A stretch of DNA of 64,000 nucleotides from Thermococcus barophilus MP. GTDB lineage: Archaea > Methanobacteriota_B > Thermococci > Thermococcales > Thermococcaceae. The notes below the pieces were generated by a model, which did not search any database, had not been told where the DNA came from, and was given only the letters and a program-made list of their open reading frames with translations. Below, one piece after another: positions 1 through 64,000 of the stretch. Made by a program: the position numbers and the translations under genes. Within the stretch, counting starts at the first letter, position 1. Each line of letters starts with the position of its first letter. The stretch covers positions 992,001 through 1,056,000 of the forward strand of contig NC_014804.1 of assembly GCF_000151105.2 (NCBI RefSeq), in the 5' to 3' direction.

Positions 1-834
1 TATCTGCTGAGCCGTAAGGAAGAATATTATTGTTGGAAGCAGGTAAAGGGTTCCAGCCGCAGCTATCAGCGGCATGTGTGTGTATTCAGCTTCGATGTTT
101 GCCTCAATAAATGTCGCTAAGGTCTGGTCAATGAGGAAAGTTCTTACGTAGATTATGTCCTGCCAGCCAGCCAAGAATGCAAAAAGTGCGACAGCCAAGA
201 TTCCCGGCTTAATTAAAGGCAGCATGATTTTCCGCCAGACTTTTATCCTTGATGCTCCGTCAATTATGCCCGACCACTCAAACTCCCAAGGTATCGTGTC
301 AAAGAAGCCCTTCATCAACCAGACGGACATCGGAATCTCAAGAGCCGCCCTTGCCAGTATCACGTAGAAGAATGAGTAAAGCCTTATCAAATCTGGGCTC
401 TGTGGAAATGTCAAACGGTAGAGCAGGTAAACACCAACGATTAGTGCAACTCCCGGGAAGGCGTGAAGAATTAAGAGCAGAATCATCATATGCTTTCTCC
501 CTTTAAAGTCAATTCTTGAAAGTGAGTATCCAGCCAAGGCACTTATGAATGTTACAACCCCTGAAACTCCAAGAGCGACCACAAGAGTATGGAAGGTAAC
601 TTTCAGTATGTTTGTTCTGATTCCACCTGTCGTTGCCAGTTTTCCTTGAAACACATTAATCCAGTTCTCTAAAGTGAAGTGGAATGATTTTAGATCCAAA
701 TTGGTGACCATCTCTTTGCTGAAGCTTGAAAGCACTAACAGAGAAAAGCCGAGGATCAAAGGCAAGCTTGCGAAGAGGATTGCAAGAATGATTACCCACT
801 CATATCTGCTCGGTCTCGTTTCTACGTCTTTCAT
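1..834 (-). CDS. Sugar ABC transporter permease, MalG-type (partial, 3' end outside window)
   Basis: Inner-membrane permease of a carbohydrate ABC importer, the second half of a MalF/MalG pair. Reading starts at the ATG at 834-832 and stays open for all 278 codons to the window edge, so the stop lies beyond position 1. The N-terminus (MKDVETRPSRYEWVIILA) runs into a first membrane helix. An EAA-type loop (IDGASRIKVWRKIMLPLIKPG, near codon 190) is the usual contact with the ATPase. The ATG overlaps the stop of the upstream permease gene by one base, so the two are translationally coupled. The substrate is not readable; maltodextrin-like sugars are a guess from family similarity. Confidence 0.88.
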   Translation of the reverse strand, partial: MKDVETRPSRYEWVIILAILFASLPLILGFSLLVLSSFSKEMVTNLDLKSFHFTLENWINVFQGKLATTGGIRTNILKVTFHTLVVALGVSGVVTFISALAGYSLSRIDFKGRKHMMILLLILHAFPGVALIVGVYLLYRLTFPQSPDLIRLYSFFYVILARAALEIPMSVWLMKGFFDTIPWEFEWSGIIDGASRIKVWRKIMLPLIKPGILAVALFAFLAGWQDIIYVRTFLIDQTLATFIEANIEAEYTHMPLIAAAGTLYLLPTIIFFLTAQQI

Positions 835-1781
835 CAGAAGTCACCCCTCGGTCTTTTCATCATTTTCTCAAATTGTAGAACTTTCAAGGTTACAAATCCC
901 CCAATCACGCCAATTATTGACAATATCACTGCTGCCGCTGCCGCTAATCCTTGATCCTGCTCCCCTCTACCAAAGGCTGTGTTGAATACATACAATGCGA
1001 GGGTTGTTCCGTAGTCCCTGTTCACCAAGTCCCACTGAACAAGAAGGAAGATGTGCGGATACGTCGTGAGTAGGCTTAGGAACTGCCATGTTAAAACATA
1101 GAGAAAGTGCCACTTTGTAAGGGGAATTAAGATTTTTCTTGAAATTTCCCACGCAGATGCTCCATCAACTCTCGCCGCTATTACAAGCTCCCTCGGAATC
1201 TGGTTCAAAGCTGATGTGAAGACTATCATGCCAAAGCTCACACCAACAAGACCGTTCACAAAAATAATTATGCTCCATGCTCCCCAAGGTACAGTTTGAC
1301 CCCATGGAATTGGCTGAGAAATCACTCCAAGCTTCATTAAAATTGAATTCAATGTCCCAATTTCACTTCCATGGAAGAAATAATACCAGACAAGACTGTA
1401 AACAGCTATTGGAGACATTCTCGGCAGAAGCCAGAGAAGCCTAAAACTTGAAGCTGGCTTTTCGCTTATGAAGAAAGTAGCTAAAGCTAACGCTAAACCT
1501 CCAAAAACGTTAATGATGAGCGTGATTCCAACGAAAACCACAGTTGTTAAAATCACAGCCTTAAAAGTTGGATCATGCTGGAACATATAAAACAATCGCT
1601 CATAATTGTAAAGCCCAACAAAGTCTTTAAGATACCTTTCAACATTCCAGTTCCGCATCTGGGTGAAGCTTATATAGACCGTCATAATAAGCGGAATCAA
1701 ATAGAACAGCACAACCATCAGAAGCATTGGAGAAAGAAAAAAGGAAAGGGCTGTAAACTTCTCCTTATTAATTTTATTCAT
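834..1781 (-). CDS. Sugar ABC transporter permease, MalF-type
   Basis: Membrane permease of about 315 residues in the binding-protein-dependent transport family. It has about six hydrophobic segments, starting with one near residues 13-37, and the EAA loop (ARVDGASAWEISRKILIPL) near residue 205 that docks the ATPase. The start is supported by GAGGTGGGAGC just before the ATG. It lies 12 bases downstream of the binding-protein gene and overlaps the next permease by one base, making a binding protein-permease-permease operon on the minus strand. No ATPase gene is in view; it may lie beyond the left edge or be shared with other importers. Confidence 0.9.
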   Translation of the reverse strand: MNKINKEKFTALSFFLSPMLLMVVLFYLIPLIMTVYISFTQMRNWNVERYLKDFVGLYNYERLFYMFQHDPTFKAVILTTVVFVGITLIINVFGGLALALATFFISEKPASSFRLLWLLPRMSPIAVYSLVWYYFFHGSEIGTLNSILMKLGVISQPIPWGQTVPWGAWSIIIFVNGLVGVSFGMIVFTSALNQIPRELVIAARVDGASAWEISRKILIPLTKWHFLYVLTWQFLSLLTTYPHIFLLVQWDLVNRDYGTTLALYVFNTAFGRGEQDQGLAAAAAVILSIIGVIGGFVTLKVLQFEKMMKRPRGDF

Positions 1782-1793
1782 GCTCCCACCTCT

Positions 1794-3419
1794 TCACTGT
1801 GGAAACTTCCAGTTCTTTGGAATCTCTCCCTGTATCTCAACATTCTCCTTGAGCTCTGGATCAGCGTTAACCTTCTGGATAATGTAATTAACGGCATCTT
1901 CTGGTGTCATTTCACCTCTAAGGACCTTATCAACTGCTTCCTTGAAGATATCTGCCAGTGCTGGATACTTTGGATGTGCTGGGGCTAAGTGCGTGTATTC
2001 AAGCATGTAGCTGACATCTGCCAAGAACTGTGCGTTGATTGGATTGACAGTCGCTTGGACAATGTTCTTGATGTTATCCTTAACTGTTGGATCCAGATCA
2101 AGGTTGAGATTCTTCAAGTCATTGAGCCACTTTTCGTCTTTAATAAGCTTTGCAGCCTCCTTTCTCACGGGCAGGTGAGCTGAGATAACGCTGTGAATTG
2201 CATTGATGTCTGGATCGCTCGCCTTTATGACCATGAGGAATGCAAGCATGTGGTAAACATCTTTAAGCTCATCATACTTCGGATTCTGGGCACCGGCTTT
2301 TGAGTTTATCATCCAAATGAAGGGCTGGCTGAGTGTCACTGGCTTGTCTCCCTTTTCTCCAGCTGGGAATAAAGTGTAGGCGAACCATTCTTTAACTTCC
2401 TCAGGTTTCAGACCCCTGCCGTGATAGTACTGCTTTGTCTGCCACTCTGTCCAGTACCATGTACCACCTATGTCGAAGAGGGTTTTTCCTTCAACAATTG
2501 TTGGGTGAATCTGCTTAGCCCAATCCCAGCTCATTATGTCTTTTGGAAGCAGGCCATCTTGGGCAAACTTCCACTCAACGTAGAGCCACTTGTACACAGC
2601 TGGAACATCAACGACGAGCTTTCCAGTGTTTGGATCGTAAAGCTTTCCGCCAAAGGCGAAGATGAACTGTATTAGGTCTGGGTGAGCTGAACCCTTTCTG
2701 TGGATCAATCCCCATTCAGCAGCGCCGCTCTCTTTTGCCTTCTTTGCCCAGTAGTAGACATCGCTCCATGTGAACTCCCCACTTTTCACCTTTTCGGGAA
2801 GGGTGTTCACGTCAAGTCCAATCTTTGCGGCAACATCTTTTCTAACGTAGAGAGGTCTTGCCTCTGTATCTTGGGGTAGACCATAAAGCCTTCCCTTGTA
2901 CTTTGAAGCCTCTATGAGTGATGGGTAAAAATCATCAATGACGCTCTTGTAGGCGTTTGCATAGTCCGTTATATCAAGAATGTAGCCTTCATCTGCCAGT
3001 GTTGGGAGGAATGCATAAGAGTTCACGAAGAAATCTCCAGCTTGTCCAAGTGGCTGCTTGCTGAGGTATTCCTTATAGGCATCTTGGAAAGATGCAACGT
3101 AGTGCGTGTCTGTAATCACAATTTTCACTTTAATCCCATTATCTTCCCAGATTTTGTTTATCCTTCTCGCTGCTTCGACAATACCATAGACTCTCATGAC
3201 ACTGTTTGGATCACCTGAACCCCATGCAGAGAACTTGACCTCATTAATCCCGTTCTGCTCAAGAACCTTACCTATTGCCACCACATCTTTTGTAAAGTCT
3301 CCAGTAAGCTGAACTTTACCCGCTGTCTGAGTGGCTGTTTCCTTCTCACCACCAATACAACCGCTGGCAATCACTCCGAGAAGCAATATTGCAACCAACC
3401 ATACGGCTTTTGCCTTCAT
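1794..3419 (-). CDS. Extracellular sugar-binding lipoprotein of ABC importer
   Basis: Secreted solute-binding protein (family 1) that delivers a carbohydrate to the permeases encoded just downstream. The N-terminus is a lipoprotein signal: a charged start, a hydrophobic stretch and the lipobox IASGC with Cys at residue 21, followed by a Gly/Lys/Thr spacer. At 541 residues it is longer than most MalE-type proteins (about 400-450). It is rich in Trp/Tyr (for example GGTWYWTEWQTKQYYHG), as in sugar-binding sites. The ATG at 3419 is preferred over the GTG at 3428 because GGTGGGG lies six or so bases before it. The ligand is not identifiable by eye. Confidence 0.85.
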   Translation of the reverse strand: MKAKAVWLVAILLLGVIASGCIGGEKETATQTAGKVQLTGDFTKDVVAIGKVLEQNGINEVKFSAWGSGDPNSVMRVYGIVEAARRINKIWEDNGIKVKIVITDTHYVASFQDAYKEYLSKQPLGQAGDFFVNSYAFLPTLADEGYILDITDYANAYKSVIDDFYPSLIEASKYKGRLYGLPQDTEARPLYVRKDVAAKIGLDVNTLPEKVKSGEFTWSDVYYWAKKAKESGAAEWGLIHRKGSAHPDLIQFIFAFGGKLYDPNTGKLVVDVPAVYKWLYVEWKFAQDGLLPKDIMSWDWAKQIHPTIVEGKTLFDIGGTWYWTEWQTKQYYHGRGLKPEEVKEWFAYTLFPAGEKGDKPVTLSQPFIWMINSKAGAQNPKYDELKDVYHMLAFLMVIKASDPDINAIHSVISAHLPVRKEAAKLIKDEKWLNDLKNLNLDLDPTVKDNIKNIVQATVNPINAQFLADVSYMLEYTHLAPAHPKYPALADIFKEAVDKVLRGEMTPEDAVNYIIQKVNADPELKENVEIQGEIPKNWKFPQ

Positions 3420-3651
3420 TGTCCCCACCTACTATCGGTTTTTAAAAGTCAGAGCCGAAGAGGCTCTAAAGAAGGTTATTTAAGAAAGCAAATCAGAGTC
3501 ATATTTTAGTTAGCTTTTGTTATTTATAAAATTTGTGGACCCTATGAGGTTAAAAAGGAGTTATGCCCACTTTTGTGAGTGGTATTGAGAGTAGAACGTT
3601 CGAAATCTTTAAAAATCGAACTAATATTAATAAATATTTGGAAGTTTTTCC

Positions 3652-3733
3652 TCGCTGTATTGCGGCCATACCCTGTGCAATTCCGAGTTTTAAGGTTCCC
3701 AGTACTTGCAACTCTGCCAGACGAAAGCTTCCC
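3652..3733. ncRNA. Candidate structured RNA (GC-rich island), strand unknown
   Basis: About 80 bases of roughly 50% GC sit inside a spacer that is otherwise strongly AT-rich. In hyperthermophiles such islands often mark structured RNAs. Two hairpins can be drawn on the plus strand: ATTGC...GCAAT around a 13-base loop, followed by GAGTT...AACTC enclosing a second short AAG/CTT helix. TATA-like sequences lie on both sides, so orientation is open. No match to 5S, tRNA, or a full C/D or H/ACA box set could be made. This is inference from composition and pairing only. Confidence 0.3.
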
Positions 3734-3745
3734 ATATTATATTGC

Positions 3746-3761
3746 TATAAAAATTTTTATA
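3746..3761. promoter_or_regulatory. Perfect 16-bp A/T palindrome upstream of inositol-1-phosphate synthase
   Basis: TATAAAAATTTTTATA reads the same on both strands. It lies about 50 bases before the synthase start and just upstream of the likely TATA element near 3769-3780. It could be a regulator site or serve as a TATA element for transcription leftwards. In AT-rich DNA a chance origin is possible. Confidence 0.3.
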
Positions 3762-3812
3762 AACAAAAAATATTTAATATGTATAAAACATATAAAAACG
3801 GAGGTGGCGACG

Positions 3813-4964
3813 ATGGCGAGGGTTGTCATACTCGGTCAGGGATATGTCGGAAGCATATTTGCAATAGGAGTTGAGCGAATCAAAAGAGGAGATCTCGGCT
3901 ATTATGGGATTCCATTGGCAAATGAGCTGCCAATAAAGGTAGAGGACATTGAGATTGTTGGTTCTTATGACGTCGACAAGAGCAAGATTGGGAGACCCCT
4001 TTACGAAGTTGTCAAGAGGTACTGGGAAGATGAAATCCCGGAGAGTCTCAAGAACGTTGTAGTGAGGAAAGGCATTCACTTAGGAAGCCTCCGCAACCTG
4101 CCAATTGAGGCTGAAGGTTTAGAGGACAGGATGACTCTCAAAGAGGCTGTAGAAAAGATTGTTGAAGAGTGGAAGGAGCTCAAGCCAGATGTCATTGTCA
4201 ATGTCTGTACAACCGAGGCATTTAAGCCGTTCAACAGCAAAGAAGAGCTAATCAAAGCCATAGAAAATGACAACAGGGAGAGACTAACAGCAACACAAGT
4301 TTATGCTTATGCTGCTTCGCTGTATGCAAAAGAAGTTGGTGGAGCGGCTTTCGTAAATGCAATTCCAACATTGATAGCAAACGACAATGCATTCCTTGAA
4401 CTTGCAAAGGAGAGCAACTTAGTCATCTTTGGAGACGACGGTGCAACTGGTGCAACACCGCTAACAGCTGATGTTTTGGCTCACTTAGCTCAGAGGAACA
4501 GATATGTCAAAGACATAGCACAGTTCAACATCGGCGGAAATACAGACTTCTTAGCTTTGACAGACAAAGACAGAAACAAGAGCAAAGAATACACAAAGTC
4601 AAGCGTTGTAAAGGATATTTTGGGCTACGATGCACCGCACTACATCAAGCCAACTGGATTCCTTGAGCCTCTTGGAGATAAGAAGTTCATCGCAATGCAC
4701 ATCGAGTACGTCAGCTTCAACGGTGCAATAGATGAGCTTGTCATAACTGGAAGAATCAACGACAGCCCAGCCTTGGCTGGATTGTTGGTTGACCTCGTCA
4801 GGTTAGGCAAGATTGCCGTTGAGAGGAAGGAGTGGGGAACAGTTTATGAAGTCAACGCATTCTACATGAAGAACCCAGGACCAGCAGAGAAGGGCAACAT
4901 TCCAAGAATTATTGCTTATGAAAAGATGCGCCAGTGGGCAGGGCTTAAGCCGAGATGGCTGTGA
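3813..4964 (+). CDS. Inositol-1-phosphate synthase (L-myo-inositol-1-P synthase)
   Basis: Converts glucose 6-phosphate to L-myo-inositol 1-phosphate using NAD+, the first step to inositol lipids and to di-myo-inositol phosphate, a heat-stress solute of Thermococcales. The N-terminus MARVVILGQGYVGSIFAIG has the Rossmann GxGxxG at residues 8-13. Further family features are the GDDGATGATPLTADVLAHLA block near residue 210 and the NIGGNTDFLAL block. The length of 383 residues is normal for archaeal enzymes. The ATG at 3813 follows GGAGGTGG at 3800-3807; a longer in-frame reading from 3579 would run through promoter sequence and is rejected. Confidence 0.93.
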   Translation: MARVVILGQGYVGSIFAIGVERIKRGDLGYYGIPLANELPIKVEDIEIVGSYDVDKSKIGRPLYEVVKRYWEDEIPESLKNVVVRKGIHLGSLRNLPIEAEGLEDRMTLKEAVEKIVEEWKELKPDVIVNVCTTEAFKPFNSKEELIKAIENDNRERLTATQVYAYAASLYAKEVGGAAFVNAIPTLIANDNAFLELAKESNLVIFGDDGATGATPLTADVLAHLAQRNRYVKDIAQFNIGGNTDFLALTDKDRNKSKEYTKSSVVKDILGYDAPHYIKPTGFLEPLGDKKFIAMHIEYVSFNGAIDELVITGRINDSPALAGLLVDLVRLGKIAVERKEWGTVYEVNAFYMKNPGPAEKGNIPRIIAYEKMRQWAGLKPRWL

Positions 4965-4972
4965 TTTTCCCT

Positions 4973-6901
4973 TCAAACCTTCTCTTCTTCCAAATTTCTG
5001 TAAAATCTCCGCAGATACAGCTTCATTCTCGGCAGATTAACGGGTTTCATAGTTTCGTTCATCCAGTCGGGTAAATCTTTTCGTATCGAGCTCCAAAGAA
5101 CGCGATAGTCCAGAATAATTATTGCCCCTTTCTCTTCGGCACTTCTGTGAACCCTTCCAGCCGCTTGAACAAGCTTTCTGTGAGCAGGCAGATAATAACC
5201 GTAGTATCTCCCCTTTCTCGGGAACTTCTTTTCAAAATACCTTATTTGGGCTTGAACCCTCGGAGTAGGTCGTGCATATGGGATTCCAACCAGAACAACG
5301 CCGTTCATTTCATCTCCCGAATAATCCTGTCCTTCACTGTTCCTGCCACCCATAACACCTAACAAAACTCCACCTTCCCTCTTTGCCTCCTCTTTAAATG
5401 CTCTAACCAAGATGTCATTCTCCTTAGAGCTTGCATTTTTCTTCTCAATGAAAACTTTTTTGCCAACTTCTTCTTCAATTCTCAAATGAACGTTGGCAGA
5501 CAAGAGACCTTGAAGAACTTCATATGAAGCTGTAAAAACACCAACATTTTTGGGAATGAGCTTTACCGCTTCAACAATGTATTCAGCCATTTTTCTGTAT
5601 AATTCCAGATTTCTCTCCTCTCCTCTTGTTGAAACATCCTTAGCGACTAAGACAAGGGCATTTTCCTTCTTGACCATCCTCGGGAACTTTTTAAGCTTTG
5701 CATTCTCAATTCCCATAATGTCTTTAAAAGCTTCAAGGGGCGTCAGCGTGCCGGACATAAAAATAGCCGATTGAATATCGTTTATGAAATCCAAAGCCTT
5801 GGAAGGATCTAAAGCTACTAATTCGAGAGAAAAACCCCTGTCTTTGCTCATTATGAAGAGATAATCCTCCCTACCAATTACAGAAAGCCAGTTCAACAGA
5901 AACTCACCGACTCTTCCAACGTAAGAACGTGGAGGCTTGTTTTTCTCAATTTTGTCCTCTCTAATCGCATCTCCAACCTCAACAATTTCTCTCAAGATTC
6001 TCACCAAAAGTCTTTCACTGATGTTAAGAATATCAAAAACATGAGAAAATATGCTTTCTGGAAGAATGGGGATTTCCTCAACTTCTCTATCTTTTAAACG
6101 CTCATTGTAAAGATTCTCCAGTCCTTTTAAGAAGATGCTCAAAAAGTTTGCAATCTCATGCTCATTGTACTCCTCGGCTTCTTTTACTGCCCTGGTTATG
6201 CTGTTAAGGGTTATCTTATCGCTTAAAACATCAATGGCTTGATTCGGTAAGTTGTGAGCTTCATCAAAAATCACAATCAAGTCCTCATAATCAACTCCCA
6301 AGCTTTCAATGAATGCATTTCTAATGGCTGGGTTGAGCATGTAGAGATAGCTCGCAACAATCACGTTCGCCTTTTCTCCCACTTTCCTCGTAACTTCATA
6401 AGGACAGAGCTCTAAGAGGTTAGAATAGCTGAGAATCTCAATTGGCTGGGAAGGAGAGTTGAGGAAGTATTCAACAATCTCGCTAAATTCATCTTTCTTT
6501 TTCTTAACGTTCTCAAAATAATCACATTTGTGGAGCTTTTTGAGGTTTTTACACACAATCATGGCATTGTAGGCATCAGGAACAAAGTTTTGAATGTAGG
6601 AGTGAAGGCAAAGCTCTTTTCTGCTCCTGAACTCCACGCCACTGACGGGATTTATCTTATTTATCTCCTTGAGCTCCTCTATAACCCTGTCCATCTGCTT
6701 GTGTGTTCTTGCTAAGTAAACAACCTTAAAACCCATGCTCAGGGCATAAGGTAAAACCCCAGCAAGAACGCTTATTGTTTTTCCAAAACCAGTTGGGGCT
6801 TCAATTATCAAGTTCTCTCCTTTTCTAACCGCTTCATCGACTAAGCTAATGAACTCCTCTTGATTTGGACGCAGTGATTTATAAGGGAAGTAATCTCTCA
6901 T
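4973..6901 (-). CDS. XPD/Rad3-family Fe-S DNA helicase
   Basis: ATP-dependent 5'-3' superfamily 2 helicase related to XPD of TFIIH, probably used in DNA repair. The protein has 642 residues. Walker A APTGFGKT lies at 35-42 and a DEAH box (VIFDEAHNL) near 230. Between them are four cysteines (KELCLHSY, MIVCKNL, HKCDYF, LELCPYEV) placed as in the XPD 4Fe-4S domain. Late motifs are MSGTLTP and QAAGRVHRS. It converges on the inositol-1-phosphate synthase gene, with only eight bases between the two stops. It appears monocistronic. Confidence 0.92.
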   Translation of the reverse strand: MRDYFPYKSLRPNQEEFISLVDEAVRKGENLIIEAPTGFGKTISVLAGVLPYALSMGFKVVYLARTHKQMDRVIEELKEINKINPVSGVEFRSRKELCLHSYIQNFVPDAYNAMIVCKNLKKLHKCDYFENVKKKKDEFSEIVEYFLNSPSQPIEILSYSNLLELCPYEVTRKVGEKANVIVASYLYMLNPAIRNAFIESLGVDYEDLIVIFDEAHNLPNQAIDVLSDKITLNSITRAVKEAEEYNEHEIANFLSIFLKGLENLYNERLKDREVEEIPILPESIFSHVFDILNISERLLVRILREIVEVGDAIREDKIEKNKPPRSYVGRVGEFLLNWLSVIGREDYLFIMSKDRGFSLELVALDPSKALDFINDIQSAIFMSGTLTPLEAFKDIMGIENAKLKKFPRMVKKENALVLVAKDVSTRGEERNLELYRKMAEYIVEAVKLIPKNVGVFTASYEVLQGLLSANVHLRIEEEVGKKVFIEKKNASSKENDILVRAFKEEAKREGGVLLGVMGGRNSEGQDYSGDEMNGVVLVGIPYARPTPRVQAQIRYFEKKFPRKGRYYGYYLPAHRKLVQAAGRVHRSAEEKGAIIILDYRVLWSSIRKDLPDWMNETMKPVNLPRMKLYLRRFYRNLEEEKV

Positions 6902-6972
6902 TTTGACTCATCAAAAAAGTTATTAATGCTTCTTTTTAACTTTTCTCACAGAGATTAAAAGAGGGGGCTAAA

Positions 6973-8308
<1,336 letters not shown>

Positions 8309-8417
8309 TTAGATGTCCATCTTAATGATCTCAGCAGAGATATTTAAGGTTTTAGGTAACAAACATTTGGACTCTGGATTTTAATCATGCAGCAAAACTT
8401 GAAGAAAAAGGATAAAA

Positions 8418-9980
8418 TCAGTGAAGAACTCTTGAGGCAAGGTTCAAAATTGCATTCACGTAGCTGTTGTAGTCCATTGTTTGAGTTGCTGCTGGGGTTA
8501 TGAGCTTATCTGTGATGATCGGCGCCATCAGTCCAATGACAATCACCACCAGTGCCAGTAGCAGACAAACTAAGCTCATGCTCGTTGGCTCTTTGATTTC
8601 CAGGTTTTCTTTTGGTTTTCTCAGCCAGACGACGTAGAATACACGCATGTAAGCAATTAATGCAGTTGCTGAGCTGAGGACAAGAACTAACGCTAAGACC
8701 AAACTCCTATCAAGGAAAGCATTAAAGAGCAACAATTTACTGAAGAATACGTTAAGCGGTGGGATTCCGACCAGGCTTAGCGTTGCAATTGCCAGTGAAA
8801 ACGTGGCAATAGGCATTCTTCTTCCAAGTCCAGCCAAATCCTCGATATTCCTTGAGCCGACAGCATGAATAAACACTCCAGCCGCCAAGAACAACAACGC
8901 CTTGGCAATAGCATGATTAACTAAATGGAACAACGCCGCCTGTAAGCCCAGGGAAGTGCCAAGACCAACAGCCATAAACAAATAACCCATGTGCATGATT
9001 GTCGAATAAGCAATCAAACGCTTAACATCCCTCTGAATATTCATCATCAAAGCACCGAATAATGCTGAAACAGCACCCAAGACAATTACAATCGTGCTCA
9101 AAGTCCCAATAATATGAGCCAATTCTGGAGCCAATGAACCACCGTAAACAGTGTATAAGAACCTAATCAAAGCATAGACTCCGACGTTAACAACCAATCC
9201 AGAGAGGACTGCTGAGATTGGACTTGGAGCTGCCGGGTGAGCCTCCGGAAGCCAGAAGTGGTTTGGCACTATGGCTGCTTTAATGAGGAAAGCCCACGTA
9301 GCCAAAGCCAAAGCAACACCAGACGCCAAGATTATGTTCCCAACCGGACTGCCAGTAACGGGAAAACTCAAACTATGAACCTTTGCTGATAAATCAGCAA
9401 AATTCACTGTACCAAAGGCGCCATAAAATACCCCCAAGGCAAGGAAGTACATGGTAGTCCCAACTGCACCAATCAAAGCATACTTAAGCCCGGCAGTAAC
9501 TGAGTCCCCCCTGTCGCGGTAGAACATTACCAAGGCATAAGCAGCAATGCTCGTAACCTCAATCATGACGAAGAGGTTGAAAGCATCACCCGTCAATAAT
9601 ACACCAAGCAAACCAGCCTCCAAGCCCAAGTAAAGCGTATAATACCACTCCAAGCCTTCCTCGTGCTCTAAATACCTATAAGAGTAGATTGCAATTAAGA
9701 ACATTAACCCAGCAGTGACCAAGGCAATCAAAGCACTCAGCCTGTCAACCTCATAAACTATTCCAATTGGGGCAATCCACTTGCCGAAAGTATAAACTAA
9801 GGGAGTGCTTGAAGAGTAAGCCAGCTGGAAGAGCTTAAACGAGGAGATTAAAGTCAAGCCCGTTCCAATTAGAGCATAAGTTTGGACGATTTTTCTGTTT
9901 CCTTTGATGAGGATTGAGAATAATGGCAGTGCGAAGGCGAAGACGATTGGAATGATTGGGGTCAAGCCAGCGACGTTCAT
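8418..9980 (-). CDS. mnhD: Mrp/Mnh-type antiporter subunit D
   Basis: Membrane subunit of 520 residues, homologous to the proton-pumping NuoM/NuoN/NuoL proteins. It is built of about 14 hydrophobic helices and carries the family blocks EVTSIAAYALV, KAAIVPNHFWLPEAHPAAPSPISAVLSG and LIAYSTIMHMGYL, which hold the conserved Lys and His of the ion path. Last gene of the antiporter module on the minus strand, ten or so bases after subunit E, with GAGGTGG before its ATG. In the CO-hydrogenase context it should exchange H+ for Na+ together with the other Mnh subunits. Confidence 0.9.
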   Translation of the reverse strand: MNVAGLTPIIPIVFAFALPLFSILIKGNRKIVQTYALIGTGLTLISSFKLFQLAYSSSTPLVYTFGKWIAPIGIVYEVDRLSALIALVTAGLMFLIAIYSYRYLEHEEGLEWYYTLYLGLEAGLLGVLLTGDAFNLFVMIEVTSIAAYALVMFYRDRGDSVTAGLKYALIGAVGTTMYFLALGVFYGAFGTVNFADLSAKVHSLSFPVTGSPVGNIILASGVALALATWAFLIKAAIVPNHFWLPEAHPAAPSPISAVLSGLVVNVGVYALIRFLYTVYGGSLAPELAHIIGTLSTIVIVLGAVSALFGALMMNIQRDVKRLIAYSTIMHMGYLFMAVGLGTSLGLQAALFHLVNHAIAKALLFLAAGVFIHAVGSRNIEDLAGLGRRMPIATFSLAIATLSLVGIPPLNVFFSKLLLFNAFLDRSLVLALVLVLSSATALIAYMRVFYVVWLRKPKENLEIKEPTSMSLVCLLLALVVIVIGLMAPIITDKLITPAATQTMDYNSYVNAILNLASRVLH

Positions 9981-9991
9981 CCTTCACCACC

Positions 9992-10477
9992 TCACTCGAA
10001 GATTTTCTTAGCATATTTCTCAAAATCTTCGCAAATTTCCTTCTTTGCCTTCTCTGGTTCTTCCGTTGTAACGTTAATCCAGTTCACATACATGTACTCA
10101 TCATCCAAGTCCACAACCACTGTACCTGGTGTGTTCGTTATGGAATTTGCCACAAGGGTTTTCGCATAATCCGTCTTCACATCAATTGGCACTTTGACAA
10201 TTCCCGGAGTATAGCTGCCCGTGATTGTTCTAATCATCACATCCAAGTGTGCCTTTACTTCGGCAACAAGCATGTACCAGATGAAGTAAATGCCAAGCCA
10301 AAGCCATCTAACTGGATTTAACGCCTTAGCATCACTCTGAACGAGGTATTTGCCTACAAGCAAGCCAACACCAATAGCTACAACAACTCCAGTTGCTAAG
10401 TCAAATGGCTTTGCAGAGCCAGTGAAAATAATGTAAGTGATGAATGCTAATAGTGCAGTTGGAATTATCCCCCTCAT
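9992..10477 (-). CDS. mnhE: Mrp/Mnh-type antiporter subunit E
   Basis: Subunit of 161 residues with two or three N-terminal membrane helices (about 5-45 and 55-75) followed by a soluble domain containing ITGSYTPGIVKVPIDVKT and SNSITNTPGTVVVDLDDEYMYVNWI-type sequence, characteristic of MnhE. The ATG overlaps the stop of mnhC by four bases (ATGA). Its role within the antiporter is structural or assembly-related; no catalytic residues are assigned. Confidence 0.9.
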   Translation of the reverse strand: MRGIIPTALLAFITYIIFTGSAKPFDLATGVVVAIGVGLLVGKYLVQSDAKALNPVRWLWLGIYFIWYMLVAEVKAHLDVMIRTITGSYTPGIVKVPIDVKTDYAKTLVANSITNTPGTVVVDLDDEYMYVNWINVTTEEPEKAKKEICEDFEKYAKKIFE

Positions 10478-10887
10478 TGACTCTCACCCCTTAAAATTGC
10501 TGGAAGTTTCTTTCCTAATTCTCTAGTGTCTACAGTCCCGTACAAGCGGTAGATTTGGATTATTGCAAAGGCAATGAGCACGTTTACAGCCATTCCAATG
10601 ACTACTGCCGTTATTACCAAAGCCTGCGGCAGAGGATCAACTGCCGTGCTGACAAACTGTTGGAGTGACTCTTTACTTAAACTCGGCAAAATCGGCGGTG
10701 CTACTGGATAAATCAAACGGTAACCGAGTAAGACAACAAGTAAATTAGCAGTATCCCCAAAGATTGTTAACGCAATAAGTTTTTTGACTAAATTAGGCCT
10801 TCTGGCGATACCATAGAGGCTTATCACGATTGTCGCAATCAGGGATAATATAATGACTGCCCAGATGAATGTTACAACTTCACTCAT
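10474..10887 (-). CDS. mnhC: Mrp/Mnh-type antiporter subunit C (NuoK-like)
   Basis: Small hydrophobic subunit (137 residues, three helices) homologous to NuoK. The block PLPQALVITAVVIGMAVNVL near residue 90 is typical. The ATG at 10887 has GGAGGGTTGAGA before it and is preferred to the in-frame TTG six bases upstream. It overlaps the preceding B-type gene by eight bases and mnhE by four. Confidence 0.9.
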   Translation of the reverse strand: MSEVVTFIWAVIILSLIATIVISLYGIARRPNLVKKLIALTIFGDTANLLVVLLGYRLIYPVAPPILPSLSKESLQQFVSTAVDPLPQALVITAVVIGMAVNVLIAFAIIQIYRLYGTVDTRELGKKLPAILRGESQ

Positions 10888-11650
10888 TCTCAACCCTCCT
10901 TAAGAACTTCCTGAATACGCTTTCCGGGATTGCTAAGAGCAGGAATACTGCCGTGAATCCAGCTCCGACAGCCAAGAACTCGAAGAAGTTGTAGTAAATC
11001 AGTGAACCGCTTACAAGCTGTCCTCCAAGCTCAGCTGGGAAGACTGGTTGATTCTGCATGATGAAGCCACCACTGAGGATTGGAACTAATGCTATGAGAG
11101 CAATTCCCAAGAGACCAATAGAACGAAGTATCAGTGCCCTCGTCTTGTCCAAACCGTGTTCTTCAAGAGCATACTTTGAGTAGGCGGCAATTATCAGCAG
11201 AGGAGCAACAGCCAATGCCGAACCGCCCTGGAATCCACCACCTGGTGTGAGGTGACCGTGCAATGCTATTGATGCCGAGACAGCAAGAATCATAGCAACA
11301 ATAATCTTCGTCACTGATTTGATTACCAAGGTCAAACCACCGTTGAATTCTTTTGGTTTTTGTTTTGCCTCCTTTTCCTGCTTTTTGTTTAATCTGAAGA
11401 GTGTTAAGCTTCCAATGATTGCAAGGAAGAAGACTGAGGTCTCAAAGAGAGTATCAACTCCACGATAATCCCACAAGATTGAGGTTACAACTTCCGGGCT
11501 TTTTGCTGAGTAATCGCCAAAGTAGCTGTTCTCCAAGTAGAATTCGCCCAACGGTCTTAACTCAGTTTGCTGTGGGAGTTTTGGGGCAATGTAGTATGCT
11601 AATGCGAAGATTGTGACTAAGATGACTGCAAGCGGGATTAGCTTTTTCAT
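10880..11650 (-). CDS. Fused antiporter subunit: MrpA C-terminal piece plus MnhB domain
   Basis: A 256-residue membrane protein with two parts. Residues about 1-90 hold a helix, a soluble stretch and the motif ILWDYRGVDTLFETSV, typical of the MrpA C-terminal or MbhE-like region. Residues about 105-250 form an MnhB domain with LHGHLTPGGGFQGGSALA. It starts one base after the preceding stop. The usual MrpA is split and its pieces are redistributed here, as in the Mbh and Mnh loci of other Thermococcales. Confidence 0.88.
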   Translation of the reverse strand: MKKLIPLAVILVTIFALAYYIAPKLPQQTELRPLGEFYLENSYFGDYSAKSPEVVTSILWDYRGVDTLFETSVFFLAIIGSLTLFRLNKKQEKEAKQKPKEFNGGLTLVIKSVTKIIVAMILAVSASIALHGHLTPGGGFQGGSALAVAPLLIIAAYSKYALEEHGLDKTRALILRSIGLLGIALIALVPILSGGFIMQNQPVFPAELGGQLVSGSLIYYNFFEFLAVGAGFTAVFLLLAIPESVFRKFLRRVENE

Positions 11651-11905
11651 TTACACCACCTCGTATCTTTGGGTTTTACCTACCACGAAGACCAACAATG
11701 CCGTGTAAATTCCCACTGCTATTGCTACATAAGCTAAGACTATATCGGGCGCCATTAGAATGTAGAAGGCTATTGCATAAGCAATAGCTTGTACTGCCGA
11801 GAATCCAATAGCCTTAAGGAGGTCTTTTTCAATGATTGCGAGGTAGGAGAAGATTAATCCAATAAGGACTGTGATGAGGAGCATTAGTAAGTGGATTTCA
11901 ATCAT
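11651..11905 (-). CDS. Small antiporter subunit (MrpA C-terminal/DUF4040-like)
   Basis: Eighty-four residues and three membrane helices. The sequence AIEKDLLKAIGFSAVQAIAYAIAFYILMAPDIVLAYVAIAVGI-like core resembles the piece of MrpA that follows the NuoL-like part, also found as MbhD-type subunits. It overlaps mnhG by eight bases and abuts the fused B subunit. It works within the membrane antiporter complex; no separate activity is expected. Confidence 0.85.
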   Translation of the reverse strand: MIEIHLLMLLITVLIGLIFSYLAIIEKDLLKAIGFSAVQAIAYAIAFYILMAPDIVLAYVAIAVGIYTALLVFVVGKTQRYEVV

Positions 11906-12257
11906 TCTCCCTCACCTCTGCCAAGTGATCGCATTTAGGCTCCCACTTGACGATTTTAGCCCTGTGGGCAGCGTAAGCTAAGGCATGTGCACCAGCTGGA
12001 GCTGCCAAGAGCACAATTATTCCAGTAACAAAGCTTGCCCCTGCTATAGCGTACTTGTGGGGTAAAAAATCAGAGCCTAACGCAAGGAAGCCAACGCCAA
12101 ACAATGGAACTACTGCTCCCCCAATAGTTCCTACCGTAGCAGCGTGCAGGCGAATGTAAAAGTTTGGGAATCGTAGCAATCCTAATGCGCCAAAGAGGTC
12201 ACATATTCCGCCGATGATTATCATGAGCGCTCCTAAGTAGAATAAAACCTCGCTCAT
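11898..12257 (-). CDS. mnhG: Mrp/Mnh-type antiporter subunit G
   Basis: A 119-residue protein with three helices. The block LFGALGLLRFPNFYIRLHAATVGTIGG near residue 20 is diagnostic for MnhG/PhaG. The ATG at 12257 follows GGAGGTGGGGGC and overlaps the mnhF stop by four bases; an upstream in-frame start at 12317 would overlap mnhF widely and has no ribosome binding site. Confidence 0.9.
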   Translation of the reverse strand: MSEVLFYLGALMIIIGGICDLFGALGLLRFPNFYIRLHAATVGTIGGAVVPLFGVGFLALGSDFLPHKYAIAGASFVTGIIVLLAAPAGAHALAYAAHRAKIVKWEPKCDHLAEVREND

Positions 12258-12538
12258 GCCCCCACCTCCTTGCTGACCAAATGCTTTGCGATGTAAATGT
12301 CCAGCAGGTAAGCCCACAATGCCAAAGTTATTGCCGCACTGATTAAGAATGCTGACTTGAAGTAAACCGCAAGGATAGCCATGAATGCAGCAATGTCAAA
12401 ACTCATGCAATCAACGGCAAGAATAATATCCACTATTGTGGGGCCCTTAAAAGCCCTGATTGCATAAATAACGAACGCCAAAAGGTAAAGCGGAATAACA
12501 AATTTCATCAAAAGAAAAAACTGGCTCTCAAGGCTCAT
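12254..12538 (-). CDS. mnhF: Mrp/Mnh-type antiporter subunit F
   Basis: Small membrane subunit (94 residues, three helices) with the MnhF signature RAFKGPTIVDIILAVDCMSFD. The ATG at 12538 has GGTGGTG before it and is preferred over a start at 12562. The gene overlaps the end of the hydrogenase small-subunit gene by 11 bases. This places the antiporter directly in the hydrogenase operon. Confidence 0.9.
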   Translation of the reverse strand: MSLESQFFLLMKFVIPLYLLAFVIYAIRAFKGPTIVDIILAVDCMSFDIAAFMAILAVYFKSAFLISAAITLALWAYLLDIYIAKHLVSKEVGA

Positions 12539-13106
12539 CAGCACCACCATCCGTTTTAACAACTATGTTGGGAACAAAGTGTCTTGTCTCCTTTGCTTCT
12601 CCAAAGAGAATTTCAACTATGTCTCTCTCTGTCTTCTCGTCGAGCTCTTCGATGTAAATTTCTCTCTTCTGCTTCTGCTTTACTAAGCCCCTTGCCATTG
12701 CTACAGCATAGATTATCGCCTCAGGCTTGGGGGGACAGCCCGGAATGTAAATTGTCGTTGGCGGCTCAATGCCATACTCCTCCTTGAGGATTTTGTAGAG
12801 CTCTTTCACGCCGCCAATCACTGCATAGGTATCATACCATATCCCGCCACCACAGGCACAGGAGCCGATAGCCAAGACTATCTTCGGCTCTGGGACTGCC
12901 TTAAATGCCTCAATGACCTTTGGCAGACACTCTCTTGTAACTGGACCGGTAAAAGCTATTGCATCAGCATGTCTTGGTGAACCAACGAGCTTGATTCCAA
13001 ATCTCTCAACATCCTGCTTGGGGGCGAAGATGTTAAGTATTTCAATATCACAGCCATTGCAGCTCCCGCTGTTTAAGTGAAAGACCCATAAGCTTTTCTC
13101 AAACAA
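12528..13106 (-). CDS. [NiFe]-hydrogenase small subunit (group 4, NuoB-like)
   Basis: Electron-transfer subunit holding the proximal 4Fe-4S cluster. Cluster ligands are visible in SGSCNGCDIE near the N-terminus, GSCACGGGIWYD in the middle and PGCPPKPEAI later. There is no Tat signal, as expected for energy-converting group 4 enzymes. The start is uncertain: a TTG at 13106 sits seven bases after GGGAGGT, while other in-frame starts (GTG near 13112-13115, TTG at 13127) overlap that site. It overlaps the ferredoxin-like gene. The partner catalytic subunit is encoded two genes upstream. Confidence 0.9.
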   Translation of the reverse strand: MFEKSLWVFHLNSGSCNGCDIEILNIFAPKQDVERFGIKLVGSPRHADAIAFTGPVTRECLPKVIEAFKAVPEPKIVLAIGSCACGGGIWYDTYAVIGGVKELYKILKEEYGIEPPTTIYIPGCPPKPEAIIYAVAMARGLVKQKQKREIYIEELDEKTERDIVEILFGEAKETRHFVPNIVVKTDGGADEP

Positions 13107-13617
13107 ATTCACCACCTCCCTTTGCAAAAATTAACCTTTCCGATACTTTCTTGGCCCTGCATTCTGGACACAGAAACATCATCTCCCTCTCCCAAGGCTG
13201 GAGTTCCTTCGCTGAGTAGAGCAAATGTCTGAAGGTGTCAAATGGTCTGCCGCATTCCTCACAGCGAACCATCTTCAGCTCAACAAACTGGTGCAGATCT
13301 TCTTCAGAGAGAGTAGCCAGCTCAAACTCTTTTGTGAGCTTTATTGCTCCGGTAGGACACACATCTTGACAGCGAGCACAGAAGATGCATCTTCCTATGA
13401 AGAGGTGAACCACTCTAACCCCTCTCTCTGGCTCATCATACACCTGCAGTGCTTGAGGAGGACAGGCATTTGAGCATGATGTGCACCCAATGCATTTCTC
13501 TGGATCAATTACGGGCTTTCCCCTAAAGCCCTCCGGAACTTCAATTGGGACAAAAGGATACTTCTCCGTTACCTTTCCAATGCTTACAGCCTTAGCAATA
13601 AGCTTAAACCTCCCCAT
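13099..13617 (-). CDS. Hydrogenase ferredoxin-like subunit (NuoI-like) with zinc-ribbon tail
   Basis: 172 residues. Two 4Fe-4S motifs, CIGCTSCSNACPPQA and CIFCARCQDVCPTGA, relay electrons from a soluble ferredoxin, here most likely CooF, to the small subunit. A second half carries two CxxC pairs (CEECGRP and CPECRAK), probably a zinc or extra metal site, which NuoI itself lacks but several archaeal hydrogenase subunits have. It lies three bases after the large-subunit stop, with GGAGG before its ATG. Confidence 0.9.
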   Translation of the reverse strand: MGRFKLIAKAVSIGKVTEKYPFVPIEVPEGFRGKPVIDPEKCIGCTSCSNACPPQALQVYDEPERGVRVVHLFIGRCIFCARCQDVCPTGAIKLTKEFELATLSEEDLHQFVELKMVRCEECGRPFDTFRHLLYSAKELQPWEREMMFLCPECRAKKVSERLIFAKGGGEFV

Positions 13618-13620
13618 CGC

Positions 13621-15234
13621 TCACAGCCTCCTTAAATACTCATCAAGGGAGCATCTGCAGACTTTTTCTCCGTCAACAATGACCATATGATCTGTACACG
13701 AGAAGCATGGGTCTATTGAGGCTATGATTATTGGGGCATCCGCTAATTTTTCTCCCATGAGCATTATGGGAACAGCAGGTAGATTGTTGTAGGTTGGCGC
13801 TCTTGGACGCCATCTGTAAACTTTGTTGCCACCCTCAGTAATTACAAAGTGCACATCTTCTCCTCTTGGGGCTTCAGTTGCTCCAATGCCAACTGCATAT
13901 TCTGGGAGTTCATAATCTTCGTTTAGAATGTCTCCCTGTGGTAGTTGATCTAAAGCCTGCTCAATTAGCCAGAAGCTTTCAAATGTCTCCTCGTATCTTA
14001 CCAAAAATCTCGCGAGAACATCTCCCTCCTTGTAGACAGGCACCTTGAACTCCAGGTCTCCATAGGCTGCATATGGATGATCCCTCCTTACATCGGTGTC
14101 AATGCCAGATGCCCTCGCAACAGGTCCAACTACACCTATTTCCCTGCCCTCTTTCTTTGGAAGAACACCAACTCCCTCCATTCTGCTTATGAGCTCCTTC
14201 ATCCCAGCAGCGTTGTCAAGAACTTCTTTTGTCTCCTTTTTGGTTTTTTCAAAAATTTCAAGCACTTTTTTCTTCTTTTCTTCATCAATGTCTCTCCTGA
14301 CGCCGCCTATGAGGTTCATCCCATAGGTCTTTCTATTTCCGGTCAAAAGTTCCGCCAAATCCATAAATGCCTCTCTTATACGCCATGTGTGCATGAAGCC
14401 AGAATCAAAGCCAAGTAAATGGAAGGCAACACCAAACCAGAGCAAATGGGAGTGCAGTCTTTCAAGCTCCAGGAGTATGGTTCTTATATAAAGAGCCCTT
14501 TCTGGAACCTCAATTTTGGCCGCATCCTCAACGGCTTGAGCATAGGCACAGTTGTGGGTGTAACCACAGATTCCGCAGATTCTCTCGGCTAAGAATGGAA
14601 TCTGATTTATTGTCATCCTTTCCTCTGCCAATTTTTCCAGACCTCTATGGACGTGAAATCCCCTGTAGACTGCCCCAACTATTTCCTCACCTTTGACATG
14701 GAGCTCAAAAACTTCCGGCTCGTGAAGCGTTGGATGATAGGGCCCAACTGGAACCTCCATAACTCCTGGTTTTTTCTCCTTTTTTGGAGGCTTAAACTCA
14801 ATCCTTGGGGGTCTTTCGTTGTAGTGGAATTCTTTTCTTAATGGATGCACACCTTCAGGCCAATCATCGGGCAGAATAAGCCTCAAAGGTTCTGGATGCT
14901 CATCAAAGAAAATTCCAACCATATCCATTGCCTCTCTCTCAGCCCAGTTTGCACCGCTTATGATCGGAGTGATTGAGGGTATCTTGGAATTATTTGCAAC
15001 TGTTTTGAGAATTACATATCTCTTTTCAGATTCACAGTTGAAGATGTGATACATTGAAAAGCCTACTCCCAGTAAGCGCTCGTCAACACCAACTCCAGTG
15101 GCATAATAGCAGCCCGCTTTGAAAAGCAGCTCTGCAGTGGTTCTAAGCTTATCATTTGGAACCAAAGCCAAGATCACTTTTTCATCATGCCTGAGGATTT
15201 TAGCATCATTTCCTTTCAGAATCTCAATTATCAT
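13621..15234 (-). CDS. [NiFe]-hydrogenase large subunit, NuoC-NuoD fusion
   Basis: Catalytic subunit reducing protons to H2. Residues about 1-140 are a NuoC (30-kDa) domain with WAEREAMDMVGIFFDEHPEP. The rest is the NuoD-like large subunit. Ni ligands are in ERICGICGYTH near residue 220 and DPCFSCTDH near the C-terminus, so both CxxC pairs are intact. About 21 residues follow the last His, consistent with a peptide removed on maturation (inference). The ATG at 15234 is two bases after the NuoH-like stop; an upstream start at 15264 is rejected for overlap. Confidence 0.93.
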   Translation of the reverse strand: MIIEILKGNDAKILRHDEKVILALVPNDKLRTTAELLFKAGCYYATGVGVDERLLGVGFSMYHIFNCESEKRYVILKTVANNSKIPSITPIISGANWAEREAMDMVGIFFDEHPEPLRLILPDDWPEGVHPLRKEFHYNERPPRIEFKPPKKEKKPGVMEVPVGPYHPTLHEPEVFELHVKGEEIVGAVYRGFHVHRGLEKLAEERMTINQIPFLAERICGICGYTHNCAYAQAVEDAAKIEVPERALYIRTILLELERLHSHLLWFGVAFHLLGFDSGFMHTWRIREAFMDLAELLTGNRKTYGMNLIGGVRRDIDEEKKKKVLEIFEKTKKETKEVLDNAAGMKELISRMEGVGVLPKKEGREIGVVGPVARASGIDTDVRRDHPYAAYGDLEFKVPVYKEGDVLARFLVRYEETFESFWLIEQALDQLPQGDILNEDYELPEYAVGIGATEAPRGEDVHFVITEGGNKVYRWRPRAPTYNNLPAVPIMLMGEKLADAPIIIASIDPCFSCTDHMVIVDGEKVCRCSLDEYLRRL

Positions 15235-15236
15235 GA

Positions 15237-16118
15237 CTACCACCCCACCACGGCTATGAGCCACACAATTAAAGCCAAAGCAGAAAGCTTCTTCATCAGC
15301 TTGACAGCTTGGTCAATCCTGAATCTTCCATAGTAAGCTTCGAATATTGAATAAATCATTGAAAGGATCATTATGCCAAGGAGATAACCAATGAGTCTTG
15401 TTGGATTCTGGATCGGAAGGATGAAGTTCAAAAGCAAGCTGTAAAGGAGAAGGCGCTTCAGGAATATCGAATATTCAAGTAAACCGAGATGCTTTCCGCT
15501 GTATTCGATTAGAGGACCCTCAATTATTTCAGGCTCAGCTTCAGCAATATCAAAGGGCAATCTGGCACTTGCAACGTATATCACAAGGAGAAGCAAAAGT
15601 AATGCAAGAACTGAGGAAATCCTCAAAGGTAGCGGGAACAGCTGATCAAAACTCAAGCTTTTACCTATTACAGCTATCGTACCTACTATGAAAGCCAAGA
15701 GCAGCTCTTCACTCATAAAGAGGGAAACCTCCCTGTTTGAACCTATCTGGGCATAGGGATTCCCCGAGGAAAACGCTCCGATGACAAAGCTCAAAGTTGC
15801 CAGGCCAAGGAGATAAACCACAACTATAAAGTCTCCAATGAAGTTTATTGAGCTGGGCAGGAGAGTTGGAACTATTAAATAAGCTGTCAGGACGGCTGTG
15901 AAGGTCACATACGGGGCGAGCTTGTAGAATGATTTAACAGAATCTTGAGGTTCAACTGTAGGTCTCTTGAAGAGCTTTATCAAGTCCCACCACGTCTGGA
16001 GTATTGATGGTCCTTGTCTGTTCTGCAGACGTGCTCTGATTTTCCTCTCAAGACCATCCACTATTGGAGCAATAAGCAGGGCAAATGCCAAGTTGATTGC
16101 CATGAAAATAATGTTCAT
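15237..16118 (-). CDS. Hydrogenase membrane subunit, NuoH-like
   Basis: Membrane anchor of 293 residues with about eight helices. It carries the NuoH blocks GPSILQTWWDLIKLF, FSSGNPYAQIGSNREVS and LPFDIAEAEPEIIEGPLIEYSG, the last being the acidic loop facing the quinone-site region in complex I. It links the electron-transfer arm to the pump. Its ATG overlaps the stop of the NuoL-like gene (CTATGA) and follows GGAGGTG. Confidence 0.93.
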   Translation of the reverse strand: MNIIFMAINLAFALLIAPIVDGLERKIRARLQNRQGPSILQTWWDLIKLFKRPTVEPQDSVKSFYKLAPYVTFTAVLTAYLIVPTLLPSSINFIGDFIVVVYLLGLATLSFVIGAFSSGNPYAQIGSNREVSLFMSEELLLAFIVGTIAVIGKSLSFDQLFPLPLRISSVLALLLLLLVIYVASARLPFDIAEAEPEIIEGPLIEYSGKHLGLLEYSIFLKRLLLYSLLLNFILPIQNPTRLIGYLLGIMILSMIYSIFEAYYGRFRIDQAVKLMKKLSALALIVWLIAVVGW

Positions 16119-18022
16119 AGGCTTACACCTCCTAAAACTGCCACCAAAATTACTATCAGAATCATTGCAAGGGAGAGCATTGAGTCCAAATCGTAGGACA
16201 GGACTTCAAACTTGGTTCCAAACGCCTTTCCAATCCTCGCAACTTTCTGCACAATGTCTTTACTGGCGTCACCTAAGAGGTAAACTTCATTGAAAGCCTC
16301 TCTAAAGTCCCGATAATAAGCGTCAGCAGGCATACCCACATTGAGGTCTTCACTTCTCCCGGTCTTCCAAGTTGACATAACACTGCCCTTTGAGGGAAGG
16401 ATCAGCAAAGCTATTAATGTTGAAACCAGCAAGAATGCAAAGACTATTACCGGTGAATAACTCCCTGTTTTTGGCACAACGAGAGAGGGATAAACTACAA
16501 GAGAAGCTAACGGAACACCTATTGCACCTAAAGCTTGGGATATCATTTTCAATGGAACGAAAGGATAAATTCCAAATGCTATACAAAGCAAAGCTAAGAG
16601 GATCTGAGGAGCAGACATTAGGAGGGGAACTTCCTTTGCATTAATTTCCTTAACTGCAGGTTTTGTAAAGATTGCCGTAAAGTATTTCACAAAAGCTCCA
16701 AGGGTCACAGCGCTTATGAAAATCGCAATTATTCCAAAAAGTGAAGTTGCTGGAGAGGAAAGGGTTGAGATGTAAATCATCCATTTGCTCACAAATCCGT
16801 TGAGGGGTGGCATACCAGCTATTGCAAGTGAGCCTATTAGGGCGGCAAAAGCAGTCAGAGGCATCTTTTTTGCCAAACTTCCCAAATAATTCAAATCCCT
16901 TGTGCCTGTTTCATACATCACTGAACCAGCCGTAAGGAAGAGGAGTCCTTTGAAGAAAGCATGATTCATTGTGTGGAAGAGTGCAGCAGCTAAGGCTACA
17001 CTCCCCAAGAGCTGATTTCCATTCGCGAGGAAGTAAATCCCAGCTCCCATGGGCAAAAGGATGTATCCAATGTTGTCTATACTTGAAAAAGCCAATAAAC
17101 GCTTTGAATCTTCTTGGAGTAAAGCGTACATCATACTGAAGAAAAGCGTCAGGACTCCAAATACAGCTATTATCAGCCCAATTTCAGGCTCCAACGGGAA
17201 GAATGTTATGAAGAATCTTAGCATCATATATATCGGCAGTTTGATCATGATGCCACTCAGTAAGGCTGAGACATTGCTCGGAGCCTCTGGATGGGCATCG
17301 GGAAGCCATGAATGGAATGGAATCATAGCCGCTTTAACCCCAAATCCTATGAGCAGTGCAAATGTCAGGGCATAAAGCACTCCAAGATGAGCCGAGAGAT
17401 AAGCCGGCAGAATGCTGGCAATTTCAGAATAGTCAGCATTAAAGCTTGTCACTTTGAGAATTATCAGCACAACGGCCAAAACAAGAAACTCAGCTCCAGC
17501 TTTTGTCATGCAGAAATACTTGAATGCTGCCTTTACGGCTTTCTCTTCGCTCTGCTCAAACGCCACTAAGAATTGGGAAAACAGGCTCATCAGCTCCCAG
17601 AAGATTATGAACCACAGTAAGTTCCAGCATATCAAGACAAAATACATTGTCAACAGGAAAATTGGATAGTTGAAGGTGTAAACACGCATGTCCTCTTTGC
17701 CGAGATACTTTTCCATGTATTTGATACCGTAAACTGATGCACAGAGGCTTAAAATACCGAGCAGGAGCAGGAAAAATGCCGAAAGCGAGTCAACTCTAAA
17801 GACAAGCCAATTGAGGGTTGCAAAAAGCGAAGATGAGTTGAACAGATTGTATTTAAGCTCAAGTGTTGCTTCAAACCCCAATATTCCAATGTATATCATT
17901 ACCACTGAGGCTATTGCTGATAGTGTACTTACCATTTTGAGAGATATTTTTGCCTTTGACAACCCCACTACTGCCGCTACAATTAATATACCAACGGGTA
18001 TTAACAACATCTGAGTCTCCAT
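16115..18022 (-). CDS. Hydrogenase ion-pumping subunit, NuoL/HyfB-like
   Basis: Large membrane subunit (635 residues, about 15 helices) homologous to NuoL/NuoM and MrpA/D. Key blocks are FIIFWELMSLFSQFLVAFEQ with the helix-5 Glu, KAAMIPFHSWLPDAHPEAPSNVSALLSG with the channel Lys and His, and LAFSSIDNIGYIL. It is the first gene of the hydrogenase-antiporter operon. It may supply the ion-pumping NuoL-like unit that the adjacent Mnh module lacks. The ATG follows GGTGAACAGCA. Confidence 0.92.
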   Translation of the reverse strand: METQMLLIPVGILIVAAVVGLSKAKISLKMVSTLSAIASVVMIYIGILGFEATLELKYNLFNSSSLFATLNWLVFRVDSLSAFFLLLLGILSLCASVYGIKYMEKYLGKEDMRVYTFNYPIFLLTMYFVLICWNLLWFIIFWELMSLFSQFLVAFEQSEEKAVKAAFKYFCMTKAGAEFLVLAVVLIILKVTSFNADYSEIASILPAYLSAHLGVLYALTFALLIGFGVKAAMIPFHSWLPDAHPEAPSNVSALLSGIMIKLPIYMMLRFFITFFPLEPEIGLIIAVFGVLTLFFSMMYALLQEDSKRLLAFSSIDNIGYILLPMGAGIYFLANGNQLLGSVALAAALFHTMNHAFFKGLLFLTAGSVMYETGTRDLNYLGSLAKKMPLTAFAALIGSLAIAGMPPLNGFVSKWMIYISTLSSPATSLFGIIAIFISAVTLGAFVKYFTAIFTKPAVKEINAKEVPLLMSAPQILLALLCIAFGIYPFVPLKMISQALGAIGVPLASLVVYPSLVVPKTGSYSPVIVFAFLLVSTLIALLILPSKGSVMSTWKTGRSEDLNVGMPADAYYRDFREAFNEVYLLGDASKDIVQKVARIGKAFGTKFEVLSYDLDSMLSLAMILIVILVAVLGGVSL

Positions 18023-18237
18023 TGCTGTTCACCCAAATTTTTCTTAATTTGTCTTGATTTTAGCAAAGTATCTATTTACACACCACATTGCCCGAAATAC
18101 ATTGGGTGAAATTTTTATTCATGAAATTAAACTCATACATCTGTGAAATTTTCTGGCGAGTTTTGTTTATATATTTTGCCTAATGTATTCATTTTAAACC
18201 TTTGGTTAAAACGTACATTATGGGACAAAAATGAGTA
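18023..18237 (-). promoter_or_regulatory. Promoter region of the hydrogenase-antiporter operon with repeated TACATT-core boxes
   Basis: The 215-base spacer between cooT and the hydrogenase operon. A strong minus-strand TATA element (ATATATAAA, 18166-18175) predicts a start near 18140 and a leader of about 120 bases. Related boxes occur as AATACATTGGG (18096-18106), GTACATTATGGG (18213-18224), CACATTGCCC (18084-18093) and, inverted, CCTAATGTATT (18179-18189). The 18096 and 18179 boxes form an inverted pair flanking the TATA region. They may bind a regulator. Confidence 0.5.
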
Positions 18238-18432
18238 TCAAACAGAAAGTCTCAAATAAACCTTGTGTGAGATAAAATCAATATAGTCAATCTCGTATCC
18301 CTCAAGAACTAACTCTTTACCAAGCAAATTCTTTACAATGATTTTCCCATCCTTAACTTCAAGCAGAGTTACATCTGTCATAACAACTTCTGCTTTTCCA
18401 TCTTCAAAGACTATGACTTTTGACTGACACAT
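18238..18432 (-). CDS. cooT: CooT-family small nickel-binding protein
   Basis: Sixty-four residues starting Met-Cys (MCQSKVIVFEDGKAEVVMTD). The CooT family has this Cys2 start, uses it to bind Ni2+ in a homodimer, and has a small beta-barrel fold; the DVTLLEVKDGKIIVKNLLG and EIDYIDFISHKVYL stretches fit. Its ATG directly follows the stop of cooC, so the two are co-transcribed. The expected role is nickel handling for CO dehydrogenase. Confidence 0.85.
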   Translation of the reverse strand: MCQSKVIVFEDGKAEVVMTDVTLLEVKDGKIIVKNLLGKELVLEGYEIDYIDFISHKVYLRLSV

Positions 18433-19239
18433 TTACAACACCTTAGAACGCTTTTTTACGTTCAATATCCTTCTTGCAAGTGCTTCGACATCTTCATATA
18501 TCGGAGAATCCTTTGGAATAGAATCAACTCCCTTCCCTTTATTATCCACATTAATAACGCTTTCATCAAAGTTTACAAGATGGTAGGGCGTTGAATCCGA
18601 GAAGACTTTTGCATAAAGCTGGGAGGCTTTTAGGGAGTTGCGAACTTTGTTTATTACAAGGAATATATTTGATATGTTGAGCTGCTTCCCCATTTCTATG
18701 AGCTTCCTTGCTATCAATAAAGATTTCAGCGTTGGCTCTGCTACGCATATCATGACGTCGAATTTCTCCGCTAACCCTCTTCCGAAAACCTCCGCTCCAG
18801 CCTCGCTGTCCACAATTACAATATCCTTTTCAGATAGCAGGACATGCATCAAAAATGCTCTTGCGAGAGCTAACGCTGGACACAGACAGCCTTCTTTGCT
18901 CTGCTCTATGCTACCAACAACAACAAGCTTCAAATTTGGCTTTATTGTTATACCGTATTGCTCAGCCAAATCATCAACTTTTGGAGTCAGTGAGAACAGA
19001 ACTCCCCAGCCTTCACCTGGTCTTGCTCCAGTCCTTTCCTCCGCAAGCTTTTCATTTCGTGAAAGTGGAACAATTTCTAAAGCTTCTTCAAATGGAACTC
19101 CCAGGCTTTGAGCAAGATTGGGAACTGAATCTGTGTCTAAAGCCAGTATATTATACCCTTTATCGGCTAAGATATGGGCTAATAAAGCCGAGATTGTAGT
19201 TTTTCCAACTCCCCCTTTTCCAGCGACAAGTATCTTCAT
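18433..19239 (-). CDS. cooC: CO dehydrogenase maturation ATPase CooC
   Basis: Soluble MinD/SIMIBI-class ATPase (268 residues) that helps insert nickel into the CODH C-cluster. The deviant Walker A GKGGVGKTT is at residues 7-15, and a CxC motif, Cys118 and Cys120 in EGCLCPALA, matches the site that binds metal across the CooC dimer. The VIVDSEAGAEVFGRG block follows. It lies 73 bases after cooS and directly before cooT. A short non-coding stretch at 19240-19312 separates it from cooS. Confidence 0.93.
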   Translation of the reverse strand: MKILVAGKGGVGKTTISALLAHILADKGYNILALDTDSVPNLAQSLGVPFEEALEIVPLSRNEKLAEERTGARPGEGWGVLFSLTPKVDDLAEQYGITIKPNLKLVVVGSIEQSKEGCLCPALALARAFLMHVLLSEKDIVIVDSEAGAEVFGRGLAEKFDVMICVAEPTLKSLLIARKLIEMGKQLNISNIFLVINKVRNSLKASQLYAKVFSDSTPYHLVNFDESVINVDNKGKGVDSIPKDSPIYEDVEALARRILNVKKRSKVL

Positions 19240-19312
19240 TTTAGTACCTCCAGTGATTAAATCCCGCTTCTCCTATAATTGCTTTTTTCAAAATTAAAGA
19301 TAAAAGGAGAGA

Positions 19313-21214
19313 TCAAACAGGCCACTTGAGCTTCTTCCTCTTCTCAATTATTACATTGTATATTGTCTCTGCTGCCTTTACTGGATCCGGTTCAACGTAG
19401 AACTTCCCTCCAAGGAGGTCTTCAATCTCATCCGTGAGGAGCCTGGTAACCTTCTGGCTTCCGAGCACTGGTGGAACTACTCCCAAGTGGGTGAATACAC
19501 CGCTCGCAACGAAGTAAGTTCCAATTGACACTGCTTTTTCGCTCATCCATTCCGGAGCAGAGCCAGCTACTGGCAGGTCTGGAATATCAACGCCCAAAGC
19601 CTCAGCAAGCGCTCCAAGAACAATCAGGATTCTTGAACAGTCAACACAGCTACCCATATGGAGGCATGGCGGAATTCCAAGTGTCTCACACACTGCTCTA
19701 AGTCCCTCTCCTGCCATTTTTGCCGCTTCAGGTGTTAATAATCCATGCATCGCTGCTGCAATTCCCCAGCAACCAGTCCCAACTACCAAGATATCTCTCT
19801 TTATGAGCTCCTTGGTTAACGTTACATGACTGTGGTTGTGCTTGACCTTTGGATTATTACATCCAACAACTCCAACGATTCCTTTAATTGTACCTTCTCT
19901 GAGTGCATTGATGAGAGGTTCGAGCGTTCCCCCAAGGGCTTCAAGGATTGCTTCAACGCTGAAGCCCGCAACAACTTCACTCTTGTGTTTTGGAATGAAG
20001 ACCCTTTCTTTTGGCCTGTTTTGGAAGTTTTCAATTGCAATCTTGACTATCTCCTTAGCTATCTCATCAGCCTTCTCTGGTTTGAACTCTATGTGCACTG
20101 CTCCGGGTATGTGTGCCTTGGGTTCGGTCGTGATTATCTTGGTGTGATAACAGCCGGCTACATCAACCAATGATGGCATTAGGCACTGGTAATCAACGAC
20201 CATAGCTTCAACTGCTCCAGTAATTATTGCCAGCTCCTGCATCAGGAAGTTTCCAGCTGGGGGGATGCCGAGCCTCACTAAGACCTCATTTCCAGTACAG
20301 CACATTCCCGCAACATTCACCCCCTTGGCGCCGTATTTCTTGGCCAATTTCTGCATCTCTTCACTTTGGGCAACTTCGGCTATCTTCATTGACAGTATTG
20401 GGTTATGACCGTGGACAATTATATTCACATAATCTTCTTTGAGAACACCCAAATTTGCAGTAGTCTTAATTGGCTTTGGCGTTCCAAAGAGTATGTCGCT
20501 CAAATAGGTAGCCATCATTGAGCCGCTCCAGCCGTCAGCAAGAGAAGTCCTCACACCGTGAAGAAGGAGTGAAGCTGGATCTGCATCAACACCCATATGG
20601 GTTCTGTGCATACACTCACAGATTTCCCTGTCAATTGCCCTTGGCATGACTCCAAGCCTCTCCCAGACCTTAATCCTCTTCTTAGGTGCCGTCGCCATGA
20701 GCAATTTTAATGGCTCATCGTCAGGCTTTCCGAACTCCAATTCCAAGATATGTGCAACTTCCGAGGCTATTTCACTTTCACTCTTCCCCTCGATATCAAT
20801 GCCAAGAATTTGAGCCAATCCTTTAAGCTTCTCAACATCTGTCAGCCTGTACCCCTTAAACTCTCCTGTTGCTGCTCCTTTAAACACGTGGACGATGTCT
20901 CTTGCATGATCGCTGTGTGCTGCTGCTCCTGCAGCAATCATTCTCAAAATGTTCCTTGCAACTATTGTATCAGCATCTGCTCCACAAACACCTTTTGTTG
21001 GCCCAGCGCCAAATGGGTCGATCCTACATGGACCCATGTTACAGTTTCTACAACAGATTCCCAGAAGACCGAACCCACATTGGGGTTGCTGCTCTAAAAA
21101 GCGGTGCCAAGCGGTCTTCACGCCCTCCTCTTCAGCCTTCTCAATTAGGTTACCAACGCCCTTAGTTTCAGAAACCTGCTTTGCAGGAACCTTAAACTTT
21201 ATATATTCCGCCAT
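19313..21214 (-). CDS. cooS: Carbon monoxide dehydrogenase catalytic subunit (Ni-CODH)
   Basis: Oxidises CO with water to CO2, giving two electrons to CooF. Near residues 45-75, PQCGFGLLGICCRNCNMGPC supplies B- and D-cluster cysteines. C-cluster (Ni-Fe-S) ligands all appear present: His in HGHNP, Cys in CCTGNE, DVAGCYHTK, VGCNNPK, GTGCWGIA and MGSCVDCSR. Length is 633, normal for this class. The ATG at 21214 is six bases after GAGGTG; the GTG at 21223 lies inside that ribosome site. It sits between cooF and cooC. Confidence 0.95.
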   Translation of the reverse strand: MAEYIKFKVPAKQVSETKGVGNLIEKAEEEGVKTAWHRFLEQQPQCGFGLLGICCRNCNMGPCRIDPFGAGPTKGVCGADADTIVARNILRMIAAGAAAHSDHARDIVHVFKGAATGEFKGYRLTDVEKLKGLAQILGIDIEGKSESEIASEVAHILELEFGKPDDEPLKLLMATAPKKRIKVWERLGVMPRAIDREICECMHRTHMGVDADPASLLLHGVRTSLADGWSGSMMATYLSDILFGTPKPIKTTANLGVLKEDYVNIIVHGHNPILSMKIAEVAQSEEMQKLAKKYGAKGVNVAGMCCTGNEVLVRLGIPPAGNFLMQELAIITGAVEAMVVDYQCLMPSLVDVAGCYHTKIITTEPKAHIPGAVHIEFKPEKADEIAKEIVKIAIENFQNRPKERVFIPKHKSEVVAGFSVEAILEALGGTLEPLINALREGTIKGIVGVVGCNNPKVKHNHSHVTLTKELIKRDILVVGTGCWGIAAAMHGLLTPEAAKMAGEGLRAVCETLGIPPCLHMGSCVDCSRILIVLGALAEALGVDIPDLPVAGSAPEWMSEKAVSIGTYFVASGVFTHLGVVPPVLGSQKVTRLLTDEIEDLLGGKFYVEPDPVKAAETIYNVIIEKRKKLKWPV

Positions 21215-21224
21215 CACAACCACC

Positions 21225-21860
21225 TCAATACCACTTAACCTCTAAGTAGGCAGCATAGACATCCATTGGGCTGATTCTCTCTTCCTTTTTCTTTTCCTCA
21301 ACAACTGGCTTCATGTATACAATTCCTGGAACTTTCAAGCCCGAAATTAGTTCCTCCGCTCTTTCTTTTCTAATCTCGTCAAGAATCTCCTCAAGGGTTC
21401 CAAACTTCAATGCCTTGGTGGGGCAAGCTTCTACACATGCCGGCTCCCTGCCTTCCCTAACTCTCTCAATGCATGAATCGCACTTCAGAACAACCTTGTA
21501 CTCTGGCTCATATTTCGGATGTCCAAATGGACATGCCATAACACACATCAAACAGCCAATACACTTGTTGGTGTTGAGTATTACAAAGCCTTCTTCGCTC
21601 TTCTTTATTGCTCCAGTTGGACAAACTTTCATACATGGAGCATCTTCACAGTGCTGACACCTCAGCGGAACATTGAAGAAATCCGCAACTACAACCTTTA
21701 GCCTCGGCTTGGGTGTTGGTTTTTCAAAGATTGCTCCAAATAGTGTTTTGCTCATTGAATGTTCAACGGCACACGCTATTTCACAAGATCTGCATCCCAT
21801 GCACTTCTTTGGATCAATGTAAATTGTTGGTCTCTCCAAACTTGTCTTAAGAAGCGACAT
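21225..21860 (-). CDS. cooF: CODH electron-transfer ferredoxin CooF
   Basis: Polyferredoxin of 211 residues carrying electrons from CooS to the hydrogenase. Four cysteine motifs suggest four 4Fe-4S clusters: CMGCRSCEIACAVEHS, CQHCEDAPCMKVCPTGA, CIGCLMCVMACPFGHP and CDSCIERVREGREPACVEACPTKA-like sequence. The ATG at 21860 follows GAGGTGATAAC; the longer reading from 21953 would run through promoter sequence and an inverted repeat. First gene of the cooF-cooS-cooC-cooT group. Confidence 0.93.
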   Translation of the reverse strand: MSLLKTSLERPTIYIDPKKCMGCRSCEIACAVEHSMSKTLFGAIFEKPTPKPRLKVVVADFFNVPLRCQHCEDAPCMKVCPTGAIKKSEEGFVILNTNKCIGCLMCVMACPFGHPKYEPEYKVVLKCDSCIERVREGREPACVEACPTKALKFGTLEEILDEIRKERAEELISGLKVPGIVYMKPVVEEKKKEERISPMDVYAAYLEVKWY

Positions 21861-21964
21861 TGTTATCACCTCGAAACTTAGGTAAACAAAGGAGATTAAT
21901 AAGGAGACCGTGTTCGGCAAATAACTCAAAAACTTCTTAATTTGTTCATGCACAAGAACACGTT
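21861..21964 (-). promoter_or_regulatory. cooF promoter region with an 18-bp dyad
   Basis: Spacer between corR and cooF. The dyad at 21943-21960, TGTTCATGCACAAGAACA on the plus strand, has TGTTC/GAACA arms and an inner TG/CA pair, with one mismatched position on each side and a two-base centre. It lies 83 bases before cooF and just after the corR stop. TTATTAAT near 21895-21902 (minus strand) is a possible TATA element, which would place the dyad upstream, where an activator would bind. CorR is the natural candidate ligand (inference). Confidence 0.5.
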
Positions 21965-23083
21965 TCAGTATTCATAAAGTGATACTATTGCTTTTTCTCT
22001 TATTTCCCTGTACTCCTTTAAAAGGTCTTTAGCAAACTCCGTCAGAATTGTTATCCCTTTTTTCCTGCCCCCTCTGACAGATATAATCAAAGAAATGCCA
22101 AGTTTTTCTTCGAGACTTCTTATTTTTTCCCAATACGTCGAAGGGGAAACTCCAAGGGCTTTGCATGCAGCTCTAAATGAATTAACCTGGGAAATTAGTT
22201 CTAAAAGTTCCAAAATCTCTCCAGGGATCTCAACACCTTCTTTTGTCACGAATGAGACCCGTATTTTAGGTGAAAGCCCAACAACGTTTCGATTTATTGC
22301 ACAGGGTGAAAAGAGCATTTTTCTAAGGTCATCCTTAGTGATTTTCTTATAATTCACTTCAAATCTTGAAAGTGGACATTTTGAGAAGTTCCCATATGGA
22401 TTCAAGTATAGAGTTTTACAGTTCTCAGCACCTGGAGATGTCAGCAACGTTACTGGATAATTGTCTATGAAGACCTTAATGGCATTGTAGAAATATTTCC
22501 TTCCATAATGAAGACCAATTTCAACGTTTTCTTTTTTCGCAATTTTTTCAAGAAATTTATCTGCATATGGAGATGCGTAAAGCTTTGGTCCTAACGTTAT
22601 CTTTAACCCGTAACTTTTGCATAGTTCAATTGTTGAAAGAATTTCAGCAAAGTCAGAGTTGGAATCCAGCAAAATATACGCCTCAAGATTGTCTATACCC
22701 TGAGAAAGGAGCATTTTTACTGTCTGAAGGTTTGACTTTATGTCCTTATAAGAGGGTATAATTAGAGAAATAAAATCAACGTTTTCAAGAGAAGTTTTGT
22801 TGAGAAAATTTCTTGAGACTGATACTGGAATGAAGAGAGTAAGCTTTTTACAGAGTTCCATAGTTTGCCGGAGTATGATGTCAATCTTTGGATGGAGGAG
22901 AGGATTTGGGCATGTCAAAAGCCCTTCATCAAATCTAAAATCCTCAAGGTGAGAGCTGAGTATTTCTAATGCCTCAAGAGGGAGCATTATTCCAGCGCAA
23001 CCAAATTTCTCTTTCCAAGGACATATCAGACAACTACTGTCACATTTGCTTGAAGGCTGAACTGCTAAAATGCTCATATCCAT
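21965..23083 (-). CDS. corR: CO-responsive regulator CorR: Cys-rich N-terminal region plus winged-helix domain
   Basis: About 372 residues. The C-terminal 90 or so residues are a LysR/ModE-like winged helix (NSFRAACKALGVSPSTYWEK, then an IISVRGGRKKG wing). T. onnurineus CorR, with such a DNA-binding domain, activates the CODH cluster with CorQ. The N-terminal part holds Cys14-X3-Cys18-X2-Cys21 (CDSSCLICPW), the spacing of radical-SAM 4Fe-4S sites, and later cysteines (GAENC, FSKC, LFSPC) as in auxiliary cluster domains. Start: the corQ TGA overlaps the ATG at 23083; GTG at 23086 or ATG at 23077 are alternatives. Confidence 0.82.
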   Translation of the reverse strand: MDMSILAVQPSSKCDSSCLICPWKEKFGCAGIMLPLEALEILSSHLEDFRFDEGLLTCPNPLLHPKIDIILRQTMELCKKLTLFIPVSVSRNFLNKTSLENVDFISLIIPSYKDIKSNLQTVKMLLSQGIDNLEAYILLDSNSDFAEILSTIELCKSYGLKITLGPKLYASPYADKFLEKIAKKENVEIGLHYGRKYFYNAIKVFIDNYPVTLLTSPGAENCKTLYLNPYGNFSKCPLSRFEVNYKKITKDDLRKMLFSPCAINRNVVGLSPKIRVSFVTKEGVEIPGEILELLELISQVNSFRAACKALGVSPSTYWEKIRSLEEKLGISLIISVRGGRKKGITILTEFAKDLLKEYREIREKAIVSLYEY

Positions 23084-23643
23084 CACTCGAATATCACTTC
23101 AAATCCACAGAAAGAATTGCCAAGTCCCCAGCAGTAGATTTCACGAGTTACGTTCTTTCCAACGAGTTCTTCCATGACACCTTGAATAAGCCCTGCTTCA
23201 AAGTCACATAGGGTTCTGCCAATAGGAGGTGCTCGGTAACAACTGATACATTCATATATATTCACTTTCATCTTGCTGAATGACTCGTCTACAATGTCAA
23301 GAAGCCCTATTTTTTGATTTAGAAAGACTTTTGGCAGGTCATCAATGCTCCTAATCTCTCCAGTTTCTATCAATCTGCGAGCCAGATTATACCCTGCACC
23401 TCTCAAAATTAGAGTTCTCAAAGACGGGCTGTATTCAAGCATGCCATAAGAAACCATTCTGAATGTCCTCACGTATTCCCTATCCTCTGGAGAGATTTTC
23501 ACGAAAAACGGACGTACAACATTGAAGTAATTTTCCGGGGTTAGTCTAATCTCTTCTCTATGTTTCCTTTTGCTTTTAACCTCCTCTTTGTAAATTTTCC
23601 TCCACTTTTCTATTAGAACACTAATATCTTCCATACCAACCAT
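23083..23643 (-). CDS. corQ: CO-responsive regulator CorQ, V4R (4-vinyl reductase) domain protein
   Basis: 186 residues. The C-terminal half is a V4R-type small-molecule or metal-binding domain with cysteines at 132, 135, 146, 171 and 179 (YECISCYR, RTLCDFEAG, EIYCWGLGNSFCG). The T. onnurineus homologue works with CorR to switch on the CODH cluster in response to CO. A helical, basic N-terminus (residues 10-35) precedes the domain. First gene of the corQR pair, overlapping corR by one base. The ATG at 23634 is an alternative start. Confidence 0.82.
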   Translation of the reverse strand: MVGMEDISVLIEKWRKIYKEEVKSKRKHREEIRLTPENYFNVVRPFFVKISPEDREYVRTFRMVSYGMLEYSPSLRTLILRGAGYNLARRLIETGEIRSIDDLPKVFLNQKIGLLDIVDESFSKMKVNIYECISCYRAPPIGRTLCDFEAGLIQGVMEELVGKNVTREIYCWGLGNSFCGFEVIFE

Positions 23644-23672
23644 CTAATGAAATTATTTGCATACATCACTTT

Positions 23673-23694
23673 AAGATTTTTGGTCACAAATCTT
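23673..23694. promoter_or_regulatory. Perfect 7-bp inverted repeat between corQ and sfsA
   Basis: AAGATTT and AAATCTT arms are separated by eight bases (TTGGTCAC). The element lies 30 bases upstream of the corQ start and about 28 before the likely sfsA start, in the divergent promoter region. It differs from the cooF dyad. It could be an autoregulatory operator of corQR or a site for the sfsA promoter. Confidence 0.4.
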
Positions 23695-23721
23695 TTCAAT
23701 GAAGAGATTCAACTGATTTCT

Positions 23722-24417
23722 GTGATACTCCTAAAGCTTCCCATCATTGAAGGAGAGTTCATTAAAAGGATAAACAGATTTGTTGGGTTGGTCAGAATAA
23801 GAGGTGAAGTCAAAAAAGCTCTTATAACAAACACTGGTCGCTTAGAGGAATTTATGATTAAAGGTAGAAAGTGCTTCTGTATTCCAAAACAAGGAGGAAA
23901 AACAGACTTTATTTTAGTTGCATTTGAAGATAAAAATTCGAAGGGAGCGGTAATTGATACAAGAACTCAAGCAAAAGCATTTGAGAGGGCTGCAGAGCTT
24001 GGATTAATTTCATGGCTGAAAGATTGCTACATTAAAAAGAGGGAAGTCAAAGTTGGAGCTTCTCGACTGGACTACCTTTTAGAGTGCAGTGGAGAAGAAA
24101 TTTGGGTTGAAATGAAAAGTGCTGTGCTTAGAGAAGGAGAATATGCAATGTATCCCGACTGTCCGAGCTTAAGAGGTCAGAAGCACATCAGAGAGCTCAT
24201 AAAACTCCGAGAGGAGGGTAAAAGAGCTATGATTGTTTTTATTGGTGCTTTGCCAGAGGTTAGGAAGTTTAAGCCTTATGCCAAAGGTGATCCGAAAATT
24301 GCAAGGCTTTTAAAGGAAGCAAAAGCTAAAGGAGTTGAAATAAGAGCTTTGAGTATAGCTCTCTTACCCTCAGGAGAAGTTGTTCTTGAAAGAGATAATC
24401 TTGAGGTTGAAATTTAG
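23722..24417 (+). CDS. sfsA: SfsA-family protein
   Basis: Member of the sugar fermentation stimulation protein A family, whose members have a PD-(D/E)xK-like nuclease core and an OB-like N-terminus; cellular role in archaea is unclear. Visible blocks are EGEFIKRINRFVGLV near the N-terminus, GASRLDYLLE, EIWVEMKSAVLRE and YPDCPSLRGQKHIREL, with the acidic and Lys residues of the nuclease-like site. The family usually starts just before the EGEF block, so the GTG at 23722 is preferred (231 residues); an ATG at 23647 would add 25 atypical residues through the promoter. The start is not certain. Confidence 0.85.
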   Translation: MILLKLPIIEGEFIKRINRFVGLVRIRGEVKKALITNTGRLEEFMIKGRKCFCIPKQGGKTDFILVAFEDKNSKGAVIDTRTQAKAFERAAELGLISWLKDCYIKKREVKVGASRLDYLLECSGEEIWVEMKSAVLREGEYAMYPDCPSLRGQKHIRELIKLREEGKRAMIVFIGALPEVRKFKPYAKGDPKIARLLKEAKAKGVEIRALSIALLPSGEVVLERDNLEVEI

Positions 24418-24490
24418 GAGAGTTTTTAAAGCCCATAGAGCTTAACACTTCTTAGGGGATAACACCCCAAGCTTAAAAGAGGTGTCTGGA

Positions 24491-25354
24491 ATGACGATTG
24501 TGGATGTTAGAATTTTAGTTGAAGGTGCGAGCGACGTTGAGGTTGTTAGCAAAGCTCTGCAAGGTCTTGCATTGGGGAGTGAATACAACATAACGATTTC
24601 CTCAATAATTCCAACGACGAATTTAGAAATTGCAAAAAGCGCAGCTGCTGGAGCGGATTTATTAATAATAGCAACTGATGCCGATAGAGTTGGGAGGGAA
24701 CTTGCAGACAGGCTTTTCAGAGAGCTCAGCGAATTAGTTGGACATGTTGAGAGGATGAAAATCCCTCTTGGGCATGACTTAGAGCATATAGATGTCGAGC
24801 TTGTGAGGAAAGAGCTCAAAAATACTCTCGTGAGAGCAGGATTGAAGAGTCTGCAGCTTCTCCCGGAGTATATGGCTCTCAGAAATCAGTTGCTTGACTT
24901 AAAGGGAAAATACGATATGCTTGAACAAGAGAAACACAGCCTCGAAAATCAGCTGCAGGAAATTGAGCAGAAATATGAAGAACTTAAGCAAGAATATCAG
25001 AGGTTAAAAGATGAAAATGAAAACTTAAAAATACTCCTTGACAAGAGAAGCAACTTGGTGAAGATTGAAGAGGCTTGGAAGCAGATTTTTCCAGGGGAGG
25101 CGGTTCCAAACGAAGAAATCATAGGGAAAGCCGTTGAAAGGCTCGGGTTACAGGGTAGGGTAATTGTCGGTCAAGGATACATTTACGCAGAGGAGGAACG
25201 GCTGATTGAAGAGCTCTTAAAGATTGTATATCTTACCATGACAATTGCAAAACCAGAAGGACGAGAACCACCAGAAGAAAGAGCTGATGAAAGTGAGAGA
25301 ATAGAAGAGACTAAAGAAACTGAGGTCTTTCATGAAAAAATAGAAGAGCTTTGA
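24491..25354 (+). CDS. Toprim-domain protein with long coiled coil
   Basis: About 287 residues. The N-terminal 110 residues are a Toprim fold: VRILVEGASDVEVV with the catalytic-type Glu and LLIIATDADRVGRELA with the DxD. Residues about 120-190 are a continuous coiled coil (LEQEKHSLENQLQEIEQKYEELK). The C-terminal tail is very rich in Glu. The ATG follows GAGGTG six bases upstream. Such Toprim/coiled-coil proteins occur across Thermococcales; the substrate is unknown. Next gene is xerA, 27 bases on, perhaps co-transcribed. Confidence 0.75.
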   Translation: MTIVDVRILVEGASDVEVVSKALQGLALGSEYNITISSIIPTTNLEIAKSAAAGADLLIIATDADRVGRELADRLFRELSELVGHVERMKIPLGHDLEHIDVELVRKELKNTLVRAGLKSLQLLPEYMALRNQLLDLKGKYDMLEQEKHSLENQLQEIEQKYEELKQEYQRLKDENENLKILLDKRSNLVKIEEAWKQIFPGEAVPNEEIIGKAVERLGLQGRVIVGQGYIYAEEERLIEELLKIVYLTMTIAKPEGREPPEERADESERIEETKETEVFHEKIEEL

Positions 25355-25381
25355 TTTCTATATTTTATTTTGTGATGCTCT

Positions 25382-26212
25382 ATGAACATTGAAGAATTTG
25401 AAATGTATCTTGAATTAGAAGGCAAAAGCCAGAATACAGTTAGGATGTATTCCTATTATGTGAAAAAATTCTTAGAAGAAGGAAATGATTTAAACGCCCG
25501 CTCTGCCCTTCGCTTCTTGGCAGTGCTTAAAAGGAGTGGATATTCAAATAAAAGTTTAAATCTCGTTGTTCAAGCATTAAAAGCCTACTTTAGGTTTGAA
25601 GGGCTTGAAGAGGAAGCTAAGAAAATAAAATCTCCGAAAGTCCCCAGAAGCTTACCAAAAAGTTTAACAAAAGAGGAAGTGAAGAAACTCCTAAGTGTAA
25701 TTCCACCAACAAGGAAGAGGGACAGGCTTATTGTATTACTGCTCTACGGCTCTGGACTTAGAGTAAGCGAGCTCTGCAATTTAAAAATCAATGACGTTGA
25801 CTTTAAGCGCTCTTTAATCATCGTCAGAGGCGGGAAAGGCGGAAAAGATAGGATAGTACCAGTTCCAGGAGCTCTCCTCAAAGAGATTGAAGATTACTTA
25901 AAAATGAGAAATGACGACAGTGAATATCTGCTTGTTGAAGAAAGAAGAAGCAGAAAAGACAGGCTCTCACCAAAAACAGTATGGTACATTCTCAACAAAT
26001 ATGGAAAAAAAGCCGGGATCAAGGTAACCCCCCACATGCTCAGGCACAGCTTTGCTACCCACATGCTCGAAAACGGGATTGATATTAGGGTCATTCAGGA
26101 AATCCTTGGACATTCAAACCTCTCAACGACCCAAATCTACACCAAAGTAACAGTTGAACACTTAAGGAGAGCACAAGAAAAGGCAAAGCTAATTGAGAGT
26201 TTGATAGAATAA
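25382..26212 (+). CDS. xerA: Tyrosine recombinase XerA
   Basis: Chromosome-dimer resolving integrase, 276 residues, acting at an archaeal dif site. The N-terminal SAM-like domain spans about 1-85. Catalytic residues visible: Arg127 in [12 protein letters not shown], Lys near 152, His218 and Arg221 in [12 protein letters not shown], His244 in LGHSNLSTT and Tyr253 in IYTKV. Full length and all five or six active-site residues indicate the housekeeping enzyme, not a decayed integrase. I could not find a dif site next to the gene. Confidence 0.92.
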
Positions 26213-26232
26213 AGCATTTAGGTCAAACAAAT

Positions 26233-27615
26233 CTAATACATCCCCTTTCTTCTCAATAAGGCGAGGTAGCTCGTAAATGCCCCTGCTGAAATAGTATCTC
26301 CAAGACCTACTGTTGATACTGGATTTTTAACCAGCCTTGTTGGGATGATAACAATCTTATATTCCCTCGTTCTCAATTTTCTTTTTGCCTCCTCAAACCT
26401 AAGCTTCACGAATTCGCCATATTCATTATACGGCACTCTCAAGCCTACTTTAAAGTCCTCTGGACTCTTTATGTCTCCAAGAGAAGCTCTTGCTGCTGCG
26501 AGTGTTGTTGCAATCTCCAAACTCTGCCTAAGCTCATCTTCGCTGAGCGGGTTGTCTTTGTGGGTAATGTACATAAGATAGTAGATTGTATGAATCTGCA
26601 AAATTTCGAGATTGAGCTCATCAAGAATAATCTTCCCACCCAAAACGGTATCTTCAATTCTGTTGTAGTTAAAAATCCTATCTGCAAGCTTTGGATATCC
26701 AAGAGAATTTAAAATGTGAGCAATCTCTGATTCATCCATCCCAACGCTATCAGCTAAGGGAAAGATGTTGTAGATAACCTTCTTTCTCAGCTCTCTGTCC
26801 TGAATTGATGCAAACTCCACATGGATTTTGATGTCCTTGTTTTTCTTAAGAAGTCTTATATCTTCCTTTGCCTTCCTTAAGTAATAGTTGGCATCTTTTC
26901 CATCAGAATATCGTTTTTTAATTCCCTGATATCCAGATAAAATGGCACCATCTACAAGCTCACCAATTTTCGGTAAAAATGGCTTTAGGTCTTCTTTGGT
27001 CTCAATCCTAATGCTCTCAAAACGGGAAGCAACAATAAAGCGGCCAGAATGGGGAACTTCTATAACCTCATTACCCAGCTTAAATCTTGTTCCTTTTCTA
27101 AATTCAAAAATCCTGTTCACCTTTACGGGATCATTCTCACGATAAGCTTCAATCGGCTTCTTCAAAACCAGCTCTCCATTCTCAACAACAGGATAAAGAA
27201 GATTTGGCTTGTTAACAAACATTTGAGCCTGTCTCTTAGCTAAAATGGGGGAGTATGCTATAACTTTTTTAAAATCAAGATTAGCAAGAAGGTTGGCAAT
27301 GATTCCAACTTGACCTCCAATCCTCTCCACATTGTACTTAAATCTCTCATCAAACCATGTATGCATTTCTTCATTTACAAGAGGAACAGCCATAGGCTTT
27401 CCAGTTTTTAGAGCATGAATAAGACGAGCAACGAAATCAATTGGCTCGTTGATTTCTCTCGGATAATCCTCCATCCTTCTCCTTACGTTCTCTGATCCAA
27501 GCTCTCTGATCAGCTTTTCAATGTGCTCCTTTCTGAGGTAAACTATTGCATCCACGTTAACATTGTACGCTAAGTACAAGCTGAGCTTTTGGGCATCTTG
27601 AAAAACATCAATCAT
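26233..27615 (-). CDS. pfkC: ADP-dependent phosphofructokinase
   Basis: Phosphorylates fructose 6-phosphate with ADP as donor in the modified Embden-Meyerhof pathway of Thermococcales. 460 residues, ribokinase-like fold. Closely matches the remembered P. furiosus enzyme, with EYPREINEP-like, KTGKPMAVPLVNEE, DGAILSGYQG, IKIHVEFASIQDR and the C-terminal NPVSTVGLGDTISAG, whose Asp is the catalytic base. The ATG at 27615 follows GAGGGTGAT; a GTG at 27624 overlaps that site. Confidence 0.95.
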   Translation of the reverse strand: MIDVFQDAQKLSLYLAYNVNVDAIVYLRKEHIEKLIRELGSENVRRRMEDYPREINEPIDFVARLIHALKTGKPMAVPLVNEEMHTWFDERFKYNVERIGGQVGIIANLLANLDFKKVIAYSPILAKRQAQMFVNKPNLLYPVVENGELVLKKPIEAYRENDPVKVNRIFEFRKGTRFKLGNEVIEVPHSGRFIVASRFESIRIETKEDLKPFLPKIGELVDGAILSGYQGIKKRYSDGKDANYYLRKAKEDIRLLKKNKDIKIHVEFASIQDRELRKKVIYNIFPLADSVGMDESEIAHILNSLGYPKLADRIFNYNRIEDTVLGGKIILDELNLEILQIHTIYYLMYITHKDNPLSEDELRQSLEIATTLAAARASLGDIKSPEDFKVGLRVPYNEYGEFVKLRFEEAKRKLRTREYKIVIIPTRLVKNPVSTVGLGDTISAGAFTSYLALLRRKGMY

Positions 27616-27618
27616 TGG

Positions 27619-27635
27619 TATCACCCTCGGTGAAT
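27619..27635. promoter_or_regulatory. Possible Thermococcales glycolytic motif (TGM) at pfkC
   Basis: TATCAC-CCTCG-GTGAAT resembles the TGM consensus TATCAC-N5-GTGATA bound by the sugar-responsive regulator (Tgr/TrmBL1): the first half is exact, the second is off at the end. It lies at the predicted transcription and translation start, where the regulator represses glycolytic genes. It overlaps the ribosome binding site, which by itself explains part of the match. Confidence 0.45.
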
Positions 27636-27726
27636 ACTAATCCAAAGTTAAGGATTCTGTTTAAAATGTTTTCGCTGTAATCACTGGATAAATGTCAAAT
27701 CGAACCAAGGGAGAAATAGAAAAAGT

Positions 27727-28440
27727 TCAATATTCCATGAAGAGCCTTCCAAGCCATGGAATTCTCTCCCGAATGTCCAATTCTCGCAGGACAAGCCACA
27801 GTGATGCCTGATTGCTTGTAACAACTGGTACACCCAAATCTTCCTCAAGGGGTTCAATTATTTCAAAAGTTCTTAAGTTGGTGCAGCTTATGAAAACTGC
27901 ATCCACGTCATCAATGAACATTGCTTTTGCCATACGATAAGCTTCATAGGGTTCAAGCTTCCCCACTTGAACGTTATCAACAATTCCGAGTCCTCTAATA
28001 TCAAGAACCTCAAATTCGTTAGCTTCAAGAAATTCCTTTTCTCTCTGATTTATTTCATCGGTATAGGGGGTTATTACCATTATCTGCTGAGCATCCAATA
28101 TCTTCAGTGCCTCAATAACAGCTGTGCTTGTTGTTACAACCGGAATGTTGACTTCTCTTTCAATTTTTTCCTCGAGTTCAGCTTCAAAATTAATCCCACC
28201 TATAAAAGAACCGCTGGTACATCCATAAAGGATTAAATCGACATCTGCATCTTTCAAAAGTCGTGCACTATCAATCGCAAGGGAGCTCATTTTTAAAAGT
28301 TCTTCCTCTGTAATGCCTTTTAATGGCATCCTTGCTGTGTGAAGGGAAACACCCTCAGGCAGGGCAGAGTGAAGCTCCATCTCCATCGTGGTGTTTGAGG
28401 AGGGAACAATCAGCCCAATTCTGCCTCTCCATCCATACAT
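27727..28440 (-). CDS. Asp/Glu racemase-superfamily protein (maleate isomerase/arylmalonate decarboxylase-like)
   Basis: 237 residues. The N-terminal block IGLIVPSSNTTMEMEL and the catalytic Cys regions LILYGCTSGSFIGG and AVFISCTNLRT match the maleate cis-trans isomerase and arylmalonate decarboxylase branch, with two symmetric cysteines. The natural substrate is not predictable. The ATG at 28440 follows AGGTGG; a GTG at 28449 overlaps that site. It stands alone, divergent from the nitroreductase gene. Confidence 0.8.
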   Translation of the reverse strand: MYGWRGRIGLIVPSSNTTMEMELHSALPEGVSLHTARMPLKGITEEELLKMSSLAIDSARLLKDADVDLILYGCTSGSFIGGINFEAELEEKIEREVNIPVVTTSTAVIEALKILDAQQIMVITPYTDEINQREKEFLEANEFEVLDIRGLGIVDNVQVGKLEPYEAYRMAKAMFIDDVDAVFISCTNLRTFEIIEPLEEDLGVPVVTSNQASLWLVLRELDIRERIPWLGRLFMEY

Positions 28441-28536
28441 GCATTCCACCTAAAAGAAGTTCTCAGGGCATTACTTAAACCTTTGGTTCACAAAAGGTTA
28501 ATTAGCTAAAAACATAACGTTAAGATGGTGATTTTC

Positions 28537-29142
28537 ATGGAGTTAAGTGAAGCTATAAACAAGAGGACATCAGTAAGATTTTATGAGGAGAGAGAGGTTG
28601 ATGAGGAAACTTTAAGAGAGCTAATTAAAGCCGCCATAAGAGCACCGACTGCGAGCGGACTGGAGAACTGGCTTTTTGTAGCATACAAAAGTAAGGACAT
28701 TCGGGAAAAGCTCTATGAGCTCATAAAGCAGGGGCATATCGAATATTTTACTGAAAGAGGATTACCAGAGGAAAAAATGAAGAAACTTCTCAAGAGATTC
28801 GAAGAAGGTATGTACAAGGCACCGATTTATTTGGGTGTATTTATCAACAAAAACGTTAAAGCGCTGAAAGATGAGAAATACAGCGAATTGGAGTTCTGCT
28901 TTGCATTAGAAAGTGCCGCAATGGCGATTGAGAACTTAATGCTAAAGGCTGTTGAACTCGGATTAGGGACTTGTTATATAGGGGTTGCATGCTTCGAACA
29001 AATAGAAAAGGAGCTCAAGAAGATGGCAGGTCTGGGAGAAGAGTACTTCCTTGTGGGGTTGATAACAATAGGATATCCAAAGGGCGAGATTTCTCCGAGA
29101 GAAAGAAAGAAAAGTGTCGAAGAGGTGCTAAAAATAATTTAG
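28537..29142 (+). CDS. Nitroreductase-family flavoprotein
   Basis: 201 residues. Starts MELSEAINKRTSVRFY, with the R-[TS]-[SV]-RxF FMN phosphate contact, then IRAPTASGLENWLFV, the active-site region, and later AAMAIENLMLKAVELGLGTCYIG near residue 125. These enzymes are FMN-dependent NAD(P)H oxidoreductases; the substrate is unknown. The ATG at 28537 lies seven bases after GGTGAT. It is followed by a small membrane protein gene and thiI, perhaps in one transcript. Confidence 0.85.
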   Translation: MELSEAINKRTSVRFYEEREVDEETLRELIKAAIRAPTASGLENWLFVAYKSKDIREKLYELIKQGHIEYFTERGLPEEKMKKLLKRFEEGMYKAPIYLGVFINKNVKALKDEKYSELEFCFALESAAMAIENLMLKAVELGLGTCYIGVACFEQIEKELKKMAGLGEEYFLVGLITIGYPKGEISPRERKKSVEEVLKII

Positions 29143-29186
29143 GAACCTTTTTATTAAACTTATGCCTATCAGCATACGGTGAAAAA

Positions 29187-29507
29187 ATGATCGAGTTTGT
29201 AATACTGCTCGGCATTATTGGTGGATGGGTCATTTTCGCATCTACTCTATTTTTGATGCTTGCTCTGGGCAAGATGTGGGGCTTACTGGGAATTGCCCTT
29301 TTAATTGCCGGAATTGAAATAAACCACAAACTGAAGGCAAAGTATATGAAAGCAGTTATGGACTATTCACCGAGAGCAAAAGAACTTGCAATGCATATAT
29401 TTGAAATGAATGAGCTTATATTAATGTCATCATATGTAATAGCCTTGGCACTTTATGCAGTCATCCAAAAATACATAGAAATAATGATAAAACTTCCTGT
29501 GGTGTGA
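29187..29507 (+). CDS. Small membrane protein of unknown function
   Basis: 106 residues with two N-terminal helices (about 5-25 and 30-50) and one C-terminal helix (about 78-98). The middle is amphipathic (KAKYMKAVMDYSPRAKELAMHIFEM). The start at 29187 follows GGTGAAAAA and TATA-like sequence (CTTTTTATTAAAC) near 29150; an in-frame reading reaching back to 28971 lies within the nitroreductase gene and is rejected. Its end overlaps the start region of thiI. No function assigned. Confidence 0.7.
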   Translation: MIEFVILLGIIGGWVIFASTLFLMLALGKMWGLLGIALLIAGIEINHKLKAKYMKAVMDYSPRAKELAMHIFEMNELILMSSYVIALALYAVIQKYIEIMIKLPVV

Positions 29508-29512
29508 GAGCT

Positions 29513-30658
29513 ATGTTTAACTGTGTGATAATTCGATATGGAGAAATCGGAACAAAATCAAAGCAAACAAGGAGATGGTTTGAGCAGATTTTGGTGAACA
29601 ACATTAAAGAGGCATTGATTACTGAGGGGGTTGAATATAAAAGCGTTCTTGCAAAACATGGAAGGATAATAGTTAAAACAAATGAAGCAAAAGAGAGCTT
29701 GGATGTTTTAAAGCGGGTATTCGGTATTGTTTCCCTCTCTCCAGCGATGGAAGTTAATGCTGAATTAGAAAAAATCAACAAGACTGCTCTGAAGCTCTTC
29801 CGCAAAAAGAAGAGAGAGCTCAACTTGGAAAAGCCCAAGTTCAGAGTTACAGCGAGACGAATTACAAAGGAGTTCCCCCTGAAAAGTCCAGAAATTCAAG
29901 CTAAAGTTGGGGAGTATATCCTGGAGAATGAAGAGGCCGATGTGGATTTGAAAAACTATGACATAAATGTTGGCATTGAAATTATGGAAGGCAAAGCCTA
30001 CATCTTTGTTGATAAAATAAAAGCCTTTGGCGGCTTACCAATAGGGACACAGGGAAAAGTTGTTGTCCTGCTTAGCGGCGGGATAGATTCCCCCGTGGCA
30101 GCGTTTCTCATGATGAAGAGGGGCTGTGAGGTGGTTCCAGTTCATATATACATGGGAGAGAAAACCCTTGAAAAAGTCAGAAAAATATGGAATCAGCTAA
30201 AAAAGTATCACTATGGTGGAAAAAGTGATTTAATCGTGATCAAGCCAAAGGAAAGGGAAAGGGTTCTCCGAAAGCTTAAGGAGCTTGGGAGAGAAAACTA
30301 CACCTGCATTTTCTGCAAATTCATGATGGTGGAGAATGCCGATAAGATAGCGAGAGAATTTGGGGCTAAAGGCATTGTCATGGGGGACTCCCTCGGACAG
30401 GTTGCATCCCAAACGCTGGAAAATATGTATATAGTTAGCCAAGCAAGTGATTTACCTATTTACAGACCGCTCATAGGACTGGACAAGGAAGAAATAGTAG
30501 GAATAGCAAAAGAGATAGGCACTTTTGAGCTATCAACACTACCTGAAGATGAAGTCCCATTTATTCCAAAGCACCCAGTGATTAGAGGTTCTTGGGAGGA
30601 ATTCAAAAAGCTCTACAGGGAGATCTTCGGGGAAGAACCAAAAGAGAGGGGATGCTAA
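29513..30658 (+). CDS. thiI: tRNA 4-thiouridine synthase ThiI
   Basis: Adds sulfur at U8 of tRNA and may serve thiamine thiazole synthesis. About 381 residues: an N-terminal ferredoxin-like region, a THUMP domain (about 50-170, FRVTARRITKEFP and VGIEIMEGKAYIF), then a PP-loop ATPase with SGGIDS at 188-193 and CIFCKFMM, MGDSLGQVASQTLENM later. It lacks the rhodanese domain of E. coli ThiI, as archaeal forms do. The ATG at 29513 is preferred over GTG 29504. Followed 18 bases on by a paralogue of its PP-loop half. Confidence 0.92.
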   Translation: MFNCVIIRYGEIGTKSKQTRRWFEQILVNNIKEALITEGVEYKSVLAKHGRIIVKTNEAKESLDVLKRVFGIVSLSPAMEVNAELEKINKTALKLFRKKKRELNLEKPKFRVTARRITKEFPLKSPEIQAKVGEYILENEEADVDLKNYDINVGIEIMEGKAYIFVDKIKAFGGLPIGTQGKVVVLLSGGIDSPVAAFLMMKRGCEVVPVHIYMGEKTLEKVRKIWNQLKKYHYGGKSDLIVIKPKERERVLRKLKELGRENYTCIFCKFMMVENADKIAREFGAKGIVMGDSLGQVASQTLENMYIVSQASDLPIYRPLIGLDKEEIVGIAKEIGTFELSTLPEDEVPFIPKHPVIRGSWEEFKKLYREIFGEEPKERGC

Positions 30659-30676
30659 AATAAAAGAGGTGATGAG

Positions 30677-31273
30677 ATGGTGAAAGCCGTTGCTTTGCTT
30701 AGCTCAGGGATAGATTCACCTGTAGCTATTTATTTAATGCTTAAAAAGGGGTTAGAGGTCATCCCAATCCACTTTAAACAAGATGAAGGCAAGTATAAAA
30801 AAGTCCAAAAAATTTGGAAGCAACTGAAGGAGCTCTACCCCGAAAGGCTGAAGGAATTAGTCGTCGTTGATGTCTATGAGTACCAAGCTCCCGTTTTTGA
30901 AAAGATTATGGAGATGAAAAAGCACAAGTGGATTTGTGTCTTTTGTAAATTCACTATGTACAGGAAAGCCACAGAGATAGCAAGAGAGAACGGGGCATTA
31001 GCCATTATAACCGGGGATTCCCTGGGACAGGTTGCATCTCAAACCCTTGATAATTTGTTTATAATTTCGCTGGCAACAGATTTGCCGATCTTGAGACCAC
31101 TTATTGGATTAGACAAAGAGGAAGTCATAAAAATCGCCAAGAAAATTGGAACTTTTGATATAAGTATTGAACCTGAAGAAGGTTGCCCCTTTGTGCCAAA
31201 ACATCCAATAATCAGAGGCTCGCTGGGAGAGTTCAGGAGGATATACAAAGAGATCTTCCAAGCCTCATGCTAA
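30677..31273 (+). CDS. ThiI-like PP-loop protein lacking THUMP domain
   Basis: 198 residues, matching the C-terminal catalytic half of the neighbouring ThiI. The PP-loop is SSGIDSP at 9-15 (one Gly to Ser change against SGGIDSP), followed by ICVFCKFTM with a CxxC pair, GDSLGQVASQTLDNL and FVPKHPIIRGS. Without a THUMP domain it must bind tRNA by other means, act with ThiI, or thiolate a different substrate. ATG follows GAGGTGATGAG. The shared blocks show a tandem duplication with domain loss. Confidence 0.85.
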   Translation: MVKAVALLSSGIDSPVAIYLMLKKGLEVIPIHFKQDEGKYKKVQKIWKQLKELYPERLKELVVVDVYEYQAPVFEKIMEMKKHKWICVFCKFTMYRKATEIARENGALAIITGDSLGQVASQTLDNLFIISLATDLPILRPLIGLDKEEVIKIAKKIGTFDISIEPEEGCPFVPKHPIIRGSLGEFRRIYKEIFQASC

Positions 31274-31349
31274 TTACACAATTTTGTATAATTTTGCCTT
31301 AAAAGAAACACTTATATAGGAAACTTCTTACATATTGACGGTGATAAAG

Positions 31350-32259
31350 ATGAACGTATTTTCAAATACACTCGAGCTTTATGAGAAGTTTAAGCCAACC
31401 CCCCTGGTTAGACTTTCGCTTTCAGACGAAAGGGGGGATGTATTTTGCCAAGTTAGAGTTCTTTAACCCCTTCAGCAGGAGCATAAAAGACAGAGCTGTT
31501 TTTAACATGCTTATGAAAGCCAGAGAGCGGGGAGAAATAAATGGAAGAAATAAGCTTTTTGAAGCAACTTCAGGAAACGTTGGAATTGCCATGGCTTCCA
31601 TAGCAAACATCCTTGGGGTTAAATTTAGAGCATACCTACCCAAGCCAACTCCTACCACCACGGAAATTCTGTTGAGAGTTCTTGGTGCAGAAGTCATAAG
31701 GACAGAGTTCGATACAATAGACCCAGCTATGGTAGAGTTCGTGAAGAGGGAGGCAGAGAAAAACAACGCTGTAAACCTCAACCAGTTTGAAAACGAGGAC
31801 AACTTTGAGGCGCATTACAAATATACCGCAAGAGAGATTGAAAAGCAATTAGAAAGCATAGGAAAAAAGCCGGATGTCATAGTGGCTGGAATCGGGACTT
31901 CAGGGCATATAGCGGGCATATCTAAGTACCTTAAAGAGAAGTACGATACTAAAATAATAGGAGTGGTTCCGGCAAAAGGAGAGAAAATCCCAGGGATAAA
32001 GAGACTTGAAACAAAGCCAAAGTGGGTGCCCATGGTAGAGATTGACCAGATAGTTGAGATAACTTTAAAAGAAGCGATAGAAGGTGCTATAAAAATTGCC
32101 AAGAACGATGGTATTTTGATAGGTTTAAGTGCAGGAGCAACTGTGAGAGCTCTCGAAATGCTCAGGGATGAATACAAAGGTACAGCAGTATTGATGTTTC
32201 CTGACGATGGATTTAAATATGTTGAGATATTTGAAAGATACTTGAGTGGCAGAATATGA
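31350..32259 (+). pseudogene. Cysteine synthase-family PLP enzyme, with apparent single-base frameshift
   Basis: PLP-dependent beta-replacement enzyme (O-acetylserine or O-phosphoserine sulfhydrylase type). The true N-terminus starts at ATG 31350 after GGTGATAAAG and reads MNVFSNTLELYEKFKPTPLVRLSL, then the frame shifts. From about 31438 another frame gives MYFAKLEFFNPFSRSIKDRAVFN, with the PLP Lys in SIKDR, then EATSGNVGIAM, GIGTSGHIAGIS and LIGLSAGA. Both parts fit one protein of about 302 residues if one G is removed from the six-G run at 31432-31437. Either a mutation, a base-calling error, or slippage there. Confidence 0.75.
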
Positions 32260-32555
32260 AATTAGCTGTGTATCTACTGTTTCTCCAAGCTTTCTTTTTA
32301 TTGTACTATTATGTTAGTGAAAACTCCTTAATATATCTGGCATTTGGTTTGTTAAACTTTATCTTAGCATGGGCTATTCTTAGGGGAGAGAAAAGGGCAG
32401 TTAAGGTTACATTGGTTTATAAAGGAGTGGATCTATTTTTCTCAATCCTAATGCTGATGAGTGGAGTTTTAAGTGCTGGAATCAGTGCCTTGATAGACTT
32501 TGCAATAATCCACGATCTTATTGGTCTATTTGGAGCTGGAAATAAGAATAATTGA
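32256..32555 (+). CDS. Small membrane protein of unknown function
   Basis: 99 residues with three predicted helices (about 3-20, 24-42 and 55-90). Its ATG overlaps the stop of the cysteine-synthase-like gene by four bases, so it is translationally coupled to it. It ends GLFGAGNKNN. No family recognised. Confidence 0.65.
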   Translation: MKLAVYLLFLQAFFLLYYYVSENSLIYLAFGLLNFILAWAILRGEKRAVKVTLVYKGVDLFFSILMLMSGVLSAGISALIDFAIIHDLIGLFGAGNKNN

Positions 32556-32570
32556 CACTTTGGTGGAATC

Positions 32571-32604
32571 TGCCCTCCTCCCCGCCCTGAAGGGTGAAGC
32601 TTGC
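32571..32604 (-). mobile_element. Orphan IS605/IS1341-type right end (TnpB omega-RNA 3'-end-like), relic
   Basis: On the minus strand the sequence runs GCAAGCTTCACCCTTCAGGG and then CGGGGAGGAGGGCAG. A short CCCT-TC-AGGG hairpin followed by GCGGGGAGGAGG is what I recall as the typical 3' end of archaeal IS605-group elements and of the guide RNAs made from them. No tnpB or tnpA reading frame lies upstream on the same strand; a zinc-ribbon gene is there instead. It is likely a leftover or a solo end. Based on pattern memory, not a search. Confidence 0.5.
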
Positions 32605-32641
32605 AAAAGAAAAAAATCAAAATCCAAGAGCTGAGGTGCGA

Positions 32642-33496
32642 TTATCCTCTAACCTTTCCAGGGATCACCTTCTCCAGCGTACTTTTTAGCCCATAGTACT
32701 CGTCCTTATTGCCTATACTAACTTCCACTTTTCTGGTTTTTCCTTTTTCTGGATCTCTGTATCTGATTTCGACTCCTGAAGACAGCCATCCCTTTTTGAA
32801 CTTAATCTCCTTCACAAGCTCATATGGACAGAAAAATTCGTACCCTATTAGCTCCCCGTTGTCAACTCTACCAATGGCTATGCCATCATTTAAAACGCAA
32901 ATATCTTTGTAAACACCATCGTCATCTAAGAAGGAAGCATAAAAGAGAACTCTTCTGGATTCTTTTAATCCTTTTATCTGCTCTGACCACTCATTAAAAA
33001 TATTCTTATCTGTATAAAACCTGCGAATAATTTTTTGAACTTCTTCTCTGCTGGCGTTGTATGAGATATCAAATGCGGTTTCAAGCTTTCTAACTCCTCC
33101 CTGAACCATATATGTTCTGTCCGGGTTCAAATATACGAAAAGTGTCCCTTCTTCTCTATCTAACGTAAGAGTTACAGGCACTTTCTTTCCTTTTTTCAAA
33201 TCTTTTATGTCTTTTTTTGGATACTCGGTTGGTAGTTGTGAAAACACCTTAAGCGTATCTTCAAGCGTTAGACTACCAAGATTAATCTCCACCCCTTTCC
33301 CGGTATATTTCCTCAAATCTTCAGAAACTCCCACAACACTCACAGTGCATTTGGTTTCCGGGAATTTAACACGAAATTCATTGGACATCGGTTTTTTTGA
33401 GTAAATCTTTTCCTTAACTTTACGTAAATCGTAGCCACATACCGGGCAAAAATCAAACTCCTCATCGAGCTGAGTTCCACATTTTGGGCAGTACAT
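32642..33496 (-). CDS. Zinc-ribbon protein, paralogue A
   Basis: 284 residues. The N-terminus MYCPKCGTQLDEEFDFCPVCGYDL has two CxxC pairs forming a zinc ribbon. The rest is beta-rich, with a domain starting VSVVGVSEDLRKYTGKGVEINLGSLTLEDTLKVF. This domain resembles that in the divergently encoded gene at 33703 (for example SLTLEDTLKVFSQLPTEYP against KLTLNEALALFERLPREYP), so the two are paralogues. No membrane segment. The ATG at 33496 follows GGTGGGAAGC. Function unknown. Confidence 0.75.
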   Translation of the reverse strand: MYCPKCGTQLDEEFDFCPVCGYDLRKVKEKIYSKKPMSNEFRVKFPETKCTVSVVGVSEDLRKYTGKGVEINLGSLTLEDTLKVFSQLPTEYPKKDIKDLKKGKKVPVTLTLDREEGTLFVYLNPDRTYMVQGGVRKLETAFDISYNASREEVQKIIRRFYTDKNIFNEWSEQIKGLKESRRVLFYASFLDDDGVYKDICVLNDGIAIGRVDNGELIGYEFFCPYELVKEIKFKKGWLSSGVEIRYRDPEKGKTRKVEVSIGNKDEYYGLKSTLEKVIPGKVRG

Positions 33497-33702
33497 GCTT
33501 CCCACCCACTTTATTTTATCAAAAATTCTTGGATATAATTAAACATTTTTAGCACCTATTATTTTACATAATTGGTTAAACACTTTTAGTTTATAAAAAA
33601 TTTATTAAGATTTGGCCACCTAAATAACCACTGAATACCTAAATACATTGGGCTGGAGCCTCTTCTTTATAGGGGCTTTGGCTCATAGTGGAGGGGAATA
33701 GC

Positions 33703-34659
33703 ATGGGACATAATTTTAGGTTCTGTCCCTACTGCGGCGGGGAGCTTAAGGAGAACTATAAATTTTGTCCGTACTGTGGAAAACCTCTCGAATCCTCTGA
33801 ATCCATTGAAAAACCAATTTCCGAATCGGCTGTTGTGAAAGAACATATCCAACAAATATCAGACAGACCAAAAGAGGAATTCTCCCTGTCTTATATTCCC
33901 CGAGGGAAACCAGAACCCAAGAAGGTCAAGCGTAAGGTAAAAGTAACTGGGGTGGATAAAGACCTGAGATTCAACGGATCTAAGGGCACAAAGTTTGGAA
34001 AACTCACACTTAATGAAGCACTTGCTTTATTTGAGAGACTGCCAAGAGAGTATCCTTATTTTTCGGAAGATGCAAATCCAATAGTCTTTGAGCTTAACGA
34101 TGGTGCCCTGAGAATTGGATTGAGAACAGATGGACAATACCAGATTACATCAGTGCTACCTATTCGAGGAACTGTAATAGGATTTACACTGCTTGAGCAT
34201 GCAAGCTTTGAAGAGGCACTTGGAGCTATTGAACGATTTTATAAGGAGAAAGACTTCTGCAAAAATGCATATTATGCAAAGGAAAGGTACCTCGAGAAGC
34301 AAGAAGTCAGAGAAGGTAAATATCTTCTGAAAATGCCTGGAATATTTGTGAGGTACGATGGTGACGTAAAAATCCCCTCCGTCCTCTATTTAACCGCAAA
34401 GGGACTTGAATTCTACGGTCATGAAGGGATTTACTATTCCATGGAGATTCCGGAAAATCTACCTTATTTTGCCAGAGAAGGCATAAGAAGGATAAAATTC
34501 AACAAAAAGCGCACTGAAATGGAGGTTACATACGTTGACGATAGTGGAAAGAAGGGTAAATTCACATACGTCTTTCTCATTCCGGAAGAAGGAGATAGGT
34601 ACTATCAGGTGCTCTCTTCCCACTTCCCCGGAAAAGTTAAGATAGGAGGTTGGTTCTGA
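33703..34659 (+). CDS. Zinc-ribbon protein, paralogue B
   Basis: 318 residues. N-terminal zinc ribbon with four CxxC-type cysteines (FRFCPYCGGELKENYKFCPYCG), then a Ser/Glu-rich linker and a domain related to paralogue A (VKVTGVDKDLRFNGSKGTKFGKLTL). The ATG at 33703 follows GGAGGGGAATAGC. It heads a three-gene plus-strand group with a small membrane protein (overlap by one base) and a large secreted repeat protein, suggesting a common envelope-related role, which remains a guess. The leader can form a GC hairpin (33655-33680). Confidence 0.75.
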   Translation: MGHNFRFCPYCGGELKENYKFCPYCGKPLESSESIEKPISESAVVKEHIQQISDRPKEEFSLSYIPRGKPEPKKVKRKVKVTGVDKDLRFNGSKGTKFGKLTLNEALALFERLPREYPYFSEDANPIVFELNDGALRIGLRTDGQYQITSVLPIRGTVIGFTLLEHASFEEALGAIERFYKEKDFCKNAYYAKERYLEKQEVREGKYLLKMPGIFVRYDGDVKIPSVLYLTAKGLEFYGHEGIYYSMEIPENLPYFAREGIRRIKFNKKRTEMEVTYVDDSGKKGKFTYVFLIPEEGDRYYQVLSSHFPGKVKIGGWF

Positions 34660-34928
34660 TGAGCAAGCTTGCCTATATTTTTGCCGCAATGCCGGGATTT
34701 GGTTTGATGCTGAGTTCCTGGGGGAAGGGAATTGTTTATGAGAAGGAGATGTGCATAGGCTTCCCGTGCTATGCCATTTTGATAGGGTACATTTTAGTTT
34801 TTGTTGGAGCTGCTGGATGGATTTTAGATATCAAGTTCAATACGGAGAGTGACGAATACCGGAAAACCGTCGCACTTTCATTTTTGGTATTTTTCGTGGT
34901 TGGTCTGCTCGCAGTAGTCAGTAGTTAG
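34659..34928 (+). CDS. Small two- or three-helix membrane protein
   Basis: 89 residues: helices at about 2-20, 32-52 and 68-88, with two cysteines in an outer loop (KEMCIGFPCYA), which could form a disulfide. The ATG at 34659 follows AGGAGG and shares its A with the upstream stop. Lies between the zinc-ribbon gene and the secreted repeat protein gene. No family recognised. Confidence 0.7.
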   Translation: MSKLAYIFAAMPGFGLMLSSWGKGIVYEKEMCIGFPCYAILIGYILVFVGAAGWILDIKFNTESDEYRKTVALSFLVFFVVGLLAVVSS

Positions 34929-34939
34929 GGGGTAGATAC

Positions 34940-37741
34940 ATGACAATTTCAAACAAACTCCTCGCCTTTCTTTTGATTTTTCTGTTTTTGACGTTCGTAC
35001 CATACACAAAAGGGAGCAACGACTACTGGATAATGAAGTATACCTACAAAGAGAACCCTGACCTCCTTCTGGAATTTGGAAAAGGCGCTCTTCGCAGTGC
35101 ACGGTATGAGAATGGGGACATAGTTATGGTTGAGACCATTCCAATGAGCAAAACAAGATTTGACTTTGCTGTTTCCCTTGTAAGTCAAGACGGGGAAGTC
35201 AAGTGGACTAAACTCTATGGAAGCAAAAAAGACGATGAAATTTTAGCAGTTGCCATTCTGAAAAATGGAGACATCCTTCTGGCAGGATGGAGTGGTTATC
35301 CAAGGGACGGGCTTGTGGTATGCCTCGATCCAAATGGAAACATAAAATGGAGCAAGCTTATTGGCGGAAAGGAAAGTGACGAGATCAGAGCTGTAGACGT
35401 TGCACCGGATGGCAGCATTATTCTTGTTGGAGAAACATATTCCGAGACTTCGACTCAAAGCCTGTGGGTGATCAAGCTTAAGCCTGATGGGAAATTGAAG
35501 TGGCACCGTGTATTTCAGCTTTATGAGAAGGATCACTATCAATCCGTAACGGGACTTTCCGTTAAAGTTTCCTCGGGGGGAAGTATACTCGTAGGAGGTG
35601 TTTCAAAGCAGAGGACTGCATTTTTAGCAAAGCTCACAGAAAATGGAAGCGTTAGATGGGCAAGGGAATACACCATCTCAGAAAGCGGAGAGGGCATTTA
35701 CGGGATTGAAGTGCTGGAAGATGGGACAATACTAACTGCCGGGGAATACTATACAACAACCGCCAACCTCTTCTTGATGAAGCTCAACGGTGAAGGTCAG
35801 GTTCTCTGGAAAAAAGGATACGGATCAAAATATGGGAAGAATGAGAGAAACACTGAATTCTACAATATCGTTTTAACCACCGATGGAGATATACTTATTG
35901 CAGGACGTTCTGAACAGTTGGATATTTCAGCGGGGCATGGGGTGTTAATTCATGCCGACAAGAATGGAAACCTAAAGTCCTGGTGGTCGATGAAACAATT
36001 TGTTAGCGTTAGGGCTATATATGTGGATGGAAAAGACATCATCGCCTATGGAAGTGGATGGAAGAAAACCTCAGTCTTAGCTGTTTTTCCGCTGGAAGGT
36101 TCCTTTGAGTGCTTTGAAGAAAGCGATGTTGAAGTAACTTCCAAACCCCTGACTGTAAAAACATCCAAGATTAACTTAAAAGGCAAAGCCGTTCAGTTTG
36201 CCTATAAAAACGCCGGCATTAACGTAACAGGAAAAATTGAGCTTATAGGGGAAGAATTGTGCAGAAGCAAAGGGGATATGGAAGAAACCCAAACTTCAAC
36301 AACTCCCCGAGAAGTGTCAACCCCAACCGAGGAGAACTACTGGGTAAAGAGCCTCATTGGAATAGGAGATGATGAGATAACTGACACCGCCATTACTGCA
36401 GAAGGGGATATAATCGCAGTCGGCACAACCACAAGCTTTGGAGAAAATGGAGATGTTTTGGTAATGAGGTTAAGCTCAAAAGGGGAAATCCTCTGGCAGA
36501 AAGTGTACGGAGGCAAAGGAGACGACAGTGCACATGCCGTTGCTGTAACAAACAACGGCGAGATTATTGTTGTTGGACAGACGAACAGCTTTGGTGCTGG
36601 GGATTATGATGTATGGATTCTTGGACTGGACAAAAACGGAAATGTAAGGTGGCAGAGCACCTATGGTGGTGAATACGGCGAAGGCGGATTGGACGTTGAT
36701 CTCTTTACAAACGGTGATATTCTGGTTGTGGGATACACCGGGGGGTTCGGAGCTGGAAACTTTGATGCATGGGTACTTAGGCTTGACCCCGTGGGGAACA
36801 TTAGATGGCAGAGAGTGTATGGGGGAAGTGGAGAGGATATAGCATGGGGAGTAAAGGCAGTAAACGGTGGAACCGAGATAGTGGTGGTAGGCTATACCAA
36901 GAGCTTTAACGCGAAAGGTGAAGATGGATGGATAATGTACCTCGATGGCAATGGCAACATAAAATGGCAGAAAATGATCGGAAGTGATAAGGATGATGAG
37001 TTCTTGGCTGTTTCAGAAGATGCTGATGGAAACATAGTTGTAGCAGGAATGTTAACCGGAAAGGATGACTACGAAAAAGGCTGGGTGGTTAAGCTGAACA
37101 AGAGGGGAAAAGTACTGTGGCAGGGAGCATATGGAGGAGAAGAATACGGAGATGCATTTTTCGATATAGACACAGCAGGAGATAGAATTACTGTTGTGGG
37201 AGGCACTCAAAACTTTGGAACAGAAGAGACAGGATCGTGGGTGCTCCATTTGGACTCAAGCGGAAACATAATTAATGAATTCGTGTGTGAAGAAGGCGAT
37301 TCAATGCTTTGGAGCGTTGCAACAGATGAATCATCAACGGTAGCCGTTGGGTATTCCACAGTTGAGGGGAAAGACATCTTCATCATGAAGCTTCCTAAAG
37401 ACGGGAACTTAGAATGCACAATTTGCAGAAGCTCCGAGGCGATAGTTAGAACTCCAGCTATTATCATCAGAGACTCGAAAGCGGTTAGTGAAAACACTAA
37501 GGGGATCATGAAAGAAAGCAGAGGAACCGTTGACGTATCAGACTTTAAGGAAAAAGTGAACTGTCCTGCTGAAGAGATAAAAGAGACAAAACATAGAGAA
37601 ATCAGCTCCAGTGAATCCCCGTCGGAAGTTACACCAATCCAAAGCCCTGAAGAAGAAAGCACTAAAGGAATCTGCGGTCCGGGAGTTTTTGCAGTTCTGG
37701 CAATTCTGGGGAAAATAATAAGAAAACGCAAGGGAAACTGA
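34940..37741 (+). CDS. Large secreted beta-propeller-like repeat protein with CGP-CTERM anchor
   Basis: 933 residues. A signal peptide (about 1-30, LLAFLLIFLFLTFVPYTKG) leads into two blocks of repeats of about 45-50 residues, pattern D(D/E)xxxAV...GDILVVGYT..FGAGNFDAWVLRLD..GNIRWQRVYGG, typical of beta-propeller blades. The blocks (about 30-390 and 460-800) are split by a Thr-rich stretch (ETQTSTTPREVSTPTEE). The C-terminus after a Ser/Glu-rich spacer is GICGPGVFAVLA plus RKRKGN, a CGP-CTERM surface-anchoring signal. Probable cell-surface protein; ligand unknown. A T-rich terminator follows. Confidence 0.8.
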   Translation: MTISNKLLAFLLIFLFLTFVPYTKGSNDYWIMKYTYKENPDLLLEFGKGALRSARYENGDIVMVETIPMSKTRFDFAVSLVSQDGEVKWTKLYGSKKDDEILAVAILKNGDILLAGWSGYPRDGLVVCLDPNGNIKWSKLIGGKESDEIRAVDVAPDGSIILVGETYSETSTQSLWVIKLKPDGKLKWHRVFQLYEKDHYQSVTGLSVKVSSGGSILVGGVSKQRTAFLAKLTENGSVRWAREYTISESGEGIYGIEVLEDGTILTAGEYYTTTANLFLMKLNGEGQVLWKKGYGSKYGKNERNTEFYNIVLTTDGDILIAGRSEQLDISAGHGVLIHADKNGNLKSWWSMKQFVSVRAIYVDGKDIIAYGSGWKKTSVLAVFPLEGSFECFEESDVEVTSKPLTVKTSKINLKGKAVQFAYKNAGINVTGKIELIGEELCRSKGDMEETQTSTTPREVSTPTEENYWVKSLIGIGDDEITDTAITAEGDIIAVGTTTSFGENGDVLVMRLSSKGEILWQKVYGGKGDDSAHAVAVTNNGEIIVVGQTNSFGAGDYDVWILGLDKNGNVRWQSTYGGEYGEGGLDVDLFTNGDILVVGYTGGFGAGNFDAWVLRLDPVGNIRWQRVYGGSGEDIAWGVKAVNGGTEIVVVGYTKSFNAKGEDGWIMYLDGNGNIKWQKMIGSDKDDEFLAVSEDADGNIVVAGMLTGKDDYEKGWVVKLNKRGKVLWQGAYGGEEYGDAFFDIDTAGDRITVVGGTQNFGTEETGSWVLHLDSSGNIINEFVCEEGDSMLWSVATDESSTVAVGYSTVEGKDIFIMKLPKDGNLECTICRSSEAIVRTPAIIIRDSKAVSENTKGIMKESRGTVDVSDFKEKVNCPAEEIKETKHREISSSESPSEVTPIQSPEEESTKGICGPGVFAVLAILGKIIRKRKGN

Positions 37742-37742
37742 G

Positions 37743-37768
37743 CTTTTTCTAATTTTTGTTTTTAATCT
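37743..37768 (+). terminator. T-rich transcription terminator
   Basis: Directly after the repeat-protein stop, the plus strand carries CTTTTTCTAATTTTTGTTTTTAATC. Runs of five T on the coding strand are the usual archaeal intrinsic terminator. Confidence 0.5.
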
Positions 37769-37776
37769 CCAAAAAT

Positions 37777-38484
37777 TTATTTCAAAATTATCCTCGCATC
37801 AACTACAACTGCTCCTTCGCCTTCGTTGTAGACAAACACTGGGTTCAGATCCATTTCCTTTATGTAGTCTTTCAGATCATCAACAAGCTTTGAGACTTTC
37901 AACATCATGTCAACCAATGCTTTCATGTCAGCCGGCGGCTCTCCTCTTGCACCGGCAAGGATTGGATAGCCTTTGATGCTCTTTATCATCGCCCAGGCAT
38001 CCTTTTCTTCAATTGGAATAATCCTAAATGTAACATCCTTGAGGATTTCAACGAAGATGCCACCAAGACCGAACATTATTGCATGCCCGAACTGCGGATC
38101 TTCAGTTACACCAATAATAACTTCCCTTCCAGGCTTGAGCATTGGTGCAACAAGAACGCCCAAGATCTCTGCATCTGGGCGGTATTTTTTGGCATTTTCA
38201 TGAATTTCCTCCCACTTTTTCTTTAACTCTTCCTCATTTTTAATGTTCAGGGCAATGATTTTTGCGTCGCTCTTGTGAAGTATCTGTGGTGACATCAGCT
38301 TAAGAACAACGGGGTAGCCGATCTCTTTGGCATATTCAAGGGCTTCATCAAGGGTCTTTGCGAGCTTTTCATCTGGAACAGGCAGTTCATAAGCCTTTAA
38401 AACCTGCTTTGCTTCATATTCAACTAATGCTTTTCTACCTCTGCTCAAAACATCTTCAATAACTTTCAAAGCTTCATCCTTCAT
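37777..38484 (-). CDS. ADP-forming acyl-CoA synthetase, beta subunit
   Basis: ATP-grasp subunit (235 residues) of the ADP-forming acetyl-CoA synthetase, which makes ATP from acetyl-CoA or other acyl-CoA esters in Thermococcales fermentation. Blocks: LVEYEAKQVLKAYELPVPDE, GYPVVLKLMSPQILHKSDA with ATP-grasp Lys and His, and GREVIIGVTEDPQFGHAIMFGLGG. Length equals the known 230-residue beta subunits. ATG at 38484 follows GGGGAGTG; a longer frame to 38532 lies in the alpha gene. Located five bases after the alpha subunit stop, so the two form an operon. Confidence 0.92.
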   Translation of the reverse strand: MKDEALKVIEDVLSRGRKALVEYEAKQVLKAYELPVPDEKLAKTLDEALEYAKEIGYPVVLKLMSPQILHKSDAKIIALNIKNEEELKKKWEEIHENAKKYRPDAEILGVLVAPMLKPGREVIIGVTEDPQFGHAIMFGLGGIFVEILKDVTFRIIPIEEKDAWAMIKSIKGYPILAGARGEPPADMKALVDMMLKVSKLVDDLKDYIKEMDLNPVFVYNEGEGAVVVDARIILK

Positions 38485-38488
38485 AAAA

Positions 38489-39910
38489 TCACTCCCCTTC
38501 AACCTTCTCCAAATATTTTGCGTATTGAACAAGACCGGCTAAAGCCCTAACTCCCCTTTCGGGTGTTGGATACACCGGAACTCCTTTCTCCTCAAGCAGC
38601 TTTGCATAATACTCCGTCTTTTTACCGCCCATTGCAACTGCCACAATTGGTTTCTCACTATTCTTTGCATATTCTGATAGGATTTCAATTATCTCCATCT
38701 CATTTAATAGCGGCACCTGGAAGAGTACTATCACCAGAATGGCATCAACATTCGGGTCATTTACAAAGCCTTCAATTGCAATCTTGTATCTTTGAGCGTC
38801 TGTGTCGCCAACAACATCAGTTGGGTTACCAGCGACTGCATGTGGTGGGAAGTTCTCCTTAAGGAACTTGAGAGTTTCTTCGCTGAGCTGCGCCATCTTC
38901 AAGCCGAATTTGGCAACTGCGTCACTTGCCATGACTCCAGCTCCACCACCATCAGTGATTATCCCAATCCTATCGCCTTTTGGAAGCCTGCACTTTGCAA
39001 ATGCCTTAGCAACATCAAACATGTGCTCAAAGTCTTCAGCTCTGATTATTCCAGTCTGCTTGAATACCGCATCGTAAATTACATCAGCTCCTGCCAGCGA
39101 ACCAGTGTGTGATGAGGCAGCCTTTGCTCCATACTCGGTTCTCCCACTCTTCAGTGCAATGACGGGTTTTACTTTTGTTATCCTCTTTGCAGCTTCGATG
39201 AACTTTCTACCGTCCTTAACTCCCTCAATGTAGAAGGTAACAACTTTAATTTGGTCGTCATAAATGAAATAGTCCATTAAATCAGCATCGTCGACATCTA
39301 TCTTATTTCCATAGCTGACCATTTTTCCAATTCCTATACCCGCCAAAGCAGCCCAGTCAAGCATTGCTGCTGCGAAGGCTCCACTTTGAGAGACGAAAGC
39401 TATTGGGCCGCTCTTTGGCCTGTCCATCTTTTCCTCCGGTAAAAATACGGTATCCACACCTGTGTCTGGAACATAGACACCAACACAGTTTGGTCCAATA
39501 ACTCTAATCCCGTTTGCCTTTGCTATTTCGTAGATTTCTCTCTCTAATCTCTTTCCTTCTTCACCAAGCTCTCCAAAGCCTCCTGTGATGATTATAACTG
39601 CTTTGATGCCTTTTTCCGCAATGTCCTTCATTGTGGCTGGGACAAAGGGGGCAGGAATAGATATAACAGCCAAATCTGTGTCTTTGGGGAGTTCCTTAAC
39701 GCTCTTATACACCTTATACCCCTCTATTTCATCAAGCTTTGGATTTACGGGATAAATGTTGCCCTTGAAAATCCCCTGCTCCTTATTCCTCTTAAAGTTC
39801 TCAAAAATAACATTTCCAACCTTCCCTTTTTTGTTCGTTGCTCCGATGATAGCGACTGCCTTTGGTTCAAAAAAAGGCTTTAATTCTTCAACGATTTTTG
39901 GCATTTCCAT
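38489..39910 (-). CDS. ADP-forming acyl-CoA synthetase, alpha subunit
   Basis: 473 residues. CoA-binding Rossmann domain at the start (KAVAIIGATNKKGKVGN), CoA-ligase domains with RVIGPNCVGVYVPDTG, GPIAFVSQSGAFAAAML, and SSHTGSLAGADVIYD, where His is phosphorylated during catalysis. Paired with the beta subunit downstream. Several isozymes with different acyl specificity exist in Thermococcales, and this one is not assigned. The ATG at 39910 follows AGGTGATAG; the GTG at 39919 lies too close. Confidence 0.92.
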   Translation of the reverse strand: MEMPKIVEELKPFFEPKAVAIIGATNKKGKVGNVIFENFKRNKEQGIFKGNIYPVNPKLDEIEGYKVYKSVKELPKDTDLAVISIPAPFVPATMKDIAEKGIKAVIIITGGFGELGEEGKRLEREIYEIAKANGIRVIGPNCVGVYVPDTGVDTVFLPEEKMDRPKSGPIAFVSQSGAFAAAMLDWAALAGIGIGKMVSYGNKIDVDDADLMDYFIYDDQIKVVTFYIEGVKDGRKFIEAAKRITKVKPVIALKSGRTEYGAKAASSHTGSLAGADVIYDAVFKQTGIIRAEDFEHMFDVAKAFAKCRLPKGDRIGIITDGGGAGVMASDAVAKFGLKMAQLSEETLKFLKENFPPHAVAGNPTDVVGDTDAQRYKIAIEGFVNDPNVDAILVIVLFQVPLLNEMEIIEILSEYAKNSEKPIVAVAMGGKKTEYYAKLLEEKGVPVYPTPERGVRALAGLVQYAKYLEKVEGE

Positions 39911-40077
39911 TTCTATCACCTTTAGTTAAAAACTTTCGTTGAATAAAGCTTTCTTTCGAAGCTTTTTCCAATTAACTTTCTTCCTTTCGCTGTATAAAAG
40001 TTTTATGTATGTCAAACAGAATCCTTGATGAATTAGAAACTACATTGATGATAGCAATTTGGAAGAAATGCCCAGAA

Positions 40078-40852
40078 CTATTTTAGGTAACTTTTCAAAA
40101 ATTCAAAGCTCTTTTTAAAATCATCCAAACTTCTGACTTCTAAGCTCCAAGTAACATTTTTGGGCAATATCCTAAGCACCTTATCCCACGGAATTATACC
40201 CTCCCCCAATGCCAAGTGAGAATCGTTTTCCCCCTCATTGTCATGAAGATGAACATGGATTATCTTATCTTTCAAGACTTCAATGAATTCAGCAAAATCA
40301 TCACTCACTGTGTACAAATGCCCCACATCGAAAGTAACGTATAGATTTGTACCGTCAATTAACTCATATATCCTCCCAGCTGTTTGACCATCTAAAATTG
40401 GAAATTTTGGCATATTTTCAAGAGCCACCTTAATTCCAATTCTCTCAGACACCTTGTCAATTTCTTCCAAAGAGCGTTTATGGACTTTTTCATAGGCATT
40501 GGAGAATTTAAGCTCAAGGTGAATAATGTCCCGGATGAAGAACAACCAGAGAGAACCCATTTCATGTGCATTTCAGAGTTTCAAAGATTATTTCAAGCGT
40601 TACTCTTCGGAGCTTTTCATTGAGTGCGGCAAGATTTAAATCGCTGAAGGGAGCATGAATAATGTTTTTCATGCCATAGCTTTCTAAATATTCAAGATGA
40701 AACCTGTAGTTGTATTTATCTAATACATGATACCCCTCACTCATTATTTCAACGAAGTCTAAGGGAAATTCTCTAAGTTTGTATATAGCAACACCCAAAC
40801 TTCTGTCAAACAGTGCGTACGTTGAGGCACCTATCAATTTAACCACCCACAA
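40078..40852 (-). pseudogene. Sugar-phosphate isomerase/epimerase (AP-endonuclease-2 fold), frameshifted
   Basis: TIM-barrel family member broken near 40570. The N-terminal half (about 90 residues, KLIGASTYALFDRSLG to VTLEIIFETLK) stops at a TGA. The C-terminal half (LWLFFI...AYEKVHKRSLEEIDKVSERIGIKVALENMP, then TFDVGHLYTV and IIHVHLHDNEGENDSHLALGEG) continues in another frame; reading across gives LK-AHEMGSLWLFF. Around 40525-40545 a second frame gives PGHYSP, a plausible family motif, suggesting two further compensating indels. Metal-binding Glu, Asp and His residues of the C-half remain. Coupled to the transporter gene upstream. Confidence 0.7.
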
Positions 40853-42014
40853 TGAGCTTTGCTATTAAAACAGCATATATTGTGCCGAATATATCGCTGT
40901 TGTTTGAAATTAATGGAATCGCAACGTTGTCTGGATCTATATCCCTCTTAAAGAGGAGGTATGAAATAGTGTAGGAGTAGAACATTATGAAAAGTGCCAT
41001 AAGTGGATACGTGAGAGCAAGCTCTAAGGAAAAAGATACGCTGCTTCCAAGAATAAGTTTTGCAAGCATGATGCCGAAGATGTTTATTAAACTGCCTATT
41101 ACAGGAGTGGTTGCAAACAGAGAGAGTATATCCAAAAACGGTTCCACAGAAAAGAACTTTTCAATTTCTCCAAGATGCAGCTTTGTTGAAGTCTTTGCTG
41201 CAATAACAGAACCATAGTTTCCAAAGCTGCTGAGCAGAGAAGGATAAGCGAATCCGAGAATTACAGAGGCTTGAATTAAGTGGCTGAATTTTTCCAGCGT
41301 AAATCCAGAGATTAGAGAAAGAAGAGCCAAAAGGGTTATTATCACAAAAAGCTCTTTGAACTCCAAAAGCTCTGTTCTTCTTACTTTGCTGATCTCAACA
41401 AGAAATAAAAGAAGGAGTATAAGACCAATATTCGAAGTCCAAAACACTGTTTTAGAATGCTCTAAGATAAGAATAAAGGCTATAAGAGATGGTATCGTCA
41501 GCAGATCTCCCATTGAAGCAACTAAAGGGGCGGCAACACTATCTGGATCTGTCCCTCTTTTAAAAGAAAATATAGTCACAAATGCTGTAAAATATCCAAG
41601 TAATAGGGATACAAAAATCGTAGAACTTATGACTATCAGCAAAATCTGAAAGGAATGATAGCGGATTCCCTTAATTACCCCAATCATCCAGAGGATTGTA
41701 ACAGGAATGAGAGAAAGCATCATTGCAATCACAATGTTCCTTAAAACCCTCTTCTCTCCAATTTTTGGTTCTAAATCACCCAAATAAAGCATCGTTGAAA
41801 ACCGAGATGCCATGGAACCAAAAACATTACCTCTCAACCCCATCATTCCCGGAAGAATCACCAAAATGCCGGGATAGGCAGAACGAATCTTATTAAAATA
41901 CTTACCCAGAAAAGTTCCTCCAAAAAATCCAATTATCAATGAGATTACCAATGAAGCCAATGTTGCTGTATATGCTTCTTTTAGTCTCTCTTTCAGATCC
42001 AAGAAGACTGTCAT
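40839..42014 (-). CDS. MgtE-type divalent cation transporter with two internal repeats
   Basis: 391-residue membrane protein. It has two copies of the MgtE membrane domain: the first carries GMMGLRGNVFGSMASRFST and RGTDPDSVAAPLVASMGDLLT, the second FGNYGSVIAAKTSTKLHLG and RDIDPDNVAIPLISNNSDIFG. Bacterial MgtE has one domain per chain plus cytosolic N and CBS domains, absent here, so this is the SLC41-like form. Probable Mg2+ transport. Start at 42014 rather than GTG 42023, from GGAGGGTGAGAGC spacing. Confidence 0.85.
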   Translation of the reverse strand: MTVFLDLKERLKEAYTATLASLVISLIIGFFGGTFLGKYFNKIRSAYPGILVILPGMMGLRGNVFGSMASRFSTMLYLGDLEPKIGEKRVLRNIVIAMMLSLIPVTILWMIGVIKGIRYHSFQILLIVISSTIFVSLLLGYFTAFVTIFSFKRGTDPDSVAAPLVASMGDLLTIPSLIAFILILEHSKTVFWTSNIGLILLLLFLVEISKVRRTELLEFKELFVIITLLALLSLISGFTLEKFSHLIQASVILGFAYPSLLSSFGNYGSVIAAKTSTKLHLGEIEKFFSVEPFLDILSLFATTPVIGSLINIFGIMLAKLILGSSVSFSLELALTYPLMALFIMFYSYTISYLLFKRDIDPDNVAIPLISNNSDIFGTIYAVLIAKLIVGG

Positions 42015-42090
42015 CGCTCTCACCCTCCATCTCTGACACCTCCTTCCTTCTCATCTTGAAATCAACAGTTAGGTATATAAAATTTCTCAG

Positions 42091-42801
42091 CTAAGTCTTT
42101 CTTATCTCTTCATCACTAATAAAACCCTTTGCATATGGGCAGAGTGTCTTCAAGGGGCATTCATCGCATCTTGGACTTATCGGACGACAGATTGCTTTTC
42201 CATGGTCTACCATTGCATGGTTCACATAGATCCAAAGCTCTTTAGGAATAAGCTCCTTTAAATATTCCTCAACTTTTTCAGGTGGGGCTTTTGGTGGAGC
42301 TAAACCTAAACGCTTGCTTATCCTGTTCACATGGGTATCAACAGGGATTGCTTGCTTGCCGAATCCATAAGCCAAAACTATATTCGCACACTTCCTCCCA
42401 ATGCCGGGCAGTTTAACAAGCTCCTCTAACATGTCGGGGACTTTTCCACCGTATTTTTCCAGAATTATTCGAGAGCATTCCACAATCCACTTTCCCTTAT
42501 TTTTCCATAAACCAACTCCATTCTCCCTCAACAATTTCTGAACATCCTCGATTTTAGCATTTGCCAAGGCATGAACTGTCGGATATCTATTAAAAAGCAA
42601 CTCACTTACCCTATCAGTTACTTCATCTCTATTCCTCTGGGAGATTATACATCTTATAAGGGTGAAGAAAGGGTCCCCATGTAGAATTCTATCCCTTGGA
42701 TACATCTCAATTAACTTTTTAACAATTTTCAACGCCCGCTCTTTCTTTTCTTCCCAGCTCTCATTAAATGTGAATGAGTCTGAGCTTTTTACCTTCTCCA
42801 T
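42091..42801 (-). CDS. nth: Endonuclease III
   Basis: Base-excision glycosylase/AP lyase of 236 residues for oxidised pyrimidines. Helix-hairpin-helix LVKLPGIGRKCANIVL with the catalytic Lys, then VDTHVNRISKRLG with the catalytic Asp, and the 4Fe-4S loop Cys-X6-Cys-X2-Cys-X5-Cys in CRPISPRCDECPLKTLCPY. All key residues are present. Overlaps the start-proximal end of the gene at 42764 by 38 bases, same strand. Confidence 0.93.
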   Translation of the reverse strand: MEKVKSSDSFTFNESWEEKKERALKIVKKLIEMYPRDRILHGDPFFTLIRCIISQRNRDEVTDRVSELLFNRYPTVHALANAKIEDVQKLLRENGVGLWKNKGKWIVECSRIILEKYGGKVPDMLEELVKLPGIGRKCANIVLAYGFGKQAIPVDTHVNRISKRLGLAPPKAPPEKVEEYLKELIPKELWIYVNHAMVDHGKAICRPISPRCDECPLKTLCPYAKGFISDEEIRKT

Positions 42802-43198
42802 GAACTATCACCAGTATATTTTTAGTCCCCCTAACTTCTTTAAGCCCTTCGAATTTTTCATTATAAATTTTGTGTCCGTCCTCAGTCAAGACTAAGACTT
42901 CATCTTCAAAAATGAGTACAATGCTCTTTTCGAGGAATATAATATTCTTGACAACTTTATTAAATTCAAAGTCCAGAGTTAAGGGTTTTTCTGAGGAAAG
43001 TTCTATTTTTGTGTCCTCTCTCACTCTAAATTCTTTAGGTTCCGCATAAATGACCTCAAACTTCAATGGCTTCCCCAATAAGTCAATCTCAATAACATCC
43101 CCCTCTTTAATTTCTCTACCCTTTATCTTTGCCTTTAAGATATCAACAAACTCTGGGGGGAGTTCTACTTCAAAGAGAGGTTTGAGAATGAGCCTCAT
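42764..43198 (-). CDS. Conserved protein resembling Cdc48 N-domain fold, function unknown
   Basis: 144 residues. The first 70 (LPPEFVDILKAKIKGREIKEGDVIEIDLLGKPLKFEV) look like a double-psi-barrel/Cdc48-N type region, and the rest is a beta-rich extension (IIFLEKSIVLIFEDEVLVL). No catalytic motif. Encoded directly upstream of nth with a 38-base overlap, so likely co-expressed with it. The match is structural impression only. Confidence 0.6.
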   Translation of the reverse strand: MRLILKPLFEVELPPEFVDILKAKIKGREIKEGDVIEIDLLGKPLKFEVIYAEPKEFRVREDTKIELSSEKPLTLDFEFNKVVKNIIFLEKSIVLIFEDEVLVLTEDGHKIYNEKFEGLKEVRGTKNILVIVHGEGKKLRLIHI

Positions 43199-43270
43199 TT
43201 AGCATCCCCAATTAAAATAACCTTTACTGCACTTAAAAGGATATTCATAATTCTGGTAGTCTATATACCC

Positions 43271-43310
43271 GAAAGGTTTATAACGGCTAATATATCTATC
43301 GATATATCGA
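43271..43310 (+). promoter_or_regulatory. padR promoter and palindromic operator
   Basis: GAAAGGTTTATAA at 43271-43283 is a good BRE/TATA element. Downstream, 43290-43307 is ATATATC-TATC-GATATAT, a perfect 7-bp inverted repeat, directly over the predicted transcription start (about 43305-43310) and before GAGGTG. PadR regulators bind such AT-rich dyads and usually repress their own operon; autoregulation is inferred. Confidence 0.55.
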
Positions 43311-43321
43311 GGTGAAAAGCA

Positions 43322-43786
43322 TTGGAGCGACCAAAGTTTAAAGGACATCTCAAGTTGCTCGTGCTTCATCTGCTAAGCAAGAAGCCAATGCACGGGTATG
43401 CTGTAATGAAGGGACTTGAAGAAGAGTTTGGGATTCCAGCTCCAAGTGCTGGGGTTATATACCCAATCCTGTTCAGCTTGAAGCGCGCTGGACTTATTGA
43501 AACAGCGGGGAGTGGAAGGAGAGAGAAAAAAGTCTACAAAATAACAGAAGATGGTGTGAGATACCTAAAAGAGCATGAAGAGGAACTGAGGGAGGCAATC
43601 AAACTCGCAAGAATTTATAGGGAATTTTCTGAGATGGGAGGGAGAGAACTTAGAGAAGCCTTCAGACTACTTTTTGACAGATTTGATAACCTTACAGAAA
43701 AGCAGAGAGAAGAGCTTTCTAAGATAATAAGAGAGTTTGCAAAGAAAATCAAATTCATCGTTGAGTTTGGTGATTCGTATGAGTGA
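43322..43786 (+). CDS. PadR-family transcriptional regulator
   Basis: 154 residues starting at TTG after GAGGTGAAAAGCA. Winged helix in HLKLLVLHLLSKKPMHGYAVMKGLEEEFGIPAPSAGVIYPILFSLKRAGL, the PadR signature, and a helical C-terminal dimerisation domain (about 90-150). PadR proteins often control multidrug exporters that sit in the same operon, as the ABC genes do here. Overlaps the next gene by eight bases. Confidence 0.9.
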   Translation: MERPKFKGHLKLLVLHLLSKKPMHGYAVMKGLEEEFGIPAPSAGVIYPILFSLKRAGLIETAGSGRREKKVYKITEDGVRYLKEHEEELREAIKLARIYREFSEMGGRELREAFRLLFDRFDNLTEKQREELSKIIREFAKKIKFIVEFGDSYE

Positions 43787-44183
43787 AACAAAAAGCTGGA
43801 AAGAATATTATGACTATATGGAGCAAAAAACCCCATTGACAATTTACTACCCAATATGCGGTGGAGGGGAAGAGTGCATAACTGCCTGTCCCTATGGTGA
43901 AAAGATCTGGGACGTTGAACCTATGAAGGTCTCCCTCTTTGGCTTCAATCAAAAAGTTCGCCTAAGGCCGGTTATGAAAAATCCAGAGCTGTGTAAAGAG
44001 TGTTATTTATGCGTCGAAGCCTGCCCAACGGGCGCGTTGAGACCTAAAGATAAGCCCGCTAATCATCCATTATTGACTCTTGTCTACAACACATTAAAGC
44101 TTCCGTTTAAGAGGAGATACAACATCAAGTTCGTTTTTCGTCCTGAACATGTTGAGAAGTTCAGGCGCAATAATGGGAGGTGA
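43779..44183 (+). CDS. 4Fe-4S ferredoxin-like protein in ABC exporter operon
   Basis: 134 residues. Two cysteine motifs: CGGGEECITACPYGEKIW (spacing C-x5-C-x3-CP, unlike the classical CxxCxxC) and CKECYLCVEACPTGAL (classical). There is an extra C-terminal helix (NTLKLPFKRRYNIKFVF). The ATG at 43779 overlaps the padR stop, and the next gene begins five bases after its stop with GGGAGGTG between. A ferredoxin next to an ABC exporter is unusual; it may serve as redox sensor or as partner for a modifying enzyme. Confidence 0.8.
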   Translation: MSETKSWKEYYDYMEQKTPLTIYYPICGGGEECITACPYGEKIWDVEPMKVSLFGFNQKVRLRPVMKNPELCKECYLCVEACPTGALRPKDKPANHPLLTLVYNTLKLPFKRRYNIKFVFRPEHVEKFRRNNGR

Positions 44184-44188
44184 ATAAG

Positions 44189-45181
44189 ATGGAATATGCA
44201 ATAACAGCTGACAATCTTGTTAAAAAGTATGGAGATTTCACAGCTGTTAAAGGAGTGTCATTTAAAGTCAAGAAAGGGGAAATATTTGCATTCTTAGGCC
44301 CTAACGGTGCTGGAAAGACAACAACAATCCACATGCTCGTCACACTGCTCAAACCAACCTCAGGAAATGCCACCGTTGCTGGACATGATGTTATAAAGGA
44401 ACCAGACAAAGTTAGAAAAAAGATCGGAATTGTTTTTCAGGATCCAAGCCTGGATAGAGAGCTAACAGCTTACGAAAACATGTACATTCATGGAAAGATC
44501 TACGGGCTGAGTGGAGACAAACTGAAGAAGAGGATCATGGAAATGCTGAAATTTGTCGAGCTTGATGAGTTCAAAGACAGGCAGGTAAAGTTTTTCAGCG
44601 GTGGGATGCAGAGAAGGCTTGAAATTGCGAGGGCTTTGATCCATGAGCCAGAAGTTCTCTTCTTAGACGAGCCAACGATAGGATTAGACCCACAGACCAG
44701 AGCTCACATCTGGGAGTATATAAAGAAAATGAAAGAAGAACATGAAATGACGATTTTCCTGACAACGCACTACATGGACGAAGCAGAGCAGCTGGCAGAC
44801 AGAATAGCAATCATTGATCACGGGAGAATCATAGCGGAGGGAACTTCAGAGGAGCTCAAAAAGCTCGTTGGGAATGATGTCATTTACATCAGAATAGCGA
44901 ATGGAAAAGAAGAGGTAAAATGCTTAAATGCTGATTTCATAAGGGGATGTAAGGTTCTTCCTGACGGAAGGGTTAGGCTTGAGGTTGCAAACGCCGCTGA
45001 AGCTCTGCCAAAGCTCTTTGAGCTTGCCCAGCAAAATGATATCAAAATCTTGGAGGTTACGTACCACAGACCAACACTTAATGATGTGTTCTTATATCTG
45101 ACAGGCAGAGAGCTGAGAGAAGAAAGCGCAGGCGGTTTTGATATGGCAAAAATAGCAGTTAGAAGGAGGTATATGAGATGA
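44189..45181 (+). CDS. ABC exporter ATP-binding protein (DrrA-type)
   Basis: 330 residues. Walker A GPNGAGKTTT at about 38-47, Q-loop FQDPSLD, signature FSGGMQRRLEIARAL, Walker B VLFLDEPTIGLDP and switch His in LTTHYMDEAEQ. The C-terminal 90 residues are the extension usual for drug-export (daunorubicin-like) ATPases. The ATG at 44189 is placed by GGGAGGTG. Overlaps the permease gene by four bases. Confidence 0.92.
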   Translation: MEYAITADNLVKKYGDFTAVKGVSFKVKKGEIFAFLGPNGAGKTTTIHMLVTLLKPTSGNATVAGHDVIKEPDKVRKKIGIVFQDPSLDRELTAYENMYIHGKIYGLSGDKLKKRIMEMLKFVELDEFKDRQVKFFSGGMQRRLEIARALIHEPEVLFLDEPTIGLDPQTRAHIWEYIKKMKEEHEMTIFLTTHYMDEAEQLADRIAIIDHGRIIAEGTSEELKKLVGNDVIYIRIANGKEEVKCLNADFIRGCKVLPDGRVRLEVANAAEALPKLFELAQQNDIKILEVTYHRPTLNDVFLYLTGRELREESAGGFDMAKIAVRRRYMR

Positions 45182-45993
45182 AGGCATTTACAACAATGGC
45201 GTATAGACAGATTAAGAGATTTTTCAGAGCGAGATCAAGAGTAATAGGAATGTTCGTGAATCCGCTAATGTGGCTCATATTCTTCGGGCTGGGATGGAGC
45301 AAGGTCTTCAACTTTCCGGCAGCAAGTGCACTCTTTGGAGGAGTTGATTATCTCTCATTCCTTGCACCGGGTATAACGGCAATGACAATCTTCAACGCAA
45401 GCTTCATAGCCGGGATAAGCGTTATCTGGGACAAGCAGTTCGGCTTTCTCAAGGAGATTTTAGTTGCCCCGGCATCAAGGAAAGAAGCCATAACCGGCAG
45501 AATAGTGGGAGATTCAGTAATGGCAGTAGTTCAGGGATTGGTCATCCTTCTATTGACCTTCACAATAGCAAGTAGCCTCAAGTTTTCCGGTGTGCTGCCG
45601 ATGATCCTCATAGGCTTCTTGCTCGCAATAGCATTCTCAAGCTTCGGCGTCAGCCTTGCATTGAGGATGACAAGCATGGAAGGATTTCAGATGATAATGA
45701 GCTTTTTAATGCTTCCTCTGATGTTCCTCAGCGGTGCATTTTATCCCGTTGAAACAATGCCAACATGGATGCAGTATTTAGCCTATATAAACCCGTTAAC
45801 ATATGCTGTTGACGCAGCAAGGCACGTATTAGTTAATGCTCCAGCAACTACAGCAACAGCTCCAATACCGGGCATACCAACGGTCTCATTAACGAGATTT
45901 TCACTGATGACAGACATCGGTGTTCTTGCCGTATTAGCTTTGGCATTCCTGGCAATTGCTATGATTTCCTTCGAAAGGGCAACGATTGAGTGA
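45178..45993 (+). CDS. ABC-2-type exporter permease
   Basis: 271 residues and six membrane helices, with the ABC-2 blocks MWLIFFGLGWSKVF, LSFLAPGITAMTIFNASF, DKQFGFLKEILVAPASRKE and SGAFYPVETMPTWMQYLAYINPLTYAVDAARH. Partner of the upstream ATPase. Substrate unknown. The ribosome site AGGAGGTATATGAG straddles the upstream stop. Confidence 0.9.
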   Translation: MKAFTTMAYRQIKRFFRARSRVIGMFVNPLMWLIFFGLGWSKVFNFPAASALFGGVDYLSFLAPGITAMTIFNASFIAGISVIWDKQFGFLKEILVAPASRKEAITGRIVGDSVMAVVQGLVILLLTFTIASSLKFSGVLPMILIGFLLAIAFSSFGVSLALRMTSMEGFQMIMSFLMLPLMFLSGAFYPVETMPTWMQYLAYINPLTYAVDAARHVLVNAPATTATAPIPGIPTVSLTRFSLMTDIGVLAVLALAFLAIAMISFERATIE

Positions 45994-46002
45994 GGGATAG
46001 AG

Positions 46003-46311
46003 ATGAACAGACAAAAACTTACAATGCTTTGTGTTGCCCTGGCTGGGCTGATCTTTATTCCTTCAGTCTTTTTTAATAAGCCCTCCTTTGCATTAATTGG
46101 AGCTTTCTTTGACTGGCTTCCATTGCCAACAGGATGGATGAAAGCAGAAAAAGAAATCAACAGAACATTCCTCAAGCTCCATGTAGCGGTGACATTGATA
46201 GCATACGTCGTCTTTGTAGCGTGGCTCATTAAAAGAGCGGCAACAGTCGGCTTTACATTTCTCGAAATCTGGTGGCTGGCAGTAATCTTTGGAGTTCTAA
46301 TGAACTACTGA
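46003..46311 (+). CDS. Small membrane protein at the end of the exporter operon
   Basis: 102 residues with three hydrophobic segments (about 6-22, 60-78 and 85-101). Starts after GAGGGATAGAG, nine bases from the permease stop. Its 3' end overlaps the convergent phosphoglycerate kinase gene by 15 bases. No family recognised; possibly an accessory of the exporter. Confidence 0.65.
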   Translation: MNRQKLTMLCVALAGLIFIPSVFFNKPSFALIGAFFDWLPLPTGWMKAEKEINRTFLKLHVAVTLIAYVVFVAWLIKRAATVGFTFLEIWWLAVIFGVLMNY

Positions 46312-47547
46312 TTCTCTTTTTACTTTGTCCTTGAACTTTTCATAGCTTATCCTGAAAGCTTTCAACACTGGCAATTTTTCTCCTGCAAAAAATGCGAGCA
46401 TTGCACCTCCCCCTGTTGAGATGTGGGTGATTCCCTGAATATTGTATTTATATATGCTCGCTATGCTGTGTCCCCCACCAACAATTGAGAACGCTTCACT
46501 CTCTCCAATTGCTTTAAAGACTCCTATTGTGCCCAATGCAAACTCTTCAATTTCAAAGACGCCCATAGGACCATTTGCCACTATTATTTTCGCTTGGTTT
46601 AGGATCTGAGAATATTTTTCAACGGTTCTTGAACCAATATCTAAAATTGGATACTTGTCAAACAGCCACTTTTCATCACTCAGCAAATCCACCTCAAGCC
46701 TCTCCCCTCTGTAATCAATGGCAAAGTCAACAGGAGTCCTGATATATGGATAAAACTCATCTAAGAGCTTCTCAGCTAAATCAACGAACTTCAAAAGCCC
46801 TTTCCTTTCAAGAAATTCAATGTTTGCGACTCCAAGGTTGTATCCCTTCGCCAATGTAAAGATGTGTCCAACCAATCCGCCAGTGAGTATTAAATCTGCT
46901 TTTTCTTGTTTTAACACGTTTTCTGCCACCCTAAGAGAATCGCCAACTTTCGCACCGCCCAGGACGTACACCTTTGGCTTTTCAGTGCTTTCATATGCTT
47001 TTATCAATGCACGAACTTCCTTTTCCATTAAAAAACCCATTATCATGGGTTTGATTCGTGCAAAACCTACAAGGGATGGTTGAGAGCGGTGAGCTGCAGC
47101 GAATGCATCATTGACAACATAATCTAAAAGCGGGGCAAGCTTTCTCACAAAATGTGTTCTTTCACATTCCTCAATTGGTTTCTGCTTTATCTCTTCAGCG
47201 GCAAAGCGGAGGTTCTCTAAAATCACAGCATCGCCTGGCTTGAGGGATTTTATCTTTTCTCTGGCATATCTGCCAAAAATGTCCTCAACATACTCGACTT
47301 CTCTGCTGATTAAAGAGCTTAGAATTTCAGCATGCTGTTCTGTTGTTATGTAGTCCTCGTTATATGGCTTGCTTTGATGGGTTGCTATCACGACCTTTGC
47401 ATCATGTTCAAGAAGGTAAAGTAGAGTGGGCAGGATAGCCTTAAATCTCGCATCACTTATTATTTTCCCGTTCCTTACTGGGGAATTTAAATCCACTCGC
47501 AGAAAGACTGTTTTGTTATGATAATCAAAATCAGGAAGTCTAAACAT
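46297..47547 (-). CDS. pgk: Phosphoglycerate kinase
   Basis: Converts 1,3-bisphosphoglycerate and 3-phosphoglycerate; in Thermococcales, where GAPOR bypasses this step in glycolysis, it serves gluconeogenesis. 416 residues. N-terminus FLRVDLNSPVRNGKI, EDIFGRYAREKIKSLKPGDAVILENLRF, KPKVYVLGGAKVGDSL, and the C-terminal SIVGGGHSIAS with ISTGGGAMLAFFAGE match the family. ATG preceded by GGTGATGAA. Its promoter holds a TGM-like site upstream of the TATA element. Confidence 0.95.
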   Translation of the reverse strand: MFRLPDFDYHNKTVFLRVDLNSPVRNGKIISDARFKAILPTLLYLLEHDAKVVIATHQSKPYNEDYITTEQHAEILSSLISREVEYVEDIFGRYAREKIKSLKPGDAVILENLRFAAEEIKQKPIEECERTHFVRKLAPLLDYVVNDAFAAAHRSQPSLVGFARIKPMIMGFLMEKEVRALIKAYESTEKPKVYVLGGAKVGDSLRVAENVLKQEKADLILTGGLVGHIFTLAKGYNLGVANIEFLERKGLLKFVDLAEKLLDEFYPYIRTPVDFAIDYRGERLEVDLLSDEKWLFDKYPILDIGSRTVEKYSQILNQAKIIVANGPMGVFEIEEFALGTIGVFKAIGESEAFSIVGGGHSIASIYKYNIQGITHISTGGGAMLAFFAGEKLPVLKAFRISYEKFKDKVKRESVVH

Positions 47548-47579
47548 TTCATCACCAAGAATATGTCAATCAAAAGCGC

Positions 47580-47612
47580 ATTAAAAGGTTATCCTATACA
47601 CTTCAAGTGATA
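47580..47612 (-). promoter_or_regulatory. pgk promoter with upstream TGM-like regulator site
   Basis: On the minus strand TATCAC-TTGAA-GTGTAT (47596-47612) matches TATCAC-N5-GTGATA exactly in the first half, partly in the second. A TATA-like TTTTAAT (47580-47586) lies just downstream, then the start codon at 47547. A site upstream of the TATA box is the position from which the glycolytic regulator activates gluconeogenic genes. Confidence 0.5.
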
Positions 47613-47650
47613 ACACGTATGAAAAAACATTGTAAGAAAAATTCAAAAAG

Positions 47651-48271
47651 TTAAGTCATCAAAAGATTTTCAATAAGCCTTATCGCTTCAATGATTTTTG
47701 CCTCCGGCTTTTCCTCCCCTCTCGGAAGTTCAAGGTTTATTACAAGCCTTTCTTCCCTGCCATCTTCCTCAAGATCATACACTTCAAGCTCCTCTATGTC
47801 GACATCTTCAAAGAGGCTCTCAACCTCTGGTCCAATTATCTTCTTGTCGTTTCCGTAGACCTCAACCCTCACAATATCATCTTTCGATGACGTTAGAACA
47901 ACTATTTCGTAATTCCCAACTTTTTTTGTAAACCGTATCATGCTGCCGTACCCTACTATTTCCTCCTTGAATCCGAGTCTCTTCATGGTTGCCCTTATGC
48001 TGTCAACCTTTGCCTTCATCTTTCTCAGAATTCTCTCCTTGAGTTTGTAGCTCTCCTCAAGAGCTTTTTTAATACCCTCACCAGCCTTTTCAATCTCGCC
48101 TTCCCATATACCAATGATCTTCAAACCTGAAGAAGTAGATCTAAGCTCAATCTTAAGGTTATCAACATCAAAATCCCTCAGATCATCTATTTTAAGCTCA
48201 CTAAGCCTTAGGATTTCAAATTCAATCCTCACCATATCACCAAAAGCTTTTCCCTTAAATTTCACGGGCAT
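47651..48271 (-). CDS. Conserved protein of unknown function
   Basis: 206 residues from the ATG at 48271 (MPVKFKGKAFGDMVRIEFEI); a longer reading to 48319 adds an atypical hydrophobic start. Soluble, charged, with a central coiled-helix region (EEGIKKALEESYKLKERILRKMKAKVDSI-like) and a beta-rich C-terminal half (NYEIVVLTSSKDDIVRVEVYG). No motif recognised. Transcribed in the same direction as pgk but 100 bases upstream of its promoter. Confidence 0.65.
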   Translation of the reverse strand: MPVKFKGKAFGDMVRIEFEILRLSELKIDDLRDFDVDNLKIELRSTSSGLKIIGIWEGEIEKAGEGIKKALEESYKLKERILRKMKAKVDSIRATMKRLGFKEEIVGYGSMIRFTKKVGNYEIVVLTSSKDDIVRVEVYGNDKKIIGPEVESLFEDVDIEELEVYDLEEDGREERLVINLELPRGEEKPEAKIIEAIRLIENLLMT

Positions 48272-48355
48272 CACCCAAAGGAGGGAAAGAGATAATAGTT
48301 TAAAAACTCTTCTCTTCACAATATTGTAGAAAAGACAAAGAAAGAAGGAAAAAGC

Positions 48356-50332
48356 TCACTTTCTTTTTCTCAAGAGCAGCGGGATCAATGCTAATCCAAC
48401 AAGAACTGCTGGACCACATGTTGAGGCTTGGGTAGCTGTTTGGGTTGTGGGTGAGCTTTCACTTGAAGTTTGTGAAGTTGTTGTGGTTGTTGTCTTTGTA
48501 GTTGAAGTGGGAGTTGGCTTGCCCATGACTTTTTCAGCAACAGCCTTGTTGCCGTAGAAGTCAATTGCAACTACTCTGATTGTGTACTCATCTGCATTAA
48601 CTCCAGGAATCTGTGCAAGGAAGTAGTCCACGTTTGGTCCACCCTTGGTTGGCTCCGCTGGGTATTTCTTAACTTCACCGTTGGCTTCAATTTCAACGTA
48701 TAGGTCTTTGATTCCCAGATTGTCGCTTGCCTTGAAGTAGACCTTAAACGGCTTTCCTTTTACCGGCTTGGCGGGTGAAGTGTAGGCAATGCTGACCTGT
48801 GGCTTTTCTGTGTCCTTGCCCTTTGTAATGACAAGCTGACTGACACCCTTTGGAACAGTAACTTCAAGGAGCATGTAGTGCTTGTCGCCAATTGTTCTCT
48901 CTCCAAGAACCTTGTATTTGACGGTTGTTGCACCTGCATCCACTTTTGCTCCGTTTGGCACAACAACAGCCAATTTTCCGCTTGCCTCTTTAAACTCGTT
49001 CACAAATTTGATTGCCGAACCGAAGTCGGTTGTGTGTCTGAAGACTATAAACTCCTGGGGAATTGGGAACGAACTTATTGGGCCGAATATTGTGCCGAAC
49101 ATATCCTTAATTCCAGGCAGCCTTACGTTTCCGTTCTCATCGATTTCCACGATTCTTGAGCCGTACCAGTTGTCCTTCTCTCTTTTATCTGGTGCACCTG
49201 TTGTGGTGGATGTTACAAACCAGTGCTCGTTGCCTTTCTTATCAACATAAACTTGGACGTAATCTGCGTGAACGTGTCCGCTTAGGACAAGCTTTATGTT
49301 GTACTTCTCAACATCCTCAAGGAAGCGTTTTGCAATATCCTCTGTCTTCCTTTCCTTACCGCCTATCCAGTACCAGCTTACGAGTGGAGCAATCTTATCC
49401 CAGTCCTCGAAGACGCTCATCCCTTCTATCTTTCCGCTTCTCCCCTCCGGTGTCTTGTACCAGTATGGGTGGTGCACTATGATAATTGGTATTTTGTCTG
49501 GGTTCTGCTCAAGTATCTTCTCCATCCATTCAAGTTGCTCCATTGTTGGATGTGATCTCTCGTTGTCTGAGTCGAGTGCAATTATTATGAACTTGCCAAT
49601 TGTGAGATAGTATGTCGGTGGTGCAATCATCTTTGAGAAGTATTTTGGAGGATCATCGTGGTTACCCTTGACTATTATTGTTGGCTTTCCTGCGGCAATT
49701 GCATTTTCCATGAGTCCAAGAAGATACCCGTAAGCCTTGCTGTCGCCGGCAGTATCAACTACGTCACCCGTTGCGATTATGACATCAACATTTGGATTCA
49801 TTCCCCAATAGGTGAAGAAGCTGTCATCAGCTACATAGCTGTGAAGAGGTATTGCCCCCTCACCGCACTTGAAGATGCTTCTGCAGAACTTTTCTCCGTT
49901 AACATAGCCAATCTTTGCTCCGCTTGTAACGTGAAGGTCGCTCCCATGTGCAATCCTGAGAACCTTCGGATACTCCTTAAGAACCCAGACGCCATTGGGG
50001 ACAATGACTTTACCTTTGTTTGATTGCACGATAAGGAAGTAGTCGTCTGGAGCAACATTCTCTGGGATTTTAACTTTAAGCTCATCACCGTTCTTCTCAA
50101 CTATTTGCAATTCATAAGGCCCATGGAGAATTGAAACTATTGAGAGCCCAGTGATTTCAACCCCAGGTTGTGCTTTAACGGTAATTGTATCCCCTGGAAT
50201 TGCCACTGCTGGTGCTCCAGGTGCCGGGTACTGAAGGACGTCAAGGGGATAAAGTGTTGCTGCCTCTACTTGCACAGCTTGGAACATAGAAAATACCATC
50301 AAAACCAAAAGTAGTGCTATCCCCTTCCTCAT
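48356..50332 (-). CDS. Secreted calcineurin-like metallophosphoesterase with CGP-CTERM anchor
   Basis: 658 residues. Signal peptide (1-25, IALLLVLMVFSMFQAVQVEA), a beta-rich N-terminal domain, then the metallophosphoesterase: AHGSDLHVTSG, IIATGDVVDT, IIVKGNHDDPP, IIVHHPYW and LSGHVHADYV, giving the full set of metal ligands. An Ig-like domain follows (KPQVSIAYTSPAKPVKGKPF), then a Thr/Ser-rich stalk and CGPAVLVGLALIP plus a basic tail. Likely a cell-surface phosphodiesterase or phosphatase; substrate unknown. A T-rich stretch follows the stop. Confidence 0.87.
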   Translation of the reverse strand: MRKGIALLLVLMVFSMFQAVQVEAATLYPLDVLQYPAPGAPAVAIPGDTITVKAQPGVEITGLSIVSILHGPYELQIVEKNGDELKVKIPENVAPDDYFLIVQSNKGKVIVPNGVWVLKEYPKVLRIAHGSDLHVTSGAKIGYVNGEKFCRSIFKCGEGAIPLHSYVADDSFFTYWGMNPNVDVIIATGDVVDTAGDSKAYGYLLGLMENAIAAGKPTIIVKGNHDDPPKYFSKMIAPPTYYLTIGKFIIIALDSDNERSHPTMEQLEWMEKILEQNPDKIPIIIVHHPYWYKTPEGRSGKIEGMSVFEDWDKIAPLVSWYWIGGKERKTEDIAKRFLEDVEKYNIKLVLSGHVHADYVQVYVDKKGNEHWFVTSTTTGAPDKREKDNWYGSRIVEIDENGNVRLPGIKDMFGTIFGPISSFPIPQEFIVFRHTTDFGSAIKFVNEFKEASGKLAVVVPNGAKVDAGATTVKYKVLGERTIGDKHYMLLEVTVPKGVSQLVITKGKDTEKPQVSIAYTSPAKPVKGKPFKVYFKASDNLGIKDLYVEIEANGEVKKYPAEPTKGGPNVDYFLAQIPGVNADEYTIRVVAIDFYGNKAVAEKVMGKPTPTSTTKTTTTTTSQTSSESSPTTQTATQASTCGPAVLVGLALIPLLLRKRK

Positions 50333-50427
50333 GCCATCACCGAATAAAAAATTGCTCTGTTTCTCTATAAAACCTTATCCAACATAAACTTGTGTAACAG
50401 TGGAAGAAAATAGAATTGGATTTAACA

Positions 50428-51039
50428 CTATGAGTTCCATCTAACTGAAATTAATGCCAATCCCATAATCTTCTCTGCAAGTTCACTTTTTCCCCCTAAT
50501 CTCCTATATTCCTGGTATCCCTGCCATATTTTTGAGTACAGCTTTTGAGCAGTTTCAACTTTGTGCCTTCTTGTTGCAACAAACAGCCTTGTTAAATGAA
50601 CTGCCATCTCCAGCAAAACAAAATCTGCTCTGCTGAGAGGTTTCGTAATTGCAGAAATAATCTCACCGTAAAGAGGGATAAACTTGCATTTCAGCACTTT
50701 GCTTTTTCCGAGCTCATCTTCAATCTCAGCCTCCTTGAGCTCTATTCTACCCTCAACCCAGCTCAGGTTTTTGATTCTTTTCAATGGTATTACCTTCGTG
50801 TTTTCAAACTCTGCATTAATTGGAATGTTCAGCGCAGCTTTTATCAGAAGCTCCACATCCTGGGTAATGTGGATAACTCCAAAAGGATGCTCCTTGATTT
50901 CCCGAAAACTCTTTCCCCAAAAAAGCTTGAAATACAAGCTATCTCCTCTTCGGACAACCCCTATCGGGGTTACATTAGACTTCGTTACCAGCAGAACCTC
51001 ATATACCTTCCCTTCCTCAAATAAATCCAAAATTTCCAT
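50428..51039 (-). CDS. DUF447-family flavin-binding protein
   Basis: 203 residues. A split-barrel, FMN-binding-like N-terminal half (KVYEVLLVTKSNVTPIGVVRRGDSLYFKLFWG) and a helical second half (ADFVLLEMAVHLTRLFVATRRHK). Archaea-specific family of uncertain role. ATG preceded by GGTGAGAGC. Encoded 34 bases after the ABC importer ATPase, same strand, so it may belong to that operon. Confidence 0.75.
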   Translation of the reverse strand: MEILDLFEEGKVYEVLLVTKSNVTPIGVVRRGDSLYFKLFWGKSFREIKEHPFGVIHITQDVELLIKAALNIPINAEFENTKVIPLKRIKNLSWVEGRIELKEAEIEDELGKSKVLKCKFIPLYGEIISAITKPLSRADFVLLEMAVHLTRLFVATRRHKVETAQKLYSKIWQGYQEYRRLGGKSELAEKIMGLALISVRWNS

Positions 51040-51072
51040 GCTCTCACCAAGAATGGAGTTAAGAAAAGAAAG

Positions 51073-52134
51073 TTAAAGCTGTTTTGGTAAAACAAGAATG
51101 TCGTCCTTGTTTATGTAGAAGGTAACCGGACCTTGAGGTTTTAGGCTCATTACATCTTTGTCACTTATTGTCCTTGCTATGATTCTGGTCTCTCCAAACA
51201 TTCCAACGACCTCAATGAAGAATCCATAGTATTCAATGAGATCAACTTTCCCTTCAAGCTTCACTGCATTTTCAATTGGCTTTAAACTGATACGCTCTGG
51301 TCTTATAACAATGACAACTTTGTCGCTCTTATCAGTGTATGTTACTCCTTCAAGTCTGAAGTGCTCGAACTCGACAGTAACTTTGTCTCCCTCCCTCTCA
51401 ACAACTTTTGCTGGAATTACGTTTGTCTTACCCATAAATGATGCAACAAATTCAGTCTTTGGCTTCTCATAGATTTCCCTCGGCGTTCCCACCTGCTCGA
51501 CAGTTCCAACGTTCATGACAGCTATCCTGTCACTTATTGCCATTGCTTCTTCTTGGTCGTGTGTAACGTAAAGCACTGTTATTCCCAGCTCACGTTGAAT
51601 TCTCCTGATTTCAGAACGCATCTCAAGTCTGAGCTTTGCATCAAGGTTCGAAAGGGGTTCATCGAGGAGGAGCAATTTGGGTTCAACTACTATAGCTCTC
51701 GCTATGGCAACTCTCTGCTGCTGACCACCGCTGAGCTGAGTAGGATAACGATCTTCAAACCCTTCAAGCTTTACCAGCTGAAGTGCCCATCTGACTTTTT
51801 TCTCGATTTCATCCTTTGGAAGCTTCTTGATCTTGAGACCGTATGCAATGTTGTCATAAACCGTCATATGAGGCCAGAGCGCATAGTTCTGGAACACTAA
51901 GACTGCTCCCCTTTCGCTTGAGCTCAGGTAGGTAACTTCTTGATCATCAAAGAATATCCTTCCCTTGTCTGGAAAGTCGAGACCTGCAATTATTCTCAGC
52001 GTTGTGGATTTCCCACATCCACTTGGGCCGAGCAGAGTAAAGAGCTCACCGTGCTTTATGTGAAGATCTATTCCCTTCAATGCCACAGTTTCCCCAAAGG
52101 TCTTAACAATATTCTCAAGTTTGACTTCAACCAA
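51073..52134 (-). CDS. ABC importer ATP-binding protein (iron/thiamine/polyamine type)
   Basis: About 353 residues. Walker A GPSGCGKST near 36-44, Q-loop VFQNYALWPHM, signature LSGGQQQRVAIARA, Walker B LLLLDEPLSNLDA, switch His in YVTHDQEEAM, and a C-terminal TOBE domain (about 240-350). Together with the fused permease and binding protein upstream it forms an importer. TTG at 52134 is favoured because AGGTGA is five bases before it; the GTG at 52143 lies in that site. Confidence 0.88.
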   Translation of the reverse strand: MVEVKLENIVKTFGETVALKGIDLHIKHGELFTLLGPSGCGKSTTLRIIAGLDFPDKGRIFFDDQEVTYLSSSERGAVLVFQNYALWPHMTVYDNIAYGLKIKKLPKDEIEKKVRWALQLVKLEGFEDRYPTQLSGGQQQRVAIARAIVVEPKLLLLDEPLSNLDAKLRLEMRSEIRRIQRELGITVLYVTHDQEEAMAISDRIAVMNVGTVEQVGTPREIYEKPKTEFVASFMGKTNVIPAKVVEREGDKVTVEFEHFRLEGVTYTDKSDKVVIVIRPERISLKPIENAVKLEGKVDLIEYYGFFIEVVGMFGETRIIARTISDKDVMSLKPQGPVTFYINKDDILVLPKQL

Positions 52135-52144
52135 CTTTCTCACC

Positions 52145-53986
52145 TCATGTTAATCCTATGAATGCATACCTCTGCTTGGTGATTATGTTAACCAACACAA
52201 TTGAGAGTATCTGGACTGTAATTAACAGCACACCCAGAGCTGCAGCAAGCTGGGCACTTCCGGCAGCAGACATCATGATGTCCTTCATGAACGCTGTAAT
52301 CGGTGCATACTGCATGTTGAGTGAACCCAGTGTAATACCAACGCTTGTTTCGCTCATTGAGTAAACGAAGCTGAGCATTGCACCGCCAAAGACATTAAGT
52401 GATATCAGGGGCAGCAAAATACCTGTTACTGTTTTCCATCTGCTCGCTCCAAGGTTCATTGAAGCCTCCTCAAGGGAAACATGAACCTGCTGAAGTCCTG
52501 CATATACAGAACGAGCTGAGAACGGCAGCCTTCTTATTGAATATGCCAATATAAGCACAAAGGCTGGGTTGAAGCTGAAGATATTCGTTGGATCCAGTGG
52601 AGTGTTGGGGAACACTTGTGAGAAGAAGTAGAAGTAGCCCATTGCCACAACTATACCTGGAACGGCTATTGGGATTATGACCAAGCTTTCAAGCACTGGG
52701 GTTAAGATTCCTTTGAACCTGCTGGTTGCATATGATGATGTAACTGAGAGAAGCACGATAAGCACAACAGCGGCACCTGAATACATCAGGCTGTTTATGA
52801 TGTATCTCCTGACATCAGGGTTGAAGAGCATCTGCTTGACGTATTCCGTTGTAAATCCTTGGGGCATTACAGTAACGCTCCACTGCTTGGAGAATGCCAG
52901 CAGGACAACACCGATTTGTGGAAATATTGTTAGGAGCAACAGAGGAAGTAAAACCACATAAATTATCGCAGCCTGCCATGGTTTTGGTTTGCTGACTCTC
53001 GGCTTCCATCTTCCGCCTTTGCTGAGCATAGCGTACTGTCTCAAGCTGACATACTTCCTGATTCCAAGGAATGCGAGTACAGCTAAGGTGAGCATTATAA
53101 TTGACAATGCCGCAATTTCAGGACTCCTTTCACCCAGACCATAGAGGAATTTGCTGAAGATTTGATAGGACATCAGCTTCTTAGCCAAAGGATCACCTTG
53201 GAAGACGATTGGTGCTGCTAAATCTTCAAGGCTGAAGATAAACACAAGCGTTGCACCAGCCGCTATACCTGGCAAAGCTAATGGAAATGTTACTGTTCTA
53301 AACAAATGGAACCCCCTGCTCCCGAGATTCTCTGCCTGCTCCTCCAATGTGGGATCAATGTTGATAAAGCTTGCATATGCGTTGAGATACACTATTGGGT
53401 AGTAGGTCATTGCTTGGGCTAACACAACACCTGCCAGACCATCAATTTTAATCCTAAACGGCAGGATATGGAGAAGCTCATAGAAAATGTAGTTGATTAA
53501 ACCTGTGTCAAGGAACATCTTCTTAATGACATATGCATTGACGAATGGAGTAACCAGCAGGGGAATAAACAGGGCAATTCTAAAGAAATTTTTCCCTTTA
53601 AACTCATATCTCGCCATTATAAAGGCAAAGATCGTTCCCATTAAGGAAGCTAAAAGCGTCACAAGGGCGGCAACTACAAGCGAGTTGATGACAACTCCAA
53701 AATCTATTCCCCTGATTAAATACACGGTCTCTCCAGTCGCAGTAACTGTTTTTATTGCAAAGTCTCCTTGGGGCGGGAATTGTACATAATAACTTGAGGT
53801 TAATATGCTCTTAAACCAGTAGAGGGAGAAGTGCCCCTCATGGCTAAATGCTATTGCAAGCATAGCCAAAACGGGTATTATTAAAAACACGACTATATAC
53901 AGTAGGGGGAAAAGGTAGGAAAAGGAAACGAGAGGTTCAAAAAGTGGCGTTCCAAAAAGCTTTTCGCTCCACTTGCTTACCCTCAT
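52145..53986 (-). CDS. ABC importer permease, two fused permease domains
   Basis: 613 residues and about 12 helices. Two binding-protein-dependent permease domains (about 20-330 and 345-610), each with an EAA-type loop: EEQAENLGSRGFHLFRTVTFPLALPG and EEASMNLGASRWKTVTGILLPLISLN. This fused layout is typical of Fe3+, thiamine or aminoethylphosphonate importers. The ATG overlaps the binding-protein stop by four bases. Confidence 0.88.
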   Translation of the reverse strand: MRVSKWSEKLFGTPLFEPLVSFSYLFPLLYIVVFLIIPVLAMLAIAFSHEGHFSLYWFKSILTSSYYVQFPPQGDFAIKTVTATGETVYLIRGIDFGVVINSLVVAALVTLLASLMGTIFAFIMARYEFKGKNFFRIALFIPLLVTPFVNAYVIKKMFLDTGLINYIFYELLHILPFRIKIDGLAGVVLAQAMTYYPIVYLNAYASFINIDPTLEEQAENLGSRGFHLFRTVTFPLALPGIAAGATLVFIFSLEDLAAPIVFQGDPLAKKLMSYQIFSKFLYGLGERSPEIAALSIIMLTLAVLAFLGIRKYVSLRQYAMLSKGGRWKPRVSKPKPWQAAIIYVVLLPLLLLTIFPQIGVVLLAFSKQWSVTVMPQGFTTEYVKQMLFNPDVRRYIINSLMYSGAAVVLIVLLSVTSSYATSRFKGILTPVLESLVIIPIAVPGIVVAMGYFYFFSQVFPNTPLDPTNIFSFNPAFVLILAYSIRRLPFSARSVYAGLQQVHVSLEEASMNLGASRWKTVTGILLPLISLNVFGGAMLSFVYSMSETSVGITLGSLNMQYAPITAFMKDIMMSAAGSAQLAAALGVLLITVQILSIVLVNIITKQRYAFIGLT

Positions 53987-55386
53987 CCTTGCACCTCCGA
54001 TAATACTTTGTTATACTTAGCCCTTGCGGCATCTCTCCACTCCTGCATGAGTGTGTCTTTAAACCCGGGATCCTTTATAAGTCTTTCATTTATTTTCTTT
54101 GCATAGTCTTCAGTAAAGGTAACCATTTTTCCTGTATCTGGGTCTTTAAACTGTATCGGAGCCAAAAGCTGTGCTTTAAGCTGTTCATACTTGTCCTTAC
54201 TAATCTTACCCTGCTTGTATGCCTGGACAAGGGCAACCCATGCCCTGTGGAGCTCTTGGTTTGCATCAACGAGTGTCGCCTTAAAGTAGAACTGCATCGC
54301 ATAGACAGTTGCCAGTGCCCTTGCATCGTCAAACTGAATACCCTGAGTCTGAAGAGCCAATTCGTAAGCTTTCTTCAAATCTGGTCTCTTCTGCCCCTCA
54401 GGAGTGTCGAAGACTGCAGGGTTTACTGGAAGCCTGTTGACATCTTCATTGAGCCAGATCTTCTGTCCATCAGTGAGAACCCAGTATATGAAAGCCTGAG
54501 CAGCCTCCGGGTGCTGAGAGTTCTTAAGCAAAGCGATGGGATCACCATTGATTATGCTTTCTCCTTTGGGTATGATATAGATACATGCAGGGTTGAGCTT
54601 CATTGCTGTATATCCATAGAAGTCAATTGTATTTCCAACAGCTATATCACCAGCTATAACTGCCTCTCTAACAGCGTCACTTGCATCATAAATCTTTGAG
54701 TTTGCAGCTATGATTGTGAGAACCTTCCATCCTTCGTCCCAGCCAAAAGCTTGAAGGATGATCTGATAGATTCTTGTGTTTGATGTACTTCTTGTTGGAT
54801 CTGCGATACCAACCTGCGGTGGATCCAAAGCAAATGTCTCACTTGCTATATCCTCCCACTTTTCGGGCATTGGGAGGTTCCACCTCTTCAGGACATCCTT
54901 GTTCACGGTGAAACCGAATGACGAAAGTGCAGCTGCAATCCAGTAAACCTTTCCATCCTTTCCTTTTCTTACCATTGGCATTCCGGCGATGTCTTCTTTT
55001 ATCTGTGTTCCAAGAAGACCAAGAACCTTCTCATCTGTAATTGGGGCTAAATAACCCTGCTTAAAGAGGTCATCAAACAGTGTTGGTCCTCCTCCCCACC
55101 CGATATCAGCACCTCTCTTAATCAATGCAGGCCACTGGGAGTCTGGAGCCTTAATAAACTTAATGTTTACGATGTTGTACTTCTTTGCGATGTCGCTTTT
55201 CAGAAAAGCCTCTTTTGCCAGCATCTGAATTGTTGTGTCATGTCTCGTCAGAACGATTAAGGTTATTCCCCCACTGGGTTTTGATGTGCTTGTTGCGGTA
55301 GTGCTTTGTTCTCCACCACCAATGCATCCGGATACTATACTAACGAGAAACAGCAGCACAAGGGAAAGGGCAATGCCTTTTTTCAT
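53983..55386 (-). CDS. ABC importer substrate-binding lipoprotein (iron/thiamine type)
   Basis: 467 residues. Lipoprotein signal with lipobox VSGC (Cys at 21), then a Ser/Thr-rich linker (QSTTATSTSKPSGG) and a type 2 periplasmic binding fold starting ITLIVLTRHDTTIQMLAKEAF. It is related to bacterial extracellular binding family 1 or 13 (ThiB/FbpA-like). First gene of the operon; GAGGTGAGTCAAA before the ATG. Ligand not assigned: iron, thiamine or a similar solute. Confidence 0.85.
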   Translation of the reverse strand: MKKGIALSLVLLFLVSIVSGCIGGGEQSTTATSTSKPSGGITLIVLTRHDTTIQMLAKEAFLKSDIAKKYNIVNIKFIKAPDSQWPALIKRGADIGWGGGPTLFDDLFKQGYLAPITDEKVLGLLGTQIKEDIAGMPMVRKGKDGKVYWIAAALSSFGFTVNKDVLKRWNLPMPEKWEDIASETFALDPPQVGIADPTRSTSNTRIYQIILQAFGWDEGWKVLTIIAANSKIYDASDAVREAVIAGDIAVGNTIDFYGYTAMKLNPACIYIIPKGESIINGDPIALLKNSQHPEAAQAFIYWVLTDGQKIWLNEDVNRLPVNPAVFDTPEGQKRPDLKKAYELALQTQGIQFDDARALATVYAMQFYFKATLVDANQELHRAWVALVQAYKQGKISKDKYEQLKAQLLAPIQFKDPDTGKMVTFTEDYAKKINERLIKDPGFKDTLMQEWRDAARAKYNKVLSEVQG

Positions 55387-55476
55387 TTTGACTCACCTCT
55401 GAGGGAGTTTTACAAAAGCTTCTTTAAATTTTTGCCACAAAAAAATGTCAAAAATTAAAGATTTAAAGAGAAAAAT

Positions 55477-56604
55477 TCACTTTCTTTTTCTCAGTAGGAG
55501 TGGGATTAATGCCAATCCAACAAGAACTGCTGGACCGCATGTCTTGCTGGTTGTAGCTGGAGCTGAAGTGCCTGTTTCAGTTGGCTTTTCAGTCTCTGTT
55601 GGCTTTTCTGTTGTTGTCTCTGTTGGCTTCTCCTCCACCTTGCTTGCTTCTTTAAGTGCCCAGTGGATGAAGTTTGTAACGAAGGTTGGACCGTCAAGTG
55701 GAACTCCGTGGTACTTTGGCGCCCATGTTGGCTCATAATCTCCATATGGTGATTCACCGCTAACAATGAGCAAGCTCTGCTTTCCGTTGTCAAGCTTAAC
55801 AAACTCAACCGCTAAGAGTGGGAATACACCAGTGTCACCGGCCATGTATGCATTTGCCGGTGGATCGTTGTTCTCAACGATTGTACCGTCCTTTGAAGTT
55901 TTGACGATTCTGTAGACATTCTCTGGGATGTTATCTGTCAAGGTATGCCAGTTCCCTTGGTCATCGACGTAAGCAACAACGCCAGGACCGTGATAGAGGA
56001 CTTTTCCTCCATGCTTAAAGCCTTGAGTGATCATGCTTGCGTCTGGTGTGTTTGGATCTGGATTAACGATACCAACAACTCTGTATCCTGCTCCAGCGTT
56101 GCTTACTGGGTCTTCAACTGAACAGAGGTCTAACCTGAGGTGACCGATTCCAAGCTGGTCGAGGAGAGCGTTAACTGTCTCCTGAACCTGTACACCGCTT
56201 CCGTAGTCGCTGTCACCAGCAATCCAGAGGACTTTGCCACCCTGCTTGAACCATTCTGCAATTGCTTGTATTTCATCTGGTTCGAATGGGCTTGATGGCT
56301 GACCGATAATAAGCATGTCAACGCCCTTGAGGGCATCGGCGGTAATTTTATCGCCAAGGTGTGGGATTCCCAGTGTATCGGCAGCAGCAGGATCACCAAA
56401 GTATGCCCACTTCACGTCAGTAATTGTCTTCACAATCCCATGTGCTAAAGTTTCATTTGTATCTCTGTCAATAACATCCCCTGCAAGGTACTTGTCGTTT
56501 TCACCGTGTGCCAAATCCACAGCAACTGTTGCTGCACTGGCAAAAGCGACTCCAAACAGCCCAAACAGAACAAAAACTGACAACAGTACTGCAAGCTTCT
56601 TCAT
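55477..56604 (-). CDS. Secreted CGP-CTERM protein with flavodoxin/GATase-like domain
   Basis: 375 residues. Signal peptide (1-24, LFGLFGVAFASAA). The domain (about 25-310) begins VAVDLAHGENDKYL and has KGVDMLIIGQPSSPFEPDEIQAIAEWFKQGGKVLWIAGDSD, similar to DUF4350/glutamine-amidotransferase-like folds in surface proteins. There follows a Thr/Pro/Glu stalk (TETTTEKPTETEKP) and CGPAVLVGLA with a basic tail. ATG at 56604 follows GGTGAACGCC. Substrate unknown. Confidence 0.82.
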   Translation of the reverse strand: MKKLAVLLSVFVLFGLFGVAFASAATVAVDLAHGENDKYLAGDVIDRDTNETLAHGIVKTITDVKWAYFGDPAAADTLGIPHLGDKITADALKGVDMLIIGQPSSPFEPDEIQAIAEWFKQGGKVLWIAGDSDYGSGVQVQETVNALLDQLGIGHLRLDLCSVEDPVSNAGAGYRVVGIVNPDPNTPDASMITQGFKHGGKVLYHGPGVVAYVDDQGNWHTLTDNIPENVYRIVKTSKDGTIVENNDPPANAYMAGDTGVFPLLAVEFVKLDNGKQSLLIVSGESPYGDYEPTWAPKYHGVPLDGPTFVTNFIHWALKEASKVEEKPTETTTEKPTETEKPTETGTSAPATTSKTCGPAVLVGLALIPLLLRKRK

Positions 56605-56692
56605 GGCGTTCACCAAAAATGTTTAACGTATAAAGGAGTTATAAATCTTATTGAATCTCCATTAGGTAACAATGTGTACCAAGGAACCCGAA

Positions 56693-56780
56693 TTTATATT
56701 GGTAAATGTTTAGATAATCAGCATTGAGAGACAGCATCGTACATCTGTAGCTGTTTAAATTGTATGACAGACCTCAATGC
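56693..56780 (+). promoter_or_regulatory. tyrS promoter and candidate structured leader RNA
   Basis: TTTATATT (56693-56700) is a TATA element placing the start near 56721. From there the RNA can fold: GCATTGAG (56721-56728) pairs perfectly with CTCAATGC (56773-56780). Directly continuous on the 5' strand, AGACAGC (56729-56735) pairs with GCTGTTT (56750-56756) with one G-U, closing a 14-base loop. A 16-base bulge remains on the 3' side. The tyrS start lies 47 bases downstream. A regulatory leader or separate small RNA is suggested; no known riboswitch was recognised. Confidence 0.45.
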
Positions 56781-56826
56781 GTAAATGCCTTAAAGGATAA
56801 AACCATTTTTGGCTTAGGTGGTGCAA

Positions 56827-57954
56827 ATGGACATAGAGAAAAAGATCGAACTGATAACAAGAAAGCCAACTGAGGAAGTACTGACCGTAAAGAATCTGAG
56901 GCAGCTCTTGGAAATGGGCGTTCCTCTTCAGCATTATATCGGATTTGAAATAAGCGGTTACATTCATCTCGGTACTGGATTAATGGCAGGTGCGAAAATC
57001 GCTGACTTCCAGAAAGCGGGTATAAAAACAAGGATATTCTTAGCGGACTGGCACAGCTGGATTAACGATAAACTTGGAGGAGACCTCGAGACGATTCAAA
57101 AAGTAGCTTTAACTTACTTTAAAGAAGGAATGAAGCAGAGCATCAAAGTTATGGGCGGAGATCCAGATAAGGTGGAGTTCGTCTTAGCGAGTGAGATTCT
57201 TGAAAAAGGCGACTACTGGCAGACCGTCATTGACATTTCAAAGAACGTTACGTTAAGCAGGGTTATGCGTTCCATCACGATCATGGGCAGGCAGATGGGA
57301 GAGGCAATAGACTTTGCAAAGCTGATCTACCCGATGATGCAGGTTGCTGACATATTCTACCAAGGAGTTAACATCGCACACGCTGGAATGGATCAAAGAA
57401 AGGCTCATGTCATTGCAATAGAAGTCGCTGAAAAGCTGAAGTACCATCCGCTTATCTGGGAAGGCAAGAAATACAAGCCCGTTGCAGTTCACCACCACCT
57501 CCTGCTCGGATTACAAGAGCCTCCGAAGTGGCCAATTGAGAGCGAAGAGGAGTTCAAAGAGATTAAAGCAGCAATGAAGATGAGCAAGTCAAAGCCATAC
57601 TCCGCTGTTTTCATACACGACAGCCCTGAAGAGATCAGGCAGAAGCTTAGGAAGGCATTCTGTCCTGCAAGAGAAGTCAGATACAATCCAGTTCTTGATT
57701 GGGCAGAGCATATAATCTTCCGTGAGGAGCCCACTGAATTTACCATTCACAGACCAGCCAAGTTCGGTGGTGATGTAACTTATACAACGTTTGAAGAGCT
57801 CAAGAAGGACTTTGCTGAAGGAAAGCTGCACCCACTTGACTTAAAGAATGCGGTTGCCGAATACCTGATAGAGCTCCTCAAGCCGGTCAGAGAGTACTTT
57901 GAAAAGCACCCAGAGCCTTTAGAGCTGATGAAGGAAGTTAAGATTACGAGATGA
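56827..57954 (+). CDS. tyrS: Tyrosyl-tRNA synthetase
   Basis: Class I synthetase, 375 residues, archaeal/eukaryal type. HIGH-like HLGTG at 47-51, tyrosine-site IFLADWHSWINDKLGG, MQVADIFYQGVNIAHAGMDQRK, and the KMSKS loop (MKMSKSKPYSA) near 250. No S4 domain, as in archaeal enzymes. The start at 56827 follows GGTGGTGCAA; an earlier GTG overlaps it. Preceded by a 100-base leader with foldable structure. Confidence 0.94.
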   Translation: MDIEKKIELITRKPTEEVLTVKNLRQLLEMGVPLQHYIGFEISGYIHLGTGLMAGAKIADFQKAGIKTRIFLADWHSWINDKLGGDLETIQKVALTYFKEGMKQSIKVMGGDPDKVEFVLASEILEKGDYWQTVIDISKNVTLSRVMRSITIMGRQMGEAIDFAKLIYPMMQVADIFYQGVNIAHAGMDQRKAHVIAIEVAEKLKYHPLIWEGKKYKPVAVHHHLLLGLQEPPKWPIESEEEFKEIKAAMKMSKSKPYSAVFIHDSPEEIRQKLRKAFCPAREVRYNPVLDWAEHIIFREEPTEFTIHRPAKFGGDVTYTTFEELKKDFAEGKLHPLDLKNAVAEYLIELLKPVREYFEKHPEPLELMKEVKITR

Positions 57955-57991
57955 GCCTAAATCCCTTCTGACAATTTTCCTATTTTCTCTT

Positions 57992-58093
57992 TTAAATCGG
58001 GAGCTTATTTTTGATGATATCCCATATTAACTCTACGTCAATTCCAAAGTATTGGTGTATCAAAATGTTTCTGAGTCCAACATAACAGAACAT
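57992..58093 (-). pseudogene. HepT/DUF86 toxin remnant (C-terminal fragment)
   Basis: A 33-codon open reading frame, MFCYVGLRNILIHQYFGIDV then ELIWDIIKNKLPI, ending at TAA. It matches the C-terminal end of HepT-type (DUF86) HEPN RNases, including the active-site R-x4-H-x-Y (RNILIHQY). Full HepT proteins are 110-140 residues, so the N-terminal three quarters are gone. It begins directly after the MazF-like toxin stop. No MNT antitoxin gene is present. Confidence 0.6.
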
Positions 58094-58468
58094 CTACAAA
58101 CGATAAAGCTTCCGAATAACCCTTTTAACATCTTCAACTTTTTCGCTTGAAAGCAATCCTACCCGAGCTCTCACTATTCCCTTTGCCACAGAGAAGACGA
58201 TATACGGCTTTATAATGCTTTTCTTCTTAAGGTAACCTCTGGGGTAAAGATTTATGTCTTCCTCAGTTAGCTCCACATTGTATTCCCTAAGTCCGCTGTT
58301 TAGGTTTGTGCTTATTTGAACCACAACCAAACTGTTGCTGATCCGGTTGAAATCCGTATTTGAGATAACCAAAACTGGTCTGGTCTTCTTTTGGGTTTTA
58401 TCGGTAAAAGGGAAATCCATAGTAACTACTTCCCACTGCTGGATTACCTTTGGAGGATCAGGGCTCAT
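58094..58468 (-). CDS. MazF/PemK-like toxin
   Basis: About 124 residues. QQWEVVTMDFPFTDKTQKKTRPVLVIS is the PemK/MazF start, with the RPVLVIS block, and LVVVQISTNLNSG follows. Family members are sequence-specific endoribonucleases. The start at 58468 is set by GGGAGGAG six bases before it, lying inside the antitoxin's last codons; a reading from 58501 has no such site. Overlaps the antitoxin by 11 bases. Confidence 0.8.
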   Translation of the reverse strand: MSPDPPKVIQQWEVVTMDFPFTDKTQKKTRPVLVISNTDFNRISNSLVVVQISTNLNSGLREYNVELTEEDINLYPRGYLKKKSIIKPYIVFSVAKGIVRARVGLLSSEKVEDVKRVIRKLYRL

Positions 58469-58736
58469 AAGGTACTCCTCCCACGTAATCATCTGGGTCA
58501 TTATTCCAGTCCTCGGCGAGAATTGGCTCGATCACCTTGAGCATGCTTTTTATAAACTTCTCGTCCTCATCCTGAGATTTAGCGTTAGGAATCTTCTTTG
58601 AAAGTACAAACTCCCTTAAGGCTTCTTTGACCACCTCACTTCTGTTGGAGTACAGTCCAGCCTCTACAAGTTCATCTATCATCTTTGCTATTCCAGCGGG
58701 AATTCTTACGGTTATCTTTACACTTGAAGCAGACAT
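58458..58736 (-). CDS. Ribbon-helix-helix antitoxin
   Basis: 92 residues. N-terminal RHH DNA-binding domain (VKITVRIPAGIAKMIDELVEAGLYSNRSEVVKEALREFV) and an acidic C-terminal tail (EDEKF...AEDWNNDPDDY) that would neutralise the toxin. First gene of the pair, as expected for an antitoxin that represses its own promoter. Start at 58736 with GGTGATCTAA before it. Confidence 0.8.
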   Translation of the reverse strand: MSASSVKITVRIPAGIAKMIDELVEAGLYSNRSEVVKEALREFVLSKKIPNAKSQDEDEKFIKSMLKVIEPILAEDWNNDPDDYVGGVPYEP

Positions 58737-58972
58737 TTAGATCACCTTGTAGCCTTATTGTCAGACACAAATATAAAGCTTTTGGAGACAGTTAAGATTA
58801 GACACTCTTTTTAAAACAAAGATTCATGAATACTTCCGTGAACACATCTTTACTCTGGTGGTGCTCCTTGAACGTTAACTTAGATGATCTTTTTCAAGGG
58901 AATTCCACAGCAACATCAGCACTTCCAAAACACTCAGGGACTTTTGATGAAACTTTTCGTCAGAAAAGTTTG
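58737..58972. other. Spacer between toxin-antitoxin pair and tRNA-Leu, no gene seen
   Basis: 236 bases, AT-rich, holding the antitoxin promoter at its left end. No ORF, repeat or convincing RNA fold was found. Confidence 0.4.
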
Positions 58973-59060
58973 TGGTGCGGGGGCGGGGATTTGAACCCCG
59001 GAACCCCTACGGGACGGGACCCTCAATCCCGCGCCTTTGACCAGGCTCGGCAACCCCCGC
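58973..59060 (-). tRNA. tRNA-Leu (GAG)
   Basis: 88 bases, cloverleaf with acceptor GCGGGGG/CCCCCGC, long variable arm as in leucine tRNAs, anticodon loop TTGAGGG giving anticodon GAG, T-loop GGTTCAAATCC, discriminator A and encoded CCA. No intron seen. A TATA element (CTTTATAAG, 59090-59098) lies about 31 bases upstream. Confidence 0.95.
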
Positions 59061-59089
59061 TCAAGCCAAAATATTTCGGTTAAAATCAG

Positions 59090-59132
59090 CTTATAAAGTT
59101 TTCTGTTTGCTGTTACCGAAAAATTTATAAAA
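59090..59132. promoter_or_regulatory. Divergent tRNA promoters
   Basis: Two TATA elements in opposite orientation serve tRNA-Leu (minus, 59090-59098) and tRNA-Lys (plus, TTTATAAAA at 59124-59132 with CCGAAAAA as BRE), each about 28-31 bases from its tRNA. Confidence 0.7.
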
Positions 59133-59159
59133 CTCTCAACTCCCAATGATTTTGGACGC

Positions 59160-59237
59160 GGGCCGGTAGCTTAGCCTGGTTAGAGCGGCGGACTCTTAAT
59201 CCGCAGGTCGGGGGTTCAAATCCCCCCCGGCCCGCCA
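59160..59237 (+). tRNA. tRNA-Lys (CTT)
   Basis: 78 bases, acceptor GGGCCGG/CCGGCCC, anticodon stem GCGGA/TCCGC with loop CTCTTAA giving anticodon CTT, T-arm GGGGGTTCAAATCCCCC, discriminator G and encoded CCA. No intron. The helicase gene begins 42 bases downstream. Confidence 0.95.
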
Positions 59238-59279
59238 ACAAGCTGCACTTCTTCTGGAGTGCTTTTCGGAGACAAGAAA

Positions 59280-60428
59280 ATGAGTTTTGAAAAATTAGGA
59301 CTCTCAGAAAATACACTGGGAGCAGTCAGAAGAAAAGGGTTCTCAGAACCTACAGACATTCAGAGGGAAGTTATCCCTCTTTTCTTAAGAGGAGATGCAG
59401 ATATAGTTGGACAATCACAGACAGGAACTGGAAAAACAGCATCATTCGCATTACCGCTTGTGGATGTTATCAACGAGTATGAAAGGGAAGTCCAAGCAAT
59501 AATTTTAACGCCAACAAGAGAGCTTGCTCTTCAAGTAGCTGACGAGATAAAGTCTCTTAGAGGCAAGAAAAGGATAAAAGTTCTTTCAGTGTACGGAGGA
59601 CAGCCAATAGGTCCTCAGATAAGAGCCCTTAGAAAAGGAGCCCACATAGTGGTTGGAACTCCTGGAAGAGTTCTCGACCACATCAGGAGGGGCACATTGA
59701 GGCTTGACGGAATTCAATACTTCATCTTAGATGAAGCTGACAGAATGCTTGATATGGGTTTCATAGACGATATAAGAGCAATATTCAGAGAAACACCAAG
59801 GGATAAGCGTGTTCTCATGTTTTCAGCAACGATGCCCCGTGAAGTTTTGAAATTAGCAAAACGATACATGAAGGAATATGAACTGATAAGAACAAGCAGC
59901 GACGAGCCAGTTCCAAACCTTGTGGAGCAGGAGTATATTGAAGTCGTACCAGCAAGAAAAATATCCGTGTTGGAAAGAATACTAAACAGTGAATTCTATG
60001 GGATAGTCTTCTGCCAAACGAAGAGGGAGACCAGGATACTGGCAGAAAAGCTTGCACGTATAGGATATAGCGCTGAAGCTTTAAACGGAGATATGAGTCA
60101 AAAAAGCAGAGAAAGGGCTCTGATGCGCTTTAAAAGGCGAAAGATAAACATCTTAGTTGCCACAGATGTTGCTGCAAGAGGAATAGATGTTCAAGACATC
60201 ACCCACATTGTAAACTATTCTTTGCCACAAAACGCTGAAATGTATATACACAGGATTGGCAGAACAGGAAGAGCGGGCAAAAAAGGAAAAGCAATAACTT
60301 TCATCATGCCGGGAGAGTACAGGAGGTTAAGGTACATTGAGAACATTGCAAAAGTTAGCATAAAGAAATCAAAGCTTCAAGAAAGTATAGACAGAGAAAA
60401 GAGGAGAGACTCAAGAAAGATATACTGA
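59280..60428 (+). CDS. DEAD-box RNA helicase
   Basis: 382 residues. Q-motif with FSEPTDIQ, Walker A SQTGTGKT at 46-53, PTRELALQ, DEAD (ILDEADRMLDMG), SAT in MFSATMP, then the second domain with FCQTKRET, ATDVAARGID and HRIGRTGRAGKKG. A minimal helicase core with a short basic tail (REKRRDSRKI). The start is ATG 59280; a GTG at 59259 is in frame. May be co-transcribed with tRNA-Lys. Confidence 0.94.
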   Translation: MSFEKLGLSENTLGAVRRKGFSEPTDIQREVIPLFLRGDADIVGQSQTGTGKTASFALPLVDVINEYEREVQAIILTPTRELALQVADEIKSLRGKKRIKVLSVYGGQPIGPQIRALRKGAHIVVGTPGRVLDHIRRGTLRLDGIQYFILDEADRMLDMGFIDDIRAIFRETPRDKRVLMFSATMPREVLKLAKRYMKEYELIRTSSDEPVPNLVEQEYIEVVPARKISVLERILNSEFYGIVFCQTKRETRILAEKLARIGYSAEALNGDMSQKSRERALMRFKRRKINILVATDVAARGIDVQDITHIVNYSLPQNAEMYIHRIGRTGRAGKKGKAITFIMPGEYRRLRYIENIAKVSIKKSKLQESIDREKRRDSRKIY

Positions 60429-60434
60429 GATTTG

Positions 60435-61577
60435 TCAAGACTTGGCAATATCAAGAATTATTTTAAGGTTCTCCCCCTCTTCTCTTATCTCAATCCAAAA
60501 CGCTGAATACTGTTCTAAGTCAGCTCCAACTTCTGGGTCTGAAATTATAATATTGTAAAGATATTCGATCAGCTGTTCATGGAACAGAGGGTTATAATAT
60601 TCAACAAACTTTTCAAATCTGAATGTCCAGACTTTTCCTTCAGAATAGCCCTCCGGCAGTATGCCTTGAGAAAGTGACTGAAGTTTCTCATCAAGCCTCA
60701 AGTTTGGAAAGCTCCTCAAAATTACTGATGTCAAGCTTCCAAAAATTGCCTGTGCATCTGCATTGGTGAACTTGTAATCCTGCTTTAGGAACTCTATCCC
60801 AGAAACAATTCCTAAGCTCTTTACTTCAGCACTGCCATTTACAAGCTTGATTTCGTAAATTGTTGCATTTGAAATTATTTTCCCTTTCTCCTTCCAGTAC
60901 CGGTAATATGCCCCCAAATCCATGGCGGGAGGGTGCTGATCTAAGACAAAGTACCAGCCTTCAATTTCTATTACAGCTGCCGCATGCCCGGTATCACTAT
61001 TCGTGAAGTTAATGCTGAAAATATAAACCGGGGAGTAGTTCATGTCCAAAAGCAGTCCAGCCGTTAGGATTGCATAGTCAGTGCAGATGCCTTTTCCCTT
61101 CATTATCGTTTCGTAAGGAGTTTGTACTGTGTTGTTCTTCCCCTTTACGACCTTAAAACTTCCATTGCTGTACATTTCAATTTCTGGAGCTGGGAGGGAT
61201 GCCTTTTTCCAGTCATATTGGATATGCTCCTTCTCCCACTCTAAGATGTTCCAGGCACTTTGCTGTAAGCTGTCACCTTTAAGCTGCTCAGCTAAGGGCT
61301 TTATTTTAGCAAGCTCCTCTTTATTCAAAGCACACGGAATTGCCCTTTCGAGGATGTATCTCCAGAGAGGGTCTGAGCAAGAGGAAGTGGTGTTAACTTG
61401 GGGCAATACTGCCGTTGAAGCGGTGGTCTGAGTGGAAGGAGCAGCTGTTGAGGAATGGGTAGAAAGAGTTTCAGAAGTTGATCTTTCTGTTTGGGTGATT
61501 GTCTCGATTTGAATGCATCCGCTTACAAATACAAGTGCTATTATGAGTGCTGAGAGCATGAATTTAAGCAGCTTCAT
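60435..61577 (-). CDS. Transglutaminase-like lipoprotein
   Basis: 380 residues. Signal with lipobox VSGC (Cys21), then a Ser/Thr-rich linker (about 24-65). Transglutaminase-like core around 110-235: catalytic Cys in GKGICTDYAILTAGLLLD, His in GHAAAVIEI and Asp in YFVLDQHPP. Expected to be an extracellular protease-like or cross-linking enzyme; substrate unknown. Convergent with the helicase gene, six bases apart. Confidence 0.85.
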   Translation of the reverse strand: MKLLKFMLSALIIALVFVSGCIQIETITQTERSTSETLSTHSSTAAPSTQTTASTAVLPQVNTTSSCSDPLWRYILERAIPCALNKEELAKIKPLAEQLKGDSLQQSAWNILEWEKEHIQYDWKKASLPAPEIEMYSNGSFKVVKGKNNTVQTPYETIMKGKGICTDYAILTAGLLLDMNYSPVYIFSINFTNSDTGHAAAVIEIEGWYFVLDQHPPAMDLGAYYRYWKEKGKIISNATIYEIKLVNGSAEVKSLGIVSGIEFLKQDYKFTNADAQAIFGSLTSVILRSFPNLRLDEKLQSLSQGILPEGYSEGKVWTFRFEKFVEYYNPLFHEQLIEYLYNIIISDPEVGADLEQYSAFWIEIREEGENLKIILDIAKS

Positions 61578-61697
61578 AACATCTCACCTTAGAGGTTGTT
61601 ATGTGTCGAGGATTTAAAAAGTTCCGAGAGCACTAAGTAGGTTTTATCCATGAGCTCCCTTAGTCTGGCTGCTTTATTTTATATATTCCTCTTCTAG

Positions 61698-61835
61698 CTA
61701 TTTAATAGCAAATTCGATCTTCTTTACTCTTTTATCCTTTGCATCTTCTTCAGGTGTTAACACAAACGCAAGCATTACTCTCCACAATTCTTGCAAATAC
61801 CTTTCACCAGCTCTTTTCATCGGAACAGATTTCAT
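61698..61835 (-). CDS. Short ORF of unknown function, possible gene relic
   Basis: 45 codons: MKSVPMKRAGERYLQELWRVM, then LAFVLTPEEDAKDKRVKKIE and FAIK. The sequence is hydrophilic and helix-prone, with plausible protein composition. TTTATAAAG lies about 15 bases upstream and GGGA just before the ATG; no strong ribosome binding site. Could be a small protein or the tail of a lost gene. Confidence 0.3.
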   Translation of the reverse strand: MKSVPMKRAGERYLQELWRVMLAFVLTPEEDAKDKRVKKIEFAIK

Positions 61836-61865
61836 TCCCTGTCAGTACTTTATAAAACAAAATTC

Positions 61866-61975
61866 TTAGGGTCGTGGGGGCGTAGCCTCCCAGTAGATGA
61901 GAAGAAAGCGAGGTGTGGAGCGAAGCCCCACTATGGGGGTTTGAGAGTACAGAGAGATAAGGGGGCAAAGCCCCC
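61866..61975. repeat. GC-rich array of three hairpins beside tRNA-Arg
   Basis: Three hairpins in about 110 bases, with tight triloops: GGGGGC-GTA-GCCTCCC, GTGGAGC-GAA-GCCCCAC and GGGGGC-AAA-GCCCCC. It is located 3' of the tRNA on the minus strand and is much richer in GC than its surroundings. Could be a structured RNA, a terminator array, or a trace of an element that integrated at the tRNA gene. Confidence 0.45.
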
Positions 61976-61987
61976 TTGTCTTTCGTT

Positions 61988-62065
<78 letters not shown>

Positions 62066-62090
62066 TCGAACTTCTATGGGCTTAATTGCA

Positions 62091-62099
62091 TTTATAAAT
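62091..62099 (-). promoter_or_regulatory. tRNA-Arg promoter TATA element
   Basis: TTTATAAAT, about 26-34 bases upstream of the mature tRNA 5' end, the normal archaeal distance. Confidence 0.65.
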
Positions 62100-62265
62100 C
62101 TTACGATTCCCAAGGAAGCTAAGACTATTAAAAATAAGTCTGAGGTATAATGAGAACGTATTTCATGTTTTTTACAAGCAATTTACGGTATCTCTTTGCT
62201 TTTTCTGTGTTCTCTTATCCTTAAGTCTCATTCCCTGAAAAGGACAAAAATAAATGGTACAACTT

Positions 62266-63381
62266 TTATATACTTGATTTTACTATCTGTATAGCTTTGT
62301 CTATTTCTCCTCTTTTCTTGAAAACTTCGTAGAATTTGACCATCATCATTACTGCCCACTCTTTTATGTTTTCGTCATTTAGGGCATTGTCTAAACTGCC
62401 GACCAATTTTTCAACATAGATTTTTCTCCACTTACTCCCAAGTTTTCCAAATTTTATATCCATTATCTCCTTTCTGAGACCCTCCTCTTTAGACTTGAAA
62501 TACTCAAGTAACTTTTGATTTAACATTTCATTAACATCTTCAAAGTGCAATCCAACTTCTAACATCTTGTTTGGCTCTCTTCCTCGGAAGAGCCACTCAA
62601 AATGAATCGGACCAAACCCAGTAGGAATTTGTAACCAATTATCACAAGTTGCTCTTCTCTCAGTTGCTCCTTCTTCGATTTCTTTGAATCGTGAAAGTAT
62701 TTCAGAAAAGAATCTTAAATACTTCTTTTGTGTCTCTGTTAGTGTTTTCTTACTGCTAGCTTTCTTAATATCTCCAATATCTAATAGTTTTGGAACGAAT
62801 ATCTCTTTGTCTTCGCTTTTATAGTACTCGAACTCTACGCAAAGGATATTTATTCCAAAATTTCTGAGCCACTCTACGAGTCTTTTAGTATCATCCCCGA
62901 TTATGTACGAAGCCAAGACAAGTTGGATTTTCATAGGGTCTTTAATAGACTTTAAAAAATTTTGTCTAAACTCTTCATAACTGTATTCCTCTCCATTTCC
63001 ATAAAAACTTCTGAAAACCTCTTCCAAAGAATTAAATTGGGTTTTTCCAGAGTTAAAAATTTCATTTTCATCCATTTGTTGAAGATCAGATGCATAATCG
63101 AGCAACTGAGCAATGGCTTCTCTGTGCCCTTTACCTCTTTTTAATTCCACTATCGTTAGACTTCCACTGGAATCTACCAATAAGAGATCCAGCTCTCCGC
63201 CACTAGGGAGTCTTAAATGGCTTGCTAATGTTTTAACATCCCTCTCTGCGATATCTTTTAAAATTATTTGAGGAGTTCCCTCAATAAGTTTATGCAAATA
63301 TTCCTCCCTTTTATCAGCTGAAAAGTTCTCCTCCTCAATGATTTCTATATTGCTACTGTTTTTAATAACAACGTAGCTCAT
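62266..63381 (-). CDS. PD-(D/E)xK nuclease-like protein (DUF91/NucS-like) with C-terminal extension
   Basis: 371 residues. The core near 60-110 reads LPSGGELDLLLVDSSGSLTIVELKRGKGHREAIAQLLDYASDL: the GELD Asp, the ELK Glu and Lys and the following Gln form a standard PD-(D/E)xK active site of the kind found in NucS and many restriction or defence nucleases. The C-terminal half (about 240-370) has GPIHFEWLFRGREPNKMLEVGLHFE, a DUF4268-like region. It stands alone, between tRNA-Arg and asnS, in a region of accessory character. Role unknown; a defence function is a guess. Confidence 0.75.
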   Translation of the reverse strand: MSYVVIKNSSNIEIIEEENFSADKREEYLHKLIEGTPQIILKDIAERDVKTLASHLRLPSGGELDLLLVDSSGSLTIVELKRGKGHREAIAQLLDYASDLQQMDENEIFNSGKTQFNSLEEVFRSFYGNGEEYSYEEFRQNFLKSIKDPMKIQLVLASYIIGDDTKRLVEWLRNFGINILCVEFEYYKSEDKEIFVPKLLDIGDIKKASSKKTLTETQKKYLRFFSEILSRFKEIEEGATERRATCDNWLQIPTGFGPIHFEWLFRGREPNKMLEVGLHFEDVNEMLNQKLLEYFKSKEEGLRKEIMDIKFGKLGSKWRKIYVEKLVGSLDNALNDENIKEWAVMMMVKFYEVFKKRGEIDKAIQIVKSSI

Positions 63382-63477
63382 AATTGAAAATTTTGCATTA
63401 AGAAATATTTAATTTTTTCTTTCCCAAAGATTATGTACACCCTCAGTTTTAAAAATTAAAAGCAACAGAAGAAAAGC

Positions 63478-64000
63478 TCATGGATAGAGCCTTGTTGGGG
63501 TTCTCGGGAACAGGGTTGCCCATCTGACGTGGTCAAGGTTGAGGATCCATGCAACTACCCTCTCAACTCCAAGTCCAAAGCCGCTGTGCGGGACGCTTCC
63601 ATACTTTCTGAGGTCAAGATACCACTCGTAGTCCTTTGGATCCATGCCTTCCTCCAAAATACGCTGCACAAGCTTGTCATAATCATCCTCTCTCTCTGAA
63701 CCACCAATTATTTCACCATATCCTTCAGGTGCAAGCATGTCAGCTGCTAAGACCTTTCTTGGATCACTTGGGTCCTCCTTCATGTAGAACGCCTTGATAT
63801 GCTTTGGATAGCCATAGACGAAGAACGGCCTGTCGAATTCTTCTGTCAAAACTCTCTCTTCATCTGCACCCATGTCTTCGCCCCACTCTATGTTGACGCC
63901 TTTGCTCTGAAGGATATCAATTGCCTCATCGTAACTTATTCTCGGGAATGGCGGCTCTGTGTTCTTTAAGGTTGTGAAGTCTTTTCTGTACATTTCAATC
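63478..64000 (-). CDS. asnS: Asparaginyl-tRNA synthetase (partial, 5' end outside window)
   Basis: C-terminal 174 codons of a class II synthetase, open to the window edge. Blocks: PPFPRISYDEAIDILQ, GADEERVLTEEF, FFVYGYPKHIKAFYM (which fits AsnRS over AspRS), GEIIGGSERE (motif 2-3 region) and motif 3 HSGFGLGVERVVAWIL, ending LFPRTPTRLYP. Catalytic core is therefore intact in this portion. Confidence 0.93.
   Translation of the reverse strand, partial: IEMYRKDFTTLKNTEPPFPRISYDEAIDILQSKGVNIEWGEDMGADEERVLTEEFDRPFFVYGYPKHIKAFYMKEDPSDPRKVLAADMLAPEGYGEIIGGSEREDDYDKLVQRILEEGMDPKDYEWYLDLRKYGSVPHSGFGLGVERVVAWILNLDHVRWATLFPRTPTRLYP

Follow-up and report, generated by a model that had tools for sequence, protein, structure and literature searches.

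The CO regulator CorR of Thermococcus barophilus: a radical SAM-like module with invariant cysteines joined to a C-terminal winged helix

The stretch of DNA analyzed here (the window) comprises 64,000 nucleotides of the genome of Thermococcus barophilus MP (NC_014804.1, positions 992,001 to 1,056,000). On its minus strand are five genes in the order corQ-corR-cooF-cooS-cooC. The subject of this work, corR (21965..23083, minus strand), is an open reading frame of 372 amino acids when read from ATG 23083, or one residue longer if translation starts at the in-frame GTG at 23086. The initial annotation had located this reading frame correctly, but without its strand. Overlapping corR by one base is corQ (23083..23643, minus strand), the product of which carries a V4R domain (Pfam V4R, E=2.4e-13). 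On the other side of corR are a gene for a cooF-like ferredoxin subunit (21225..21860, minus strand), for which the conserved start region makes ATG 21860 the probable start, and an open reading frame for the Ni-CO dehydrogenase, cooS (19313..21223, minus strand). The listed cooF reading frame begins at GTG 21953 (21861-21953, minus strand, being the additional segment), but orthologues favor a start near ATG 21860: the region 5′ of this ATG is promoter and automatic annotation may be over-extending cooF.

Within this promoter region (window 21895-21962), between corR and cooF and just upstream of a TATA-like stretch, is a short element, CCGAACACG (21909..21917, minus strand), shared by every one of the 16 Thermococcales loci compared and occurring once in the window. 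Together with an inverted half-site, CGTGTTC (21956..21962, minus strand), it defines an outer span of 54 bp: the pair is found at exactly this span in 7 of the 16 loci, and the 2.06-Mb genome has no second copy of the exact pair. CCGAACACG with its inverted CGTGTTC is thus a candidate operator. In T. onnurineus the CODH promoter is also a target of a Tfx-family repressor, TON_1525 (PMC4791640), so that the site might belong to TON_1525 rather than to CorR.

The corQ-corR-cooF-cooS order is also that of T. onnurineus NA1, which we take to be genome G026 of our sample; the CorR of G026 is 54% identical to the window protein and has all seven of the cysteines discussed below. Kim et al. reportedly found in 2015 that both corQ and corR are needed in T. 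onnurineus NA1, and a CorQR pair is said to exist in Korarchaeum cryptofilum. According to two publications, genetic work in T. onnurineus identifies CorQR as activating the CODH cluster (PMC4791640, PMC6557876), and CO-dependent activation of the CODH genes is reported for that species (PMC4791640).

Among 94 Thermococcales genomes CorR was found in 16 (one copy being split over two contigs), and the full-length Thermococcales-type proteins are 53-97% identical to the window protein. Both CorR orthology and the corQ-corR-cooF-cooS synteny hold in the window. All 15 genomes with a cooS at least 82% identical to that of the window contain corR. Genomes with only a 57-61% identical cooS do not, the exception being G064, in which the corR contig ends beside the gene. 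This second cooS type occurs in 17 Thermococcales genomes, 15 of them devoid of CorR, and must there be regulated by other means. When 396 archaeal genomes were searched with a CorR profile, a second CorR family emerged (f20, probably Korarchaeota; one of its genomes, G150, is probably K. cryptofilum), with five full-length copies 24-29% identical to the window protein. Sampling of homologues covered archaeal genomes, and the lone scan of genome contigs by plain sequence reached close relatives only. At two second-lineage loci (L078 and L082) the order V4R-corR-cooF-cooS-cooC is kept; corQ adjoins corR in every locus read, and the three V4R cysteines of CorQ are present in two distant CorQ homologues. 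A further second-lineage copy (L080, 4847-5785, genome G280) has its frame broken between the first ∼60 residues and the remainder, reflecting either a pseudogene or an assembly error. A record labeled ‘Thermotogota bacterium’ (L006) contains a corR 59-60% identical to that of the window and close to three Thermococcales copies (L018-L020); it is probably a mis-binned contig.

CorR has two parts: a module of radical SAM (rSAM) plus Twitch/SPASM type (residues ∼4-262), followed by a C-terminal winged helix-turn-helix of ModE/LysR type (residues 291-351; 22031..22213, minus strand). The winged helix scores above the cut-off for HTH_1 (E=6.2e-9), was found in 16 of 16 sequences in alignment A1 and matches PDB entry 2ijl. 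Its closest relatives are ModE-type proteins, although the match to TIGR00637 (ModE; E=1.6e-10), at 40.9 bits, is below the cut-off of 98.5. The initial annotation had noted that CorR homologues are described by a LysR-type DNA-binding domain. For the window protein this is apt as to the fold, which resembles both the ModE N-domain and HTH_1. It is not apt as to the architecture: the domain is C-terminal, there is no molybdate-binding domain, and a Pfam scan of CorR returned no LysR substrate-binding (effector) domain.

The remainder of the protein was compared with rSAM proteins at the level of profiles. Over 244 columns, running from beta-1 to within the Twitch region, an alignment of 19 CorR N-domains (A5) matched one of eight rSAM proteins (A7) with a probability of 98.7% (E=2.8e-16); A7 was built in part from matches to the CorR profile and those rows are not independent, while L046 (MoaA) and L047 were found independently via Pfam. 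Seven of the rSAM proteins concerned are confirmed as Radical_SAM by Pfam. Controls failed to reproduce the match: the real comparison scored 115.9, against a maximum of 22.5 for 40 column-shuffled profiles and 12 for the reversed profile. When 28 rSAM proteins from the same genome were compared singly with the CorR N-domain profile by hhalign, three reached 85-95% and most others scored low; none of 39 unrelated reading frames exceeded 1.4%. Beyond the CorR family the next matches of the profile were, where checked, ordinary rSAM proteins. Pfam Radical_SAM is sub-threshold on the window protein (E=0.008) but above the curated cut-off on a homologue, L079 (E=1.8e-7). As judged from these comparisons, homology to rSAM proteins having a Twitch/SPASM-like C-terminal half extends over the first ∼265 residues of CorR.

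Sequence searches of the PDB with CorR matched essentially only the helix-turn-helix. Two low-confidence AlphaFold models built from shallow alignments (6-7 sequences; pLDDT 55-56) have an alternating strand and helix order that fits a partial (beta-alpha)6 barrel. This order, together with the profile match, defines the predicted rSAM-like core (residues ∼4-215; 22439..23074, minus strand). Foldseek ranked SuiB (E=1.2e-4) and BlsE (E=3.8e-3) at the top, a ranking that, because the models are poor, we use as support only.

The core begins with C14-x3-C18-x2-C21 (23021..23044, minus strand), a predicted first cluster site that aligns with the CX3CX2C motif of rSAM proteins. The initial annotation drew attention to this motif (C14-DSS-C18-LI-C21), which can be read directly from the reading frame, and to the later cysteines of GAENC (C222), FSKC (C236) and LFSPC (C261), all of which are indeed present. 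The motif alone is weak evidence, as CxxxCxxC turned up in 0.7% of 100,000 composition-preserving shuffles; it is conservation that decides. Seven cysteines (C14, C18, C21, C58, C222, C236 and C261) are invariant in 21 of 21 homologues (16 Thermococcales-type and five second-lineage), down to ∼24% identity. The 21 sequences share 29 invariant positions, and these include seven of the 11 cysteines of the window protein (hypergeometric P=2e-6). The other four, C29, C78, C155 and C307, are not kept in every homologue: C155, considered as a fourth Twitch ligand, is not kept in the second lineage and was ruled out, as were C29, C78 and C307 as ligands on account of their poor conservation.

CorR differs from rSAM enzymes at the position following beta-2. 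There these enzymes have a GGE motif, which makes contact with the SAM that the cluster's unique iron coordinates. In CorR the position is occupied by C58-P-N-P-x2-H64 (22892..22912, minus strand), in which C58, P59, P61 and H64 are invariant in all 21 sequences and residue 60 is N or D; the aligned pair reads TCPNPLLHP in CorR and TGGEPTLHP on the rSAM side. No homologue has the GGE, and the loop after beta-4 (SLD/E...RG in A7) is ∼10 residues shorter. On the strength of these two differences CorR appears to derive by conversion from an rSAM enzyme. The proposal of a radical SAM site is thus borne out as to the cysteine motif and the homology, but overlooks the missing SAM-binding motif; the accompanying suggestion of a repurposed enzyme fits better. 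Loss of SAM chemistry is likely, and C58, a candidate fourth ligand, would probably close the predicted first cluster. The GGE motif is, nonetheless, not universal: in the rSAM protein L134, which also gives a weak B12-binding match, the same position reads GPSP, and loss of GGE is therefore no proof of lost SAM binding. The aromatic residue before the third motif cysteine is absent in Thermococcales and present in most second-lineage copies.

A second predicted site falls in the Twitch/SPASM-like segment (residues ∼216-270; 22274..22438, minus strand), which contains C222-x8-G231-x4-C236 and then C261, the latter after a helix predicted by the low-confidence model; it also matches SPASM columns. 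Twitch domains have a cysteine before a beta-hairpin, one after it, and further cysteines after alpha-2′, and SPASM domains are defined by C-x9-15-G-x4-C (PMC6231123). CorR is one residue short of this definition and has a single later cysteine, and no SPASM domain was found by the Pfam scan; the order of its cysteines fits the Twitch layout. The MoaA of the same genome (L046) has the same C-x8-G-x4-C spacing. MoaA has a three-cysteine auxiliary site, where the three ligands leave an open iron that binds GTP (PMC9012708). With only three invariant cysteines at its second site CorR could likewise leave an iron open, and CO would be a plausible candidate to bind it.

Together these observations lead us to propose, with moderate confidence, that CorR is a transcription factor in which a converted rSAM/Twitch module forms the sensory half and the C-terminal winged helix binds DNA. 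Going beyond the homologous module and its seven invariant cysteines, we infer the clusters, the response to CO or redox state and the following steps. C14, C18 and C21 would bind a [4Fe-4S] cluster, the fourth ligand of which would be C58 where an rSAM enzyme has SAM, and no SAM would be cleaved. C222, C236 and C261 would bind another cluster and, like their counterparts in MoaA, leave one of its irons open. The signal could be CO itself, bound at the open Twitch iron, or a change in the redox state of a cluster when CO dehydrogenase reduces the pool of electron carriers. Either would alter CorR, which together with CorQ would activate the cooF-cooS promoter, perhaps at CCGAACACG. A bolder version is possible but speculative: CorR would be the first case of an rSAM/Twitch enzyme turned into a transcription factor, with a cysteine standing in for SAM at the first cluster and CO binding directly to the second cluster's open iron, making it a heme-free archaeal CO sensor.

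Several other explanations bear on the same evidence. It is somewhat unlikely, in our estimation, that the clusters of CorR are structural or merely tune DNA binding, with the V4R domain of CorQ sensing CO or redox state and CorR serving as DNA-binding arm. The constant proximity of corQ and corR in the loci read and the retention of the V4R cysteines are as this explanation would have it, as is the reported need for both genes (Kim et al. 2015). In MsvR, moreover, the V4R cysteines affect redox-dependent DNA binding (PMC3729527). Yet nothing in the CorR N-domain is better conserved than its seven cysteines, one of them gained where GGE would be, and this suggests that CorR itself has an active metal site. 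CorR as a plain rSAM enzyme was set aside, GGE being absent in 21 of 21 sequences; that it still binds or cleaves SAM (for example, modifying CorQ or itself) while carrying a DNA-binding domain, with C58 catalytic or in contact with substrate, we consider unlikely. The intact CX3CX2C, rSAM and Twitch homology over 244 columns, the variation at the GGE position in at least one other rSAM protein (L134) and the aromatic residue surviving in most second-lineage copies speak for such an enzyme; the invariant Cys-Pro and the shortened post-beta-4 loop speak against it.

Cysteine clusters can also bind zinc, and the rSAM resemblance might then reflect ancestry of the fold with zinc-binding or structural cysteines and no Fe-S cluster. 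We think this very improbable, as both groups of cysteines coincide with Fe-S ligand positions of homologous enzymes and the hosts belong to strictly anaerobic lineages. That CorR is an ordinary LysR-type regulator with a coincidental CxxxCxxC is scarcely credible: the literature describes CorR by its LysR-type domain alone (PMC6557876) and the motif does arise in 0.7% of shuffles, but conservation in 21 of 21 homologues, the rSAM homology (E=2.8e-16), the C-terminal position of the helix-turn-helix and the missing LysR effector domain contradict it.

The proposed converted rSAM sensor can be set beside several known systems. CorR has CX3CX2C and the order of core elements in common with the Twitch/SPASM rSAM enzymes MoaA, BtrN, SkfB and SuiB, but differs from such enzymes in its C-P-[N/D]-P, its shorter post-beta-4 loop, the single cysteine after the hairpin helix and the fused DNA-binding domain. 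MsvR, a V4R redox regulator of methanogens, has three conserved V4R cysteines, as does CorQ; it lacks an rSAM-like module, and in CorQR the V4R and helix-turn-helix domains are on separate proteins. The bacterial sensors CooA and RcoM are, as is reported for CorQR, CO-responsive activators of CO oxidation genes. They sense CO via heme, however, and neither CorR nor CorQ has a CRP or PAS domain according to Pfam. In two publications the T. onnurineus CorR is described as a LysR-type DNA-binding protein only, with no mention of an rSAM/Twitch module (PMC4791640, PMC6557876). Literature searches for transcription factors or CO sensors that contain rSAM domains returned nothing relevant, although the 2015 CorQR paper or database annotation may already note the similarity.

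CorR is needed by some heat-loving archaea for life on carbon monoxide, and the analysis touches the question of how archaea sense CO without CooA or RcoM. If CorR is a converted rSAM enzyme, then two defined metal sites are named, a route from enzyme fold to sensor (GGE lost, cysteine gained) is shown, and it is explained how the LysR label came to hide the rSAM module; if the module bears clusters, CorR is an unfamiliar kind of CO or redox sensor. As engineering of CorQR has been used for higher CO-driven hydrogen production, the sensing site is also of practical interest.

Matches elsewhere to the full-length CorR profile were mostly ModE-type helix-turn-helix proteins, several of them fused to another domain. 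Many proteins of ∼325-370 amino acids from f20 and other archaea (L084-L102) have an N-terminal ModE-type helix-turn-helix and a different C-terminal domain; in f20 such fusion proteins occur in several copies per genome.

Follow-up and report, generated by a model that had tools for sequence, protein, structure and literature searches.

A short hairpin in an intergenic gap of Thermococcus barophilus MP resembles one end of an IS605-group element and has no transposon gene beside it, which raises the question of whether it is part of a guide RNA or something left behind by a transposon. The original prediction, made on the 64,000-nucleotide stretch of DNA analyzed here (the window), placed a minus-strand hairpin motif within positions 32571–32604 and offered two readings of it, a solo relic of a right end (RE) or a stand-alone, possibly domesticated, RNA. 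The motif is present exactly as predicted: CCCTTCAGGGCGGGGAGGA is the sole match at up to three mismatches within the 64-kb window, and no match at this tolerance was found in 100 dinucleotide shuffles of the window. It sits in an 86-nt gap between two convergent frames. The predicted interval lies inside the feature but covers only part of it, the whole unit being 46 nt long (Table 1).

Table 1 Coordinates of the features at the locus and of three related elements of the host genome. Positions are those of the window unless a locus is named.
Feature	Position	Strand	Basis
Presumed target (transposon-associated) motif TTGAT, to the left of the element	32616–32620	−	Sequence read
Left-end (LE) half of the hybrid, T-rich, TTTTTTCTTTTGCAAGCTTCA	32595–32615	−	17/21 to LE consensus
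Hairpin common to LE and RE with the first RE-specific bases, CCCTTCAGGGCGGGGAGGA	32576–32594	−	Exact match, aligned copies
Remainder of the RE tail, GGGCAG (GGTCAG in most copies)	32570–32575	−	Aligned copies
Whole unit, a decayed terminal-only element (46-nt fused LE/RE hybrid)	32570–32615	−	91% identity to G003 hybrid; single-strand DNA fold lost
Zinc-ribbon protein gene, 287 codons, stop 27 nt before the unit	32642–33505	−	Frame list
Frame of 99 codons on the opposite side of the unit, convergent, without a Pfam match	32256–32555	+	Frame list, Pfam search
L001	1128–1525 of locus
L003	1132–1525 of locus
L004	1154–1525 of locus

The aligned copies fall into three kinds. Scaffold REs carry an omega-RNA-like scaffold before the hairpin; LEs carry TTAC-ATTTTTCTTTTGAAAGCCTCG before it and ATGCAG after it; and in hybrids this hairpin is preceded by the LE part and followed by the RE part (GGAGGAGGTCAG). 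The LE and RE of parent elements have in common this hairpin of approximately 16 nt (CCCTTYAGGGCGGGGA), and both ends are visible within one locus at L121 and L154. The 21 bases before the window hairpin match the LE consensus well enough (Table 1) that no other place on either strand of the window exceeds 15/21, and their score was reached by one of 200,000 shuffles of the 50 nt preceding the hairpin. With an LE score of 0.52 and an RE score of −0.10, the copy was classed as a hybrid; the 99th percentiles of the null, taken from random upstream stretches, were 0.08 and 0.10, and its highest values were 0.84 for LE, from a stretch that is probably a real LE, and 0.24 for RE. The unit matches a hybrid of a relative of the same genus (G003) over 46 nt at 91% identity (E = 1.5 × 10−11), compared to 37 nt at 86% for a scaffold RE, and agrees with the consensus hybrid in 44 of 51 alignment columns. 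A truncated RE, first suggested by the 37-nt match, was ruled out, as both the aligned copies and LE scoring show LE sequence to the left of the hairpin. The predicted likeness to an IS605-group right end therefore stands as regards derivation, such ends being common in the family, but what precedes the hairpin is left-end sequence and not an omega-RNA scaffold.

With its LE and RE halves joined round a single palindrome in approximately 50 bp that hold no transposase gene, the unit has the form of a terminal-only PATE, and the palindrome is repeated at both ends of a full parent: L009, a 1,460-nt element of the same genome comprising an LE, a 435-codon tnpB and an RE, has LE and RE hairpins of the window type. 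The host genome contains four places with at most one mismatch to CCCTTCAGGGCGGGGAGGA and six with at most three, and a second decayed hybrid was found at L222. Most probably, the window feature derives from an IS605-group, tnpB-carrying element as a terminal-only form that has since decayed.

Decay is apparent in both the fold and the terminus. As single-stranded DNA, the consensus hybrid forms an 8-bp hairpin of −8.7 kcal/mol, a value reached by 6 of 200 shuffles, compared to −2.1 kcal/mol for the window copy, which 180 of 200 shuffles reached. The terminal tetramer of the window copy is GCAG, while TCAG occupies this place in 46/58 hybrids and 36/40 scaffold REs, so that the combination of intact subterminal hairpin and cleavage tetramer expected of a functional IS200/IS605 right end is missing. 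Its flanking TTGAT is one of several motifs found directly before the 58 sampled hybrids (TTGAT in 3, TTAC or TTTAC in 26 and TTGAC or TGAC in 13). Judged from its bases, the copy would make no omega RNA and be inert.

No tnpB lies next to the motif, which is at position 1024576 of the genome; the four PF07282 matches of the host genome are at 669970 (below the cut-off), 760083, 1706741 and 1792192. A profile search of the host genome (G000, 99.83% complete) for Y1_Tnp, the tnpA domain, gave no match, and a Y1_Tnp match was present in 21 of 81 family genomes; one tnpA gene is represented in G039 by five matching copies. The original prediction was accordingly right that no tnpA or tnpB frame adjoins the motif, and related tnpB genes exist in the host genome and across the family. 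Of its two readings, the solo relic is borne out, in the form of a decayed LE/RE fusion without tnpB.

Elsewhere in the window, the zinc-ribbon proteins encoded at 32642–33505 (−) and 33688–34659 (+) are diverged copies with 39% identity over residues 4–170. The adjacent frames at 29504–30658 (+) and 30677–31273 (+) have, by eye, an SSGIDSPVA motif and much of the C-terminal part in common; they resemble a ThiI-type protein with an abbreviated second copy of its catalytic part behind it.

Hybrids were then counted across genomes. The CCCTTCAGGGCGGGGAGGA pattern at up to one mismatch was found in 54 of the 121 genomes searched, 52 of these belonging to the family of the window itself (73 genomes), and a reversed control pattern was found in 1 of 121. 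A sample drawn with an RE-like pattern from loci L001–L006 and L047–L174 (147 matches minus repeats) gave 131 distinct rows. Scoring assigned 58 of them to hybrids, 40 to scaffold REs and 6 to LEs, and left 27 unassigned. When LE flank and hairpin were combined into one pattern, which captures LEs and hybrids together, 59 of the 81 family genomes contained it at up to three mismatches. Across nine genomes, comprising the host and eight others chosen mostly for high copy number, 145 rows of a similar pattern were classed as 83 hybrids, 50 LEs and 12 others; the scripted tally (83, 52 and 10) was adjusted by eye, with G062 and G019 each having one LE row reassigned to the hybrids and G000 and G070 each having one hybrid row reassigned to the others, and a further decayed row of G121, readable as a hybrid, was left as scripted. 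G047 has hybrids at some twenty sites. When the L127 locus was used as the query, most short matches among those listed, in many genomes, spanned about positions 290–346 of 640, and the unit is therefore discrete.

Two further observations concern the scaffold REs. At L151, L153 and L155, and at L061, L063 and L098 (RE rows), other internal deletions join scaffold parts directly to the RE hairpin, with recurrent junctions. L062 (G051) and L065 (G048), each with an RE at 1501, are scaffold REs without a tnpB match, apparently at the same site, with right flanks 94% identical over 85 nt; to go by these flanks, they are perhaps a conserved stand-alone guide RNA with one guide common to two species.

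Sites with and without the hybrid were compared between genomes. At L127, G033, G054 and G064 have a hybrid, and G121 reads CCGGTGAC followed by AGGCTC with nothing between; no recognizable hybrid was found at this locus in G055 and G062. Over 1,800 nt on one side of L127, G121 is 99.1% identical to G033, 98.1% to G054 and 92.2% to G064. Precise loss in G121 is the simplest reading of these alignments, and separate gains or transfer of an empty allele are possible. The breakpoints have no base in common; the six bases before each are alike, not identical (GGTGAC and GGTCAG). Approximately 50 nt from the site, G121 has a further element end abutting CTGAAGC, where G033 has TTTTAC. At L161, the G003 hybrid follows CATTAC, and the host and G005 have CATTAC followed by other sequence. 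Around position 1500 of the same locus, G003 is without approximately 200 nt that G005 has right of the hybrid site, as if a deletion had accompanied or followed the hybrid. No pair of full element and hybrid at the same site in different genomes was found among the loci compared; fusion in place was therefore not seen directly.

Hybrids of this anatomy are thus abundant and discretely bounded, and one is precisely absent from a close relative. By analogy to Haloquadratum, their best-supported origin would be fusion of LE and RE across the common hairpin and removal of the core. If all that lies between the two hairpin copies were lost, what remained would be one hairpin with the left half of the LE and the right half of the RE, a product of 46–47 nt still bounded by a target of the TTAC/TTGAC type and by TCAG. 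Recombination, replication slippage or repair copying across the common hairpin may produce such a hybrid. The loop base, C in 44 and T in 14 of the 58 hybrids and C in 35 and T in 5 of the 40 scaffold REs (counts biased to C, as the sampling pattern contained C), fits crossovers at varying places in the hybrids; LE-tailed rows mostly have T in the loop (33/52 CCCTTTAGGG, 3/52 CCCTTCAGGG). TnpB cuts the healed donor joint at the target motif and guide (PMC8612924, in part), and the scar would escape it, since target motif and guide sequence are not adjacent there any more. A counter-point to collapse comes from G016 and G062, which have 12 and 6 hybrids, respectively, and no LE-tailed row, a distribution equally compatible with the amplification of hybrids and with many full elements having collapsed.

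Amplification of this kind is the core of an alternative that we regard as doubtful, in which the 46-nt single-hairpin element is independently mobile, moved in trans by TnpA, with the window copy as a dead member. The precise absence in G121 and the hybrid-rich genomes without LE rows both speak for it, and the authors of the Haloquadratum study suspected mobility of the 52-bp version (PMC3119063, in part). However, the absence concerns one locus, where empty-allele transfer or separate gains would serve as well and where the bases before the two breakpoints are alike; G016, G047 and G062 gave no Y1_Tnp match; and REP singlets, which likewise consist of one hairpin, are considered immobile (PMC3116915, in part). 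Carried to its full extent, and offered here tentatively at best, the idea would give Thermococcaceae a family of independently mobile 46–47-nt elements that are among the smallest mobile DNAs: they would arise by TnpA excision, TnpB cutting and sister-chromosome repair with a template switch at the LE/RE hairpin, and would persist as TnpB-invisible yet TnpA-excisable in trans.

That the unit is explained by a role in terminating transcription of the minus-strand zinc-ribbon gene, whether as a native terminator or as one co-opted from the scar, is improbable. Archaeal transcription ends at T-rich tracts, and the T-rich LE half starts 27 nt past the stop of this gene. Among the sampled hybrids, 45/58 lie outside frames of at least 80 codons, compared to 47/433 control positions, and 20 of these 45 are within 150 nt downstream of a same-strand stop, compared to 11 of the 47 intergenic controls, although this excess is modest and the counts are raw, irrespective of gene layout. 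Homology to mobile ends moreover accounts for the sequence without selection for termination. The terminator and scar readings can both hold.

The stand-alone guide RNA, in which the RE-like end would be transcribed and program a genomic TnpB in trans with a guide below 32570, is very improbable: the RE tail and hairpin are present, tnpB frames of 434 and 435 codons lie elsewhere in the genome, stand-alone tnpB-related ncRNAs are reported in Pyrococcus abyssi (PMC3124441, in part) and HgcC RNAs occur in T. kodakarensis at a distance from transposase genes (PMC4247193, in part), but the scaffold is absent, with LE sequence in its place. A 216-nt query containing the L003 scaffold RE matches the window copy over 37 nt only, and the 47 nt between the hairpin and the stop codon of the neighboring gene, 21 of them LE sequence, hold no structured RNA body of the kind found upstream of the RE tail in a stand-alone omega RNA. 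At the window copy, HgcC (RF00062) scores 21.4 bits, short of its gathering score of 50, its 5′ half overlying the neighboring coding sequence, and neither HgcC nor sot0042 was matched in the 3-kb locus L220 at E 0.1. With one TnpB as the query, a tnpB was found within 200 nt upstream of 25/40 scaffold REs, 6/27 unassigned rows and 0/58 hybrids. The sot0042 model separates the two classes, matching 9/11 scaffold REs and 0/9 hybrids. HgcC, at E up to 0.1, matched 11/11 scaffold REs (none at the gathering score) and 8/9 hybrids (24.6 to 42.9 bits); it was dropped as a discriminator, matching both classes because its score is carried by the common 3′ end.

A conserved domesticated RNA was likewise dropped for the window copy, as it is absent from all three relatives with the same gene order (G002, G003 and G005), in which the sequence of the gap is too diverged to align; G006 and G014 have different neighbors at the corresponding place. 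A guide-RNA function, as suggested in the original prediction, is not supported for this copy by its sequence. The candidates for stand-alone guide RNAs in the host genome would instead be L001, L003 and L004, of 398, 394 and 372 nt, which consist of an LE, an omega-RNA-like region and an RE without tnpB; of these, L001 and L003 are matched by HgcC and sot0042 without reaching the gathering scores.

REP singlets are defined by a GTAG-type tag, which is absent from the 46-nt window unit, and no Y1_Tnp match that could represent a REP-associated Y1 transposase was found in the host genome. The hybrids resemble bacterial REP singlets and REPINs as short single-hairpin repeats tied to IS200/IS605 transposition (PMC3116915, in part), but differ from REP singlets in having tens of copies and in being built from the two ends of a tnpB element. 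Omega RNAs (reRNAs) of IS200/IS605 tnpB elements also end in an RE tail followed by flanking DNA (PMC8612924, in part), whereas the window copy has no RNA body of approximately 150 nt, no tnpB and LE sequence before its hairpin. The HgcC consensus ends in a hairpin and GGAGGAGGUCAG tail like those of the window unit, but HgcC, like presumably the sRk48/sRk52 ncRNAs of Thermococcales, has a structured body before this end, which the window copy is without; related RNAs of P. abyssi are sRk48/52 and sRkB/C (PMC3124441, in part).

The end of the HgcC consensus is an IS605-group RE hairpin and tail, and RF00062 matches at L122, L080, L119 and other loci. In T. kodakarensis, three of five expressed HgcC copies lie in transposase genes (PMC4247193, in part). 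Given that consensus end, the orphan HgcC ncRNA family appears to consist, at least partly, of tnpB omega RNA.

The closest likeness in form is to the terminal-only PATEs of Haloquadratum walsbyi (HqIRS46 and the short forms of ISHwa23), which have IS605-type ends fused round one near-terminal palindrome, a lost core, many copies and a tnpB-carrying parent; there, palindrome repeats of 19–22 bp leave 52-bp terminal-only elements, compared to 46–47 nt for the Thermococcaceae hybrids (PMC3119063, in part). The Haloquadratum elements differ in sequence and host family, and the deletion is documented there by four pairs in which a full and a short form occupy the same site (PMC3119063, in part), whereas the Thermococcaceae loci compared gave no such pair and one precise absence instead. 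The terminal-only PATE is therefore a known kind. No report of LE/RE hybrids in Thermococcales or Thermococcaceae was found in the open-licence literature searched.

The window copy is a genuine yet unremarkable relic in a state of decay; of greater interest is the population of hybrids. Among the solo 'omega-RNA 3′ ends' of Thermococcales, many would not be guide RNAs: the largest class in the sample (58/131 rows) consists of fused scars without a scaffold, and counts of stand-alone guide RNAs made by RE tail alone would therefore be inflated. The hybrids offer a natural system for studying the remains of TnpA and TnpB activity, here a scar in which a TnpB target should not be present any more. 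This kind of scar is common in relatives of this heat-loving archaeon, and in one of them an apparently precise loss was seen (L127).
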